Positions 1 to 59,895 of a DNA stretch of 59,895 nt are shown piece by piece. Origin of the DNA: Microcaldota archaeon (lineage in GTDB: Archaea > Micrarchaeota > Micrarchaeia > Micrarchaeales > CABMGC01); the NCBI GenBank assembly GCA_021801225.1, contig JAJYYF010000006.1, forward strand, positions 1 to 59,895, in the 5' to 3' direction. The notes beneath the pieces were generated by a model, which ran no database searches, was not told the DNA's origin, and saw only the letters and a list, made by a program, of their open reading frames with translations. Made by a program: the position numbers and the translations under genes. The first letter of the stretch is position 1; every line of letters starts with the position of its first letter.

Positions 1-95
1 ATTAATGCTAATTCATCAGCTCCATCTTCAGTTATACTTGCTCCAAAATAATTTTTAACAAGTTTTTTTATTGAATTTTTTGGTATTTTAGCCAT
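1..95 (-). CDS. archaeal histone, N-terminal part (cut by window edge)
   Basis: Reading leftwards from the ATG at 95 gives MAKIPKNSIKKLV followed by KNYFGASITEDGADELAL, which runs off the window. This is the first helix, loop and start of the long second helix of an HMf-type histone fold: the IP-x-x-x-I-K-K-L-V opening and a helix start after a polar loop. Such proteins dimerise and wrap DNA. Only 31 residues are visible, so the rest of the fold cannot be checked. The gene diverges from thioredoxin across a 235-nt AT-rich spacer that should hold both promoters. Confidence 0.75.
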   Translation of the reverse strand, partial: MAKIPKNSIKKLVKNYFGASITEDGADELAL

Positions 96-290
96 AATAT
101 CAGTACTCAAGATCCTCATCACACATCAGAAGCGTTAAGTTCATCATCTTATAATATTATTACTATATATTATTTAATATTAATGATAAACAAATATTCT
201 TGAATTATTTTAAAAAAACTTTATTTTAGCTTAATAAATAAATAAACTCCCTATTTATATATTAAATCTTAATTCATTTTCTTTAGAAAG

Positions 291-299
291 CTTTAAATA
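291..299 (+). promoter_or_regulatory. TATA box of the thioredoxin/hisS operon
   Basis: CTTTAAATA lies about 35 nt before the ATG at 331. It is followed by a GGTG Shine-Dalgarno at 322-325 with exactly 5 nt (TAAAA) before the start. This SD-plus-5 layout recurs at other genes in the window and serves as the reference for judging unusual starts. Both are read directly from the sequence; transcription was not tested. Confidence 0.55.
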
Positions 300-330
300 A
301 ACAAAAAATCAAAATATAATTGGTGTAAAA

Positions 331-645
331 ATGTTAGACATAAGCGATAAAAATTTTGAAGAAGAGGTTTCTAAATCAAAGATACCTGTTGTTGTGGATT
401 TCTGGGCTCCTTGGTGTGGTCCATGCAGAATATTCTCTCCAATAATAGAAGAAACAGAAAAAGAATTCAAAGGCAAGATAAAATTTGCAAAGCTAAATAC
501 AGATGAAAATCAAGAAACTGCAGGGAAGTTTAATATAATGAGTATACCCACTGTACTTCTTTTCAAAGATGGACAGGTACATGCCACATCAGTTGGCGCA
601 TTACCTAAAGAATCATTCAAAAAATGGTTAGAAAAGAATATGTGA
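331..645 (+). CDS. trxA: thioredoxin
   Basis: A single thioredoxin fold of 104 residues with the classical redox site WCGPC at residues 28-32, the buried Asp of the VVVDFWA strand (D23) and the cis-proline of MSIPT at P73. Length is the family norm and there is no signal peptide, so it is a cytoplasmic dithiol/disulfide oxidoreductase that reduces protein disulfides. The start is fixed by GGTG five bases upstream. It heads a plus-strand operon: hisS starts 10 nt after its stop, and the GTGA spanning the trx stop codon can serve as the hisS ribosome binding site. Thioredoxin is certain; the physiological partner is not visible here. Confidence 0.95.
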   Translation: MLDISDKNFEEEVSKSKIPVVVDFWAPWCGPCRIFSPIIEETEKEFKGKIKFAKLNTDENQETAGKFNIMSIPTVLLFKDGQVHATSVGALPKESFKKWLEKNM

Positions 646-655
646 ATTGATAAAA

Positions 656-1930
656 ATGGAGTTATCCTTACCAAGAGGTACCTCAGATTTAAGACCTGAA
701 ACTGCGATACAACTTAAAAAATTACTGTCTGAATCTGAGAGAGTATTTAAACTTTATGGCTTTTTTCCAATAGAAACCCCTAGTATTGAACTTACCGAGA
801 CATTAACCACTAAAGCCTATGGTGATGAAAATACTAAGGATATTTATTTAATAGACGGCAAAAAAGAAGGTTTGAGGTATGACCTTACAGTACCTCTAGC
901 TAGATTTGTTGCAAGTAATAAAGATATAGTGTTACCCTTTAAAAGATATCAGATAGGTAAAGTTTGGCGCATGGATGAACCACAAAAGATGCGTGAACGT
1001 GAGTTTTATCAAGCGGATATGGATATTATTGGAAACACAGAGATAACTGCAGAAGCAGAACTAATATCCGCAACACATGAAGTTATAACATCTGTAGGTA
1101 TAACTGAGTTTGAAATTCTTATTAATAGTAGAGTATTGTTATCCAATATACTTTTAAGTTTCGAGATAGATACAAAACTGCATGTTTTAGTTATGCGCAT
1201 AATCGATAAATTAGATAAAATAAGTTATACGGAAGCAAAAACTCAAATAACTTCGAAAGGTGTTCCTGAAAATACAGCAGAAAAACTACTGGAGTTAATA
1301 ACCTCTAAAAAGAGCAATGAGGATTGGGTATCATTATTCAAATCACAGATAAAAAATACATCTGGAGAAGCTGAATTGTTAGAAGGTGTTTTATCACTTC
1401 TAAATACTTATGGCATTAACAATGTAAAAATTACACCTTCACTTTCAAGAGGAATGGATTACTACACTGGTTTAGTTTGGGAGTTTGTTGTTTATGATAA
1501 TAAAAAACGTCTTCCAACAATTGCATCTGGTGGTAGATATGACAAATTAATAGGGATTTATCTTAAAAAAGATATACCTGCTGTAGGCTCTTCCATAGGG
1601 ATAACACGCATATTGGAATTATTAGGAAGCTCTTCAAAAAAAACATACGCTGATGTTTTCGTATCATGCATAGGCAAAGAAAACTTAAATTATGCAATTT
1701 CAGTAGCTTCAGAGTTAAGAAAAAACCAGATAAAAACAGACATGTCATTAATTTCTAAAGGTATATCTAAACAATTAGATTATGCTAACTCATTGAAAAT
1801 TGCATATGTACTGATAATAGGTGAAAAAGAAAAACAACAAAATAAAGTAACTATAAAAAACATGGTTACTGGAACAGAAGAACTTTTAGATCTTAACTCA
1901 ATACTAAAATTATTAAAAATTAAGAACTAA
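656..1930 (+). CDS. hisS: histidine-tRNA ligase
   Basis: Class II aminoacyl-tRNA synthetase charging tRNA-His, 424 residues as expected. PRGTSDLRP near residue 6 is the usual HisRS opening. Motif 2 lies around residues 96-125 (KVWRMDEPQKMREREFYQAD). The His-A type loop RGMDYYTGLVWE is near 265, GGRYDKLIG near 293, and motif 3 with SIGITRI near 313. The anticodon-binding domain fills the last 90 residues. An in-frame TTG lies nine bases upstream at 647, but the ATG at 656 matches the family N-terminus and sits at a proper distance from GTGA at 642-645, so I take the ATG. It is co-transcribed with trxA and the following unknown gene. Confidence 0.95.
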   Translation: MELSLPRGTSDLRPETAIQLKKLLSESERVFKLYGFFPIETPSIELTETLTTKAYGDENTKDIYLIDGKKEGLRYDLTVPLARFVASNKDIVLPFKRYQIGKVWRMDEPQKMREREFYQADMDIIGNTEITAEAELISATHEVITSVGITEFEILINSRVLLSNILLSFEIDTKLHVLVMRIIDKLDKISYTEAKTQITSKGVPENTAEKLLELITSKKSNEDWVSLFKSQIKNTSGEAELLEGVLSLLNTYGINNVKITPSLSRGMDYYTGLVWEFVVYDNKKRLPTIASGGRYDKLIGIYLKKDIPAVGSSIGITRILELLGSSSKKTYADVFVSCIGKENLNYAISVASELRKNQIKTDMSLISKGISKQLDYANSLKIAYVLIIGEKEKQQNKVTIKNMVTGTEELLDLNSILKLLKIKN

Positions 1931-1952
1931 TTAAAAAATATAAAGTGATTAA

Positions 1953-2462
1953 ATGTCAAAAACAGAACTAGAAGAAATAACAGAAAAAACATTAAGAAAA
2001 GGTGGAATATTAACAAAGCTCTACTTTGATGTGCAAAGTTATGAAAATGTTGATCTACAAGCATTACTCACTGATCTAATCAACAATAAACTGCTTAAGT
2101 CTGCCGGTGTAGTTTATTGTTCTGGAAGTATAGACGAAACAATAAAATTAAAGGACGTTTATTCATCGGCTGCAAAAGTAACCACCTTGTTTACTGACAT
2201 AGGTGCATTAATTAATGCAGTTTTTAACTTTGCACCAGCAGGTGTGGAGATAATAAAACCAGAAAATGAATTAGTAATAAAAACATCTCAATTGCAATCA
2301 GTAATGCTTTCTCTATCAGAAATTTCTGTCGATTACTCAAAGTATATATTAGAAAGGGTTCTTAAAAAAGAGGAGTACGATAAGGTACTTAATGATCTTA
2401 AAGCAAGGGAAGAACTAGGTAAACATCTAATAAATACCACAAAAGAAAATAAGAAGGAATAA
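1953..2462 (+). CDS. conserved-looking hypothetical protein of the hisS operon
   Basis: A 169-residue soluble protein without signal peptide or membrane segment that I do not recognise. The N-terminal third looks like a small helical domain. The middle has hydrophobic helices (TTLFTDIGALINAVFNFAP). The C-terminal 50 residues are a charged helix ending in KENKKE. A GTGA motif stands five bases before the ATG at 1953. It follows hisS by 22 nt and precedes tRNA-Gly by 8 nt, so all are probably on one transcript. That placement suggests a housekeeping role, but no motif supports a specific one. Confidence 0.7.
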   Translation: MSKTELEEITEKTLRKGGILTKLYFDVQSYENVDLQALLTDLINNKLLKSAGVVYCSGSIDETIKLKDVYSSAAKVTTLFTDIGALINAVFNFAPAGVEIIKPENELVIKTSQLQSVMLSLSEISVDYSKYILERVLKKEEYDKVLNDLKAREELGKHLINTTKENKKE

Positions 2463-2470
2463 TAACTTGA

Positions 2471-2556
2471 GCGCCAGTCATCTAGCCTGGTAGGATACGA
2501 GCTTCCCAATATTTAGGAATAAGCTCGGCGCTCGGGTTCAAATCCCGACTGGCGCA
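2471..2556 (+). tRNA. tRNA-Gly(CCC) with a 13-nt intron
   Basis: Acceptor arms GCGCCAG (2471-2477) and CTGGCGC (2549-2555) pair perfectly, with discriminator A at 2556. The D-stem is ATCT/GGAT, the anticodon stem CGAGC (2498-2502)/GCTCG (2523-2527), and the T-stem TCGGG/CCCGA around TTCAAAT. The anticodon loop TTCCCAA is interrupted after position 37 by an intron at 2509-2521. Pairing of TTCC (2503-2506) with GGAA (2516-2519) leaves two 3-nt bulges, CAA and TAA, whose standard cuts give exactly this 13-nt intron. The gene starts 8 nt after the preceding stop codon, so it is likely processed from the hisS transcript. A T-run follows at about 2565. Confidence 0.93.
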
Positions 2557-2616
2557 TAATTGAGTTTTTTATCCTCTGAAAAAGATCTTTTTCTAATTAA
2601 AATTCGTCTAAGGACT

Positions 2617-5600
2617 CTATCGTTTACTTCTCCATAAGCGTTTTCTCCTTCTTATAATTAACATAATAATTATAAGTAAGATAATTATAATTATTAAAAT
2701 CATAATTAAAATACCATAGCTTATCGTGTCTGAAGCTTTCTGTATTGCATTGGGATTTGTTATATTGCTTAAGTTTTCACTAAGAAACAACGCAACTGTA
2801 ACATTGTGTGATATTGGAAGCGAAATTACGCATTCTTGTTTATTTATTGTATAATTGCTTATTTTATTCCAAGTGTTATTTCTTAAAAAGTAAATACTTA
2901 AATCAGAGGTATTTACGGAACATGGATAATTTAATGAAAGGTTTGCTATCGGTTCGTTGTATGTTGAAATATTTCCTATTAAGCTTATATTAAATGCAGA
3001 TATTTTGCTTAGAGATAGTTGTGTTTTTATTTGATTAGTTATATTATTTATGAATACTGTCAAATGATTATTTTTTGGGTTAATAATGCTTAATTTGACT
3101 CCTGTTTCGTTAATTGTTTTACTTTGATTTGTTATATTTAATGGAAGTGTGGTAGTAGTTACAACACTTGTTAATACAGCGGTTGTTAATGTTGAAGTAG
3201 TGGAAGATATTGTAGAAGTCGTTGATGAAGTAGTAGTGGTGTCTGGACTGTTGGAAAAAGGCAATCCTCCTGTATTTATTATAGGAGTTGTAGTTGTCGA
3301 AGTAATTAGATTAGATAAAACATCAATGCTATTTGAATTAGAAGCAAAAACAATAGGTGTGTTTGCGCTGTCAATGGCAATTGCATTGAAGGTATAACTT
3401 CCCGGGCTAAGTGTTATCGGGCCCAAAACCTGAGAACGTGAATAGATATTTGATAATGAATATATTTTACTGCCGTTTATTAATGTAATATTTATTTTGA
3501 AAGGAGGCGATCCTCCAGAAATCTGAGCGTTTATGTATATTTGAGAACCATACTTGATTGTGTTCTGAGCCGTAATTGATATTGAAGGGTCTTGATTTAT
3601 TATTATCGTTGCGTTTGTTGAATTTGTATAAGATATTGGATTTGAAGCATCATAAACTGAAATATTTTCATTAAAGGTTCCAGTCCCTATAAAATTATTT
3701 GTAGGAAAGATAATTGTATTAGAGTTCGAGTTATATGAGTTTATTAGTATATTTGTTATTTTTCCGAATCCTTTAAATAATGTCCAATTTATGGCATACG
3801 GCTTAGTACCTCCAGACCAAGATGCAGTAAGAGTTACATTATTGCCCAAATCATATTGCGATAATTGTGGAGTTATTGATGGTACTGTTAATGGTGGATT
3901 TACCAATATTTCAGTAGGTATCGAATAACCTACTTTTGAATTAGCATCTGTAACTTTTAAACAATAATAAGTGTTAGTTGATGGTGAAACATATTGTGTG
4001 GTTAATGTTCCTAACGTTGTAGTATCGCTAGTACACGTTGAACTTGCACCGCTGTACCATTGATAAGTATAAGGACTCGTTCCGCCTGAAACGGAAGATG
4101 TGAAAGAAACGCTCTGACCTTGATCTATTGAATTTGTTGAAGATGGATTGATAGTAACTATTGGAGAATTTGTTACGATAAATGTTAAAGAATTTGTAGC
4201 TATCATTTGTGTTGTTGCGCTGTCCTCTATTACAACATTGGCGGTATATGTGCCTGTTTGAAATGACGATGTAGAAAATGTAATGGTGTTGCTTGTTATT
4301 GGGATACCCTGTGCATTGTTTGGTGAGTTATATTTTTGTTGTAATACTACACCTCCTAATGAGTTATATACTGTAAAATTATAACTATACGCATTGTAAG
4401 TTGTGTAATATGCTAATTTGTTCGGAACTCCATAACTATGTGTCGAAGCATAATTTATAACATTTGCACCGTTGAAATTTGCATTTTGATTTAATAAGTA
4501 CCAGCCTTCTAAACCATTGAAAGTTATCGGTGCACCAGTTATCCCTTGATTATAAAGAGCATTAACACTACTAGGTGTAAGAAGTTCATTATAAATCTGT
4601 GCATTTGCAATCAAACCATTAAATGGTCCTGTTGCTCCATATGCGCCACAAGTGCCGCTATAATTACCTATAACTATAGTTTCATTTTCATTTTGACATC
4701 CTCCAGAACCTGTAATTCCAGAAAAAGTACTTGAAGCTACATTATTGCCATTTATATAAAGGGTCACTACGGGATTTACATCAGTAGTTACTGTTGCTGT
4801 TATAAATGACCATTTGTTTTCAGGTAATGTACCTCCTCCTGTATTACCATTTTCATTTGTGTAATAATATAAGGAGCCGCTGTTATCAGCCACCCAACCT
4901 TGGTAACCAAATATAATTGTACCGTATCCTGCCGATTCTGATGATTCTGGATAAATCCAAGCAGAAAGTGTAGTTCCATTAGTATCCCCGTACATGTGAT
5001 TTATCTGAGTTAATACATTACTTGTTGAGCCATCAAAATTTGTAGAGGTTATAGAGTTAGCCCCTCCAAAAATTTCTGCCGTTAGTGTTTCTTGCTGTCC
5101 TGTATTTATTATTTGATTTGAGATTGTAAATTGTAAGTTATTTAATGGGTTATACACATAAGATAAAGGTAGCAGTATGCTGTTTGTAGTTATTGAATTC
5201 GATCCACTATCTGTCAGTGTAACATTAGCCTGTAGTGAATTTCCAATCCATGCTGAAGGAATTTGAAGAATTAGAGAGTTATGTGTATCTGTTAAACCTG
5301 TATATTGTTGGTATGTTAAAATCGAACCGGTTATAGAGTTACTTATTATATAATTTACAGTATATGGCGAAGTCCCAACATTCCACTTTGCAGTTAAGTT
5401 TAGATACTGTGTGCCATCCAAAATAACATTACTTGCTGAAAGAGAAGGAATGGTTAGATTGTAAACTGAACCAAATGTAGTTTTAGGATATTTGTAATTT
5501 GGCGGTACTGGGAATGTTCTTGCCCATTGTATTGAAAAATACGAAGAGGAGCTACCTCCCCAATTTGTTCCTAAAACAAAGAATACATTTTGTGGTGAAG

Positions 5601-6712
5601 GAACATCAGAATTTGATGTTGCTGGAGAAATCGCACCATAATCAAAAGTTGCATTTAACATCGTTGCGGAAGGCCAAACAGAAGATATTGTTAAGGGATA
5701 TACTGTATTACCGCCATCAATATTTGGTGTATGGACATTATTTGAAGCTGAGACGACCTCAGTACTTAAAATGCCTAAATTTTGATATTCATGAATTCCT
5801 TCAAATACAAAATTTGAGCCCCAGACAAATCTCCATCCCTGTCCACTCTGTAATGTATTGCTTGATAATATGATACCGCTATCATGGCCATCTGTCTGAG
5901 CTGTTCCGTTTATTATTTCGGTTTGAAATACATAATTAGAACCATAGTACTCGGATTTACTTTGTATTGCACTAGAGTCACCGTTCGTTGTTTCTGTAAT
6001 TTTTAATGAATTTGAGATTATTGGGGATGCGCCTATATAATTCCCCCATAGATTATTATTTAATGTACTGCCTGCAAAGTTATCATAAAATGAAAATATT
6101 TGATTGCCATTATCATATTCCGCATACTGATTAAATGAGCAACCTGAAATAGTGTTGGATGGGTTATTACAAGATAATTCCGGTGCCTCTCCAGTAGTTT
6201 GACCATTTAATAATGTATTTGCAGGAGATATTACATTTCCTGCCCAGCCTATGTAAATAGTATTTGATGTAGGATTTGATTGGGAGCCTGCTGGAAGAAA
6301 TGATGGTGCATTATTGCCTATTTTAATCCAATATAAAATGTTTGCAGATGAAGCAAGAGCATTTTTTGAAAAAACATTATTACATATGGTATTTGAGGTT
6401 TGTTCATTTAGATAATTACCCTCCATCCAAGAATAAATAATCGTTCCATTTGCATAAAAAAATTCTGCGTTATTTAAATTGCATGTTTCATATTTTGAAT
6501 ATTCCAACGCATTGAAACCTATAATATTTCCATTAGATGTTGTTCCTATTGGCAATGCGGTATTTGTCTGAAGCGCAGAACTTTGATAATTATATAATGT
6601 GATTGGAAGATAATATAGAATATTTCTCGGTACAATTACTGCGTTAGTTAAAGGCAGTAAAATCACAAAGATTGGAAGAATAAGTCTAATTATTTTTAAA
6701 TAGAAACTTCAT
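2617..6712 (-). CDS. large LamG-containing surface protein, membrane anchored; start region out of frame by one base
   Basis: About 1360 residues in two frames. The long frame opens only at a GTG at 6666. An ATG at 6712 with AGAGGA upstream begins MKFLFK and hits a stop after 8 codons. Removing one T from the T5 run at 6693-6697 fuses it to the long frame and yields a textbook signal peptide (MKFLFKIIRLILPIFVILLP). From the GTG, an N-terminal extracellular domain comes first, then a LamG/concanavalin-like domain at about 545-710 and an Ig/PKD-like domain near 834-912. A Thr-rich linker lies near 1120-1175, a PGF-pre-PGF-like module follows, and one membrane segment near 1312-1335 ends in RRRKR. 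Many N-x-S/T sites suit AglB glycosylation. Ligand unknown. Confidence 0.8.
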
Positions 6713-6748
6713 TTATTTATCCTCTTTTTACTAAATAATGACAATTAA

Positions 6749-6757
6749 TTATTTAAA
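6749..6757 (-). promoter_or_regulatory. TATA box of the LamG surface protein
   Basis: On the minus strand TTTAAATAA lies about 40 nt before the ATG at 6712, with AGAGGA about 8 nt before that ATG. A transcript from this box would start near 6727 and include the ATG. This supports 6712 rather than the GTG at 6666 as the true start, and therefore supports the one-base frame problem described for the gene. Confidence 0.45.
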
Positions 6758-6867
6758 TGTTTATTCAATACTGTTCAATAATGAATATTGGCTAGCTATA
6801 TACTCTTGAAAATAATTGAACAATCTGCAAAGATTTTTTGTTCTTTAATATATTTTTATAGTAATTT

Positions 6868-7695
6868 TTATCTTATTTTTCTTCCAATTGCTTTGGCTAC
6901 AACTCTCGCATCATCCATGAGCTCTCCAAACTCTTCTATGCTAAGTTGTTGTTCTTTATCACTAAGGGCCTTTTCTGGATTGTTGTGCACCTCTATCTCA
7001 AGCATATCTGCACCGGCGGCTATGGCCGCTAGCGCAAAGTCCTTCACGAACTCTTTTTTCCCTGCAGCATGACTAGGATCAACAGCTATAGGAAGCCTTG
7101 AAATCTTTTTAGCAACCACCACAGCACCGATATCCATTGAAAATCTCGTAGCATTTTCTATACCTCTTGCACCCCTATAACAAAGTATTACATTATCATT
7201 TCCATTTGAAAGTATATACTCTGAAGACATAAGCCATTCATCTACAGTTGTTCCTAATCCATTCTTTAACAACACGGGCCTTTTCTGCATACCCAATCTC
7301 TTTAACATATCAAAGTTCTGTGCGTTTCTTGCCCCTACTTGTATAATGTCAACTTTTTCTGAGTAAAGGTCTATAAGTTCAGTATTCATAATCTCAGTTA
7401 CTATTGGCACATTGAACTTCTTCCCTACTTTTTCTAGTATCTCAAGCCCTTCTACTCCTAAACCTTGAAATGAGTATGGAGATGTTCTTGGTTTGAAGGC
7501 TCCACCTCTCAAGATACTCGCTCCAGCATTAATAACTCCTTTAGCTGTTTCTAACATCTGTCCCTCACTTTCGACAGAACACGGTCCTGCAGCTATCACT
7601 ACCTCATTTCCATGAATCAAGAGTTCACCTACTTGAAACTTCTTATCAGCCTTTTCGAACTCTCTTGAAAATTTGTAAGAATTATCATTTTTCAT
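6868..7695 (-). CDS. aroF: 3-deoxy-7-phosphoheptulonate (DAHP) synthase, type I-beta/KDO8P-like
   Basis: A 275-residue cytoplasmic enzyme that condenses phosphoenolpyruvate with erythrose 4-phosphate, the first step of the shikimate pathway. Family signatures are [12 protein letters not shown] near residue 35, [17 protein letters not shown] near 65, [11 protein letters not shown] near 143 and [12 protein letters not shown] near 203. The absence of an ACT or chorismate-mutase domain marks the simple, possibly feedback-insensitive form. Its ATG overlaps the end of the upstream GNAT gene by 11 nt, so the two are translationally coupled. No other aromatic-pathway gene is in the window. The KDO8P synthase alternative is less likely in an archaeon. 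Confidence 0.9.
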
Positions 7696-7981
7696 AAGTT
7701 ATCATATCTTCAAGTTCTTTATGTTTTAAAATAAAGTTTTGTATATACTCACAATCAGGTCTTATTAGAAGCTTATCTTCCCTTGCTAACTCAAAAGCTC
7801 TAAGAGCTAGTTTTTCTGCAATCCCTCTTCCCCTAAATATCTCTGGTACAAATGTGTGGTATATACTCATTATTTTTTTCTTATTATCTATTTTATATAA
7901 TAATTCTGCACTTTTCCCATCAATATCAATATAAACTCTACCCCTGCCGTCCTTTTCAATATTTTTAATATTGAGCTCTAT
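7685..7981 (-). CDS. small GNAT-type N-acetyltransferase (YjdJ/COG2388-like), apparent AUA start
   Basis: With a start at ATA 7981 the product is 98 residues, the normal size of this compact acetyltransferase family. An N-terminal strand pair ([11 protein letters not shown]) comes first, then the central [20 protein letters not shown] with the R-G-x-G-I-A acetyl-CoA loop, then the C-terminal [14 protein letters not shown], which matches the family's CPY-x-x-x-F ending. The first ATG in this frame (7870) would remove the first third of the fold. GGTG at 7990-7987 stands exactly 5 nt before the ATA. The alternative is a one-base error in the T5 run that would connect an ATG at 7992. It is coupled to the DAHP synthase gene downstream; substrate unknown. 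Confidence 0.8.
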
Positions 7982-7986
7982 AAAAA

Positions 7987-7990
7987 CACC
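7987..7990 (-). promoter_or_regulatory. Shine-Dalgarno GGTG in front of an AUA start
   Basis: GGTG, five T residues, then ATA GAG on the minus strand. The 5-nt spacing equals that of trxA, thsA and the small acidic protein, where the start is ATG. This site is what decides the ATA at 7981 as start of the GNAT gene. Confidence 0.6.
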
Positions 7991-8043
7991 ATTATTTATA
8001 TAATTGTTTATTCATAACATATCTTTATAATATATGTGTTTAG

Positions 8044-8967
8044 ATGGACATACCTCAATTATTTTCGGAATCATTCAATGACATAATCTCAAATCCAAAA
8101 ATTCTACTTCCATACATAATATTGGGAGTATTAGTTGTTGCAATTGCATTTATACTAATATTAACAATTTTTTCTAGTACTTTAGCATCATTCTATAATT
8201 TAAATAATAAAACTGTCAGCATTAACTCTACATATAATATCTCAAACACACTTCAAAATAGTAACTTTTCTTTTAATGCAATCTTACTTCATATTTCTGA
8301 AGTAATAATCTTTATCTCTATACTTTCATTTATAATATCTGTTTTTGTAAATGGTACATTAATTGCGGTAGCCGAACAACTAAAAACAAAAACAAAAGTA
8401 AATCTGATAACTGCTTTTAAAAGAGGATCATCAAGGTATCTTTCACTTTTAGCTGCAGGAATATTGATCTTCATAATCATTTCAGTAATATTAGGGGGAT
8501 TATTGTTTTTAGCAATTTCATTTATTAGTTCATTTGGTGTAATTGGGTTAATTTTAGGAGTTATTTTAATAATAATAGCTATAATTTTATTCGTATTGCT
8601 TTCAATATCATTTTTCATAGTAAATCCATTAATAATAATAGAAGAGCTCGGCCCAATTAAAGCAATTAAAAAAAGTTTCAATATCTGTTATAATAAAAAG
8701 TTAGACGTATTCCTTTTATTAATAATAGCCTCAATTATAGATTTTCTTGTTTATTTAATAATCGTATTAGTTAATTTTATCCCTATTTTAGGTTTAGTAC
8801 TAGGATTTGTTATAGGCGTTTTTGTATCAACATGGTTTATACTGGTCCCGGTTTATTTCTATTATGCTTTAAAAAATAAAACTGCAGGAACTACAGTAAC
8901 TCCGGATAAAAATACTATAGTTAAAGCAGATTCAAATAAAAAAATCAGAACTAAAAGTAAAAAATAA
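8044..8967 (+). CDS. polytopic membrane protein of unknown function
   Basis: A 307-residue protein with about six hydrophobic segments. There is one near residues 22-45, one near 85-110, a tight pair near 137-190 made of I/L/G/V runs, and two more near 225-275. A short basic cytoplasmic tail ends in KKIRTKSKK. The opening MDIPQLFSESFNDIISNPKI and the loop EELGPIKAIKKSF resemble archaeal DUF4013/glycerophosphodiester-phosphodiesterase membrane-domain-like proteins, but no catalytic motif is present. The start lies just downstream of a TATA-like TTTATAAT, so it may be a leaderless mRNA. It diverges from the GNAT/DAHP synthase operon. Confidence 0.8.
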   Translation: MDIPQLFSESFNDIISNPKILLPYIILGVLVVAIAFILILTIFSSTLASFYNLNNKTVSINSTYNISNTLQNSNFSFNAILLHISEVIIFISILSFIISVFVNGTLIAVAEQLKTKTKVNLITAFKRGSSRYLSLLAAGILIFIIISVILGGLLFLAISFISSFGVIGLILGVILIIIAIILFVLLSISFFIVNPLIIIEELGPIKAIKKSFNICYNKKLDVFLLLIIASIIDFLVYLIIVLVNFIPILGLVLGFVIGVFVSTWFILVPVYFYYALKNKTAGTTVTPDKNTIVKADSNKKIRTKSKK

Positions 8968-8977
8968 TCTACTTACT

Positions 8978-10078
8978 TCATAAACGTTTTCTAAGAATTG
9001 CGTTTTTAAGTATAGCCTTTGGGCTATCCATATCTCCATACTCACTTAGAAAACTTGACATACCTATGTTGTTTAATATGCGCATAGTTAATGATAAACT
9101 TTTTTCACTAGCATTAGAGTAAAAATTATTTAGTAATTTATGTACTCTCGTATCAAATACAAATTTCTTTTTATAAAGTTTTTCATACTCATTTAATGAG
9201 GTTCCTTTATTAAAGTGCTTATATATTATCTCTGAAGCAATTATAGCAGCATTTCCCCCAAAAACTATTCCTCCACCAGTCGAAGGTTTAACCTGTCCTG
9301 CAGAATCTCCAACTAAAATAACATTATTTTTTTCATCAACTATTTTTTTCCTAAGTTTCATAGGTATTATACTTGCATGCTCACTTAGCAGTGTCGCATT
9401 TTTTAATTTATTTTCAATGTTTTCACGTAAAATAAACTTTTCAAAAGCAGCTTTACTATTATATCTTCCTGGGTTAATTCCTATTCCTACCTCTAAAATT
9501 CTTTCTGAGTTAGGGCATAACCATCCGAACAAACCAGCTGAGATATTTTTATCAAAAAACAAATCAACACTTTTCGTATCTTCTAAAGTTGTTTCATACT
9601 CTGCCTTGTATGTTAATACATATGACTCAACCTTCCCCATTTTAAAATGCTTTGCAACAGTCGATATTGCACCATCTGCGCCAACCAAAATACCCTGTTC
9701 AGATAACCTTTGTATCTCATCCTCTAAAATACGTTTTCCTAATGAAATTTTAGCTCCTGCCTCTTTAGCCTCTTTAAGTAAAACCTCATTAAATTTTTCT
9801 CTATTAACGACATATGCTATTGGTTTTTTTGCTTTAATCTGCATAACACTTTTTCCAGCATGTAGCATTGCGCCATACAGTACGTTTGTTACAGACTCCT
9901 CGTAGTTTGTTCTTATTGATCTCAAACCGTTTATGGAGATTATTCCAGAAGCTGTTACTGGGATTCCTGGTTTCTTTTTTTGATCAAAAACCTCAACATC
10001 TACTCCTTTTTTAGAAAGCTCTCTAGCCAATATCAATCCAGCTGTTCCTGCTCCTATAATAAAAACTCGTTTGTTCAT
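8978..10078 (-). CDS. FAD-dependent oxidoreductase, geranylgeranyl reductase family
   Basis: About 366 residues from the ATG at 10078; an in-frame TTG six codons upstream adds only MSWFWF and is less likely. The N-terminus FIIGAGTAGLILARELSKKG is a Rossmann dinucleotide-binding motif ending in an acidic residue (VEVFD). GVLVGADGAIS-type residues lie near 145 and VILVGDSAGQVKPSTGGGI near 260, the FAD-binding GD motif of this family. Archaeal members saturate the isoprenoid chains of ether lipids or menaquinone precursors. Whether this one acts on archaeol chains cannot be told from sequence alone. Convergent with the upstream membrane protein gene and divergent from aglB. Confidence 0.88.
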   Translation of the reverse strand: MNKRVFIIGAGTAGLILARELSKKGVDVEVFDQKKKPGIPVTASGIISINGLRSIRTNYEESVTNVLYGAMLHAGKSVMQIKAKKPIAYVVNREKFNEVLLKEAKEAGAKISLGKRILEDEIQRLSEQGILVGADGAISTVAKHFKMGKVESYVLTYKAEYETTLEDTKSVDLFFDKNISAGLFGWLCPNSERILEVGIGINPGRYNSKAAFEKFILRENIENKLKNATLLSEHASIIPMKLRKKIVDEKNNVILVGDSAGQVKPSTGGGIVFGGNAAIIASEIIYKHFNKGTSLNEYEKLYKKKFVFDTRVHKLLNNFYSNASEKSLSLTMRILNNIGMSSFLSEYGDMDSPKAILKNAILRKRL

Positions 10079-10203
10079 AAACCAAAACCAAGACAAATCT
10101 TTAATAATCTTTTCTTTAAATATTTAATCTATAATTAGTCTATAATTAGTTTTATAACTTTAATAAGTTATTGGAACATTTAGGAAACTTCAATTGTGGA
10201 TAC

Positions 10204-13200
10204 ATGATAACTGCACTCATAATAGGATTTTTATCTATACTAGTGCCAGGATTCTTCTTGGCTTTGGCTCTACTTAGAAAAACAAAACTAAGCATTTTCG
10301 AGATAACAGTAATCGGTTTCATTTTTGGTCTAATCTTCCCTCCCGCAATGGTTTGGGGAGAATCGTACTTAATTCCTTATATACACGCATTTTCGTTTTC
10401 TGCAGGGCTTTACAATGCAAATGTAATACTACTTACAGTAATCGGTATAATATTAGGTATATGGGAAGGTTCATTAACAAAAGAAGATTTATCATTCAAA
10501 TTTTTATCTGGTTTTAAAAACAATCAATCAATTTCTTTAAATAAACTTTCTTTAAATAAAGAAACGAATCAAAGAATAACAGAACTAAGACAAAAAATTT
10601 CTTCATTAAATTTAGATTTAACTATAGTTCGTATGCATGAAAAAGAAGAAAGAGAACTAGAAAACAAACAACGCGAAGAAATCTCAATTTTAAAAAATAA
10701 AGGCTCCGGTTCAGAAGAGATTGAGATAGTAAATGAGTCACACAAAGAGCAATTAAAAAGATTATTAAAGGAACATGAAAGGGAAGAATCTCAATTACTT
10801 ATAAATACAGACTCTAAGGTAAACACTTCATCAAATAGTAAATCCTTCTTTAACAGCAACATGTTGATGTGGATTATACTATTACTAATAATGTTGGCAA
10901 CCTTTGCCACAAGAATATCAAATATAGGCGTTGCACCAAAGTTCTTCGAGTTCGATCCTTACTTCGATATGGTAAGCACACAGTATATACTTACTTACGG
11001 TTACCAACCTTTGTATGAGCATGCAGCATGGCCTACTTTAGTTAATGGAACTGTACACAGGATACAGCCAATAGTTCCTTACTTGGAAGCTTATTGGTAT
11101 CAGTTGGCAACAGGTAATACTCAACACCTAAGCACAACTATTTTAAGCACAGTAAGCAGCTTCTATCCTCCTATAGTTGCAGCATTACTAGTTTTTGTAA
11201 TTTTTATGTTTATTTATTATGAGTTTGGAAAGCTACCTGCATTATTTGCAGCGGCGCTTACATTCTTAATGCCTACCTTAATCTCAACATTCATAGCTGG
11301 TGAACAACTACTTGAACCATGGGGAATATTTACTTTGTTCTTCTTCTTTGCAGCTTACTTATTAGCCGTGAAGAATCCAAAAGAAAAACGTTTTGCAATA
11401 CTTGCAGGAATAGCCTTTGCTTCAACATTCTTAGGGGCTCACTACTATACGGTAGATGCAGGAATATTGGCTTTCTATATAGTCGCACAAGGATTTATAG
11501 ACGTATTTAAGAAAAAAATAACTATTGATTTCTACAAGATGAATGCTTTAGTTATTTTAGTAATAGCTATATTTTACATAATATACGCTCCATATGGTGC
11601 TTCTCTTACAAACAGAATCCCTTCAATTTTAGGAATACCTACAATAGTGGCATTCCAATTATTTGCATTAATATTAGTAGCTATCTTTGATTATATTCCA
11701 AAGTTAGCTAAGGAAAGAAAGTATATAAAAGATTTATCAATGATGACTTATTTACTTTGGTTTGCACTTATAATAGTTATTGTAATCTTGTTAATAATAT
11801 TTACTCCTTTAGGAAAACCAGTAATTGATTACTTACAACTAAGTCAAAAGTTTACAACTCCTTCATCTCCACTGTTCATGACTGTACAGGAGTATGCGCC
11901 AACAGGTTTAGGCTTTAACTTTGGTAGTAATGGCTTTGGTTCTATAGGCGCCTCTGTTTTAGGATCCCCTATATTCTTACTTTTCATACTATTAATTTTC
12001 ATTATAATCGAGTTTTACTTATTATTATTCAGAGACTCTAAAACAGCAATGCTTTCAATAGCAATAATTGTTGTTTTAACAATAGCAGGTATGAGCGAGG
12101 TTAAGTATCTACCGCATTTTGGAGTTGCGTATATACTTGCAATAGGCATAATACTAGGAGCATTCTCAATGTATTTATCTGAAAGAAAGCAAAACCAAAA
12201 CTCGTTTAATATGTTAATTTACATATTAGAAACATTATTCTTAATCTTTGCACTTGCTTCAATTTTAGCATCAATAAGCCTTATTATTGGAGCTTTAATA
12301 AGTATAATCTTAGGAGTAGTAATCTCATATCTATTAATTAAATATTATTCAAACAAAGCAATAAAGTTCATGTTATACCTCATATTAATAATAGTCCTAA
12401 TAGCAGAATCAAATTCCGTATTCCAAATACTATCGGCTTTAGGAAGCACATGCACTCAAATATTCAATTCAAATAATGTAATGGGCGCAAATCTATTCTG
12501 TAACTCTGTACCTCAGGCATGGTTATCTGCAATGTCATGGGCTTCTGCAAATGTAGGCCCTAATGGTCCTAGAATACTTTCATGGTGGGACTACGGTGAC
12601 TGGATAAACTGGTTTGGAAACAGCAATGCAGTAATAAGAGGAGATAACTCAGTTGCTTCATTTGACTATAGAGTAGCTGCAAATTATGTTCTAAGCCCTA
12701 ATGACTCTTATGGACCTGTAAAATTAGCTCAGTTAATGCAAACTACACAAACTGGGTATGTCTTATTTGATGATCAATTAGTTCCAAAATGGGGCGCCCT
12801 TGATTTCCTAGGCTGCGTATTCGTTAATGAAACAAGTCAGGCGTATGCAGTCTCACAAGGCAAACAATATGGTCTAAACTTTTTAACAGGTACCTCACAA
12901 TGTGAGATATCCCATGATCCTGTAGAGGTAAATATACCGATGAATCCTTCAGTAAATGATTACTGTAACTTCAAGAACAGTTCAGTTCAGGCTGTGCAGG
13001 TATTAATGACATTGGGAGAAAGTGTTCCTCAAGCATTAAATCTTAGCTACTGTGTTCAAACAACAGGTTCGTCTAATGGTATTTTGAGATTATACACAAT
13101 AAACGGTACTCCAACTAACATACTGATAGATCTTAACAGCTCAGACCTTACAAACGGTTATGTAAATTATGGTAGCTCAGGAACTTTCTTAAGCGCGATG

Positions 13201-13464
13201 GCCATCTACTTACCTAATGGTCCAAACGATACAGTTGTAGGCGCACCTTCATTATTCTACAGTTCAAATTACTATAGAGGATTTTTCTTAGGACACTTAC
13301 CTGGGTATACTCTTGTTTATCCTGTCGGTGGATTTACTGGAATAAATCTTATTAACTCAACAAACGATGTAGTAATATACAAACTGAATAATTATACTGG
13401 AGGATCTCCTGAACAAATACCAAAACCAAGCTACATAACAAATAACTTCTCAGTTCCTGGATGA
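10204..13464 (+). CDS. aglB: oligosaccharyltransferase AglB/STT3 with an N-terminal membrane and coiled-coil extension
   Basis: 1086 residues from ATG 10204, with GTGG just upstream; an in-frame TTG at 10171 is less likely. It transfers lipid-linked glycan to Asn of N-x-S/T sites on the outer face of the membrane. The first external loop carries DPYFD at 251-255, the metal-binding motif of STT3. The soluble C-terminal domain carries WWDYG at 794-798. About a dozen membrane segments lie between. Unusually, STT3 proper starts only near residue 220. It is preceded by three hydrophobic segments (residues 1-95) and a charged coiled coil at about 120-205. A GT4 glycosyltransferase follows 83 nt later, consistent with an N-glycosylation locus. 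Confidence 0.93.
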   Translation: MITALIIGFLSILVPGFFLALALLRKTKLSIFEITVIGFIFGLIFPPAMVWGESYLIPYIHAFSFSAGLYNANVILLTVIGIILGIWEGSLTKEDLSFKFLSGFKNNQSISLNKLSLNKETNQRITELRQKISSLNLDLTIVRMHEKEERELENKQREEISILKNKGSGSEEIEIVNESHKEQLKRLLKEHEREESQLLINTDSKVNTSSNSKSFFNSNMLMWIILLLIMLATFATRISNIGVAPKFFEFDPYFDMVSTQYILTYGYQPLYEHAAWPTLVNGTVHRIQPIVPYLEAYWYQLATGNTQHLSTTILSTVSSFYPPIVAALLVFVIFMFIYYEFGKLPALFAAALTFLMPTLISTFIAGEQLLEPWGIFTLFFFFAAYLLAVKNPKEKRFAILAGIAFASTFLGAHYYTVDAGILAFYIVAQGFIDVFKKKITIDFYKMNALVILVIAIFYIIYAPYGASLTNRIPSILGIPTIVAFQLFALILVAIFDYIPKLAKERKYIKDLSMMTYLLWFALIIVIVILLIIFTPLGKPVIDYLQLSQKFTTPSSPLFMTVQEYAPTGLGFNFGSNGFGSIGASVLGSPIFLLFILLIFIIIEFYLLLFRDSKTAMLSIAIIVVLTIAGMSEVKYLPHFGVAYILAIGIILGAFSMYLSERKQNQNSFNMLIYILETLFLIFALASILASISLIIGALISIILGVVISYLLIKYYSNKAIKFMLYLILIIVLIAESNSVFQILSALGSTCTQIFNSNNVMGANLFCNSVPQAWLSAMSWASANVGPNGPRILSWWDYGDWINWFGNSNAVIRGDNSVASFDYRVAANYVLSPNDSYGPVKLAQLMQTTQTGYVLFDDQLVPKWGALDFLGCVFVNETSQAYAVSQGKQYGLNFLTGTSQCEISHDPVEVNIPMNPSVNDYCNFKNSSVQAVQVLMTLGESVPQALNLSYCVQTTGSSNGILRLYTINGTPTNILIDLNSSDLTNGYVNYGSSGTFLSAMAIYLPNGPNDTVVGAPSLFYSSNYYRGFFLGHLPGYTLVYPVGGFTGINLINSTNDVVIYKLNNYTGGSPEQIPKPSYITNNFSVPG

Positions 13465-13547
13465 TAACAACCTTATTCATTGAGTATTAAAAACTTATTT
13501 TTTTAAATACATTTTAATATCTTTTTAGGTAATTTATCATTGATATT

Positions 13548-14687
13548 GTGAAACTTATACTACTTCAACCATATTTAAATATAAAAGGCGGAGCCGAACG
13601 CGTTATATTAGAAATTGCAAAACACTACAAAGCGCCTATACTGACTTTAGAGTACAATAAAGCAACAACCTACGAAGAGTTTGAAGATATAGATGTAAGG
13701 GTCGTGGGTAAAAATATTCCATTATCTAAGTTTCTTCCATATAGAGCATCACAAGGATTAAGATATGGTTACAACTTCTACAACTTAAAGATAAAAGAAG
13801 ATTACGACGTACTAAATCCACACATATCTCCCAGTGAGTGGATACGGCATAAAAATGACAATGTTTTATGGTATTGTCATACTCCTCCAAGAGAGGTATA
13901 CGACCTATACAAAACAAGAATGGCAAATAGATCTTATAAAGAAAAGTTACTTTATTATGGGATGACAAAAGTTTACAAAACAGTTGCATCAAAAACAATA
14001 ACTAATATAGAAGAGATAGCAACAAACAGTGCTAATACTGAAAAAAGAATAAAACAATACTTCTCTAGATCTGCACATGTTATACCTCCTGGAATAAATT
14101 ATCAAATTTACCAAAATACTAGTGATAATAATTACTTTTTCTATCCTTCAAGAATTATAATCAATAAACAACAAGATTATGTTATAAGGGCATTTAAGCA
14201 GTTTTCAGAAACATCTAAAAACAAAAAATACTCATTAATACTGGCAGGAACTCTTTCAAAGGATCCTGAACATATAAAATATTTAGAAAAATTAAAGGCT
14301 CTTTCAAAAGGCTTCAATATAAAAATACTCACAAACATAAGTGATGAAAAACTACGTGAGCTATACTCAAATAGTACAGCCGTTTTATTTGCATCTAAAA
14401 ATGAGGATTATGGTTTAGTTCCTTTAGAAGCAATGGCCAGTTCAAAACCAATTATATCGATAAATGAAGGAGGTCCAAAAGAAACAATCAGAGATGGAAA
14501 AGATGGTTTTCTAGTAAACAATGAAAAAGAAATGGCAAACAAAATGTTAACATTAGTAAACAATCATTCCTTAATTGAAGAATTAGGTAAGAACGGAAGG
14601 AACAATGTAGTTAAAAATTACTCCTGGAAAAGTTTCTTTAAAAAGTTTGATTCATTACTTGTTAAAGTTAAGAACTCTACTCCTTAA
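13548..14687 (+). CDS. glycosyltransferase, GT4 family (GT-B fold)
   Basis: 379 residues starting at GTG 13548. N-terminal half: LILLQPYLNIKGGAERV, the acceptor-side glycine-rich loop. C-terminal half: FYPSRIIINKQQDYVIRAF and the nucleotide-sugar site EDYGLVPLEAMASSKPII near residue 285, with a retaining GT4-type E-x7-E pattern. No membrane segment; it would act on the cytoplasmic face, adding a sugar to a lipid-linked glycan. Position next to aglB suggests it builds the N-glycan that AglB transfers, but the sugar is unknown. Its 3' end overlaps by 11 nt the convergent TBP-like gene. Confidence 0.88.
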   Translation: MKLILLQPYLNIKGGAERVILEIAKHYKAPILTLEYNKATTYEEFEDIDVRVVGKNIPLSKFLPYRASQGLRYGYNFYNLKIKEDYDVLNPHISPSEWIRHKNDNVLWYCHTPPREVYDLYKTRMANRSYKEKLLYYGMTKVYKTVASKTITNIEEIATNSANTEKRIKQYFSRSAHVIPPGINYQIYQNTSDNNYFFYPSRIIINKQQDYVIRAFKQFSETSKNKKYSLILAGTLSKDPEHIKYLEKLKALSKGFNIKILTNISDEKLRELYSNSTAVLFASKNEDYGLVPLEAMASSKPIISINEGGPKETIRDGKDGFLVNNEKEMANKMLTLVNNHSLIEELGKNGRNNVVKNYSWKSFFKKFDSLLVKVKNSTP

Positions 14688-15000
14688 TTTCAATTACATA
14701 CTCAGAAATTATCTTTGCTGCTCTTTCCAAAACTTCCTTGATGTTTTTAGTATTGTTTGAACCTGTACATATTAACTTTCCATTTTTAAACAAAATTATT
14801 ACTGCTTTAGGTTCCTTTATTCTAAATATAGCTCCTGGGAACTGTTCTGGTTCGTAAGATACCTCTTTAACGTCTTTAGTTAGCGAAAATAAATCTATAT
14901 TCGCATGTAAATCTGCGCTAACCACTATATTCTGTATTTTAATCTGTGGATTAAGTTTTGTAATTTTATTTGACTTTTTAGGTGAGCTTGACTTTGCCAT
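14677..15000 (-). CDS. single-repeat TATA-binding protein (half TBP)
   Basis: 107 residues from ATG 15000 (another ATG at 15009 adds MRF). After a basic 18-residue tail, the sequence follows one archaeal TBP repeat end to end: IQNIVVSADL, then YEPEQFPGAIFRIKEPKAVI, then LFKNGKLICTG, then a helix. F54 and F71 correspond to the two DNA-kinking phenylalanines of a repeat and are 17 residues apart, as in canonical TBP. The match is closer to the C-terminal repeat (YEPEQFPG, ICTG). A full TBP has two such repeats in about 180 residues. No second repeat lies on either side, so it would need to dimerise or pair with another TBP. It could be a regulator or the main TBP. Confidence 0.85.
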   Translation of the reverse strand: MAKSSSPKKSNKITKLNPQIKIQNIVVSADLHANIDLFSLTKDVKEVSYEPEQFPGAIFRIKEPKAVIILFKNGKLICTGSNNTKNIKEVLERAAKIISEYVIEIKE

Positions 15001-15045
15001 AAATCTCATATTATTATAGTAGGCAAACCTTTTTAAATGCCACTA

Positions 15046-16107
15046 TCAAATTTCATCTTCTGAAGTTTTTTTATTTCTTACAACTTTCTTTAACAACTCT
15101 AATCCTCCAAATGCAAGTAATCCAACTGCTACTGCCTCTATTGCTATTGAGTCCCTTCCTGACATAATACTGCCAGATTTTTGTTGGTTTTCATATCCTG
15201 CTGGTAATATCGTATAAGTTTTATCTGTAGAAGAATTTTCTTTATATCCCGCAGGCAATATTGTGTAAGTTTTTTCTGTTGTTGTTGTAGTTGTTTGTTT
15301 TTCAACTGTGTACTCCTCTTTAGTATATTTTTTGTTTTGTACGTCATTGCCCTGAGATTTAAATGCTATTTCTCTAATATCTTTATTTTGAGTATTAGCG
15401 TTTGTATTTGAATAATTTACATTCTCTCTTACTACAGGTGCAGGTCTAACATAAGCTTCTGATGTATATGTTGGTCCTCTGTATACTGGTGCTGTAGTTG
15501 TACTTGGGTTGTATACTTGTGATACATATGTAGGTGGAGTATACACAGGTCTTGGAGATACGTATGTAGAGGGAGTATATACTGGTGTTGGTGGCACTGC
15601 TGTTTGGTAACCTCCAGCACCATACTGTGGTCCTACCGGATAAGGACTAATAAGTGGCTGTGAGTAAGTTGGTGCATAAGATTGGTAAACAGGATAACCT
15701 CCTGGACCGTACTGTGGTCCTACCGGATAAGGACTAATAAGTGGCTGTGAGTAAGTTGGTGCATAAGATTGGTAAACAGGATAACCTCCTGGACCGTACT
15801 GTGGTCCTACTGGGTAAGGACTAATAGCTGGTTGTGAGCAATAACCTCCATAATAATTACCGCCATAATAACCTTCGTTTCTTGCTATATCATAATTTAC
15901 TCCGTTAGCTAAACCTTGTACGGTTCCCTGTATTATTCCTGCTACTATAGGATTCATTCTAGCCTCAGCAGGTTTTTGTGAAGGTCTTAAAACACCTAAC
16001 AACGAAGCCGCAACTACTGCTGCTGTAACTATTGTTCTTGGTCTTTTAATTTCAATTAAATTTGAATAAGAGTTATTTTTTTCCCCATTTATTTTTTGTG
16101 TTTCCAT
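15046..16107 (-). CDS. membrane-anchored protein with Tyr/Pro/Gly-rich tandem repeats
   Basis: 353 residues of unknown function. A cytoplasmic start with KRPR is followed by a hydrophobic segment (IVTAAVVAASLLGVLRP, about 28-45). Then comes a Gly-zipper-like stretch (NPIVAGIIQGTVQGLANGV). Three copies of a 29-residue repeat containing SPYPVGPQYGPGGYPVYQSY lie at about residues 90-165. A Pro/Thr/Tyr region is next, then two copies of TYTILPAGY near 280-300. A second hydrophobic helix (SIAIEAVAVGLLAFGGLELL) precedes a basic tail. Both ends could be membrane-embedded with a repeat loop outside. I know no family for it. Confidence 0.75.
   Translation of the reverse strand: METQKINGEKNNSYSNLIEIKRPRTIVTAAVVAASLLGVLRPSQKPAEARMNPIVAGIIQGTVQGLANGVNYDIARNEGYYGGNYYGGYCSQPAISPYPVGPQYGPGGYPVYQSYAPTYSQPLISPYPVGPQYGPGGYPVYQSYAPTYSQPLISPYPVGPQYGAGGYQTAVPPTPVYTPSTYVSPRPVYTPPTYVSQVYNPSTTTAPVYRGPTYTSEAYVRPAPVVRENVNYSNTNANTQNKDIREIAFKSQGNDVQNKKYTKEEYTVEKQTTTTTTEKTYTILPAGYKENSSTDKTYTILPAGYENQQKSGSIMSGRDSIAIEAVAVGLLAFGGLELLKKVVRNKKTSEDEI
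15624..15850 (-). repeat. 87-bp tandem repeat inside a coding region
   Basis: The heptamer ACTGTGG recurs at 15624, 15711 and 15798, exactly 87 bp apart (29 codons). The first two units are almost identical at the DNA level; the third diverges near its end. It encodes the Tyr/Pro/Gly repeat of the 353-residue protein. Near-identity of DNA suggests recent duplication or ongoing homogenisation. Confidence 0.9.
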
Positions 16108-16239
16108 TCTACTACCAATATTAATTTGATTTTTTTGATATATAAAGCTTTAGAATATGCACGACATATGTAAAATGTAATACAATCACGTATAAACCTC
16201 ATCAAAATAGTAATTTATGACGTAAATGATACTTAAGGA

Positions 16240-16338
16240 TACTTTTAAATATTTTTATATAGTATAAGTATACGTAATATTTTCGTGTATAAAATATTAT
16301 GAAAATGTAACTCTTTATATTTAAAAATTAAAAAGGTG
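16240..16338 (+). promoter_or_regulatory. promoter region and SD of the thermosome gene
   Basis: Several TATA-like tracts precede thsA: TTTTAAATA near 16243, GTATAAAATA near 16287 and TTTATATTTAAA at 16314. They are followed by GGTG at 16335-16338, five bases before ATG 16344. Multiple AT boxes would fit a heat-inducible gene, but I see no clear operator. Confidence 0.35.
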
Positions 16339-16343
16339 TAAAA

Positions 16344-17993
16344 ATGGCGGAAAATCAATTAGGTGGACAACAGTACTTAATATTGCCTGAAGGAACAAGT
16401 AGGCTTATTGGTAAGGAAGCACAAAGAACAAACATAGCTGTGGGCTATGCTGTGGCTAGTATAGTAAGAACAACATTAGGTCCTAAAGGTATGGACAAAA
16501 TGTTAGTTAGCGAGCTTGGAGATATTGCAATAACAAACGATGGTGCTACAATCTTGGAAGAGATGAATGTAGAACATCCAGTAGCTAAGATAATGGTAGA
16601 GATAGCAAAAACTCAAGACAAAGAGGTAGGAGACGGAACAACAAGCGCAGTAATAGTTGCAGGAGACATGCTCAAAAATGCTGGAAACCTTCTAGATCAA
16701 GGAATTCCTCCAGCCTCAATAATAAAAGGCTATGAGATGGCTAGGGATAAGGCAATAGAGGTACTCAATAGCATGGCTGGTAATCTAGATATAGAAAATG
16801 AAGAAAAACTAGAAAGAATAGCTATGATATCTATGGGTTCTAAAAACATAGGCAGTGATTTAACTAAAAAACATTTATCAAAATTAGCAATACAAGGATT
16901 AAAGCAGGTTTCAATAAAGACTGGAAATAAAGTATCTATTGATAGAGACTTCATAAAATTAGAGAAGAAGGAAGGCGGAAGCATAGAAGATACAAACTTC
17001 ATAAATGGGGTATTGATAGATAAGGAGATAGCACACCCTGGAATGCCTAAGTTAATGAAAAATGCAGCAATAGCACTTCTTGATGTTGCTTTGGAAATAG
17101 AAAAAACAGAAACAGACGCAAGAATAGAGATAACATCTCCAGAACAGATGCAAGCATTCTTAATGCAAGAAGAAAAAATGTTAAAGGAAATGGTTGACAA
17201 AATAGCAAAAAGTAAAGCAAACGTTGTATTTGTACAAAAAGGCATAGACGATATTGCACAGCACTACTTGGCAAAAGTAGGAATAATAGCAGTAAGAAGA
17301 GTAAAAAAGAGTGACATGGAAAAGTTAGGTAAGGCAACAGGTGCAAAACTTGTAACAAGCCTCGAGGACTTAACAGAAAAAGATCTTGGCTTTGCAGGAA
17401 TGGTTGAAGAAAGAAAGATCTCTGGTGAACAAATGCTTTTCGTAGAAAAATGCAAAGATCCAAAAAGCGTAACTATTTTCATAAGAGGAGGAACAAAACA
17501 AGCTATAGATGAAGTAGAAAGAGCAATGACCGATGTAATTGGAGCATTAGCAAGTGCAATAGAATCTGGCAAGTACGTTACAGGAGGCGGAAGTATCGAG
17601 ATGGCAGTTTCGATAAAATTAAGAGACTTCGCAACTGACGTAGGCGGAAGAGAACAATTGGCAATACAAGCATTTGCAGACTCACTTGAAATAATACCAA
17701 AAACTCTTGCAGACAGTTCAGGAATGGATCCTATAGACACATTAGTCGCTTTAAGAACAAAGCATAAAAATAAAGAAGGCAGAAACTACGGAATAGATGT
17801 ATACAAAAATGCAATAGGCGATATGGAAAAATTAGGTGTCATAGAGCCATTGAAAGTAAAGATACAAGCGTTCTCCAGTGCAACAGAAGCCTCATCATCT
17901 ATATTAAGAATAGACGATATGATAAGTGCAAAGGGAAGATCTCCTGGTGGTGCAGGCGGAATGCCACAAGGAATGCCTGGAATGGGAGACTAA
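16344..17993 (+). CDS. thsA: thermosome subunit (group II chaperonin)
   Basis: 549 residues, normal length for the archaeal CCT-type chaperonin that folds proteins in a two-ring ATP-driven cage. The ATP-binding segments are [12 protein letters not shown] near residue 45, DGATIL near 65 and GDGTTS at about 96. The lid-trigger region and [13 protein letters not shown]-type nucleotide motif lie near 415. The flexible tail is Gly/Met-rich, ending GMPGMGD. Start fixed by GGTG five bases upstream. It is a single gene followed by a hairpin terminator. No second subunit is in the window, so the ring may be homomeric or use a distant paralogue. Confidence 0.97.
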
Positions 17994-18016
17994 AGAGAAT
18001 AACTTACTTGAACAAT

Positions 18017-18052
18017 GTGCCTTTTAAAAAAGGCACTATTTTATTTTTATTT
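18017..18052 (+). terminator. hairpin terminator after thsA
   Basis: GTGCCTTTT (18017-18025) and AAAAGGCAC (18028-18036) form a perfect 9-bp stem with a two-base loop, followed by the T-rich TATTTTATTTTTATTTG. It begins 24 nt after the thermosome stop. Confidence 0.65.
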
Positions 18053-18074
18053 GTTAATTATTTAATGTGAATAT

Positions 18075-18632
18075 ATGGCAAAAGTGATAATAACAGGTAC
18101 TCCTGGCTCTGGTAAATCAACAATTACCTCTAAACTTAAAGAATACAAAATATATAATATCGGAACTGAGATGTTGAAACACATTTCTGATAAATCAATT
18201 TCTAGAGACGAATTAAGAAGCAAAGTTAAGTATCATGAAATTTTAAAAGTACGAAAAGCAGTTTTTGATGATTTAGAAAAACTAAAAGGAAATATAATAA
18301 TAGACACACATACGTCTGTAAAAACTGGTAAAAGATATATTCCTGGATTTTCCAAAGCAGATCTTTCTGTATTAAAAGATGTAAAAGCTATAATATACAT
18401 AGATGCATTAGCTGTAGATATTTTGTTAAGAAGAATTGGTGACAGAACACGACAAAGAGAGGATGAGACTGCAGAAGAGATAGAAGAGCACAGGTCTGTA
18501 AATATGGGCCTTGCAAGCTACTATGCGGTTTATCTTGGCGTACCTTTATATATCATAAAAAATAAACAAGACAGATTAGATGAAATTAAAAAGGAGATAG
18601 AAAATGTTCTTTCAGAACTGTTTTCTGAGTAA
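18075..18632 (+). CDS. adkA: adenylate kinase, archaeal AdkA/NMP-kinase type
   Basis: 185 residues; P-loop GTPGSGKST at 8-16, IIIDTHTSVKTGKRYIPG (nucleotide-binding region) near 75-92, and the lid-like RRIGDRTRQREDETAEEIEEH near 117-137. It interconverts AMP, ATP and ADP in the cytoplasm. GTGA four bases before the ATG at 18075 serves as ribosome binding site. It opens a conserved archaeal block (adk, DUF106, L34e, cmk, L14e) that normally sits downstream of secY. The next gene starts 11 nt after its stop. Confidence 0.85.
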   Translation: MAKVIITGTPGSGKSTITSKLKEYKIYNIGTEMLKHISDKSISRDELRSKVKYHEILKVRKAVFDDLEKLKGNIIIDTHTSVKTGKRYIPGFSKADLSVLKDVKAIIYIDALAVDILLRRIGDRTRQREDETAEEIEEHRSVNMGLASYYAVYLGVPLYIIKNKQDRLDEIKKEIENVLSELFSE

Positions 18633-18643
18633 TTGGTTGTAAA

Positions 18644-19141
18644 ATGATTAATATTTTCATATTGGAATTGGTTTCGGCTGGAATAATCTATGCAGTTTTT
18701 GCACTCTTTGTTCAAAGAAAACTCTCAAACATTGATAAAATGTACGAGTTAAGAGCAAAAATGAATCAACATACAAAAGAGTTGATGGAGATGACAAAAA
18801 ACAACGCTCCAAAAGAAAAGATAGCAGAAAAACAAAAAGACCTTACTAATACAAGTATGCAAAGCATGAAAAATCAAATGAAACCAATGATAATTGTACT
18901 TCCTATATTCGCTTTAGTATACTATCTACTAATACCTATGGGATTTTCAAAATCAGGAATATCAGTTTTATTATTAGGCTTTACTCTGAATTATCAATTA
19001 TTGTTCATAGTTGTTACATTCATTTCGGGATTAATTTTATCCTCTCTATTTTCACTTAGAAATAGAAAAAGACTAAAGGATAAATATAATTTTGGTTTAA
19101 TGCAACCTTCATTCAAAACTGAGGAAAAACCACAACAGTAA
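18644..19141 (+). CDS. DUF106 membrane protein (EMC3/TMCO1/Get1-like, Oxa1 superfamily)
   Basis: 165 residues with three hydrophobic segments (about 3-20, 84-104, 112-142) and a positively charged, helical cytosolic stretch between the first two (residues 24-80, rich in K, E and Q). This is the layout of archaeal Oxa1/YidC-superfamily insertases related to EMC3 and TMCO1, which help insert tail-anchored or small membrane proteins. Its place between adk and L34e is the usual archaeal position. It ends with a short K-rich tail. Function by family; not shown for this organism. Confidence 0.85.
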   Translation: MINIFILELVSAGIIYAVFALFVQRKLSNIDKMYELRAKMNQHTKELMEMTKNNAPKEKIAEKQKDLTNTSMQSMKNQMKPMIIVLPIFALVYYLLIPMGFSKSGISVLLLGFTLNYQLLFIVVTFISGLILSSLFSLRNRKRLKDKYNFGLMQPSFKTEEKPQQ

Positions 19142-19235
19142 AAAAGTCTAAATAACTTTATTAACAGAATTATAATATATACTTTATAATTATAAATATC
19201 AAAATATAATATTAAACTTTATTAACGGTGTTAAT

Positions 19236-19559
19236 GTGCCAAAACCAATGCAAAGATCTAGAAGCAAAAGAAGATTACAAAGAGTTACCAAATCAGGAAG
19301 ACAGGTAATTCATTATAAATCTAGAAAGAATAACTTTCCTCATTGTGCAATCTGTAAAAAGGAGCTAAACGGAATTTCACTTGTAAGAACAGGAGGAAAA
19401 ACAAGAAGATCAAACTCAAGACTTTTTGGAGGAACTTTATGTTCAAAATGCTCAAGCAATGTAATAAAAGCAGCAAGCAGAATAGAACAAGGAGAAATGA
19501 AGTTAAATGATATAAGTATCAAACAAAAAACATATGTCTTGCAAATGATCTCTCATTGA
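19236..19559 (+). CDS. rpl34e: large-subunit ribosomal protein L34e
   Basis: 107 residues starting at GTG 19236 (MPKPMQRSRSKRRLQRV). It is basic and binds 23S rRNA. Zinc ribbon cysteines are C37, C40, C69 and C72. The signature GGTLCSKCSSNVIK is typical of eL34. It stands in the conserved adk-DUF106-L34e-cmk-L14e block, 94 nt after the DUF106 gene, with a TATA-like stretch in between that may provide its own promoter. Confidence 0.93.
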   Translation: MPKPMQRSRSKRRLQRVTKSGRQVIHYKSRKNNFPHCAICKKELNGISLVRTGGKTRRSNSRLFGGTLCSKCSSNVIKAASRIEQGEMKLNDISIKQKTYVLQMISH

Positions 19560-19568
19560 GGTTATTTT

Positions 19569-20129
19569 GTGAAAGCTATCGTTATCTCAGGCTATCCCGC
19601 TGTTGGAAAAACAACTTTAGCTAAATTACTGGCTAAAAATCTAAACATTGACTCAATAGGCGGAGGAGAAATTCTTAAAGAAATTGCTCAAGAGCGCGGT
19701 TATTCACCAACAGGAGATGATTGGTGGGATACGACTGAAGGAATCAGATTTCTCAAAGAAAGAGAAAGAAATCCAAATTTCGATAAAGAAGTAGACAAAA
19801 AAATGGAAAAAAGAATAATTGAAGGAAACGTTGTAGTAACTAGCTATACGGCTCCATGGCTTTTCAAAGAAGGATTTAAGGTATGGCTCGACGCTTCTGT
19901 GGAAAAAAGAACCGAACGCATGTCAAAAAGAGATAAACTAGAACAAAAAGAAACTGAAAATGTTGTAAAACTTCGCGATATAGAAAATCATAAATTATAT
20001 ATGAGTCTTTATAAAATAGATTTTGGTGAAGATAAAACACCTTTTGACATGATTATTGATACAACTAACAAAACACCAGAACAAATAGCTGATTTAATAC
20101 TTAAAAAATATAAAGAAAACGAGAATTGA
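19569..20129 (+). CDS. cmk: cytidylate kinase, archaeal type
   Basis: 186 residues with P-loop SGYPAVGKTT at 7-16, SIGGGEILKEIAQERG near 32-47 and a basic lid region (RTERMSKRDK) near 117. It phosphorylates CMP/dCMP with ATP. Start is GTG 19569, preceded by GAGG; it begins 10 nt after L34e. The tryptophan-rich DDWWDTTEG at about 52-60 is compatible with the NMP-binding part of archaeal Cmk. Co-transcribed with the two ribosomal protein genes. Confidence 0.88.
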   Translation: MKAIVISGYPAVGKTTLAKLLAKNLNIDSIGGGEILKEIAQERGYSPTGDDWWDTTEGIRFLKERERNPNFDKEVDKKMEKRIIEGNVVVTSYTAPWLFKEGFKVWLDASVEKRTERMSKRDKLEQKETENVVKLRDIENHKLYMSLYKIDFGEDKTPFDMIIDTTNKTPEQIADLILKKYKENEN

Positions 20130-20138
20130 TGTGATAAG

Positions 20139-20402
20139 ATGGCATTATTAGAAGAAGGAAGAATTTGTGTGAAAAAATTTGGAAGAGACTCAGGAGAGAA
20201 AGCGGTTATTACAAAAGTAGTAGATAAGAATTTTGTAATGGTAATTACTCATTCCAGACAAAAAGAAAGAAGATGCAATATAAAACATCTGGAGCTTTTA
20301 ACAGAAAAGATAGATCCAAAGAATAAAGAACAGTTAACTACAACTTTAGAGATAACTGAAAAACAAACAAAACCAGACGTTAAAAAAATACAAAAGAAAT
20401 GA
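20139..20402 (+). CDS. rpl14e: large-subunit ribosomal protein L14e
   Basis: 87 residues. The KOW-like barrel EEGRICVKKFGRDSGEKAVI and the segment RQKERRCNIKHLELL are the eL14 signature; the last 25 residues are a lysine-rich tail. GTGA precedes the ATG by four bases; the gene starts 9 nt after cmk. The next gene of this block in many archaea, the pseudouridine synthase truB/cbf5, is not here. Confidence 0.9.
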   Translation: MALLEEGRICVKKFGRDSGEKAVITKVVDKNFVMVITHSRQKERRCNIKHLELLTEKIDPKNKEQLTTTLEITEKQTKPDVKKIQKK

Positions 20403-20448
20403 CTTTGATAAAGTTTAAATATCTAAAACGGCATATAATATTGGTCAT

Positions 20449-20799
20449 ATGAACAAATTAACATTTGGAATAATTGTTATAATTGCAATTATCTTAATTA
20501 TACTTGTAAGTTTTTTCTTAACATCAAATACAAATACCAATTCTGTAAAAAATCAAACAAATTCTATTAATAAAAATTCAAGCAACACAAATACATCTAG
20601 TAGTATAATAACTGCTAATCAATCAAAAAACAAAACAACAACTTCAAACAAAACAAATTCTAGTAACACAACAAAAACTGCTAGCTCAAACTCTACAAAT
20701 AATGTAAATACAAACTCACGTTCAAATGCATCTAATCCAAATTGGGAAAACTTTCCTCCTCTGCCAACAAATCAAAGATCTAACTCAACGCCAGTCTAA
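20449..20799 (+). CDS. single-pass surface protein, Asn/Ser/Thr low-complexity
   Basis: 116 residues: a hydrophobic anchor at 5-26 (FGIIVIIAIILIILVSFFL), then about 75 residues made almost only of Asn, Ser, Thr and Lys. That stretch holds about ten N-x-S/T sequons. A short C-terminus follows (NWENFPPLPTN). There is no signal-peptidase site, so it should stay anchored with its C-terminus outside. This is a likely heavily N-glycosylated stalk. No family recognised. It begins 47 nt after L14e, after a TTTAAATAT TATA-like box. Confidence 0.7.
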   Translation: MNKLTFGIIVIIAIILIILVSFFLTSNTNTNSVKNQTNSINKNSSNTNTSSSIITANQSKNKTTTSNKTNSSNTTKTASSNSTNNVNTNSRSNASNPNWENFPPLPTNQRSNSTPV

Positions 20800-20903
20800 T
20801 TTGTTTTAATCCTGTTTAATCATACTCTGTTCTAATCATAAAACTTTAAACTGAATAAAAGAACACATTTATATTAATACTCTGTCATACTTTTTCTGAT
20901 AAT

Positions 20904-22217
20904 ATGGCAATTAATATAGATGAAAAAATTAAAAATATAATAAACAAAGACAAAAAGATTATGCTTACGACTACCAGATCAGTTTATCCCTTTATCCCTA
21001 AAACAGGAAAAGAAGACTTTGTAGAGGATATATCTGGTAATAAATTCATAGATTTTTCAACCTTTATTTCTGTTTATAATATGGGAATAAATGGAAATTA
21101 TGAGATAAGAGAAGCAATAAAAAAACAAACTGATATCTTAATTCACGGAGCGTTTACTGATTTTTATGGCGAAAAGCAGGTAAATTTCGCTGAAGATTTA
21201 TTGAAGATGATGCCTAAGGGCTTTGGCAGAGTATTTTTTTCAAATTCAGGTACTGAATCAAACGAAGCTGCCTTAAAGTTTTCTAAGATTTTTACTAAAA
21301 GACAGTATACTTTATCTTTCTATAGTGCTTTTCATGGGAGGACAATGGGTTCTCTTGGCCTTACGGCTTCTAAATCATCACAAAAAACTCATTTCGGTCC
21401 TTTCAATTCAAACATACATGTTCCTTATGCTTATTGTTATAGATGTCCTTTTGGGAAGGAGTACCCATCTTGCGGCTTAGAGTGTGTTGATTATACTAAA
21501 AAAAATGTACTTGAAAAAGAAGTTTCAGGAAAGGAAATCTCAGCAATATTCATAGAACCTATCCAAGGCGAAGGTGGCTATGTTGTTCCACCGAAAGAAT
21601 TTGTTAAAGAAATAAGAAAATTAGCTGATGATAACAATATTCTTCTAGTAGCTGATGAAGTTCAAAGTGGGTATATGCGCACTGGAAAGTTTCTTGCACT
21701 TGACAATTTTGATGTAGAAGCAGATATCTACACAATGGCAAAATCAATAGCTGGCGGTGTTCCAATGGGCGTGACAATAACTAGGAGTTCTTTAGGCGAT
21801 ATCCCTTCTGGTTCTCATGCTAATACTTTTGGAGGAAATCTTCTTGCAATAGCTGCTGCAGATGCATCATTAAAGTATCTAAATAAGAACATCTCTAGGA
21901 TAAGGAAAAACATAAAAGAAGGGTCTAAGCTGATACTTAAAAGACTAAATGAAATGAAAGAAAAGTATGAAATTATTGGTGACGTAAGAGGCATAGGTTT
22001 GATGATAGGTCTTGAGTTAGTTAAAGATAAAAAATCAAAGGAGCCTGCAGTTAAGGAAAGAGATAAAATAATAGAAAATTGTTTCTATAATGGTCTAATA
22101 CTTCTTCCAGCTGGAGATTCTGTAATAAGGATAATACCTCCAATCACAGTAAATCATTCGACATTAGAAAAAGGCCTTAATATTCTAGAAGAACAAATAA
22201 GTAAAATTTCTAAATAA
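20904..22217 (+). CDS. class III aminotransferase (acetylornithine/GABA-type or amino-acid racemase)
   Basis: 437-residue PLP enzyme. The cofactor Asp lies in VADEVQSGYMRTG near 251 and the Schiff-base lysine in AKSIAGGVPMG near 279. NSGTESNEAALKFSK near 114 binds the PLP phosphate. The loop YCYRCPFGKEYPSCGLEC (about 177-194) has four cysteines. It is typical of archaeal members annotated as 4-aminobutyrate aminotransferase, some of which are broad-specificity amino-acid racemases, so the substrate is open. It stands alone, ending in a perfect AT palindrome. Confidence 0.85.
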   Translation: MAINIDEKIKNIINKDKKIMLTTTRSVYPFIPKTGKEDFVEDISGNKFIDFSTFISVYNMGINGNYEIREAIKKQTDILIHGAFTDFYGEKQVNFAEDLLKMMPKGFGRVFFSNSGTESNEAALKFSKIFTKRQYTLSFYSAFHGRTMGSLGLTASKSSQKTHFGPFNSNIHVPYAYCYRCPFGKEYPSCGLECVDYTKKNVLEKEVSGKEISAIFIEPIQGEGGYVVPPKEFVKEIRKLADDNNILLVADEVQSGYMRTGKFLALDNFDVEADIYTMAKSIAGGVPMGVTITRSSLGDIPSGSHANTFGGNLLAIAAADASLKYLNKNISRIRKNIKEGSKLILKRLNEMKEKYEIIGDVRGIGLMIGLELVKDKKSKEPAVKERDKIIENCFYNGLILLPAGDSVIRIIPPITVNHSTLEKGLNILEEQISKISK

Positions 22218-22417
22218 TAATAATTATAATTATTATTACTGTCATAGACAAAATGTAACTAATACTAATAAATCTATATAAAAAAAAAGAAATTATTTAT
22301 TAATAATGCCTATTATACTATTCTTTTCTCTTTGTTTTGGATCTTATTCCGAATAATAAAATCCTCATTCAATAGCAATATTTATATATCAAAAAAATCA
22401 TATTTTTAGTGGGAAAT

Positions 22418-23371
22418 ATGGAAAAACAAAGGGTTAGTGTTAGAATTGAAAAACCAATTTCAACAACTTCAACAACTTCAACGGATCAATCATTAAAATC
22501 AAAAACCTCTACAGTTAATTCTAATCTAACTTCACCAAGTGTCAAAAATTCAAATCAAAGGTTAGAGATAGCTCTTCTTACAAGTATAAAAAAACAAATA
22601 TCTAATAACATTGATGTATACCCTCATCTTTCTAAATTTCTTTCATCTAATATAGAAAACAAGTCTATTTTTTATGAAGGAATTGGAGCAAAAGAAAAAT
22701 TACTTATTAAAAAAGGAGAGGATTTAGCGAAGCTAATTATCGATGTATTTATAAATAAAAAATCTCCAACATTAGAACAACAACAAAAGATGCCAGATAT
22801 ACTTAAATCTGCTTATATAATTAGTGAACATGTACCAACACAGATAAAATATAGGCTTTTAAATTCATTACCTAAGGAAAAACAAGAAGCTTTAGAAGTT
22901 TTTATTGAGAATCCCAGAAAATCATTTTTAGATTTATTTAGAGGTAAAAATAACGAAGTAAAAACACAAGAAGAAAAACAACAAACTGAAGTAATAACAT
23001 TAGAATCTGCAATAGAATCTTTCGATAAAAAAAAGTATGGCAATCAATACGATAATCTTAAACTCCATATCAGCGAAAAACTCCAAATTGCTATAAATAA
23101 TTATTTAAAAGAGCAAACTGAAGAAACTGTACAACTATTGAAAAGACTTCATTTATTAAAATTAAATCCATTTTGCGGAACTAAATTTACAAGAGGTTCA
23201 TACAATAATAAAAAAATTACTATTGATAGAAGACAATTCAATGTTTATCATGCTGGAGCAAATAACTCTCCACTAAGAATAAATTATATTGTTAAAGATG
23301 GGGTCATACATATATTTGAATTAGTTTCTCATACCTCTTCTAGCGCGTTCAAGGTAATTGCATCAGAGTGA
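22418..23371 (+). CDS. unknown protein with possible RelE/ParE-like C-terminal domain
   Basis: 317 residues from ATG 22418, chosen over GTG 22409 because GTGG lies five bases upstream. The first 50 residues are Ser/Thr-rich and disordered; residues about 55-200 are helical and charged. The last 110 run as a helical hairpin followed by strands (FNVYHAGANNSPLRINYIV and HIFELVSHTSSS). This recalls the order and spacing of the RelE/ParE mRNA-interferase fold, but I see no firm catalytic residues. The gene is A-rich with many Lys/Asn/Ile codons. Its stop is 4 nt before the next start, so both form an operon. Confidence 0.6.
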   Translation: MEKQRVSVRIEKPISTTSTTSTDQSLKSKTSTVNSNLTSPSVKNSNQRLEIALLTSIKKQISNNIDVYPHLSKFLSSNIENKSIFYEGIGAKEKLLIKKGEDLAKLIIDVFINKKSPTLEQQQKMPDILKSAYIISEHVPTQIKYRLLNSLPKEKQEALEVFIENPRKSFLDLFRGKNNEVKTQEEKQQTEVITLESAIESFDKKKYGNQYDNLKLHISEKLQIAINNYLKEQTEETVQLLKRLHLLKLNPFCGTKFTRGSYNNKKITIDRRQFNVYHAGANNSPLRINYIVKDGVIHIFELVSHTSSSAFKVIASE

Positions 23372-23375
23372 AAAA

Positions 23376-24713
23376 ATGAATTTTATAAAAACAGAATCAG
23401 AAACAAAGAGTACTAGAAAAGATTATTTAGAAAAAATTAAAGAGTTAAAACAGTTATACTATTTAGGAAGTAACGATGCTCACACTATAGTAACTTATGA
23501 AGCTAATTTAGAAAAACAAATTAAAAAAATCGGAGAAATTATCTCTAAAAAGTCTCATATTAAGAAATCTCAAGATTTCTTTCAACCTACTCCAGAAAAT
23601 ATTACAAGATTACATTATCCTATATCTTCTGCATTGAACTCTTTGAAATTAGATGAGCTTACTGAAGAAAATATTAAAATTTTTGATTTATTCAATATAA
23701 CTTCTGAGAAATCCTTATTGTCAAAACTGTCTAAACTATCTTTTATTTCAGATATTTTTATTCCTGTAAAAAATAACTATCAAACTGATGATGACATTCT
23801 AAAAATGTATGGCAGCTACTACTCTGAAGTTTTTAAAGATATAAATAATACAGATACTAACATAATGCATGATATTTTACGAATCAGATCAAAAAATCAA
23901 AATACCAATGTAAAAATAAAAAAAGGCATTAACGCTGTATTAAATTTATTCGAAGAAAATCAAAATAGTAAAAACACTCAAATAACTCAAATTTTACAAT
24001 TTCAACCAAATTTCATATCTAAACTTAAAAATATTTCAAGAAATATCAAAAAAATCAATTCATCAGAAAATATTTCATTATCCTTAATTAAATCTTCAGA
24101 GGTACTAAAACACAACCCTGAATTCTTATCTACATTATTTTTTATAGGTGGATACATTGCTCCAAACAGACAACTTTATAATCAAATACTCGGCAGGGAT
24201 CTGGAAAATCAAGAGTTGATGTTTAAAACTTTATATAAAATAAATTCATTTTTAAATGAAATAACTCTAGGTTTAATTTTAAGTAATTATACTACTTTTC
24301 AAGAAGTTGAACAAATATATAAAAAAGAAACAATTAATCATGTTCTAAGTCCTATGAATGTTACGACAAAAATATTAAACGAAGGTTTGTATAAAAGAAA
24401 GGAATTCGAAGATCCGATTATAAAAATATTATTAACAAAAGCTAAACTTAAAGATGAAAATATTACTTATGAAAGTTTAATTAAAAACATAGCAATGGAA
24501 ATACACGATACCGAAACTAACCTTAAAATAAATGAATTATTAATTAAGCAGAATAAAAATATTAAAATTTCTGATATTTTTAAACCAAGAACTGAAGAAG
24601 AATTAATTGCAATAAAAAAAGATTTATACCAAAAAATACAAGCATTGAATTTGATTTATAAAATTTTTATTTCTAATGAAGAAAACATAAAATCCTTAAT
24701 GAGAAAAGAATAA
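23376..24713 (+). CDS. unknown helical protein, partner of the preceding gene
   Basis: 445 residues, almost wholly alpha-helical by pattern, without signal peptide, membrane segment or known motif. The start at 23376 is set by GTGA four bases upstream, which overlaps the stop of the preceding gene; translation is therefore coupled. Composition is rich in Ile, Lys, Asn and Ser. It runs convergently up to the end of the PolD DP2 gene with a one-base gap. I do not recognise a family. A two-gene lineage-specific module is the most that can be said. Confidence 0.6.
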   Translation: MNFIKTESETKSTRKDYLEKIKELKQLYYLGSNDAHTIVTYEANLEKQIKKIGEIISKKSHIKKSQDFFQPTPENITRLHYPISSALNSLKLDELTEENIKIFDLFNITSEKSLLSKLSKLSFISDIFIPVKNNYQTDDDILKMYGSYYSEVFKDINNTDTNIMHDILRIRSKNQNTNVKIKKGINAVLNLFEENQNSKNTQITQILQFQPNFISKLKNISRNIKKINSSENISLSLIKSSEVLKHNPEFLSTLFFIGGYIAPNRQLYNQILGRDLENQELMFKTLYKINSFLNEITLGLILSNYTTFQEVEQIYKKETINHVLSPMNVTTKILNEGLYKRKEFEDPIIKILLTKAKLKDENITYESLIKNIAMEIHDTETNLKINELLIKQNKNIKISDIFKPRTEEELIAIKKDLYQKIQALNLIYKIFISNEENIKSLMRKE

Positions 24714-27700
24714 CTACATAAATTTACTTAGATTAAATTGTTTAGTTTCTTCATTATTTTCTCCTACAAAAAGTTCCTCTATCTCATCCTTAGCTAAGTT
24801 CAATCTTTGTCTGATATAAGGGTCAAGATTATATCTTGCAGCAAGGTTTATTGCCATATCTAAATATTTTTCTATACCGCCCTTCGATATAGTCAATAAA
24901 AGTTTTCCTCCATCTTTTGTACATTTTCCTATTAACGGAATTCTTCTATATTTTGCATTACAACTTGAGCATCTAAAAGTTTGTTTTGAAAATGAGTGCA
25001 AGTTTCCTATAAGATCTGGTATGAAATGAGAAGTTATTACTCTTCTTGCTGCATCTGGTTTATTTATTGCGTATATCTTATCCATAAGTGCAAACTCTGC
25101 ATCAACCTTTTCCTGCATACTTTTAAATTGAGTATAAACTGTTCTTTTTGGAGAGTTAGCTACTGCATTAAACGAGGATTCATGTGTAAAAGATATACCT
25201 TCAGAAGATTTATCTGTATTCATTTTATCTGAAACACGTTTTAATTTAACTTCAGAAGGACTTGCATAATTAAGGCTTTTTTCATAAAGTTCTATTGGAT
25301 AGTTTTCAACAACTTCCATCGTGTGTACTTCATCGTCAACTTCATCCACCTTAACATTTACTGTTAATATTAAAGGTGTATCCATTGTTCCGCCTACTGT
25401 AACTGGTAAGAACTCCTTTGAGAAGTTTATTAATGCGTCTAGTAAAAGCATAGTTGTGTCTTCATCTCCATCACAATTTCTTCTTCTTGCACATATTGTA
25501 TATGGATGTGCAAAACCAACTACTGCATCAGTGAAACCAATTATTCTACCTAAAACAGCACATGATGTATGTGGTGCTAGAGTTATTACTAACTTTCCTA
25601 TCATGTCATTAGGTACATTTGCTTTATAATATTTCTCCATTCCATAAAGATCTTCCAACATCTGATCTACAAATTTTGATATATTTAATAAGTACTCCGC
25701 TCCTCGCCTGTTCAATATTACATCTTGATGTCTTAACTCTACTAATTGTTCATCACTATTTAGCTCATTACCTTTGTAATCTTTGGTATAACCTAGCTCT
25801 CTTAATTTTTGTACAGAAACTCCAACTTCAATAGGGTAAAAATGAGTTATTGGGACATCAGTAGCATCAAATCTTGCAGTTCCATCTTTAAATATAGAAA
25901 CTCCATTCTGTGCCCTTAATATTCCCTTTTCTATAGTTTCAGTAAGTTTATCTTTATTAGAAAGACTCTTAACGCCTTTTATTACTGGTGGTAATTTAGT
26001 TATCTTTAATTTTCTAGTTGCATTATTTATTACATTCACTAACGGGATGTCCTTTTCTATGGAACTATCAGTTCTAACATTACATTTTTTACATGTTATA
26101 TCAAACATTATTGCATAGCACTTAGGGCATTTTCTCTCTATTACTGCTTTTTTATTACAGTCATAACAATACGGTGTATCAATGTTTCTTCTACAGTTAT
26201 TACATCTATAATTAGCTATCTCAGCTTTTAGTCCTGATTTAAACTTCCTTGAGTCAGATAAAAATGCCTTTGTTATATTTTTATCTTTGCTTGCGTATGT
26301 ACCTATTGGGAAAAGCACACTAACCAGTGGTTTCATCATTCTTTCCTTAGCTTTCTCAGGCCTTCCTATTCTTCCTCCTATAAACGTTGAACGCTTCATT
26401 ATCTTAATTGGAGAAAGTGTATTTACAAATTCTAGTTGTGATTTTTCAATACTGTCTTTATTTAAATTTTCTAAAGGACTGCATATTGAGTCATCTTCTA
26501 TACTAATAAATCCGAGTGAAACAAGTAAACTTTGAGCATAATCTCTTTCAATAACTATTTTATTATCAAGCAATTTGTGTGTTACTGTCAACATTTCTAA
26601 TGTTCTTTTATTTGTTTTTGTATTCAAAATTAATGTATTTATATCATTTAATTTCTTTACATTAAGGCTTTTTATTGTTGAAGAGAGCTCCGTTATTAGC
26701 TCTATTAGTGCCGTATTGGTAACTGAACTAAACTCAAATAAGAATTTAGGATGTAACGGCACACTGTATTTTTTAGATATATCATAAAGTTCAATGAAAT
26801 TTTCACTAAATCTTCCTTCAAAGCCCTTTTGTTGTAACTGCAAAGTCCAATACTCTTCAACATAACTTGTTGGTTGCAACGGAGTATTTGTTTTCTTGAA
26901 GTCTCCATACGTTATTAATATGTCTCCTAATGTTATTATCTCTTCAACTTCATTTTTCAAAAGTGTTGCCGTGTTAGCATCATTAACTCTTAAACACTCT
27001 CCTGATTTTAACTTTACAAAAGGCCCCTCTATACTATCTACTGGCATTGCAACACATCCCTTTCCAGGCAACTCAACCTTTAACTGAGTTCCGATTGCAA
27101 TAAAACTATTTGTTAAAATCATAGTTGCTGGACTAAAACCTTTCGCAGCTATCCCTGTAAATCTACTTCTTCCATAACGTAATCTTAAACCACCAATTGT
27201 TTTAGGATATGCTATTACTGGTCTTCCTGCAACAAGTTCGTCTAAAAATACAGCTATCTTATCGTTTGTATCTTTTTTATCTGTTGGTCCTTTAAGATCT
27301 ATCTTTATTAATTTGGAAAGCCATGGCCAATCTAGTCCTGCATTTTTTGTTTCTTCAACTAGTTTTTTAGCCTTCTGCGCTATTCCTTCACAACTAACAA
27401 GTGCCATCCCTCCCCTAACTCTGTTTGTTATAGGAACTTCTTTTCCTTCACTATTTATTCTACTAAGGTTTGCATGCACTCCTACTTCTACTTCTTCAGT
27501 TGGTACGCCATCTATACAAACAGGACAGTTCTCAAACAAAGAACGAATATCATCATCATTTGGTTTATATTGTAATCTTGCTGCTCTTGTATGATAAAGT
27601 TCTATCTCTTCTACTGCCCTTTCTACAATATCCTTAGTGGGCTTATACTCCCCATAACCTAATATTTTTCTTCCACAATCAGCTAATGCAACTGAAAGAG

Positions 27701-28148
27701 CAGCACTAGTGCCTCCGGCACCTCTTATAGGTCCTGCATAAACAACACTCACATAACTACTTCCATCGCTATTTTTATATTCTTCTACTGTGCTAATGCC
27801 CTCAGTAGGAGCTACTAAAACTCCCTCTGTAAGTATTGCGGTACCTACCTTTACTGCTAACTCTAATCTTTTTATCTTACTGTAAGTGTCATAATCATTA
27901 TTTGTACAAATTTCTTTTACTACATCAAATGCCAATCCACTTCTCGTTTTAGCTCCGTATTTTTTTCTTATTAACTCGGCTAATCCCTCTAGCCCTATTA
28001 ATCCCTCTACTCTCTTAGCTAAATCTGAAGCTGGTATTATCTCTACCTCAGTTTTTGGATCAAAGCCCTTACTCCTGGCTACCTTAGCAACTGCATAAGT
28101 TTCTTCAAAGCCTTTTGAAAGCATCTCAAAGTACTCATTCAATTCCAT
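24714..28148 (-). CDS. polC: DNA polymerase D large catalytic subunit DP2
   Basis: 1144 residues, the normal size without inteins. It is the replicative polymerase subunit of euryarchaea and DPANN. The catalytic segment ARRRNCDGDEDTTML lies near residue 890, the two-barrel active site of PolD. A cysteine-rich zinc region follows C-x2-C pairs at about 640-695 (CNNCRRN, CPKC, CKKC). A C-terminal zinc module (CSSCNAKY, then GKC) lies near 1055-1080. The N-terminal domain begins YFEMLSKGFEETYAVA. GGTGG lies just before the ATG, which overlaps the DP1 stop by one base, so the two subunits are made from one message. Confidence 0.96.
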   Translation of the reverse strand: MELNEYFEMLSKGFEETYAVAKVARSKGFDPKTEVEIIPASDLAKRVEGLIGLEGLAELIRKKYGAKTRSGLAFDVVKEICTNNDYDTYSKIKRLELAVKVGTAILTEGVLVAPTEGISTVEEYKNSDGSSYVSVVYAGPIRGAGGTSAALSVALADCGRKILGYGEYKPTKDIVERAVEEIELYHTRAARLQYKPNDDDIRSLFENCPVCIDGVPTEEVEVGVHANLSRINSEGKEVPITNRVRGGMALVSCEGIAQKAKKLVEETKNAGLDWPWLSKLIKIDLKGPTDKKDTNDKIAVFLDELVAGRPVIAYPKTIGGLRLRYGRSRFTGIAAKGFSPATMILTNSFIAIGTQLKVELPGKGCVAMPVDSIEGPFVKLKSGECLRVNDANTATLLKNEVEEIITLGDILITYGDFKKTNTPLQPTSYVEEYWTLQLQQKGFEGRFSENFIELYDISKKYSVPLHPKFLFEFSSVTNTALIELITELSSTIKSLNVKKLNDINTLILNTKTNKRTLEMLTVTHKLLDNKIVIERDYAQSLLVSLGFISIEDDSICSPLENLNKDSIEKSQLEFVNTLSPIKIMKRSTFIGGRIGRPEKAKERMMKPLVSVLFPIGTYASKDKNITKAFLSDSRKFKSGLKAEIANYRCNNCRRNIDTPYCYDCNKKAVIERKCPKCYAIMFDITCKKCNVRTDSSIEKDIPLVNVINNATRKLKITKLPPVIKGVKSLSNKDKLTETIEKGILRAQNGVSIFKDGTARFDATDVPITHFYPIEVGVSVQKLRELGYTKDYKGNELNSDEQLVELRHQDVILNRRGAEYLLNISKFVDQMLEDLYGMEKYYKANVPNDMIGKLVITLAPHTSCAVLGRIIGFTDAVVGFAHPYTICARRRNCDGDEDTTMLLLDALINFSKEFLPVTVGGTMDTPLILTVNVKVDEVDDEVHTMEVVENYPIELYEKSLNYASPSEVKLKRVSDKMNTDKSSEGISFTHESSFNAVANSPKRTVYTQFKSMQEKVDAEFALMDKIYAINKPDAARRVITSHFIPDLIGNLHSFSKQTFRCSSCNAKYRRIPLIGKCTKDGGKLLLTISKGGIEKYLDMAINLAARYNLDPYIRQRLNLAKDEIEELFVGENNEETKQFNLSKFM

Positions 28149-29653
28149 TATAAGCCACCAAAGTTTAGTTCCTGCACTGAACCTTTTTTCATTTCATATA
28201 CTGGTAATATTGTCGGTGAAGGAACATGTCCTAACTTCAATTGATAATTTGTTCTAGCCTGCCATGTTCCACTGTTTATTATTTGTGTTCCGTGGTACTC
28301 TACCTTTCCATTTTTATGCACATGGCCCATGTGTAATATATCGGGTTCTTCCTGTATTACTAATGGGTCTGTTCTTCCTGGATTTATTGGGTTTTCTCCA
28401 TAAATTGGTGATAAATGCCTTCTTTTTAGTATTTCAGTCATAGCTATCTCTGGTTTAACATAACTGCATCCAACTATACTATGTATTACAGAGTCCAAAG
28501 AATTTCCGTGATATGTAAGTACATTTAATCCATTTATATTCAAGTATGAAGGACTCGTTAAAAAGTTAACATTTTCTTTTTTGAAGTCTTGTATTAAATC
28601 ATCACTTAATTTTGGCTGGGGATCAGCTCTCTGTACTGCATCATGATTCCCAGGAATGATAAAAACCTTGATATAATCTGGAATCATCTCTGCATATCTA
28701 AAAAAAGCAGCATATTGTTTATAAATATCACTTATACTTAATTCCTTATCCTGTCCTGGGTAAACGCCTATTCCATCTACAATATCTCCTCCAAATACTA
28801 TGTACTTTATTTTTTCAGCGAGATCTTTTTTGTAATTAACATTACCATTTAACCATTCTATGAATCTAAGAAATTCCTTTTCAAGAAATAACTTACTGCC
28901 TACATGTGTGTCTGATGTAAAAGCAATAGCAAGATCCTCCTCTGTTTTTTTCCTAACCCTTATTGTTACATCTGGAAAAAGAAGTGACCTTGCCATAATA
29001 AACGAGTTAGAAATAGTTCCCTTTATTGCTATTACCTCATCATTTATTATTTTTTTAGCAGATTCAAAAAGTTCTATATTCTCTTTTCTTGAGTTTTTAT
29101 CAGGTTTAATAAAAATAATACTAAGAGGACCCTCTTCGTCCTCCGCATTTATCATTAAATTTCCTTTTTTAGTGATAAATTTATTATTTACTATTCCAAC
29201 AACAGTTATTTCCTTTCCGTTAATATACTCAGATATGTTATTGCTTGTTATAATCTTCCCCAAGTTTGTCCTAGTGTTTAATATGTCCCTAATTTTTTTA
29301 AATCTGTCCTTAAAATAACTTGAAAAATCTTCTATAACATTACCGGTTTTTTCTACCTTGGTTACCTTTATTTTATACTGCGCATCGTACTCTTTTGCAA
29401 TAGGCTTAAATGTCAAAGGTTTTATTATCTCTACTACTTCTGGTTTTTTGCTATCATTAAAGTTCATTAACTCTAAAATAATTTTTTTATCTACGATATT
29501 CAATCCATCTGCTTTCTGAAAGTGTGCTATAATCTTAGAATAAAGCTCTTCAACATTATAGCAATTAATATCTGAATCATTTATCTCATTAGATAAAACT
29601 GCAACTCCTGTAAGTCTAGAGGCTAACTCAGTAACCACAGCTTTATCTTCCAT
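28148..29653 (-). CDS. polB: DNA polymerase D small subunit DP1 (3'-5' exonuclease)
   Basis: 501 residues from ATG 29653; two GTG and one TTG codons just upstream are in frame, but GGTG sits correctly for the ATG. Residues about 130-235 form the OB fold. The calcineurin-like phosphodiesterase domain follows with FTSDTHVGS near 249, GGDIVDGIG near 291, PGNHDAVQ near 336, TYHGNS near 385 and GHVHKNG near 448. All five metal-binding motifs are intact, so it should be an active proofreading nuclease. The N-terminal 100 residues are a DNA/partner-binding region. It forms an overlapping pair with DP2. Confidence 0.95.
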   Translation of the reverse strand: MEDKAVVTELASRLTGVAVLSNEINDSDINCYNVEELYSKIIAHFQKADGLNIVDKKIILELMNFNDSKKPEVVEIIKPLTFKPIAKEYDAQYKIKVTKVEKTGNVIEDFSSYFKDRFKKIRDILNTRTNLGKIITSNNISEYINGKEITVVGIVNNKFITKKGNLMINAEDEEGPLSIIFIKPDKNSRKENIELFESAKKIINDEVIAIKGTISNSFIMARSLLFPDVTIRVRKKTEEDLAIAFTSDTHVGSKLFLEKEFLRFIEWLNGNVNYKKDLAEKIKYIVFGGDIVDGIGVYPGQDKELSISDIYKQYAAFFRYAEMIPDYIKVFIIPGNHDAVQRADPQPKLSDDLIQDFKKENVNFLTSPSYLNINGLNVLTYHGNSLDSVIHSIVGCSYVKPEIAMTEILKRRHLSPIYGENPINPGRTDPLVIQEEPDILHMGHVHKNGKVEYHGTQIINSGTWQARTNYQLKLGHVPSPTILPVYEMKKGSVQELNFGGL

Positions 29654-29760
29654 CAACACCACGTTTTGTAACTGTATTGTATTAAAACATTATTAATTTT
29701 ACTTCAATCTGTATTTCTTCTTGTTTTTAATACACAGTTTATGACTCGAAATTAAAAAAA

Positions 29761-30033
29761 TTAACTGTCCTTTATTGATTCTAACATACTTAGTATATTC
29801 CATATAACTGTTCTTGCATACGGCGGTAAATTTATATCATTGCTAATTTCATCTATTTTATATGTAGCTGAAGAAGATCTAACAGAATAACTTTCATCCT
29901 TTTTATCTAAAGCCTTTTTTGCTTCCTCTATCGCAGCCTTAACATTTCTGGGTACACTATTGTCATTTAGTAATATCTCTATCTGTCCCATTATTTGTGT
30001 TATAGTTTCTTCAAATTTTTTATCTTCTGCCAT
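29761..30033 (-). CDS. UPF0147 family protein
   Basis: 90 residues from ATG 30033, which has GGTGAAATT in front; an in-frame GTG further up would run into the tRNA and is rejected. Helical, with the family-typical ILLNDNSVPRNVKAAIEEAKK and INLPPYARTVIWNILSMLE. UPF0147 is conserved across archaea without a settled function. It begins 18 nt after the 3' end of tRNA-Arg on the same strand, so it is probably cut from a common precursor with the tRNA. Confidence 0.88.
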   Translation of the reverse strand: MAEDKKFEETITQIMGQIEILLNDNSVPRNVKAAIEEAKKALDKKDESYSVRSSSATYKIDEISNDINLPPYARTVIWNILSMLESIKDS

Positions 30034-30051
30034 AATTTCACCATATTTAAG

Positions 30052-30153
30052 CGGGCCCGGCGGGACACTCAAAACTATTATTAGATAGTTTTTTTGAACC
30101 CGCGGCCATCAGATTAGAAGTCTGCCGCTCTGTCCAAGCTGAGCTACGGGCCC
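30052..30153 (-). tRNA. tRNA-Arg(TCT) with a 27-nt intron in the T-loop
   Basis: Reading from 30153: acceptor GGGCCCG pairs with CGGGCCC, discriminator G at 30052. D-stem GCTC/GAGC, anticodon loop CTTCTAA uninterrupted (anticodon TCT, Arg). The T-stem GCGGG/CCCGC encloses 34 nt instead of 7. TTCA pairs with TGAG (one G-U), leaving bulges AAA and TGT directly against the T-stem. Standard cutting removes 30066-30092 and restores the canonical loop TTCAAAT (intron at 59/60). The intron has its own 7-bp stem. The top anticodon-stem pair is G-A. The gene sits 6 nt after the TatD gene. Confidence 0.93.
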
Positions 30154-30159
30154 TCATTA

Positions 30160-30861
30160 TTATATCTCAAAGTAAGCTTTAATAGTTTGTGTTATTAACT
30201 CTCCAGTAAAGGTAATCTCCTTGTTTTTTATTTTAGCTATCTTTTCAATAGTTTTTAATACATCACATGGAGTCGCTCCAACAGCTGGAAAATCAGTTTC
30301 GCAAACAAGAGTCGTAATCTCCACTGCCTTTATTACTCTATTGTATCTAGAGTAATCTAATGGTGGTATCGATATCAAATAACCCTTTTTTTCTAGTCTT
30401 TTAGCATCATCCTCATTTCCTTCAAAAAAATGAAACATCGCCTTTTCTATGCTTAGTTCCTCTAGCGTTTTTTCTACTAGTGATAACGCTCCTCTAGAAT
30501 GTATTACTACTGGAAGTTTATTTTTCTGTGCAATTTCAAGCTGTTTTTCAAAACAACGTTTCTGTATTTCAATTGGGGCATCTATTTTAGTGTCTAAACC
30601 TATCTCTCCTATTGCCACAGCAGTACTCAAAATACTCTCTAAATTACTAATTCTGTCTATTTGTGAAGAGGAAAAATCTGGACTTATCCCCAAAACACCG
30701 AAAATATTATTTTTTTTGTCAGTAGTTTTAGCTATTATCTCTGAACTTTCAATATCTACTGCAGTATTTAAAAATAATCCTACATTGCATTTTTTACAAT
30801 TATCTATCATTTTTCTTAGATCTTTTTCAAGATAAAGATGAGCATGTGAGTCAGAAAACAT
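30160..30861 (-). CDS. TatD-family metal-dependent hydrolase
   Basis: 233 residues with all TatD metal motifs in order: SDSHAHL at the N-terminus, GEIGLD near 86, PVVIHSRGA near 119, MFHFFEG near 145 and CETDFP near 190. The family are two-metal TIM-barrel phosphodiesterases, mainly 3'-5' DNA/RNA exonucleases or D-aminoacyl-type deacylases. It is slightly shorter than the usual 250-260 residues. It is followed 6 nt later by tRNA-Arg and then UPF0147 on the same strand, so a role in tRNA or DNA quality control would fit, but this is inference. Confidence 0.88.
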   Translation of the reverse strand: MFSDSHAHLYLEKDLRKMIDNCKKCNVGLFLNTAVDIESSEIIAKTTDKKNNIFGVLGISPDFSSSQIDRISNLESILSTAVAIGEIGLDTKIDAPIEIQKRCFEKQLEIAQKNKLPVVIHSRGALSLVEKTLEELSIEKAMFHFFEGNEDDAKRLEKKGYLISIPPLDYSRYNRVIKAVEITTLVCETDFPAVGATPCDVLKTIEKIAKIKNKEITFTGELITQTIKAYFEI

Positions 30862-30915
30862 ATTAAAACCTTAAGTTATAGTATAGTTTTATATATTAAG
30901 AAAATATAATAATAA

Positions 30916-32052
30916 ATGGTATTTTTATTTATTAAGGCTCAATTTCATTTATCAAAAATGATTCATATGGCAAAAACAAAAAATCAAAGTACAAACATAC
31001 ACAAACTCTTTAGCTACGCTTCTTTAATAATAAGCATAGCCGCATTACTATTAGCTGTTATGGCATACACACATCCTAACTCAAAGATAATATACCAAAA
31101 CCAAACAAAAATTATTTACAGCAATTCATCTTCACAAACAAAATTGAATGTGACTGCATTTAATATTACCTCTTCATTAATACAACCACCTATATTTCTA
31201 AAAGGAAATCCGGTAATAAATACAAACGGTACCTTTGGAGATAGACTTACAAATATCAATAAACCCTTAAATTCGACTGAATTATCTATAATAAATAATG
31301 CGCCTAACTCATACTTTGAGATAGCTGGCCAAATGCTAATCAATAACTCAATAGTTAATACTGTCTCTGCAAAGGCAAACAAAGTCCCTGAATTCATATT
31401 AAACGGTAAACCATCTGTGATATACTTAGGTTCAATAACGTGTATTTTCTGCGGAGAAAATAGATGGGCAATGGCATTAGCACTTTCACGTTTTGGAAAC
31501 TTTTCAAATCTTTTTGAGGGTTATAGTTCATTAGGTGACGGTGATGTACCAACATTATACTGGTCACCGGCTCATTACAGTAACGCTACTGTAGATTTGG
31601 GCGCATTTTATACTAGCAATTACATAAACTTTATTGCTATTGAAGATACAAATCCAATAACCGGAGGTTTTGTAGTACAACCAATATCTATTATAAAACA
31701 AGAGATAAACCAGACAAACAATACTGCCTATATTGATGCATTTAATTTAATAACACAACTAAATAACTTCCAAGGAACTCCTTATACTATTTGGGGTAGT
31801 GATCAAATAAGCGGTGCAGACGCAATAGATTTTGGAAATACTCCTCCAGTGTCATCTTCTGATTTGCCAATACAAAACATGACACATGCACAAGTATTAA
31901 ACCAACTTGCAAACTTTAATGATCAGTTTGCTCAAACAGAGTATGCAGCAGCTGATCTTTACGTTGCAATGATATGCAGCTCAATAAATAATACTGCACC
32001 AGTCTGTTCACTCCCTTCAATAAATACGATAGAAACCATTAATGGCTATTAA
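30916..32052 (+). CDS. DUF929 membrane-anchored thioredoxin-like protein
   Basis: Up to 378 residues. The ATG at 30916 lies about 25 nt from a TATA-like TTTATATATT, which fits a leaderless start. ATGs at 30958 and 30967 (MAKTKNQS) are alternatives with a better N-terminus. A single anchor (FSYASLIISIAALLLAVMAY) precedes an outside domain. That domain has KPSVIYLGSITCIFCGENRW near residue 168, whose CxxC (C176/C179) and context are the DUF929 signature. DUF929 proteins occur in thermoacidophilic and ARMAN-type archaea; a disulfide-related role outside the cell is inferred from the CxxC. Many N-x-S/T sites. Confidence 0.82.
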   Translation: MVFLFIKAQFHLSKMIHMAKTKNQSTNIHKLFSYASLIISIAALLLAVMAYTHPNSKIIYQNQTKIIYSNSSSQTKLNVTAFNITSSLIQPPIFLKGNPVINTNGTFGDRLTNINKPLNSTELSIINNAPNSYFEIAGQMLINNSIVNTVSAKANKVPEFILNGKPSVIYLGSITCIFCGENRWAMALALSRFGNFSNLFEGYSSLGDGDVPTLYWSPAHYSNATVDLGAFYTSNYINFIAIEDTNPITGGFVVQPISIIKQEINQTNNTAYIDAFNLITQLNNFQGTPYTIWGSDQISGADAIDFGNTPPVSSSDLPIQNMTHAQVLNQLANFNDQFAQTEYAAADLYVAMICSSINNTAPVCSLPSINTIETINGY

Positions 32053-32124
32053 TCTCTGATTTTTTATCACACTAAAGTTATCTAAAACTTTAAATACATT
32101 AATTGTTACTTTCTATTGTTTAAA

Positions 32125-32610
32125 ATGGAGCTTCAATCTACTATAGAGTTCATGGGAACTTATTTTTGGATATTTCTATCAATTGTTTTAATTGGAGCCG
32201 TACTCTTAATCTTATACTTAGTACTTAATTACAACTCAAGTTATTCCTACTGTAATATAAGTTCTCAAGTAGAGTGCTTAAACGACTCAATAATTACTAA
32301 TTCCTCTTATACCACAATACAAATATCAAATAAGAATAATTTAGGTACAACAATTTATTTTGAAAACAACAGTATAAAAATTATTCCTAATTATGGTAAC
32401 TCCTCTTATTTCGGAGTATGCTCCCCTCAAAGGGTGTATAGTGGCTCAAACTTTATCTGTAAGGTCTTAATTAAAGGCAGTTTACCTACTGAGGGTTCCC
32501 AATTTACCTCAAAGTTTAATATTTTTTATACACTTTGTTCTAAATGTTCTAACAACACCGAAGTTTATCCAATAACTGGATCAATTGTTTCAACAATAAA
32601 GTATTCTTAA
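32125..32610 (+). CDS. type IV pilin-like protein
   Basis: 161 residues from ATG 32125 (in-frame TTG at 32116 less likely). The N-terminus QSTIEFMGTYFWIFLSIVL follows the archaeal pilin pattern Q-(S/A)-x-(L/I/M)-E-(F/Y)-(L/M)-x-T-Y-x-W, with Glu at the fifth position of the hydrophobic stretch. That helix assembles pilus or related filaments after class III signal cleavage. The leader is only three to six residues. The globular part has six cysteines and several sequons. It could also be a minor pilin or simple anchored protein; no assembly genes are in the window. Confidence 0.6.
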   Translation: MELQSTIEFMGTYFWIFLSIVLIGAVLLILYLVLNYNSSYSYCNISSQVECLNDSIITNSSYTTIQISNKNNLGTTIYFENNSIKIIPNYGNSSYFGVCSPQRVYSGSNFICKVLIKGSLPTEGSQFTSKFNIFYTLCSKCSNNTEVYPITGSIVSTIKYS

Positions 32611-32623
32611 AATACTGCAATAG

Positions 32624-33148
32624 ATGATTAAGGAACAACAAAAAGAATTAAAACAACTTCTGCGTTATTTATTTATGGAAAAATCAATATTATTGTCAAG
32701 CATGACAAGAGTACGTGCTGTTCTTTATATTATAAATGAAAACAAAGATATTTCTTTACGTGAGTTAGCATCACATACAAAACAAAACATCGACAAACTA
32801 TTTCCATTACTTTACACATGCTCTGTACTTGGCTTTATTAAAATTACTAAAAGCAATGTTAAAATTACAATACTCGGTAAAAAGTTCCTAAAAACCCCCT
32901 ATGAAACTACGAAAAAAGTACTTAAGAAAACACAACCATTCAAAGAAATATTTAAGTTATTAAAAAATAATTCTATGTGTACAATAGAGCTTACCCATTT
33001 ATTGATTAAGAAAGATTTGCTATCTGGAAATCCGACAGAGTTGGAAGAGTTGCTGAAGCAATCACTTAATTCCTGGTGCATAAATACGAATATTTTATCA
33101 TACGACATTAAAAAAGATATGTGGCACCTAAAATCAACCTTGAGCTAA
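32624..33148 (+). CDS. stand-alone AAA-associated (COG4754-like) winged-helix protein
   Basis: 174 residues. Residues about 25-90 form a winged helix (ISLRELASHTKQNIDKLFPLL, then VLGFIKITKSNVKIT) and the rest is the C-terminal part (QPFKEIFKLLKNN and LNSWCINTNILSYDIKKDMW). This order resembles the AAA-associated C-terminal domain that is fused to, or encoded next to, ATPases of archaeal nitrate/sulfonate/taurine-type ABC transporters. Here it is a separate gene convergent with the matching ATPase, overlapping it by 15 nt. It may sense substrate or regulate the transporter. The assignment rests on pattern, not on a search. Confidence 0.6.
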   Translation: MIKEQQKELKQLLRYLFMEKSILLSSMTRVRAVLYIINENKDISLRELASHTKQNIDKLFPLLYTCSVLGFIKITKSNVKITILGKKFLKTPYETTKKVLKKTQPFKEIFKLLKNNSMCTIELTHLLIKKDLLSGNPTELEELLKQSLNSWCINTNILSYDIKKDMWHLKSTLS

Positions 33149-33877
33149 TTTTTCATATACATAATCAACAATGTCCAAAAATTCCTTGCTTCTTCTGTTT
33201 CTAGGCTGTTTAAGTTTTATACTTTTTATATCTAAAACCTTCGAAGGTTTTCCTGACAAAATTATTATTTTATCCGATAACTCTACTGCTTCTTCAACAT
33301 TATGGGTTACCATTATTACTGATTTTACCGATTGTGCCATTTTTAACTGTGTTAATACATCATATCTTAATGTGTTTGCAGTTAACTCATCTAATGAACT
33401 AAATGGCTCATCCATTAATAAAACATCAGGTTTAGAAACAAGTGCTCTTGCAATCCCTACTCTTTGTTTCATACCGCCGCTAAGCATATTGGGATAAGAA
33501 TACTCAAAACCGTTTAATCCAAATGTTCCTAAAAGTTCAACTGCCTTTTTTTCCTTTTCTTTTTCAGATATATTTATTCTGGAGCAACCTAACTTAACAT
33601 TTTCTACATTAGTTAACCAAGGCATAAGAGCAAAGTCTTGAAAAACAAAAGATATATTTTTTATAGGTTCTCGTATGATCTTATTTTTATAAAAAACACC
33701 TCCGCCAGTTGGTCTGTTTAATCCAGCAACAATTCTCAAAAATGTACTTTTTCCACATCCACTAGGTCCTATTATCGATACAAATTCATTTTCATTTGCT
33801 TGAAAAGATATATTATCTATAATCTTTTGTTTTTCGTCAAATGCAAATGATACATCCTTTGCTTCAATAATTATCAT
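33134..33877 (-). CDS. ABC transporter ATPase, NitT/TauT (anion) type
   Basis: 247 residues: Walker A GPSGCGKST near 37, Q-loop FVFQDFALMPW near 80, signature LSGGMKQRVGIARAL near 132, Walker B VLLMDEPFSSLD near 153 and the switch histidine in MVTHNVEEAV near 190. It energises uptake through the duplicated permease encoded 6 nt upstream. The family moves nitrate, sulfonates, taurine or similar anions; no substrate-binding protein is encoded nearby, so the substrate is unknown. The C-terminal AAA-associated domain found in some archaeal relatives is absent here and seems to be the convergent gene. Confidence 0.92.
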   Translation of the reverse strand: MIIIEAKDVSFAFDEKQKIIDNISFQANENEFVSIIGPSGCGKSTFLRIVAGLNRPTGGGVFYKNKIIREPIKNISFVFQDFALMPWLTNVENVKLGCSRINISEKEKEKKAVELLGTFGLNGFEYSYPNMLSGGMKQRVGIARALVSKPDVLLMDEPFSSLDELTANTLRYDVLTQLKMAQSVKSVIMVTHNVEEAVELSDKIIILSGKPSKVLDIKSIKLKQPRNRRSKEFLDIVDYVYEKLAQG

Positions 33878-33883
33878 AAACCT

Positions 33884-35419
33884 CTACCTATACCTCTCAG
33901 AGACCTTTTGATACAAACGTTTCCATACGAATTTATTCACAACAATTATCATAACAGTCATATTTATTAAGGCTATACTCATTAAAAGAAGATTGTTGTT
34001 TGCAAGAGAGACATCCAAAAGTCGTCCTAAACCTACAGCAACATGAACATTTCCAAATGATTCAGCAAGTATGCTTACATTCCATTCTGCAGCAATGGCA
34101 GTTATACCTCCTGTTATAACTCCAGGTAAAATAGCCTTCACATATATATTTTTCCACGCTACAAAGCCCTTTATTCCAAATAACTTTTTAACTTCAAAAA
34201 CCTCCTTTTCTATAACCTTTCCTGAACCAACAATACTAAAAATCATATACCAAATACCACTAAGTACAAAAATTAAAAACGCAACTATTTCAGATCCATA
34301 ACTTAATTTACCAAATGTTATGACAATTTCTGGCAATAATATTGTTGCTGGAATAGATGCAAGTATTTGAAATAATGTTATGTAATGTAATTCGTTTTTA
34401 GACATAAATATTATATAAACTGAAATTAATATGGAAAATATAAATACAAATAAGAATGCAAACCACACCCTTAAAAATGAAAAAAATAAGGCCTGTAGTA
34501 CCTCCATTTCATAATTAATAGTATTGCTAACAAAAAGAATTGCTAATACAAAAACAATAACTCCAATAAGGATAAGCAGTTCTTTTCTCTTTTCATTATT
34601 TTTTGTTTTTATTACTTCAGAATAAGTTGTGCTTTTTTTATGTGTCTGAATTTTTTGGAAAGCTCTTACAAACAAACGTTCCTCTCTTTTTGTATAATCA
34701 ATGAATTTATGAAATCTTGCTTTTTTAAATGAAACTTGTTTCTCATTCATTTGCTTTGTTTGTTTATTTGTAAATTTTTCAAGAGTCCCAAAAAATAAAA
34801 ATCTAGTTATAACGACAAAAATTATAAAAATAATTAATGCAATTACATATCCTAATGTATTTCCCGTTGAAGCAAACTGTGTTATTGCAACCCCTATGCC
34901 GTGTCTTACTTGATAATTAATATTTCCTGTTGAGAATATTTCACTACTTACTAAATAAAATAAACCAATCGACCAAGAAAGCATGGACTGCTCGACTACT
35001 CTTGGCAAACTTGCAGGAATATAAATTTTACTAATCTTTTTAAAAATACTTAATTTGTATAAAAGTGTAATCTCTTCAAATTCATTAGGAAGCGTTTTTA
35101 TTGACTCATAAACTCCAAAAATTATATTCCATAACATACTAGTTATTATTAGAAATATTACAGCAAGGTTTATCCCTATTATTCCTGGAAGAAAACCTAC
35201 TATAAAAAATATAACAAATGGGAAAAATGCAAGTATTGGTATTGTTTGTAATATATCTATTATTGGCATTAGATATTTTTCTGCTGTTTTTGACAGGGAC
35301 ATCAAAATTCCTATAAAAAACGCAAGAAATATCGATATTCCTAAAGCAATAAACATCCTAACCCAAGAATAAGATGTGTCTATAATCAATGTTATTATGA
35401 GACTTATCAAATTCTGCAT
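33884..35419 (-). CDS. duplicated ABC anion permease (two domains in one chain, COG4986-like)
   Basis: 511 residues carrying two BPD-type permease halves. Half one is about residues 1-215 and half two about 270-511, each with five to six membrane segments. Each has an EAA-like cytoplasmic loop (one around TLPNEFEEITLLYKLS, the other around EVFEVKKLFGIKG). A charged linker of about 50 residues joins them. One chain therefore supplies the whole membrane pore. It is paired with the ATPase gene 6 nt downstream and lies 34 nt after the NFACT-type gene. Missing binding protein means uptake specificity cannot be read here. Confidence 0.88.
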   Translation of the reverse strand: MQNLISLIITLIIDTSYSWVRMFIALGISIFLAFFIGILMSLSKTAEKYLMPIIDILQTIPILAFFPFVIFFIVGFLPGIIGINLAVIFLIITSMLWNIIFGVYESIKTLPNEFEEITLLYKLSIFKKISKIYIPASLPRVVEQSMLSWSIGLFYLVSSEIFSTGNINYQVRHGIGVAITQFASTGNTLGYVIALIIFIIFVVITRFLFFGTLEKFTNKQTKQMNEKQVSFKKARFHKFIDYTKREERLFVRAFQKIQTHKKSTTYSEVIKTKNNEKRKELLILIGVIVFVLAILFVSNTINYEMEVLQALFFSFLRVWFAFLFVFIFSILISVYIIFMSKNELHYITLFQILASIPATILLPEIVITFGKLSYGSEIVAFLIFVLSGIWYMIFSIVGSGKVIEKEVFEVKKLFGIKGFVAWKNIYVKAILPGVITGGITAIAAEWNVSILAESFGNVHVAVGLGRLLDVSLANNNLLLMSIALINMTVMIIVVNKFVWKRLYQKVSERYR

Positions 35420-35453
35420 ATTATCCTATATATGGAAATGTATAATACTCTTA

Positions 35454-36239
35454 TTATTTTATAGAAAAAGATCCTGGTGGCAAATGTTGCATAATATAAT
35501 CTATATTTTCATACTTTAATTTTGCAGAGATTTTTTTTGCTGCATCAGATTTTTTAGTATTTCCTATATCTATTGAAACAAAAACCTTAGTGTTTGTCTT
35601 TTCAATATAAAGTCTAGGTACGATACTGATCTTTTTAATTACTTTTTTATCAATTTCTTTTTCTTTCATAAATGCAGCCAAAGCTAATTTTATATTTCTA
35701 TACCACTCTCTATCTCCCAATATTACAAAACTGCCTTTTCCTAAAGATCCATAATTTCTGGATTTAGTTACCTGCTCTTTTTTAACACAATAAACATCTA
35801 TACTACCCTGGCCACTTTCCCATGCTTTAGAAAACGAAGCCGCAAACTGTGATACCTCCTCCTTTATTTCTTTATTTGAATCAACACCGTCCTTTAATAC
35901 TACCACAGAAGCTCCAAATACATCTGCATGAAAGAAAAGGTCATTATCTTCTAAATGTTTCGAGTAAAGTTCTTCGTTTTGGTCAGCACTTCTACCTCCT
36001 ATCGCGAGAAGATTATTACTTGTAAAAAACCAATTATATTTTTCATACCACTCTCTTTTCTCTATTTCCTTAACTGCTTTAACTTCTTCCTTTTGATTCT
36101 CTACATTTTTTAGTTTATCTTTTAATTCATCTACAGATTTACCTGCTCCATCTGATTTCAAACGTGATTTTTTAGACATTTCAAAATAAGTTTTTGCGTT
36201 TTCCTGTGCAGTCTTATTAAAATCAACAACTACTTCCAA
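35454..36239 (-). CDS. C-terminal half of NFACT protein (Tae2/RqcH/NEMF) as a separate gene
   Basis: 261 residues that match only the second half of the usual 600-700-residue NFACT protein. It starts with DFNKTAQENAKTYFEMSKK, then a coiled coil to residue 60. The NFACT-R domain follows (KREWYEKYNWFFTSNNLLAIGGR, HADVFGASVVVLKDG, YGSLGKGSFVILG). The tRNA/60S-binding NFACT-N domain is absent and nothing like it lies within the neighbouring genes. The product should act in ribosome-associated quality control if the N-terminal half is encoded elsewhere. It is followed by the ABC permease and preceded by SecE. Confidence 0.85.
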   Translation of the reverse strand: MEVVVDFNKTAQENAKTYFEMSKKSRLKSDGAGKSVDELKDKLKNVENQKEEVKAVKEIEKREWYEKYNWFFTSNNLLAIGGRSADQNEELYSKHLEDNDLFFHADVFGASVVVLKDGVDSNKEIKEEVSQFAASFSKAWESGQGSIDVYCVKKEQVTKSRNYGSLGKGSFVILGDREWYRNIKLALAAFMKEKEIDKKVIKKISIVPRLYIEKTNTKVFVSIDIGNTKKSDAAKKISAKLKYENIDYIMQHLPPGSFSIK

Positions 36240-36264
36240 TTAAATACACACTGCAAGCGTAAAA

Positions 36265-36447
36265 TTAGGCTATTACTCCTATTATTAATGATATTACGAG
36301 ACCAATAAAACCTAAGAGAAGTGTACCTATTAAAACTACCTTTATTGTTTTTCTAAATGTATCCATATCTGGTTTATAACTTACGCTCATAACATGTCTT
36401 GAGTTGGAATAGAATGTTTTAAGCCTGGAAAGTATATTTAATTTCAA
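36265..36447 (-). CDS. secE: preprotein translocase subunit SecE (Sec61 gamma)
   Basis: 60 residues, the normal archaeal size: an amphipathic first helix (SRHVMSVSYKPDMDTFRK) and one membrane helix (VVLIGTLLLGFIGLVISLIIG). This is the clamp subunit around SecY in the protein-conducting channel. Archaea usually keep secE beside nusG/spt5 and ribosomal genes; here it precedes the NFACT-C gene by 25 nt. Small size makes the call depend on the Y-K-P-x-x-x-x-F pattern, which is clear. Confidence 0.88.
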   Translation of the reverse strand: MKLNILSRLKTFYSNSRHVMSVSYKPDMDTFRKTIKVVLIGTLLLGFIGLVISLIIGVIA

Positions 36448-36552
36448 AGGATCACATTAATATATAAGCATTCATTTTAAAAAAGCTTTCTATATAATTA
36501 TATTATTTAGAAAAATATAAATTCTTAAATGTATATTAAAATCTGTGATAAA

Positions 36553-36840
36553 ATGGGTTTTTTAGACTCTATAACTAGTTCAGTTGAAAATAACATAAAA
36601 AGCAAGGCAGAAAGCGAGATAGCAAGCAAAGCATCTAGCACAGTTTCTAATACAAAACCAAAACCAACTCAGAATCAACAAACAAGTACTCAAACTAGTA
36701 CTGAAAATGCAGTTAAGGTAACTATTGAGTTTAAAGATAGGACAATTACTATCAACGGTCCAAGTATTTATCAAAGTCCTAGCTCAAATGGCAATACAAA
36801 CTTTCAAATAATTGGAAAACCTAACATTGCTAAAAAATAA
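36553..36840 (+). CDS. small hypothetical protein
   Basis: 95 residues from ATG 36553 (an upstream ATG at 36529 adds MYIKICDK). Helical Ala/Ser-rich N-terminus (MGFLDSITSSVENN), a Gln/Thr-rich linker, and a C-terminal strand-rich part (KVTIEFKDRTITINGPSIY). It is acid-free in the linker and has no membrane segment. I recognise no family. It is flanked by secE (divergent) and the SDR gene (convergent). Confidence 0.55.
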   Translation: MGFLDSITSSVENNIKSKAESEIASKASSTVSNTKPKPTQNQQTSTQTSTENAVKVTIEFKDRTITINGPSIYQSPSSNGNTNFQIIGKPNIAKK

Positions 36841-36843
36841 TAC

Positions 36844-37584
36844 TCAAAAAACAAAGTTTTTATTCATCTGTTCAAAAGCACTATTAATATCTTTTTTTGA
36901 GTTTTCTATCATATACTTTGTAGCTCCTACTGGTATTTCTACTTTATTTTCTTTAAGGCCATTTATTACTTCTTCTAAAAGTTCAGTTGTAGAAATACTT
37001 CTTTCATTTCTTTCTATTGGTTTACCTTTTAAGAATGTGTCATGCACCATTGGGGGTATTACCTCTATAACTTCTACATTTTTATCTTGAAGTTGTCTTC
37101 TCAGAGACATTGTAAAAGAATGTATTCCTGCCTTTGTTGCACAGTAAATAGGAAATATTGCGGAAGGTACAAAAGCTAATCCTGAAGAGATATTTATTAT
37201 TGCTGCATTCGGTTTATTGAGTATAAACTTTGCAAATAAAATACTTAAATATATAGTTCCTTTGAAATTTATATCAACTTCATCAATATCTACATTACCC
37301 TCAAGTATTCTTATTTCTTTTTGTATTCCTGCATTGTTTATTAAAACATTAACTTGAGGATGTTCTTTCGAAATAATATTAAATAGTTCATCGCATTCAT
37401 CCTTTTTAGATATATCACATTTGTATATATTTAAAGATGGAACACTTTTCTTAGCAGCTTCCAACCTTGAAAGATCCCTGCCGCATATTATTACATTATT
37501 ATTTTTTGAAAAATACTTTGCAAATGCAAATCCAATTCCTACAGAACCTCCTGTTATCAATATTGTATTATTTTCAAGCCTCAT
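36844..37584 (-). CDS. short-chain dehydrogenase/reductase
   Basis: 246 residues with a classical SDR layout: TGGSVGIGFAFAKYF for dinucleotide binding, NNAG near residue 88, the catalytic Ser in INISSGLAF near 138 and Tyr-x3-Lys in PIYCATKAG near 152-156. VIEVIPPMVHDTFL follows. All catalytic residues are present, so it should be an active NAD(P)-dependent oxidoreductase resembling DltE-like members. Substrate not deducible. It stands alone, convergent with the small hypothetical gene. Confidence 0.88.
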   Translation of the reverse strand: MRLENNTILITGGSVGIGFAFAKYFSKNNNVIICGRDLSRLEAAKKSVPSLNIYKCDISKKDECDELFNIISKEHPQVNVLINNAGIQKEIRILEGNVDIDEVDINFKGTIYLSILFAKFILNKPNAAIINISSGLAFVPSAIFPIYCATKAGIHSFTMSLRRQLQDKNVEVIEVIPPMVHDTFLKGKPIERNERSISTTELLEEVINGLKENKVEIPVGATKYMIENSKKDINSAFEQMNKNFVF

Positions 37585-37705
37585 ACCATCAATTTATATT
37601 ATACTTAAATTCTTTATAAATTTATTTTCTAAATGTTTTATTTCTTTATTATATTCTTTAAATAAGACATAATATATTTACTGTTCTTTTATTATTGGCG
37701 ATAAT

Positions 37706-38908
37706 ATGAAAAGTTTGGAAGATTCTGAAGCAGACATAATTGCTTTAATGAATGATAAACAAGAGATTACTTATAACGAGCTTAAAAAATTTTCATCAGA
37801 AGTAGACATATCAGAGGAAATATTAAAAAAAAGCCTTACTGAACTTGAAAAAGCAAAAGCAATAGCTTCAAGGAATAGCGGAGGCATACTGACCTATTAT
37901 ATACTTCAAGATAAGCAGCTTCTAAGAAGAATAATGGTGGTCGAAGACGATAAAAATATCAATCAATTGATGGCACTTTCAATAGGGAGGGGCTTTGATA
38001 TTACTCAAATAAATGATGGAACTGAAGCAATACGAAGAATTAGATTTGAAAAGCCAGATCTTGTAGTTTTAGATCTTATGCTTCCTGGAACTGATGGTTT
38101 AGAGATATGCCAAAAGATAAAAAGTGATTCACAACTAAAGGATACTATTGTTATAATCGTCAGTGCTATGGACGCAACCTCGAATAGATTTAAGGGAATA
38201 AAATACGGAGCTGATTATTATATACAAAAACCATTCGATCCGACAGAACTGAGAAGTTTAGTTACTATATTTTTAAAGAAAAAAGGCAAAAAGTTCGATC
38301 CTCTTATCGATCTCCCTAATGAGGAAAAAATTTCAGATGCAGTAGAAAAAGCATTAGTAGAAAAAGGTGATTACGAAATAGGAAGGTTGATGGTTGATGG
38401 ACTTGCAGAGTTTGCTCAAAGATTTGGAAATGAGTCTGGAATTACGATATTGAGATTGGTTTCCCAATTACTTCAAGATGATGTTAAAGCAAATAAAGGC
38501 GATACTTTCGTAGGCTTCTTAAATGGAGATGATTTTGTCATTGCTGGAGAAAAAAATAATGTTTACAAGTTAGTTTCAAATATTAAAAATGAGTTTAACG
38601 CTGTTGAAAAATTCATATATCAAGGAGAAGGATATAAACCAATAGAGTTAGGGATAGAAGATATTTACGGGGCAGAAAAACCCAAACTAATTCTTGATTA
38701 TACCTCAATAGAAAAAGGGACACTGCTTAAAAGAAGAGAGGAGATTCTTAAAAACAAAGAAGTTAAAAGTGATAATAAAGATATAGGTTCTTATACATAT
38801 GATGAATTAAGACACATGTTAGGAAGTAACGAACTTGACATAACTATAACAAGAGATCCTAACGGTGTACGTTTATCTGTTGGAAAAGGTAATAATCAAG
38901 AAGATTAG
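37706..38908 (+). CDS. response regulator: winged helix, receiver, GGDEF-like domain
   Basis: 400 residues. Residues 1-68 look like a winged helix (YNELKKFSSEVDISEEILKKSL). Residues 74-190 are a receiver with acidic E80-D82, phospho-acceptor D123 in VVLDLMLPG, S153 and K175. Residues 198-345 follow the GGDEF pattern: FDPLIDLPNEEKI like DxLTGLPN, MVDGLAEFAQRFGNESGI, and the signature replaced by NGDDF at 273-277. The last 55 residues are a separate tail. Loss of the first Gly argues against cyclic-di-GMP synthesis; it may bind nucleotide. No histidine kinase is visible in the window. The stop codon overlaps the SD of the next gene. Confidence 0.8.
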   Translation: MKSLEDSEADIIALMNDKQEITYNELKKFSSEVDISEEILKKSLTELEKAKAIASRNSGGILTYYILQDKQLLRRIMVVEDDKNINQLMALSIGRGFDITQINDGTEAIRRIRFEKPDLVVLDLMLPGTDGLEICQKIKSDSQLKDTIVIIVSAMDATSNRFKGIKYGADYYIQKPFDPTELRSLVTIFLKKKGKKFDPLIDLPNEEKISDAVEKALVEKGDYEIGRLMVDGLAEFAQRFGNESGITILRLVSQLLQDDVKANKGDTFVGFLNGDDFVIAGEKNNVYKLVSNIKNEFNAVEKFIYQGEGYKPIELGIEDIYGAEKPKLILDYTSIEKGTLLKRREEILKNKEVKSDNKDIGSYTYDELRHMLGSNELDITITRDPNGVRLSVGKGNNQED

Positions 38909-38911
38909 GTG
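38908..38911 (+). promoter_or_regulatory. Shine-Dalgarno GGTG in front of an AUA start
   Basis: GGTG overlaps the TAG stop of the response regulator and is followed by TTATA and then ATA TCT. The 5-nt spacing is that of normal ATG genes here. No ATG, GTG or TTG occurs in this frame between the preceding stop (38893) and 39013, so this site marks the ATA at 38917 as the start of the CAP-domain gene. Confidence 0.6.
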
Positions 38912-38916
38912 TTATA

Positions 38917-40008
38917 ATATCTGATATAGATACCTACAATAGAAATAGAAAGCACAGAACTATCATAGATTTACTTTTTATTGTTTTAGTATTATTTTTA
39001 ATCATTATTTTCTTGAAAAGTACTGGAACAATATCTTCATTACTTTCAAGTTTTAATAACTCAATTACATCAACAAATTCTATTAACATTGAAAATATAA
39101 ACATAACTACTAACAATACCATAATACCTGTAAATAATGAAAACATCACACAGTTAGATAACTACTCATTATCATTAATAAATAAAGACAGAGAAAAGTA
39201 CGGTCTTAAACCTGTTGCTCTCTCAGACCTTTCATCTGCGCAACAACATGCTGATAGCATGCTGAGTAATTCGTATTTTAGCCATTGGGACTTATATGGT
39301 ATGAAACCCTATATGAGATATACTCTCTTAGGAGGGAAAGGATATGTGCAAGAAAATATAGCAGTTGAAAAAAGTTCTTTATGTTCAAATATTAGCTGTG
39401 TAGGAAATATAAATGTTACAAAAGCAATAGCAAATATGGAGTATAGTATGATGTATAATGATTCTATATGCTGTAATAATGGGCACAGAGACAATATATT
39501 AAATCCAAACCACAATTATGTAAATATAGGTGTAGCATTTAACTCTAGCACAGTTTACTTTGTTGAAGACTTCACTAATAATTATATAAACTGGTCAAAC
39601 GGATCTCCAGCTTATCTAAATACCAATGGAGTTTATCTTTTCGGTAACTTAACTGATGGACTATTAATAAACTCTATTTATATTTCATACGATAAACTGG
39701 TAAATTACACATCTTCTACAGTTCCTTCAGGTCCTTATAGTTTCGGTACGACTGTAGCTGGAATAGTACCTAAAAGTAATTACTACTATCCAAACTTAAC
39801 TACAATAGTTGCAAATTATTATTATACAAAAAACAACACATTCAAGATAAATTTTGTTCTAAACTCATTAATCAAAAAATATGGTCAAGGCGTTTATACT
39901 GTAATAACCTCAGTTCAAAACAAAAGTACGGGCTCTACATTTATAGCTTCTGATTATAGTATCTTTATAAATAGCACTTATCAGTCATACATTCCCAGAA
40001 ATGTATAA
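38917..40008 (+). CDS. membrane-anchored CAP/SCP-like extracellular protein, apparent AUA start
   Basis: 363 residues from ATA 38917. Starting at the first conventional codon (TTG 39013) would delete the whole membrane anchor, which runs from residue about 17 to 35 (IIDLLFIVLVLFLIIIFL) after RNRKHR. The CAP domain follows a short Asn/Thr stalk: SLINKDREKYGL, SAQQHADSMLSNSYFSHWD, then GHRDNILNPNHNYVNIGVAF. The two His/Glu-type positions are in the expected order. Such domains occur on bacterial and archaeal surfaces with unknown targets. The C-terminal 130 residues are a strand-rich domain. Eight nucleotides separate it from the response regulator gene. Confidence 0.82.
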   Translation: MSDIDTYNRNRKHRTIIDLLFIVLVLFLIIIFLKSTGTISSLLSSFNNSITSTNSINIENINITTNNTIIPVNNENITQLDNYSLSLINKDREKYGLKPVALSDLSSAQQHADSMLSNSYFSHWDLYGMKPYMRYTLLGGKGYVQENIAVEKSSLCSNISCVGNINVTKAIANMEYSMMYNDSICCNNGHRDNILNPNHNYVNIGVAFNSSTVYFVEDFTNNYINWSNGSPAYLNTNGVYLFGNLTDGLLINSIYISYDKLVNYTSSTVPSGPYSFGTTVAGIVPKSNYYYPNLTTIVANYYYTKNNTFKINFVLNSLIKKYGQGVYTVITSVQNKSTGSTFIASDYSIFINSTYQSYIPRNV

Positions 40009-40009
40009 T

Positions 40010-40261
40010 CTATCTCTTTTTATTTTTTGTTTTCTTTTTTGATAACTTTTTAGCTTTAACCTTTCCACTCCGTTTTGAAGTTTTTTTATATACTACTTTG
40101 TTTTCATCTTCTAAAAGTTCATTTATGTGAGATTCATCTACTGGTCTGTCATCCCCACTACTTTGTAAAGCCTCGCTCTCAATCATTCCCATTTTGAGCA
40201 TATTCTCTACTTCCTGGGCCCTTCTCAAAGCCTTTATTTTTTTGTCATTATTTTTTGACAA
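40010..40261 (-). CDS. small basic hypothetical protein
   Basis: 83 residues starting at TTG 40261, which has GGTG six bases upstream. Charged helix first (KALRRAQEVENMLKMGMIE), an acidic middle (HINELLEDENK), then a lysine-rich tail ending in KKKTKNKKR. The tail suggests nucleic acid or ribosome binding, but no family is recognised. Convergent with the CAP gene, separated by one base. Confidence 0.55.
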   Translation of the reverse strand: MSKNNDKKIKALRRAQEVENMLKMGMIESEALQSSGDDRPVDESHINELLEDENKVVYKKTSKRSGKVKAKKLSKKKTKNKKR

Positions 40262-40416
40262 CTACTTCACCAAACGATAATAAAATATTAACCTATATAT
40301 AATATACAAAAAGCAACTTGTATTTTAATATAATTATTAATTTACTAATTTTCATAAAATTATTTGGTAAGTTATTAATATTCTTTTGAAATAATATATT
40401 ATGGGCTGATTTTTAA

Positions 40417-43098
40417 ATGATAGAATTCAAAAAAGAACCTTATACTGTAGAAGAGAGTCTATCCTGTTTGAATATATTTATAAGAAAATGGTTTGAGTCA
40501 AAATACAAAACATTAACACCACCACAAAGGTATTCATTTAAGCTAATAAAAGAAGAAAAAAACATACTAATCACTGCGCCAACCGGAAGTGGAAAAACGT
40601 TTTCTGCCTTTACCGGAATACTCAGTGACCTGATGGATTTATCCGTTTCAAATAAATTAGAAGATAAAATTTATTGTATTTACATATCTCCTCTGCGTGC
40701 ATTAAACAATGATATTTTCAGAAATCTAAATGAACCATTAGAACAAATATTCTCCAAATTATCAATACCGCTTAAGAAAATAACTGTCGGTATAAGAACG
40801 GGGGATACTCCTCAAAAAGACAGACAAGCAATGCTAAGAAAACCGCCAAATATTTTAGTTACAACTCCTGAAAGCTTGGCAATATTAATAAACTCTCCAA
40901 AGTTTTTAGAAAATATGAAATCAGTTAAATATCTAATAATAGATGAGATTCATGAGCTTGCAAACAATAAACGAGGTGTACATTTATCTTTATCAATCGA
41001 AAGACTTTCAGATTTAATAGGTCATAATTTTATTAGAATAGGATTAGGTGCAACACTTTCTCCTCTTGAAGAAGCAGCACGTTATCTTGTAGGTTACGAT
41101 GAAAAAGGCAAGGAACGCGATTGTTATATTATAGATGCAACTTGGGATAAAAAAATGGAGTTTGTAGCAATGAGTCCCGTTAAGGATATAATGAATACAA
41201 AAGATGAACTCATAGAAAAAAATATTTATTCAATATTAAATGATATAATTAAAAAAAATAAAACAACACTGATTTTTACAAATACAAGAAGCGGAACAGA
41301 GCGTGTTTCATATAACTTGGAAAAAAGATTCAAGTATGGTGAGAATAAGATAGCTGCGCACCACGGCTCTTTATCTAGGGAAACTAGGTTAGGTGTAGAA
41401 GAACAATTAAAGTTAGGTAACTTGAAGTGCGTTGTATCATCAACAAGTTTAGAATTAGGCATAGATATAGGAACTATAGATAATGTAATACAAATAGGCT
41501 CTCCAAAAAGCGTAGCAAGAGCTATACAAAGATTTGGAAGAAGTGGACATAGTTTTAATGATGTAGCCGTAGGAGAGGTAATTGTTACTAATCGTGATGA
41601 TCTCGTAGAATGTTCAGTAATGCTAGACGCTGCAAAAAAACACCATATAGATACATTTAGGACCCCAAAAAATGCACTTGATGTACTAGCTCAACATCTA
41701 ATTGGAATGTCACAAAACAAAAAATGGACGGTAGAAGAAGCCTTAGCTGTAGTTAAGAAATCATATGCTTATAATACATTAGATAGAGCAGATTTCATAT
41801 CTTTATTAGAGTACCTGTCTGGAATGTATGTCGGTTTAGAGAGCAGAAGAGTATATGCCAAAATATGGTATGATGAAAAAGAAAAAACAATCGGGAGAAG
41901 AGGCAAATTAACACGTTTAATATACTTTTTAAATTTAGGAACAATACCTGATGAAGTAGCAATAGATGTGATGGATAATCAAAATAAATGGATAGGGAGC
42001 ATAGAGGAAGAGTTTCTTTCACGATTAAAACCTGGAGATATATTTGCCTTAGGCGGTAAAACATATCGATTTGAGTATGCAAAAGTAATGAAGTGTTATG
42101 TTGCACCAGCTCCTGGCGCAATCCCTACAATACCACCTTGGTACTCAGAGCAATTACCTTTAACGTATGAACTTGCAATCGAAATTGGAAAGTTCAGAGA
42201 TGTTCTTTCCAAAGCAATTTTATCTAATAAGGTAAAAGGGAAAAAACAAAGTAAAAAAACAACTTTAGAGCTGTTATCTAAAAACATGTTGAAGCCAAAT
42301 GAAGAAAGCAAAAAAATACTCGACTCAATGCCAATAGATAAAAATGCCAAAAATTCAATTTACAATTACTTTGCAGAACAACTTTTTTACTCAGGATATG
42401 TTCCTACTGATAAGTTAATTCTTATAGAAATGAGTTATGATGATGAGGAAGAGAGAGAAGTTATAATTTTTCATTCTTTGTTCGGAAGAAGAATTAATGA
42501 TGCACTCTCACGTATTATTGCAATGGTCTTAAGCGAAAAATCAGAGTTAGAACTCGGCCTAAATATAAACGATAATGGTTTTGTCATAGGCCTTCCTGCA
42601 AAAAAATCAATAAGTAAAAAAATCATTGAAGAAACAATAACTGAAGTAACAGAAACAGACGCTCTTCATTTGTTAAAAGCAAACATCAAAAAAACAGAGA
42701 TGATGAGGCGAAGATTTAGATATAATGCAGCTAGAAGTTTTATGATATTAAGAAATTACAAGGGCAAAAAAATCAGTGTAAGAAAGCAGCAAATAAACTC
42801 ACAATTAATACTGAAGGCAGCAGAGGAGATAAGTCCTAACTTCCCAATAATAAAAGAAACATACCGAGAAATATTTGAGGACCTAATGGATCTTCCAAGA
42901 GCAAAACAAATCCTCTATTCTATAAGAAAAAATGAAATAATAACAAAAGTAATCAAAACAGATGTACCTTCTCCATTTTCACACATGATGATAACAATGG
43001 GAGAAGCTGATGTTATATTAATGAAAGATAGAAGAAGGCATCTACGTGAGTTAAGACAACAAGTGCTAAAGAAAATAAGCAAAAGCGGATATCTATGA
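40417..43098 (+). CDS. lhr: Lhr-type superfamily 2 DNA helicase
   Basis: 893 residues, Lhr-core length. Helicase motifs: Q-like TPPQRYSF near 40, Walker A APTGSGKTF near 54, ALNNDIF, TTPESLA near 150, DEIH near 177 and GLGATLSP. The second RecA domain has TLIFTNTRSGTERVSYNLE, STSLELGIDIGTID and QRFGRSGHS. A winged helix and the DUF1998-like C-terminal Lhr region follow. It is a 3'-5' ATP-dependent helicase acting in DNA repair. The ATG of the phosphoesterase overlaps its stop (ATGA), and an RNase H follows, making a three-gene nucleic-acid maintenance operon. Confidence 0.92.
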   Translation: MIEFKKEPYTVEESLSCLNIFIRKWFESKYKTLTPPQRYSFKLIKEEKNILITAPTGSGKTFSAFTGILSDLMDLSVSNKLEDKIYCIYISPLRALNNDIFRNLNEPLEQIFSKLSIPLKKITVGIRTGDTPQKDRQAMLRKPPNILVTTPESLAILINSPKFLENMKSVKYLIIDEIHELANNKRGVHLSLSIERLSDLIGHNFIRIGLGATLSPLEEAARYLVGYDEKGKERDCYIIDATWDKKMEFVAMSPVKDIMNTKDELIEKNIYSILNDIIKKNKTTLIFTNTRSGTERVSYNLEKRFKYGENKIAAHHGSLSRETRLGVEEQLKLGNLKCVVSSTSLELGIDIGTIDNVIQIGSPKSVARAIQRFGRSGHSFNDVAVGEVIVTNRDDLVECSVMLDAAKKHHIDTFRTPKNALDVLAQHLIGMSQNKKWTVEEALAVVKKSYAYNTLDRADFISLLEYLSGMYVGLESRRVYAKIWYDEKEKTIGRRGKLTRLIYFLNLGTIPDEVAIDVMDNQNKWIGSIEEEFLSRLKPGDIFALGGKTYRFEYAKVMKCYVAPAPGAIPTIPPWYSEQLPLTYELAIEIGKFRDVLSKAILSNKVKGKKQSKKTTLELLSKNMLKPNEESKKILDSMPIDKNAKNSIYNYFAEQLFYSGYVPTDKLILIEMSYDDEEEREVIIFHSLFGRRINDALSRIIAMVLSEKSELELGLNINDNGFVIGLPAKKSISKKIIEETITEVTETDALHLLKANIKKTEMMRRRFRYNAARSFMILRNYKGKKISVRKQQINSQLILKAAEEISPNFPIIKETYREIFEDLMDLPRAKQILYSIRKNEIITKVIKTDVPSPFSHMMITMGEADVILMKDRRRHLRELRQQVLKKISKSGYL

Positions 43099-43841
43099 TA
43101 ATAAATAAAGATATAAAAATAATTGAAGGTTTACCAATTATTTACATAAAATCTTTATCTGCAATTGTATGTTCTGATTTACATTTAGGATATGAAGGGA
43201 TTCTTGCAGATTCAGGGACATTTCTTCCAAAAAGGAACTTATCCCATATACTTAAACTTCTTACAATCGCAAAAGAAAAAACGAAAGCTACGACACTAAT
43301 AATAACTGGAGACATAAAAAATGATTTTTCAAAAGTACATAATGAGGAGCTAAACGAATATTTAGAGTTAATAAACTATGTGAAATTAAAACTTAAAATA
43401 GAAAATATTCAAATAATAAAAGGTAATCATGACAACTTTATTGATTCAATAAATAAAAATCATATTAAAATATACTCAAAAGAGGCAAAATTAGGTGAGT
43501 TTACTTTTATTCATGGGTCTGAACTGCCACTTACAAACTCATTTTCATTTATTATAATGGGGCATGTGCACCCCTCATTATTTCTCATATCAGAAACTGG
43601 GAAAAAAGAAAAACTTAAATGCTTTTTATATGGAAAAAATAATAAAAATCAAAAAATATTAGTGATACCAGCAATGAGTTACTTCGCAGAAGGATTGAGT
43701 GTAAATCTTGAAAGAGTAGATAAAATGGCTCCAATATTCAAAGAAATATTTAATATTGATAAGTTAGAAGCATTATGTATAGGTGAAGACGAAACTCTTG
43801 ATTTTGGGAATATAGGAGATCTTAAAAAATTGGTGAAGTGA
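43095..43841 (+). CDS. calcineurin-like phosphoesterase linked to Lhr (COG1407-like)
   Basis: 248 residues with all two-metal motifs: VCSDLHLGYEG near residue 22, ITGDIKNDF near 74, KGNHDNFI near 114, TFIHGSE near 138 and IIMGHVHPS near 152. Genes of this type sit beside lhr in many archaea and bacteria and are thought to process nucleic acid ends or nucleotides. Its start overlaps the lhr stop by 4 nt, so the two are translationally coupled. Size and motif order are normal; the exact substrate is not known. Confidence 0.88.
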   Translation: MIINKDIKIIEGLPIIYIKSLSAIVCSDLHLGYEGILADSGTFLPKRNLSHILKLLTIAKEKTKATTLIITGDIKNDFSKVHNEELNEYLELINYVKLKLKIENIQIIKGNHDNFIDSINKNHIKIYSKEAKLGEFTFIHGSELPLTNSFSFIIMGHVHPSLFLISETGKKEKLKCFLYGKNNKNQKILVIPAMSYFAEGLSVNLERVDKMAPIFKEIFNIDKLEALCIGEDETLDFGNIGDLKKLVK

Positions 43842-44279
43842 ATGTTGAATATCTTAACTCATGAAATTTTAATTTATACTGACGGTGCTTCTAGAGAAAA
43901 TCCGGGTAAAAGTGCATCAGGGTACTTAATAATTGAAGGAAAAAAGGAAACTTTAGAAACATTTTACAATGGTATTAAAACAAATAATGAAGCAGAGTAT
44001 ATCGCTGTTATTGCAGCATTAAAAAAACTTATAAATGAGGATAAAGACAGCTTTCCAATAATTCTTTACTCCGATAGTGAACTGATGATTAAACAACTAA
44101 ATGGAAAGTACAAAGTAAAAACCTTAAAACTAATCCCTTTAAAAGAAGAAGTAATTAATTTATCAAAAAAATTCATGTCCTGCAAGTTTCTTAATGTTCC
44201 TAGAGAAAATAAAAACATCTCAAAAGTGGATTATGCATTAAATGTGCTTTTAGATTCTATAGAAAAAAGTAAAGATTGA
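43842..44279 (+). CDS. rnhA: ribonuclease H, RNase HI-like
   Basis: 145 residues with the four acidic catalytic positions in their contexts: IYTDGASRENPG near residue 11 (Asp), NNEAEYIAVIAAL near 49 (Glu), ILYSDSELMIKQL near 76 (Asp) and KVDYALNVLL near 130 (Asp). It cuts the RNA strand of RNA-DNA hybrids; archaeal forms may also cut at RNA-DNA junctions. GTGA precedes the ATG by four bases and the gene directly abuts the phosphoesterase, which fits removal of hybrids during Lhr-mediated repair. Confidence 0.9.
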   Translation: MLNILTHEILIYTDGASRENPGKSASGYLIIEGKKETLETFYNGIKTNNEAEYIAVIAALKKLINEDKDSFPIILYSDSELMIKQLNGKYKVKTLKLIPLKEEVINLSKKFMSCKFLNVPRENKNISKVDYALNVLLDSIEKSKD

Positions 44280-44376
44280 ATTTGTTTTACTTATTTAATT
44301 CCATTTGAAATTAAAAAATCAATACATAAACTATTTATACTTTTTAATAGTTAATACCTATATTAAACGTGTACCT

Positions 44377-45900
44377 ATGGCAGATTCATCAAAGTCAGAA
44401 GAGCCTAAGAAAGAAGGAACTAGGATAAAAGCTGCAAAAGATTTCTATGACGAAGCCGGAAAGTCATTTGAAAATAATGATTTTGAACAATCAATAGTCC
44501 TTTATACAAAAGCTATCAACGCAGATCCTAATTATGCTAGTGCATACTTCAACAGAGCTCTTTCTTATGCAATAGTGAATAAATACAAAGAAGCCACCCG
44601 CGATGCAGAGAAGGTATTATCACTAGAGCCTGAAAGCTACGATGCACCTTATGTAATGGGAATAATCTCAGAATATCAGCAAGATTATACGGGCGCAAAG
44701 GAGTGGTATGAATTAGCTATAAAAAGAAACCCCGAGTATCAGCAAGCAAAAGCACGTCTAGATCAATTAAAAACCAAACTAGATAAGGCATCAAATTCAG
44801 ATAGATCATCAAATATTTCAGAAGTATCTACTTTAAACTCCGACAATACAACTCCTGCAATCCAATCAAATACTACAGAAGTTTCTGATGGCCAAATCAA
44901 AAAAGTAAAGTGGCATAAATCAAACATAACCTTTAAGGACGTAGTAGGCATGAAAAAAGAGAAGAAGCTTATTTATGAAAATATAATACTTGCAATAAAG
45001 AAACCAGAGCTTCTTAAGGCATATGGTAAGAAGTTAGGACTTGGCGTAATCTTTTACGGACCTCCTGGTTGTGGTAAAACCTACTTTGTAAATGCAATAG
45101 GTGGTGAAACAAATTCTAATGTCATAATAGCAGCAATTAATGAAATTGTCGATATGTACGCTGGTAATACTGAAAAAAATATGCACGCTATTTTCGATCA
45201 GGCAAGAAAAAATACACCTGTAGTTATATTCTTTGACGAAATCGATGCTCTTGGAGGGAAACGTGAAGGTGGAGGAGAACAACAAAGTTTCATGAGAACT
45301 GCAGTTAATCAATTTCTTCAGGAAATGGACGGTGTAGAGAAGAATCCAGAAGGGGTTTTCGTAATAGGTGCAACAAACCAACCTTGGGATATTGATCCAG
45401 CGCTAAAGAGGAGCAAGCGTTTTGGTGAAACAATATACATACCCCCTCCTGATTATAAAACAAGAAAGAACGCATTTATGTATAATACTAGGAAGATGCC
45501 TTTATCTAGAATAAATTTTGGTAGATTAGCTAGAGCAACAATGGGTTTTTCACAAGCAGATATAGAAGAAATTTGCGATAAAGCAGCTCTAATTCCAGCA
45601 GCTGAAGAAGATAGGACTGGAAAAAGAAGAAAAATAAAGATGAAGGATTTCTTAAGAATGATTAAAACTCATGGAAATACATTAGATGAATGGTATGCTA
45701 TGATAAGAAAAGAAATAATAAGTAAAACAGAAACACAGGTTGTAGACGGCAAAAAACAGACAACAGTCAAGGAGGGTAAATTAAGTTCGGAAGAAAAACA
45801 AAAGTATAAGGCATTAATAAAAGATGTAAAAAGAAACAGCAGCGGTTGGTATAAATCACTTAAAAAGTTCATACGTTACGTATCAATAAATCTATTTTAA
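44377..45900 (+). CDS. TPR-AAA+ ATPase
   Basis: 507 residues from ATG 44377; a TATA-like TATTTATAC lies 37 nt upstream, and an upstream in-frame ATG at 44305 would lie before that box. Three tetratricopeptide repeats fill about residues 15-120 (AYFNRALSYAIVNKYKEA is typical). A Ser/Asn linker leads to a classic AAA+ domain: FKDVVGMKKEKK, Walker A GPPGCGKT near 230, Walker B VVIFFDEIDALGG near 288, GATNQPWDIDPALKR near 332 and SQADIEEICDKAAL. It is closest to the Cdc48/Vps4/FtsH clade but has no protease domain. It may act as a substrate-recruiting unfoldase; no ESCRT gene is nearby. Confidence 0.85.
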   Translation: MADSSKSEEPKKEGTRIKAAKDFYDEAGKSFENNDFEQSIVLYTKAINADPNYASAYFNRALSYAIVNKYKEATRDAEKVLSLEPESYDAPYVMGIISEYQQDYTGAKEWYELAIKRNPEYQQAKARLDQLKTKLDKASNSDRSSNISEVSTLNSDNTTPAIQSNTTEVSDGQIKKVKWHKSNITFKDVVGMKKEKKLIYENIILAIKKPELLKAYGKKLGLGVIFYGPPGCGKTYFVNAIGGETNSNVIIAAINEIVDMYAGNTEKNMHAIFDQARKNTPVVIFFDEIDALGGKREGGGEQQSFMRTAVNQFLQEMDGVEKNPEGVFVIGATNQPWDIDPALKRSKRFGETIYIPPPDYKTRKNAFMYNTRKMPLSRINFGRLARATMGFSQADIEEICDKAALIPAAEEDRTGKRRKIKMKDFLRMIKTHGNTLDEWYAMIRKEIISKTETQVVDGKKQTTVKEGKLSSEEKQKYKALIKDVKRNSSGWYKSLKKFIRYVSINLF

Positions 45901-45969
45901 ATATTCTCTATTATCAAATAGTATATATTTAAATACTTACTTTTTGTATAGTTAATTGTTGATTGCTCA

Positions 45970-48900
45970 ATGAAAAATAAATTGCCATTAAAATTTTTAT
46001 TTCTATTAATTATTCTACTTCTTAGTTTTTCTGTACCTTTTATTTTTTCATCTAGTGTTTATACTCCATCCGTAATGCTGAATGATAATGTAAGCAACTC
46101 TATCACATCTAATGTTCCGGTGTTCAATACATTTGTATTTTCTACATTCACTTCTACTATATTATCAGAAAAATCATATTATCAAAATCAACTTCCTGCA
46201 ATAATAAATATGTCAAATAATACGATGTTGCATTTCCAAGCTGTTTGTAGTTTTACAACTGGCTCAACTGTACATTACTATCAAAATTATACTATTAATA
46301 TAGGATCTACTGAACCATGTGGTACTAATTATACAGCATTGTCAGGCTCCTTATCGATATACTATACGAACGGAACATTAGACTCTCAATTAATAACTAC
46401 AGCTTCTAATACCCCTCCTATACAAACTAATTACTCTTCAGGTGGAAGCGGATTGGTATCTGCGTATAATATATCCTCTATTATTAATGGTTCTTCTACT
46501 ACTGGTAATCCTCAGGCAATCTCACAAGCTTATTCTGATTTAATAAATGAAGCAATAAACGGGACATATCCTAACACCTCTTCGACAACAATCTCAAATC
46601 AAATTCCTATAACTCCTACAACTTTAAATATACCTCAACAAACTTTAGTTATACCTTTAAAAAATGGTCAACAGCTGATAATAAATATACCTCAAATTTC
46701 AGAACAGATGAATGTTAGTAGCGCAATTCAAACAGCATTTGAATCTTCTATTCAATCAACAGTTGATGAGGCAATGCAACAAGCCTCTGCAAATTTGCAA
46801 ACCGCCATACAATCTGATATACAATCATCTTTGCAATCAACTTTAGGTAGTTCACAGGAAACATCTGGTTTTGGATCTGAACTGTCGGGTTATGTTTCAT
46901 CTCAAATGAGTACAGCTTTGGAAAATGAAATATACAGTGCTCTTTCAAATCAAATAGGCCAAAATATAACATCACAAACAATCCCACAACTTACATCAAT
47001 TCTTCAAACAACAATATCAGCTAACTTACAATCACAAGTAAACACATATGTTTATCAAGGAATATACTCACTTGAACCAACTATGAGTTCTTCAGCGGTA
47101 CAGTCCTTAGCAGACTCAATAACACCTTCTGTTGTTGCTGGTATTGATTCATCACTTAATAATCTAATAACGCCATCGTTTTACCAAAACTCGGGGTCAG
47201 TAATCTCCCCTCAATTATTAAATACAATCTCTTCTGAAGCTAGCAGCTCAATAATAGGAAGCACCACTGGATATATTGGAAGTTATGTAACTACAAATGA
47301 ACAAAATATACTTCAACAAATTCCAAACATTATTCCAAATCAGCAATTTTCATCAATAATCTCTTCGGCAGTAACAACAAACTTGGACAGCTCCTTGCAA
47401 AGTTCATTGCAAAGTGTTTTCAATGGCCAATTTCAAAATATTATTCAAAATAATATACAAAACACCCTTTCTGGTTTACCCTCAACACTACCTTCTGAGT
47501 TGACATCAGCAGAGGTTCAAAGTCTATCATCTTCATTATCCTCTTCATTATCACAATCACTATCTCAATCTTTAGGTTCCTCTCTTTCACAATCATTATC
47601 GCAGAACTTAGCTCAAGGAATTTCTCAAGATATATCTCAAAGTCTATCCTCTTCATTATCACAATCGATTAGTCAATCTGTATCTCAATCATTTTCCCAA
47701 ACACTTACACAAAATTTAGGTCAAAGTTTATCGTCGTCATTATCACAATCATTATCACAATCATTATCGCAAGAGCTATTAGGAGTAGTTCCTCAAGAGT
47801 TGTCATCCTCTTTCTCAAGTTCCATAGAGCAGCAGCTCTCACCTCTGATTGGGCAATCTTTAGCATCACAGATTGGAAGCAATATTCAATCAGGTATTGA
47901 ACAAAGCATTGCTTCAAACTTACAACAAAGTTTAACTAATGGTTTTGAACAAAATATTCAAAACTCTATAAGTTCGCAGATTCAAAATAACGTATACCCT
48001 CAATTACAAGGGGACATTTACAATAATATGAATAATTATTTACAACAACAACTTCCACAGAGTATAAGCTCTTCAATTAACAGTGCAATTTATCAAAGTC
48101 TTCAAAGTAACCTACAAAATTATATATCACAAGACGTATCTCAAACAATCCAAAACTCATTACAAAACTCATTATCCTCTACACTTTCACAATCACTATC
48201 ACAAAACTTAGGATCTGCAATAACATCTTCATTAACACAATCTCTTTCACAGTCTCTTTCGCAATCACTTTCACAATCATTACAAAATGGTTTAAGCGGT
48301 GGTCTGTCACAGTCAATTGGACAATCATTAGGTCAATCATTAAGTTCAAGTTTATACTCTACATTTTCAACAGAACTGCCTTCAGCTATTTCATCATCAT
48401 TAACATCTGGAATAACATCCTACATAGGTCCTGCAATATCCTCTAGTATTGGTCCATCATTGGCTTCATCGATTGATTCTTCTCTTTCAGGAGCTCTTCA
48501 AAACTCAATCTACAATGGTTTTGCAAACGGTCTAACAACACAGCTACCATCAACATTGGAAACATATCTGGGTAACTCAATATCATCGAGTATTTTATCA
48601 AGCATAAGTTCATCAATAAGCTCTGCATTATCCCAATCTATATCTGGCATTCTTCCTAACTCTATTTCATATATCGCTTCGCAAGCAATAACGAGCAATA
48701 TAGACAATATTGTTAATGGTATAGGAAATGGCATAGGTTCAGCAACATTTTCTTCTACAACTATAACCTCAATATCAAATGGAATCTCTCTTTCTATAAG
48801 CCAGGCAGTACCGTCTGCATTATCCTCTGCATTATCCAGCGAGTTGTCAAATTATCTTCCTGGTTCTCTAGGGAGTTCTCTAGGTCAGTCTATAGGCCAA

Positions 48901-51900
48901 TCACTTTCTTCAGCTGTAGTATCCTCTCTTAGCGGTACATTCGGTTCAGTTTGGTCAAACTCCGGCACAAGCACAGCCTCAGCTATGACCTCATCTTTAT
49001 CAACAAATCTTCAATCAGGTGTAACTAATTATATAAGTTCTCTTTCAGGTACAATTCAGCAATCTCTAAGTACATATTTATCAAACGGACTTTCATCATA
49101 TTTATCCGGTGAGTTGTCTAGCTCTTTGCAATCCTTACTGGGTAATAATGCCGCACAAGCAATACAGGTAGCATCAACTGTTTATAATGCATACTCCGAT
49201 TACTCCTCGTACTTCCAAGGTTCTTCATCTTCAATGGCTACCTCACTACTTTCAACTAGTTGGCTTTCGATTTGGGGCGTATTAGCTACGGGCAACTTTC
49301 CATTAGGTGAGTCCTTTACAACAAATTATGCTGGAGCACAAAACGATAAAATAACCCAAACCACAAGTTCTACTTATCAGAGTTCTCCTATAGATACCAT
49401 ATACTCTGATAACATTAAAAATTCTCAAACATATCTTGTATGTCCTACTACTGCTCTAAACGGTCCTTCAACAGATCTATTTACAAATACTGGTTCATTT
49501 GTGGGAGGAAATCAATGTATAAATCCTGTAAATTCATTAACATCACAACTTCAAATAACGACATATGTTCATGATAGATTTTTTGTGCCTTACTCCTCTG
49601 TAGGTGGAATTACAATAACAAATCCTGGTTTTACTTTATCTGATGTTATCTCTTATACTCCTGAGGTTGATGGTGAGTTATCTAATGGTTTTTCAACCCA
49701 ATCTTATATCTTTCAAGATGTTCCATCATTTGCACAACATGCATTATGGACCTGGAGTACTCCCTATCCTAACTTTGCCAATGCAAAATCAACATCAGCA
49801 ACATATACCAACGCATACCAATTTCTTCCTCTAATTGTCTGTAACTATCAATTCACCTACTCAGTCACTACCACATTAAATTGGATAAAAAACATAGATA
49901 TACCATTTGAGTTTTTGGGCAAAAATGGAGAAGTAACTAATATCGGAACTCCTATACTGCCTGATCTTACCTTTAATTTTAACATATCCTTAAAAAATCA
50001 AAATGGAAATGCAGAACCAAACCTTACTAATTTCAGATATCCTTTAATCTCTCCATTCCATTACTCCACACCACAAAATACTTTAGAGCCATTCCCAATT
50101 ACACTGCAAGGAACATTCATTGCTGCATACAACTCATTAGGAACTGCACCCTATGGCAGTTATGAATTCAATAGAACCGGAGAAGGAATAAACACTAACA
50201 CACAAGATGCATATCCATTTATGTCATCTAACGATCAAATGATCTCAATAGCTTCACTTCCAAACGATTATATCTACGTGTTATACCTGAATAAATCTAA
50301 GGCAGGAAATTTATCATTAATTTCACAACAAGGAAATTATGACAACAACTATGCTAACTTAACAAACTCCAATCTAACGAATACCTCAACTATTAATACC
50401 TCTAAACAATCAATATCCTTACAAGGCTCAACTCCTACAATAACTGCAACATTTAATCCAGCAACAAGACAGATACTTATTCAAGGAACAGGATTTATCC
50501 CTACACAAACCGGATATATTATTTATTATATAGTTCCAGATGTCGGATCACTTCCATCACCGAGTGTTTATATGGCAAATGGTGAACAAATTGTCCAAAC
50601 AGGAACCGCAGCTGACAACATAGGAAGTTCTGGAACATTTACAAAGCAAATAACATTGCAAAGTTCTCTTACTAATTATCCATATGCAATCTTTATTGAA
50701 GAAAATATAAATGGTGGCTTAAGTTCAAACTATTATTATTCAAATTATCAAGTAATATCCTCCTCTCCATCAATAGTTGTATCCTACTCTAGCGGTTCAA
50801 GTATATTTAATGTTCAAGGTCAAGGCTTCACTCCAAATAATGCAGTAACTCTGCAATATGAGATAACCTCTACTACAAGCAGCGGCGGATTTATTCCTGG
50901 AGTTCCAGATACTTACGGAACAACAACAGTTGAGTCTGACAGTACAGGAGGTATTCAAGGATCACTTCCTGTGTATAGTCTACCTCTTGAATCATATAAC
51001 GCAATAATTTATGGAATTGATAAATATACTGGGAGTTCGAGCAACAGAGTTACAATAACAATAAACTCAAATATACCTTCTTCATTATCTCCGAATATAA
51101 ACTCAGTTTCTATTTCACCATCAACAAATGTAGCAACAATATCTGGAACAGATTTTATACCTAACTCCTACTCTATTCAATATGATATATTTAATTACAA
51201 AGATATATACCAAAATAATGGAGGAGTTCCATCACCATCTTCAGCTTGGGGTGTGCAAAGTCAAGAGTCATCAGTAGGAGTAGTATCTTTTGGAGGAATA
51301 ACTCCAGTACAATCAGGCACTATCTCATCAAGCTCAGTAAACTCCCAAGGAAATATCAATGCACAAATATCATTAAAACCTTCATTAACTAATTATCCAT
51401 ATGTTCTTTTAATACGAGATGTGCCTAGCTCTTCTAACTTTAATTCACAAGGAAATTTAGTAAATTACTTCACAAATTATGCATTAATAACTCCTACCCC
51501 TACTATATCTGCTCAATACAACGCCCAGCAAAATACCATTTCTGTAACAGGGACAAATTTCGCTCCTAACAATGCAGTATCATTAAGTTATGAAATTTTA
51601 TCTACCTCCTCTTCTGGTGGATTCTTACCCGGTGCACCTCACATTTATGCAAATACAAAAGTAATATCCTCTAAAACTGGAAGCATAACAGCAACACTTC
51701 CTGTTTATGTGTCCTCAAATTCATATATTGCATCAATTACTGCTATAAATTCATATACAGGAACCGCAAGCAATAGGGTAAATATACAAATAAGTGCTTC
51801 AAGTACAAAAGAAAAATCATTAGGAACTTATGAAATAGCTGTTTTCAGGGTTATCAATAACACTTATTTCAACGCTACTATACCTTTACCAAGCAACGAT

Positions 51901-54900
51901 ATCTCTTGTAGTTCAGAGTCAAGTTGTCAAAGTACTTGGAATACAGAATGGAATAATTACTGGTCAACAATAATAGATAAAGGTGGTGGAAATATAAAAC
52001 AAGTAGGGAACATTCCTCTAAATATAAATGACATAGTTAATCCAACATCTGATTATCGTGCATTTAATTTGTATAATATTTCATTAGATTATCAAGGAGA
52101 TATATTCATAGCAAGTACAGAGACTTATCAAGGTCAAACCTCCTCTTTAATAATGAAGTATGTAAATAAAAATCAAGTCTCTCCAACAGCTGGCACTTTA
52201 AATACTCTTTACTGCGCCTCTATAATATGTTTAATTCCATCATTTAATTATGAAGATACTATAAACAACGGCCAGTTAAATGAGATTGCAGTTTCTCCAA
52301 ATGGTGCTCAGGTTTATCTTGCTTCCCCATCAATAGGTGCTATATATGTATTCAGTGGAAATGATCTATCATACGATAGCACTATAAACTTAGGTTTCTA
52401 TAAAGACTCTTCAGGTGCTCCTCCTAGCACATCAACATCTTCAGATTCAAGTACTCCAGCACTAGCAACATTAAATATTTATTACTGGTTAGACAACGGA
52501 GGACTTTACGGACAAACGCCTAGCTGGCTAAGTAATTATAACTTCCAACCTACATATGATTTGGATAAAAATGCATTCCATAGACCTCTAGCGATACGAG
52601 ATATAAACGGATATCTTTATGTACTTGATAACTGGGCAGGTATTATTGGCTATCCTACACAAGGGAGTACTACATACTCTAGTATATTTTCATCAGCAGC
52701 TCAAGGAATTTACTTTAACATGTTAATGCTCCGTGTAATAAACTCAACAGGCTATGATGTACCAATACAACCAACTAACTTTAACGATATGTTCCAACAA
52801 GACACATGCGCTATAGCTAATCCTTCAGAATCAAGTACCTGTTATGCAAATGTTCCACCTAGCAGTTACTGTACACAAGCGGCTCAGAACAGTGGCACTT
52901 CTTGTATACCTGTACCCGTTACTTCATTAGGAAGTAGACTGTACTGTACACCCGGCTCAATTTTTAGTCAACAAAGTCAGTATCAATTCCAATGTGTTTC
53001 ATCAGGTACACTGTCCCCTACATATTATCAAACGGCATCATCTTCATTATATCCATCAAACACATTCCCTCCATACGGTTGGATACTGAGTGCGGTTGTT
53101 TCTGGATATAATGGCGGTAATACTCATGATTCACTTTCATTATTCGGAGCTTCACAGTACTACCTTACATCAACACAAAAATGGCTTCTATCTGGTTACT
53201 CATCTGAAGAAGGGTACTATCCTATAGGTCCAGAGATGCCGCCTCTAGAGTGTAAATCAGGTTTTACCTCTAATTCCTGCGTAGTACCACAATTAGAAGG
53301 AGTAGGTTTTTCAATAAATTACAACAACACAATAGCTATACTAGCTGATGGAGGAACTGGAAATCCTTCCGGATCAATAGCAAATTTGAATTATGGAGAG
53401 TTAATAATCTCAAGATTTAATATATTCAATTATACAAATGTAGGAGGCGGAGTTAACTTTGTATGTTACTCAGGTATTCCTATATCGTTAGCTAGTGGCG
53501 TTGGTCCTTGCCAAATAGATCCTCAATTATTTGGTGGAAAAGCGCCGGGTCTACCTATCTTGAGTCCGCCTATATATCTAGAAAATAATCCATTTAATTA
53601 TTATGAGTCATTAGGCGCTCAAAAGGTATTCCAGTATGCAAATAATTTATACTCAACATATACTAGCGGAAAGGGCAGTCCTTCTGCAGTCGAGAGCAGT
53701 AATTATAATCAACAATGTATAAATGAGGTCACTAATGGCCTTACTCCTACCAACTGTGTGAATGGTTATCCTACCTCACTTCCATTAACTAGCATAACTA
53801 GTGGAATAACCTCTGTTAGTGTTTCAAATCCAATTCCTCCATCTGTTCCAGTTCTTGAAAGTAGTATAAGCGGTTTTAGTATAGTTCCATACGCATATCA
53901 AACAACAATGAAAGAAAGTTGGACAAACTTCCAGTTAATAGGAGGATTGCCATACTGTCCGGACTCATTACCTCCTATATATTATCAAGAGACAAAGGTG
54001 AATTATGGATATATACCTACAGCACAAGAAACATCATCTGCATTAGCTGCACCAATAGAAGGTGGAAAAAGTTATCTTTCTTATGAAAACGCATATCAAT
54101 CTGGGTATTACGTACCAAATCTTTCTGACATAGGCGTTTATTTATCTCCAGAAATCTTCTTAAATGTAAGCAGCAACAGATTGTTCTCTAGTCTGTATGT
54201 AAATGCAACAGAATCTCCAAATACAAATAAGCAATATATCCTCAATGCAACTCAACAATTAAACTTTATAATAAACTTCAATAAAATAGGAAGTAATATG
54301 GCTTTAGAAACTATCACATCAAAGGTTGTTTCATTAACAACTCCGTCTGCATCAAATCTTCCATATACAAATAATGTACCTATAAATGTAGGTTTAAGTT
54401 ATACTCCATTATTAGTTCCGCCTCCAGGTTTTGGCACTATTAACTTATTCAATTGGTATCAACAAATAGTTTATGATAGTCCTATACAACTTTATCTGAA
54501 TGGTTCCTATGGCAACATACCATATGGTTATCACAGATTAATTTATGTATTTAAAGATAGATTTAACAATACTATATACGCTCCGATAGATGCAGATATA
54601 GCTAGATTAACTACAATTAACTTGAATGTAACTCCTGTTGTAGATCCAGCAAATGCCAATGAAACAACACTTACAATAAATGGTATTGCTGGTTATTACT
54701 CTGTAAATGCTCTTGGTAACAACTTCTATCCATTAACAAATGGCAATGTCTATTTGTATTATGGTCAAAACATAAATTATAATGGCATAAACTCAAAATT
54801 AACATCAGGGCCTGATAGTCTATACCAAACAGAACTTTGTGCTTTTGGAACTCCTGGTTCTCCTGGGTATCCTTCACAATGTTCACTTGCAGATCCACTT

Positions 54901-55524
54901 GATCCGTCTCAGCAAAATTACGGTGATATAATAACATACAGCCCTCAATTTATGAGTAATGGCCAGTGCCCTACAGCACAACAAAGCATAATCAACATAC
55001 AACAATCAAATTGTAATATCTACACAAACGCAATATGTCCTACCGGTTCCCAAGGCCAAACTCAATACTGTGAGCCGATCTCAACAACTGGAAATGGAAT
55101 ATGTACTAGTCAGTTAGGACTGATGGATGTAGCAAAAACTAATAATAACGGCCAGTTCTCATACACAACAACTGCATGTGGAATATCACAAGTCCAAATA
55201 ACTGCAGAGTATTATGGTTATCCTAGCCCAGAACCTACATTGGCACAACAGTCTTACCTACCAAATGCAGCTAATCCTTCTTCGACACAATATGTTACTT
55301 TTAGTGTTTATAATTATTCATGGATGCCAAATCAAACTATAACGTTGGCACAAATAGGATTATTTGAGCTTTCATATGGAGATTTAAGTTTATTAGGGGT
55401 ACTATCTATAATTACAATAGTCGTCCTCTCAATAATTTTAAGGAAAAGATCTCATAAAAGAAGAGTTAATAAATCAAATAAAAATTCAAAGGGAATAAAC
55501 AAACGTTTACGAGGCAAGAAATAA
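45970..55524 (+). CDS. giant surface protein with Ser/Gln-rich fibre region
   Basis: 3184 residues, 16% of the window. A signal peptide (KFLFLLIILLLSFSVPFIF) opens it. About residues 240-1080 are made mainly of Ser, Gln, Leu, Ile, Asn and Gly with almost no charge. In the densest parts (about 515-600 and 735-790) the pattern is S-L-S-Q, with an aliphatic residue every fourth position. Four related IPT/TIG-like Ig modules lie at about 1487-1960, a beta-propeller-like region near 2000-2560 and Cys-containing domains to 3120. One membrane segment (about 3137-3158) ends in a basic tail. Dozens of N-x-S/T sites fit AglB glycosylation. It is likely a cell-surface fibre or adhesin; no close family known to me. 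Confidence 0.85.
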   Translation: MKNKLPLKFLFLLIILLLSFSVPFIFSSSVYTPSVMLNDNVSNSITSNVPVFNTFVFSTFTSTILSEKSYYQNQLPAIINMSNNTMLHFQAVCSFTTGSTVHYYQNYTINIGSTEPCGTNYTALSGSLSIYYTNGTLDSQLITTASNTPPIQTNYSSGGSGLVSAYNISSIINGSSTTGNPQAISQAYSDLINEAINGTYPNTSSTTISNQIPITPTTLNIPQQTLVIPLKNGQQLIINIPQISEQMNVSSAIQTAFESSIQSTVDEAMQQASANLQTAIQSDIQSSLQSTLGSSQETSGFGSELSGYVSSQMSTALENEIYSALSNQIGQNITSQTIPQLTSILQTTISANLQSQVNTYVYQGIYSLEPTMSSSAVQSLADSITPSVVAGIDSSLNNLITPSFYQNSGSVISPQLLNTISSEASSSIIGSTTGYIGSYVTTNEQNILQQIPNIIPNQQFSSIISSAVTTNLDSSLQSSLQSVFNGQFQNIIQNNIQNTLSGLPSTLPSELTSAEVQSLSSSLSSSLSQSLSQSLGSSLSQSLSQNLAQGISQDISQSLSSSLSQSISQSVSQSFSQTLTQNLGQSLSSSLSQSLSQSLSQELLGVVPQELSSSFSSSIEQQLSPLIGQSLASQIGSNIQSGIEQSIASNLQQSLTNGFEQNIQNSISSQIQNNVYPQLQGDIYNNMNNYLQQQLPQSISSSINSAIYQSLQSNLQNYISQDVSQTIQNSLQNSLSSTLSQSLSQNLGSAITSSLTQSLSQSLSQSLSQSLQNGLSGGLSQSIGQSLGQSLSSSLYSTFSTELPSAISSSLTSGITSYIGPAISSSIGPSLASSIDSSLSGALQNSIYNGFANGLTTQLPSTLETYLGNSISSSILSSISSSISSALSQSISGILPNSISYIASQAITSNIDNIVNGIGNGIGSATFSSTTITSISNGISLSISQAVPSALSSALSSELSNYLPGSLGSSLGQSIGQSLSSAVVSSLSGTFGSVWSNSGTSTASAMTSSLSTNLQSGVTNYISSLSGTIQQSLSTYLSNGLSSYLSGELSSSLQSLLGNNAAQAIQVASTVYNAYSDYSSYFQGSSSSMATSLLSTSWLSIWGVLATGNFPLGESFTTNYAGAQNDKITQTTSSTYQSSPIDTIYSDNIKNSQTYLVCPTTALNGPSTDLFTNTGSFVGGNQCINPVNSLTSQLQITTYVHDRFFVPYSSVGGITITNPGFTLSDVISYTPEVDGELSNGFSTQSYIFQDVPSFAQHALWTWSTPYPNFANAKSTSATYTNAYQFLPLIVCNYQFTYSVTTTLNWIKNIDIPFEFLGKNGEVTNIGTPILPDLTFNFNISLKNQNGNAEPNLTNFRYPLISPFHYSTPQNTLEPFPITLQGTFIAAYNSLGTAPYGSYEFNRTGEGINTNTQDAYPFMSSNDQMISIASLPNDYIYVLYLNKSKAGNLSLISQQGNYDNNYANLTNSNLTNTSTINTSKQSISLQGSTPTITATFNPATRQILIQGTGFIPTQTGYIIYYIVPDVGSLPSPSVYMANGEQIVQTGTAADNIGSSGTFTKQITLQSSLTNYPYAIFIEENINGGLSSNYYYSNYQVISSSPSIVVSYSSGSSIFNVQGQGFTPNNAVTLQYEITSTTSSGGFIPGVPDTYGTTTVESDSTGGIQGSLPVYSLPLESYNAIIYGIDKYTGSSSNRVTITINSNIPSSLSPNINSVSISPSTNVATISGTDFIPNSYSIQYDIFNYKDIYQNNGGVPSPSSAWGVQSQESSVGVVSFGGITPVQSGTISSSSVNSQGNINAQISLKPSLTNYPYVLLIRDVPSSSNFNSQGNLVNYFTNYALITPTPTISAQYNAQQNTISVTGTNFAPNNAVSLSYEILSTSSSGGFLPGAPHIYANTKVISSKTGSITATLPVYVSSNSYIASITAINSYTGTASNRVNIQISASSTKEKSLGTYEIAVFRVINNTYFNATIPLPSNDISCSSESSCQSTWNTEWNNYWSTIIDKGGGNIKQVGNIPLNINDIVNPTSDYRAFNLYNISLDYQGDIFIASTETYQGQTSSLIMKYVNKNQVSPTAGTLNTLYCASIICLIPSFNYEDTINNGQLNEIAVSPNGAQVYLASPSIGAIYVFSGNDLSYDSTINLGFYKDSSGAPPSTSTSSDSSTPALATLNIYYWLDNGGLYGQTPSWLSNYNFQPTYDLDKNAFHRPLAIRDINGYLYVLDNWAGIIGYPTQGSTTYSSIFSSAAQGIYFNMLMLRVINSTGYDVPIQPTNFNDMFQQDTCAIANPSESSTCYANVPPSSYCTQAAQNSGTSCIPVPVTSLGSRLYCTPGSIFSQQSQYQFQCVSSGTLSPTYYQTASSSLYPSNTFPPYGWILSAVVSGYNGGNTHDSLSLFGASQYYLTSTQKWLLSGYSSEEGYYPIGPEMPPLECKSGFTSNSCVVPQLEGVGFSINYNNTIAILADGGTGNPSGSIANLNYGELIISRFNIFNYTNVGGGVNFVCYSGIPISLASGVGPCQIDPQLFGGKAPGLPILSPPIYLENNPFNYYESLGAQKVFQYANNLYSTYTSGKGSPSAVESSNYNQQCINEVTNGLTPTNCVNGYPTSLPLTSITSGITSVSVSNPIPPSVPVLESSISGFSIVPYAYQTTMKESWTNFQLIGGLPYCPDSLPPIYYQETKVNYGYIPTAQETSSALAAPIEGGKSYLSYENAYQSGYYVPNLSDIGVYLSPEIFLNVSSNRLFSSLYVNATESPNTNKQYILNATQQLNFIINFNKIGSNMALETITSKVVSLTTPSASNLPYTNNVPINVGLSYTPLLVPPPGFGTINLFNWYQQIVYDSPIQLYLNGSYGNIPYGYHRLIYVFKDRFNNTIYAPIDADIARLTTINLNVTPVVDPANANETTLTINGIAGYYSVNALGNNFYPLTNGNVYLYYGQNINYNGINSKLTSGPDSLYQTELCAFGTPGSPGYPSQCSLADPLDPSQQNYGDIITYSPQFMSNGQCPTAQQSIINIQQSNCNIYTNAICPTGSQGQTQYCEPISTTGNGICTSQLGLMDVAKTNNNGQFSYTTTACGISQVQITAEYYGYPSPEPTLAQQSYLPNAANPSSTQYVTFSVYNYSWMPNQTITLAQIGLFELSYGDLSLLGVLSIITIVVLSIILRKRSHKRRVNKSNKNSKGINKRLRGKK
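47521..47772 (+). repeat. degenerate 12-bp repeats coding SLSQ tetrads
   Basis: Inside the giant surface gene the units TCATTATCACAA repeat in tandem, for example 47737-47748, 47749-47760 and 47761-47772, and similar units continue on both sides and again near 48220-48290. They encode Ser-Leu-Ser-Gln. They are intragenic and variable, so they look like slippage or recombination substrates rather than a separate element. Confidence 0.8.
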
Positions 55525-55536
55525 AAATTCTAAAGA

Positions 55537-55662
55537 TTACTCTTCATCATCTTCGTCTTCTTCCCAGTCTTCGTCTGAGTCATCTTCGTCTTCGTCGTCC
55601 CAGTCATCGTCGTCTGAGTCGTCTGCTAACTGCTTTTTAGCTATAGGGTACTTCATTACCAT
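55537..55662 (-). CDS. very small, highly acidic protein
   Basis: 41 residues: MVMKYPIAKKQLADDSDDDD followed by 21 residues almost all Asp/Glu with Trp at two positions (W21 and W33). The acidic part is an internal duplication of a D-S-D-x-D-W-x-x-D-E-D unit. Start at ATG 55662 is set by GGTG exactly five bases upstream, the same layout as trxA. The frame ends at TAA 55537. The DNA is a pyrimidine-rich tract on the plus strand, which could suggest a simple repeat. The good SD, start and stop argue for a gene. Function unknown; acidic tails of this kind often bind basic proteins such as histones. Confidence 0.65.
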   Translation of the reverse strand: MVMKYPIAKKQLADDSDDDDWDDEDEDDSDEDWEEDEDDEE

Positions 55663-55776
55663 ATAATCACCGTACTATTCAATAGGTATTATAAACAAAC
55701 TATTTAAACCTATTGTATTTTATTCTTTACAAAAATTCATACAAAAAAGTTTTAAAAAACATAAAACATCAACAAA

Positions 55777-55788
55777 GATATAAAAAGC
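55777..55788 (+). promoter_or_regulatory. TATA box of tRNA-Ala
   Basis: AGATATAAAAAG lies about 45 nt before the tRNA-Ala 5' end at 55828, leaving room for a short leader removed by RNase P. Confidence 0.4.
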
Positions 55789-55827
55789 ACAAACTATATA
55801 ATTATTGAAAGTAAAATAAATGAATAC

Positions 55828-55937
55828 GGGCTTGTGGCGCAGCGGCAGCGCGCCCGCTTTGCAAGAAAAACTTTTAGAAAAAGTTTTATCAAAACCAAAA
55901 AAGCGGAAGGTCGCGGGTTCGAATCCCGCCAAGTCCA
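55828..55937 (+). tRNA. tRNA-Ala(TGC) with a 38-nt hairpin intron
   Basis: Acceptor GGGCTTG pairs with CAAGTCC (55930-55936), discriminator A at 55937. D-stem GCGC/GCGC, anticodon stem CCCGC/GCGGA (outer pair C-A mismatched), T-stem GCGGG/CCCGC around TTCGAAT. The anticodon loop TTTGCAA reads anticodon TGC. TTTG (55858-55861) pairs with CAAA (55896-55899), leaving 3-nt bulges CAA and AAA. Standard cutting removes 55864-55901, the canonical 37/38 site. The intron core AAAACTTTT-AGA-AAAAGTTTT followed by ATCAAAA is the hairpin repeat found four more times downstream. The 3' end is duplicated at 57623. Confidence 0.95.
55867..55894 (+). repeat. hairpin repeat copy 1, inside the tRNA-Ala intron
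   Basis: Stem arms AAAACTTTT (55867-55875) and AAAAGTTTT (55879-55887) with loop AGA, followed by the conserved tail ATCAAAA. Stem arms and tail are identical to copy 4 at 59088, 3.2 kb away. Confidence 0.85.
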
Positions 55938-55948
55938 TAAAACTTCTT
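55929..55948 (+). repeat. direct repeat at the tRNA-Ala 3' end (left attachment-like site)
   Basis: CCAAGTCCATAAAACTTCTT covers the last 9 nt of tRNA-Ala and the 5' arm of hairpin copy 2. It recurs perfectly at 57623-57642. Such a duplication at a tRNA 3' end is the usual footprint of integrative elements. Confidence 0.8.
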
Positions 55949-55972
55949 CTTAAGAAGTTTTATCAAGAAGCT
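55939..55972 (+). repeat. hairpin repeat copy 2
   Basis: Arms AAAACTTCTT (55939-55948) and AAGAAGTTTT (55952-55961), loop CTT, tail ATCAAGAAGCT. It stands two bases after the tRNA-Ala 3' end and may also act as its terminator. Confidence 0.85.
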
Positions 55973-56125
55973 CTTGAGCATCTAAGATAACTATATTTGT
56001 ATTAAACTATACTTAATGAAAAGGTTGTTCAGAAAGATTACTTTCTATATTTATTACGGCTCAAATACAAAAAACAAAGAAAGCATGACCAAGTACATAT
56101 ATAAAATAAGTTTTCTAATCTTCAC

Positions 56126-56148
56126 TTAGGTGTACATATCCCTAAGTC
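56126..56148 (-). terminator. hairpin after the AbiE operon
   Basis: CTTAGG and CCTAAG flank a 10-nt loop just beyond the stop of the AbiEi-like gene (minus strand), followed on that strand by an A/T-rich run (GAAAACTTATTTTA). A modest intrinsic terminator. Confidence 0.35.
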
Positions 56149-56150
56149 AA

Positions 56151-56783
56151 CTAATACGGATCTCCAAGTTTGCCTGTGTCTGCAGATTTCTTGTACCTTT
56201 TTATGAAATTCAGAACGACTATGGTAGTATGCTTGTCGTATCTTTCTAGGTATTTGCGGAGTTTTTTCTTATTTATTCTCTTTAGTAGCTCGTTGTAATC
56301 CTGAAGTGGCAACTTCACTTTATAGTAGAATAAATCTATGAGCGTCTTTTCCGGGTCCGATACAGGCACTTCTAATGTACCATATTTGACTATGTCAAAT
56401 CCAAAGAAATACTTAGCTGGGATGTGATGAACAAAGATAGTTTCCTTCATATCGCCAAATATATATCTAGAGGAGACACGGACATTCTTAATGGTAATAA
56501 TATCTGGTCTAGAATTTTGTGTCCAAAGCTCTCTTATAGTCAGTGCAGACAGCAGTCCATAGTAAAATGGACTGTATGCAAAACCTACCACCATACTATC
56601 ATTTTTGAATGTATATGCACCTTTTTTAATTGCGTACAGCTTTCCACTTCTCTTCATATATGCAATGATTCTTGTAAGATTTGTCGTTTTCAGCTTTTTG
56701 TTTTTAAAATATAACTTAATGTCCCTATGTGTGAACACAGGGTAGTTTGAAAAATGATTAATTATCTCTTTTACTATTGTCAT
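56151..56783 (-). CDS. AbiEi-like antitoxin/transcriptional regulator
   Basis: 210 residues: an N-terminal winged helix (FTHRDIKLYFKNKKLKTTNL, then ARMKRSGKLYAIKKGAYTF-like strand). The AbiEi C-terminal region follows, with VSDPEKTLIDLFYYKVKLP near residue 138. That motif is the hallmark of AbiEi-type antitoxins, which repress their own operon and counter the AbiEii nucleotidyltransferase without direct binding (type IV toxin-antitoxin). It overlaps the toxin gene by 26 nt. Here the toxin comes first in the operon, the reverse of the classical abiEi-abiEii order. The gene lies between two copies of the tRNA-Ala 3' end. Confidence 0.85.
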   Translation of the reverse strand: MTIVKEIINHFSNYPVFTHRDIKLYFKNKKLKTTNLTRIIAYMKRSGKLYAIKKGAYTFKNDSMVVGFAYSPFYYGLLSALTIRELWTQNSRPDIITIKNVRVSSRYIFGDMKETIFVHHIPAKYFFGFDIVKYGTLEVPVSDPEKTLIDLFYYKVKLPLQDYNELLKRINKKKLRKYLERYDKHTTIVVLNFIKRYKKSADTGKLGDPY

Positions 56784-57477
56784 TCAACCACTTCTTTATT
56801 GTATTTACCATCATATCAAATGTTGGAGGCAGACCCGCGATTATTAGATGTCCTAAACTGTTTATATTTGGTGGGGGATTTCCGTCTATCTTCTCAATTA
56901 ATTTTTTTAGCCGTTTGACTGTATTCGCATTACCTTTACCAACAAGAGAAATAAGATAGTAGATATCATATAAATCTTGTACTTCAGTTTGCTTAATTTT
57001 TTCTAAACTACTCAATTTATTTTCATAGGCATCTATCTTTTCATTAAGCAGTTCTAATGGGCTCAGAGATAGAACAACAATTTTGCTACCATCAATTTTT
57101 GTGTAATCAAATTCTTTTCCATTTTTGTATTTGAAGTTGATATCAATTTTCATTTTTGTGTTGGATTCTACTAAAAAATGCATTGTGTCTGTTGCATTTT
57201 CATATCCTTTTTCTTTTATCAAAAATCCAGAATCTTTCAAGAATTCTGAAAGCTTTTTGTAGTGCTGCATTTTTTCTTCAGTAGTTTTCGCATCGAGATA
57301 GAAGTCCATGTCTCTAGAGAATCTATTTCCACCATGACATCTCCATATCGAAGTGCCACCGTGAAATACCAAGTTGTTGTATCTGCTATACAAGAGTTCT
57401 ACTAGAATATCCTCTAATTTTGCTTTTTCTATCTGTGTATGATCCCTTATATTCATATAATCATAACTACTTTTCAT
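56758..57477 (-). CDS. AbiEii-type nucleotidyltransferase toxin
   Basis: 239 residues from ATG 57477; an ATG at 57510 overlaps the apparent TATA box (TATTTAAAT, about 57510-57518) and is less likely. The nucleotidyltransferase core is LVFHGGTSIWR, then NRFSRDMDFYLD, with the two catalytic aspartates after the R-F-S-R motif. LSPLELLNEKIDAYENK, a typical AbiEii/AbiGii follow-up segment, lies near residue 150. Family members modify tRNA or other targets with nucleotides to halt growth during phage infection. It forms a defence/addiction pair with the overlapping AbiEi-like gene. Confidence 0.88.
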   Translation of the reverse strand: MKSSYDYMNIRDHTQIEKAKLEDILVELLYSRYNNLVFHGGTSIWRCHGGNRFSRDMDFYLDAKTTEEKMQHYKKLSEFLKDSGFLIKEKGYENATDTMHFLVESNTKMKIDINFKYKNGKEFDYTKIDGSKIVVLSLSPLELLNEKIDAYENKLSSLEKIKQTEVQDLYDIYYLISLVGKGNANTVKRLKKLIEKIDGNPPPNINSLGHLIIAGLPPTFDMMVNTIKKWLNDNSKRDN

Positions 57478-57589
57478 TACAATTTTATGTAATAATATAC
57501 ATTTATACATTTAAATATCTTGCTATTGATGGCGATGTAGTGGGTATGCATTGTCTAAGGCAAATCTTTAAAGAAATCACCAAAAACTC

Positions 57590-57632
57590 CGAGATACGAT
57601 AAGGTTGTCGGTGTGAATTAAACCAAGTCCAT
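57590..57632 (+). pseudogene. decayed tRNA-Ala 3' part (right attachment-like site)
   Basis: AAGGTTGTCGGTGTGAAT followed by TAAACCAAGTCCAT aligns without gaps to the tRNA-Ala variable/T-arm and acceptor: about 13 of 22 positions match before the perfect CCAAGTCCAT. Upstream sequence back to about 57530 (GTAGTGGGTATGC, CACCAAAAACT) may be a further decayed D-arm and intron. T-stem pairing is lost, so it cannot be a working tRNA. Confidence 0.5.
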
Positions 57633-57642
57633 AAAACTTCTT
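57623..57642 (+). repeat. direct repeat of the tRNA-Ala 3' end (distal copy)
   Basis: Perfect 20-nt copy of 55929-55948. Together they bound a 1.7-kb segment that carries only the AbiE-type pair. Confidence 0.8.
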
Positions 57643-57666
57643 AAAAAGAAGTTTTATCAAGAAGCT
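57633..57666 (+). repeat. hairpin repeat copy 3
   Basis: Arms AAAACTTCTT and AAGAAGTTTT as in copy 2, loop AAA instead of CTT, same tail ATCAAGAAGCT. It lies between the AbiE cassette and the AAA/DUF4143 gene. Confidence 0.85.
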
Positions 57667-57803
57667 GAAGAAAATTTCGGTGACAAATCCGCAAGCTGAT
57701 CCTGAATATTACTGAGACAATTAAGTTTATTAGAAGTAGGTATTATTATAATATCCTTCATAAAAGGAAAATATTTAAATATATTATCCTTTATAATACA
57801 CAT

Positions 57804-59081
57804 ATGGATTCTGCTTTAGTAAAAGACTACATTCTAGAGTGGCTAAGCAAAACACTTGAAGAAGGCGTAGAGAGAGATCTGATTGTATCAAATATCAGTA
57901 GTAGAGCCACCGTAATTGTGGGACCTAGGAGGGCAGGCAAAACCTATTTTTTATATCAAATAGCCCAAAAAAACAAACGGGAAGACGTCCTGTATCTAAA
58001 CTTTGAGGATACTCGATTACGTAACCTACGTTTTACAGAGATTAGAGAAATAATACGGTTATTCATAGAGCTTACTGGAAAGAAACCAAGAACTCTATTA
58101 TTAGACGAGATACAGAATATGGATAAATGGGAAATAGCCACAAGAGAACTCCTAGATCTTAAAGAGCATACAATATTTATTACTGGATCTTCATCTAAGA
58201 TGCTTAGCAAAGAGATAGCCACACAGTTAAGGGGCAGAGCGCTGATTTACTTGATGCTTCCTTTTAGTTTTTCCGAATATCTAAAAGCTAAAAAAGTAAG
58301 CGGTGGCATTGAGATAACGCGAGACAATGCGGCAAAAATAAGGAACAATCTTAAAGAATATCTGGAATGGGGTGGCTTTCCAGAAGTTGTCATCGAAAAT
58401 AAAAACAGAGAGCTTATTCTTAAAGAATATTACGACCTTATATTATTCAAAGATATAATTGAAAGAAATTCAATGAAGAACATATCTTTGGCCAGATTTT
58501 TGCTTGAGCAAATGCTACAAAATTTTTCAAAAGAAATCAGCGTAAATAGCATAATGAAAAAAGCGGAAGGAATAAGCCTAAGCAAAGACACCACATACGA
58601 ATATGTAGATAAGACACAGGATTCTGTTGCTATTTTCTTTCTTAATCGACTGTCAGTCAAAGCTAGGACAAGAGAGAGTTGGCCCAAAAAAGTATATGTG
58701 TGCGATACTGGCTTGACTAAAGCCGTAAAGTTCTCAAGCGATATCGGCAAGCTTATGGAGAACTGTATATTTCTTGAATTGATGCGACAGACAAATAAAC
58801 TCCCATTTTTGAGGCTCTTCTACTGGAAAGATACTTCACAATTGGAAATTGACTTTGTGCTAAAGGAGTCCGACAGAATTAAAGCACTCATACAAGTAAC
58901 ACATGCAGTTTCCTTGGATGAGATAGACAAAAGAGAAATAAATGCATTGCTTCATGGTGCTGAAGTTTTAAATTGCAAGAATCTTATAATAATTACGTGG
59001 GATTATAAGGGTATAATCAAAATTGATAAGAAGAGTATAGAATGCATTCCATTGTGGGAATGGCTTTTAACTAAGAAATGA
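57804..59081 (+). CDS. AAA ATPase with DUF4143 domain
   Basis: 425 residues. Walker A VGPRRAGKT near residue 39, LYLNFEDTRLRNL, Walker B LLLDEIQNM near 100 and a sensor in IFITGSSSKML near 125. The C-terminal DUF4143 region holds the pattern LEIDFVLKESDRIKALIQVT near 350-370, a PD-(D/E)xK-like nuclease arrangement (Asp, then Q-V after a strand). Such AAA_14/DUF4143 proteins are abundant in archaeal mobile and accessory regions; their role is unclear. A TATA box ends about 20 nt upstream, suggesting a leaderless message. It is bracketed by hairpin copies 3 and 4/5. Confidence 0.87.
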   Translation: MDSALVKDYILEWLSKTLEEGVERDLIVSNISSRATVIVGPRRAGKTYFLYQIAQKNKREDVLYLNFEDTRLRNLRFTEIREIIRLFIELTGKKPRTLLLDEIQNMDKWEIATRELLDLKEHTIFITGSSSKMLSKEIATQLRGRALIYLMLPFSFSEYLKAKKVSGGIEITRDNAAKIRNNLKEYLEWGGFPEVVIENKNRELILKEYYDLILFKDIIERNSMKNISLARFLLEQMLQNFSKEISVNSIMKKAEGISLSKDTTYEYVDKTQDSVAIFFLNRLSVKARTRESWPKKVYVCDTGLTKAVKFSSDIGKLMENCIFLELMRQTNKLPFLRLFYWKDTSQLEIDFVLKESDRIKALIQVTHAVSLDEIDKREINALLHGAEVLNCKNLIIITWDYKGIIKIDKKSIECIPLWEWLLTKK

Positions 59082-59087
59082 CTAATA

Positions 59088-59119
59088 AAAACTTTTTACG
59101 AAAAGTTTTATCAAAAAGT
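59088..59119 (+). repeat. hairpin repeat copy 4
   Basis: Arms AAAACTTTT (59088-59096) and AAAAGTTTT (59101-59109), loop TACG, tail ATCAAAAAGT. First unit of a 42-nt tandem with copy 5; it begins 6 nt after the ATPase stop. Confidence 0.85.
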
Positions 59120-59129
59120 CTGGGTGCGT

Positions 59130-59160
59130 AACCTTTTTAGGAAAAGGTTCATCAAAAACT
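59130..59160 (+). repeat. hairpin repeat copy 5
   Basis: Arms AACCTTTT (59130-59137) and AAAAGGTT (59142-59149), loop TAGG, tail CATCAAAAACT. Relative to copy 4 the AA/TT positions are changed to CC/GG on both arms, so pairing is kept. Exactly 42 nt after copy 4. Confidence 0.85.
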
Positions 59161-59218
59161 CTAGGCGCGGTTACAGCTAGAACTGCACCTATTTCAAAAA
59201 CAACAAACCGTTTTATTG

Positions 59219-59773
59219 CTAATTTTTTTGAAAGACAAGTACATAATGGGTATCAATAGTTTGTTGTTTAATAAGTGCAAGACCTTGCCTTTTGAATTTA
59301 CTAATTACATCTTCTTCTAACAGTCTAATCGACAAAGGTGGACCAGATACGGTATTTTCTTTTTTCCAATCCAAATCAATATAATACCCTCCATCTTTCA
59401 AAACTCTTTTTATTTCACTTTCATATCCTATCGGGAGATCATGAAATGAGTTTGCAGTAAATACAAAATTCATAGTATTATTTTCAAACGGCAAAGAATT
59501 GCTAGAAACTTTAGTCACTTCAATATTTTTCATATCAGATAAATTTTTCTGCATTGCACTTATTGCCTCTTCAGAAACATCTACGCAATATAATGTTTTT
59601 ACGTTTGTACTAATGAGCTTTGCAAATGAACCACCTCCAGCACCTAAATCTACTCCTTTATTTCCACTCAAGTATTTTCTATTATCCTCAATAACCTTAA
59701 CAAATTCCTTTTCTATAATCCGAAAAGCGTTAAAGTGATGCTTATATATATTACCTGCTTCTTTTTTTGACAT
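59219..59773 (-). CDS. SAM-dependent class I methyltransferase
   Basis: 184 residues. Motif I VDLGAGGGSFAKLIS near residue 40, motif II acidic end in LYCVDVSEEAI near 62, and the post-motif FVFTANSFHDLP near 103. This is the methyltransf_11/25 pattern of small-molecule or lipid methyltransferases. The C-terminus is short and carries no substrate-specific domain. GGTTATTAGT precedes the ATG. It lies just beyond the hairpin-repeat islet and diverges from the partial kinase gene. Confidence 0.8.
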   Translation of the reverse strand: MSKKEAGNIYKHHFNAFRIIEKEFVKVIEDNRKYLSGNKGVDLGAGGGSFAKLISTNVKTLYCVDVSEEAISAMQKNLSDMKNIEVTKVSSNSLPFENNTMNFVFTANSFHDLPIGYESEIKRVLKDGGYYIDLDWKKENTVSGPPLSIRLLEEDVISKFKRQGLALIKQQTIDTHYVLVFQKN

Positions 59774-59829
59774 ACTAATAACCTATTATTAATTAGAAAA
59801 TTAATAAATTTAATGTACGTATTATAATC

Positions 59830-59895
59830 ATGAACTTAATAATAATATATGGCCCTCCTGCGGTAGGTAAGCTTACTGTTTCAAATGAACTTGCA
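59830..59895 (+). CDS. P-loop kinase-like protein, N-terminal part (cut by window edge)
   Basis: Only 22 residues are visible: MNLIIIYGPPAVGKLTVSNE and two more. GPPAVGKLT is a Walker A motif at the very N-terminus, as in small AAA_33-type or zeta-toxin-like nucleotide kinases; Leu instead of Ser/Thr directly after Lys occurs in that group. Nothing else can be said. Confidence 0.6.
   Translation, partial: MNLIIIYGPPAVGKLTVSNELA

Follow-up and report, generated by a model that had tools for sequence, protein, structure and literature searches.

In the window, as the whole 59,895-nucleotide stretch of archaeal DNA under analysis is called here, one short gene matches the TATA-binding protein (TBP) over a single lobe. 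In archaea and eukaryotes alike, TBP is regarded as having two lobes. Discussions of its origin take a one-lobe precursor as a hypothesis, and we know of no living example of the one-lobe dimer from which TBP would have arisen. The questions raised by this locus are whether the gene is an intact TBP gene, whether the genome encodes any other TBP, and in which form a single lobe might work.

The gene lies on the minus strand at 14677-15009, starts with ATG and encodes 110 amino acids; it was assigned on the basis of its open reading frame, Pfam match, conservation and dN/dS, and is called B hereafter. Its single complete TBP repeat takes up residues 22-104 (14698-14946, minus strand) and covers positions 1-85 of the 85 in the Pfam TBP model (PF00352), with 91 bits against a cut-off of 22.9. 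This is in agreement with a sequence-only reading of the locus, in which one complete TBP repeat had been recognized. B could be aligned with each half of the solved archaeal TBPs from Sulfolobus, Methanocaldococcus and Pyrococcus (E ~1e-36). The NCBIfam full-length TBP models gave at best 88.6 bits, far below their cut-offs (181-347), because only half of the model is covered. The two tandem repeats by which a TBP is recognized are not present, since the 110 residues hold one repeat and no other lies nearby. The basic tail described earlier was found at the N-terminus, the C-terminus being acidic. The N-terminal domain of RNase HIII (Pfam DUF3378) was rejected as the identity of B, its score of 19.7 bits being under the cut-off of 27. 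The AF2 monomer prediction was of low confidence (pLDDT 58.6) and was left out of the fold comparison.

In known TBP structures a pair of phenylalanines intercalates into DNA. The corresponding residues of B are Phe57 (codon 14839-14841, minus strand, context EQFPG) and Phe74 (14788-14790, minus strand, context LFKNGK). Both had been seen in the sequence-only reading, and their spacing of 17 residues stands; the numbers given there, F54 and F71, were counted from Met4 and become F57 and F74 when counted from the first ATG. The pair is invariant across 31 aligned relatives, so that the loss of DNA-contact residues that would have spoken against this reading was not seen among them. In the alignment, columns 35 and 52 contain 100% Phe, column 35 across all lobes. 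N27, V29, F57 and F74 are invariant in the relatives of B and reach 100% in B and in the genome's other one-lobe TBP gene, called A. The codons for Glu53-Pro54-Glu55 (14845-14853, minus strand) correspond, by conservation and comparison with published contacts, to the TFB-contacting glutamate pair in the stirrup of TBP C-lobes, C.L3.2 and C.L3.4 (PMC7221094). E53 and E55 are invariant in B, and the E/E pair is found in 100% of A lobes, B lobes and sole one-lobe TBPs. Over these three groups, the DNA columns (N5, V7, F35 and F52) and the TFB columns (E31 and E33) are kept at 97-100%. The dyad strand NIVASA, central in the normal saddle, is conserved about as well as the DNA-binding face, and this fits the need of a dimer. 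Residues specific to B are V8, within the dyad strand, H13 and S22. Judged by its sequence and contact residues B classifies as a TBP, and by its architecture as a non-canonical one.

B is a live gene. The dN/dS was about 0.004-0.04 where dS could be measured, indicating purifying selection, and the 78 distinct B lobes gathered from relatives were all single. A TATA-like TTTAAA (15032-15037, minus strand), whose centre lies about 26 nt before the ATG, is the probable promoter, as judged from the sequence, the relatives and the genome-wide BRE+TATA motif; most close relatives of B have the same or a similar element about 30-40 nt before the start. The convergent neighbour, a family 4 glycosyltransferase assigned by Pfam (GT4; 13548-14687, plus strand), overlaps B by 11 nt. 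The flanking genes are unrelated to TBP, as had been noted, but the neighbourhood is conserved, with GT4 adjoining B in 69 of 80 loci and thus marking the B locus. A thermosome subunit gene (16344-17993, plus strand; Pfam Cpn60_TCP1), found near B in 22 of the 80 loci, is given as context only. The locus sits apart from transcription genes. Also beside B, at 15046-16107 on the minus strand, is a gene for a repetitive protein of 353 residues (PVGPQYG...GGYPVYQSY repeats), which had no Pfam match and is present in 2 of the 80 B loci.

The genome of the window (965 kb in 31 contigs, 90.8% complete) was searched for another TBP, as the earlier reading had proposed. Exactly two matches were obtained, B and a second gene on contig C28 (56721-56966), which is A. 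A is likewise a single lobe, of 107 residues. No two-lobe TBP was found in the 31 contigs, and with two matches in the whole genome neither did a truncated frame with a second repeat nearby appear. The suggestion that B partners or competes with a full TBP fails in that no full TBP exists here, although B may be a partner of one-lobe A instead. The neighbours of A are eL21, Rpb4, DUF655, DedA and KsgA, and A shares the conserved eL21-Rpb4-DUF655-KsgA locus with the two-lobe TBPs of the clade. The genome has one TFB gene, located 8 kb from A, and both cyclin repeats are present in its product. A search for RpoB gave no match above threshold in this genome, though relatives have RpoB; this is probably an assembly gap.

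The lineage is Micrarchaeota, and the public records nearest to B come from Candidatus Micrarchaeota MAGs. Of 60 close relatives searched, 59 had TBP matches (one genome, G057, had none), and the copies were single-lobe, one to three per genome, and unlinked in all but one. Thus the single-lobe length, which had been proposed for a survey, recurs in dozens of relatives, single-contig genomes among them. The single-contig genome G034 (771,545 bp) has A as its only TBP, and three further single-contig genomes (G042, G048 and G058) likewise agree with the one-lobe state. A without B was observed in a dozen relatives from several genera, including one single-contig genome. In family f2, nearly all genomes have two or more lobes, and A and B nearly always occur together. 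In a survey of 164 genomes of the phylum with a completeness of at least 85%, single-lobe TBP frames were found in families f1, f2 and f13-f24, and two adjacent matches per frame, mostly of 190-220 residues, in f3-f12. One-lobe TBPs also occur beyond Micrarchaeota (G183, G204, G251, G260 and others); the phylum of G183 has them as a rule, and that of G251 is otherwise two-lobe. A canonical two-lobe TBP in an otherwise one-lobe genome (L131, G158:C43:2733-3251) was rejected as native, being up to 79% identical to the TBP of a distant family, and its contig is probably a contaminant. The linked exception among the close relatives, G022, carries at a contig end (L185, C39, 1-412, minus strand) an in-frame tandem of A lobes in which 98 nt of the repeat are identical. 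The contig edge interrupts this tandem, which may have arisen by a very recent re-fusion or be an artefact of assembly. Two genomes of one family (G116 and G120; L136-L140) contain three one-lobe TBP genes each; in G120, about 1.3 kb separates two of the three.

The coexistence of one-lobe and two-lobe proteins in one clade leads to the question of which form came first. In the lobe tree, the canonical N and C lobes are split from all lobes of the clade, whether N, C or single, at 100/99. Within the clade, the N lobes group with the C lobes of their own lineage (f42-like 96/90, f7/f9/f10 96/86, f4/f6/f11 96/88); the pairing is weaker for f86, and f3/f5/f12 were not resolved by this tree. The identity between the N and C lobes of one protein averages 63.0% in the clade vs 46.8% in canonical TBPs. 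Identity between the two lobes reaches 82.9% in the lineage f57 and 80.5% in f64, and the hits that rank next are for the most part one-lobe TBPs from their own phylum. The linker is 9 residues long in nearly all canonical TBPs, whereas in the clade it measures 10-14 residues and is unrelated between lineages. Finally, one-lobe taxa are deepest in the RpoB tree, where 5 changes compare with about 7 losses. Taken together with the locus that A shares with the two-lobe genes, these observations favour, and do not prove, that the clade fell to one lobe and then re-fused several times. That re-fusion took place several times is in itself fairly likely; the full course of fall and re-fusion is put forward with less confidence.

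These data have to be weighed against a history in which the two-lobe form was always present in the clade, gene conversion or shared selection maintained the similarity of its lobes, and about seven losses occurred with no re-fusion. Such a history concerns the past of the protein and not its working mechanism. It agrees with a model based on length alone and rooted in the two-lobe state, which preferred one-way loss (lnL -21.1 vs -22.4), weakly and against the lobe tree, linkers and identities. A weak signal of position, shared by lobes across two-lobe lineages (0.83 points, the best of 16 relabelings), points the same way. Moreover, AU tests kept shared N lobes at the 0.05 level (p = 0.056 and 0.10). 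The separation from the canonical lobes, the lineage-wise pairing, the high N-C identity, the one-lobe nearest relatives of f57 and f64, the dissimilar linkers and the deep one-lobe branches all argue against it, and we consider loss alone unlikely, with some appreciable weight left to it.

The promoters give indications about the form in which the lobes work. De novo search upstream of genes revealed a motif of AA, a 3-nt gap and a TATA core of 6-8 bp both in G034, which has A only, and in the genome of the window. The same BRE+TATA architecture was obtained for a two-lobe genome (G060) and a canonical one (G181). One lobe spans about half a TATA box. The full-length TATA of one-lobe genomes thus suggests that two half-sites are read and that two lobes are present at the promoter. 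The nearly perfect palindromy of the TATA core in G034 was discarded as evidence for a homodimer, since its excess (0.993) over two-lobe archaea (0.973-0.985) is too small.

On these grounds, the working saddle is with good probability made of two one-lobe chains, A-A being the core TBP and B a conserved alternative or partner; both the pairing and the DNA binding are deduced here from the sequences. In the order to which the window belongs, two chains would be joined via strand 1, which occupies the middle of the sheet in an ordinary TBP, to form a DNA-binding saddle. The A chain would pair with itself to give the core TBP, and B, as an old paralogue of A, might form A-B or B-B saddles with a use of their own. 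The two phenylalanines of each lobe would enter one half-site of the TATA box, the two glutamates for the single TFB could come from either stirrup, and BRE, read by TFB, would fix the direction. A dimer of single lobes, as put forward in the sequence-only reading, is accordingly kept as the best-supported mechanism, with the modification that A-A is a more probable core homodimer than B-B, as A is unchanged in several genera that lack B and A-A must suffice there. That such a lobe works beside a copy of itself is suggested by f57 and f64, in which lobes with more than 80% identity are fused and one-lobe relatives stand alongside. No convincing residue changes in A tracking the absence of B, a sign of A-B contact, were found. 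A mostly has IEN and B has IQN at the same place, which echoes the canonical N and C lobes and may be a hint, no more, of A-B saddles. It is also conceivable that a single lobe works with TFB as a monomer.

Alternatively, B might be no promoter factor at all, and instead compete with A, poison A dimers or bind another nucleic acid in the manner of the TBP-like domain of RNase HIII. Its dispensability in genera that retain A, its long stem (branch 0.64) with residues of its own, and its distance from transcription genes would be in line with this; the long branch and the B-only residues also mean that the partner and targets of B may differ from those of A. However, B conserves all the columns that contact DNA and TFB as well as A does, which would be needless in a poison lobe. 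Strong purifying selection, the two or more lobes in nearly all of f2 and the sub-threshold DUF3378 match likewise stand against it, and a role of this kind appears rather doubtful. Much less probable is a gene fission, with A as the old N lobe and B as the old C lobe of an obligate split pair. Two unlinked lobes in one genome and the IEN/IQN difference could be read in that way, but A and B are sister paralogues (96/94) within a clade separate from the canonical N and C lobes, and this topology, together with the A-only genomes, rules them out as split TBP halves. An artefact, with a normal TBP in the unassembled part of this incomplete 31-contig genome or a gene cut by a frameshift, has a negligible chance, as the same outcome was obtained in single-contig genomes and many independent assemblies, the one two-lobe TBP in G158 looks like a contaminant, and the 78 single B lobes, the low dN/dS and the relatives' genomes exclude assembly error or truncation of B.

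Returning to the saddle of two one-lobe chains, it can be combined with the re-fusion history into a wider and tentative account, to which we give somewhat less than an even chance. Micrarchaeota and at least one neighbouring phylum would have regained the presumed ancestral one-lobe dimer and then re-fused it at least five times by tandem duplication. In the order of the window, A-A, A-B and B-B saddles would serve one TFB.

Compared with canonical archaeal TBPs (PDB 1mp9, 2z8u and 1pcz), the proteins of the clade have the same fold by homology, the same intercalating phenylalanines and TFB-contact glutamates, BRE+TATA promoters and a TFB. They differ in having one lobe per chain instead of two covalent lobes, and in the lobe states A38, K53, N54 and Y/F19, which few or none of the compared canonical lobes show. 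The TBP paralogues of haloarchaea are full two-lobe TBPs, whereas those of the clade are half-TBPs, the pairing of which is presumed. More than one TBP gene per genome, with possible specialisation, is common to the clade and to Halobacterium (PMC2121645). The bacterial RNase HIII/DUF3378 domain shares with B a single TBP-type fold in one chain and, presumably, the binding of a nucleic-acid duplex, but B is devoid of the RNase H part and retains the TATA and TFB contacts. A TBP fold with changed lobe number or spacing is also known from the poxviral proteins VETF-l and VITF-3l, which have two or three lobes within larger chains (PMC12917281); those are viral and multi-lobe, in contrast to the cellular, single-lobe B. 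A viral origin of the one-lobe TBP was rejected, since viral contigs had no match and PHROG matches were only weak. In surveys of DPANN, TBP is listed as present and its length is unremarked. Our literature search returned no description of a one-lobe TBP as the only TBP of a cell; an earlier mention is possible, the 2013 work on the TBP-domain superfamily being outside its coverage.

A large living group with one-lobe TBP only makes the one-lobe-dimer hypothesis testable in vitro. The proteins of 90-110 residues can be synthesised, and experiments would involve just one TFB and a promoter motif that is already defined. With symmetric saddles, the origin of direction in the initiation complex could be tested cleanly, and the f57 and f64 fusions allow free and joined lobes to be compared. 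If the proposal is true, the supposed origin of TBP has been replayed in living cells.

Additional forms were observed in other genomes. Two-lobe TBPs with lobes more than 80% identical (L441 in G223 and L442 in G242) occur in a phylum where one lobe is the rule and are apparently fresh tandem duplications. G223 also encodes, on contig C8 (L454, ~9538-10695), a frame of 726 residues in which four consecutive degenerate TBP lobes precede a membrane segment and a part that appears to be extracellular; it is unlike any TBP known to us.
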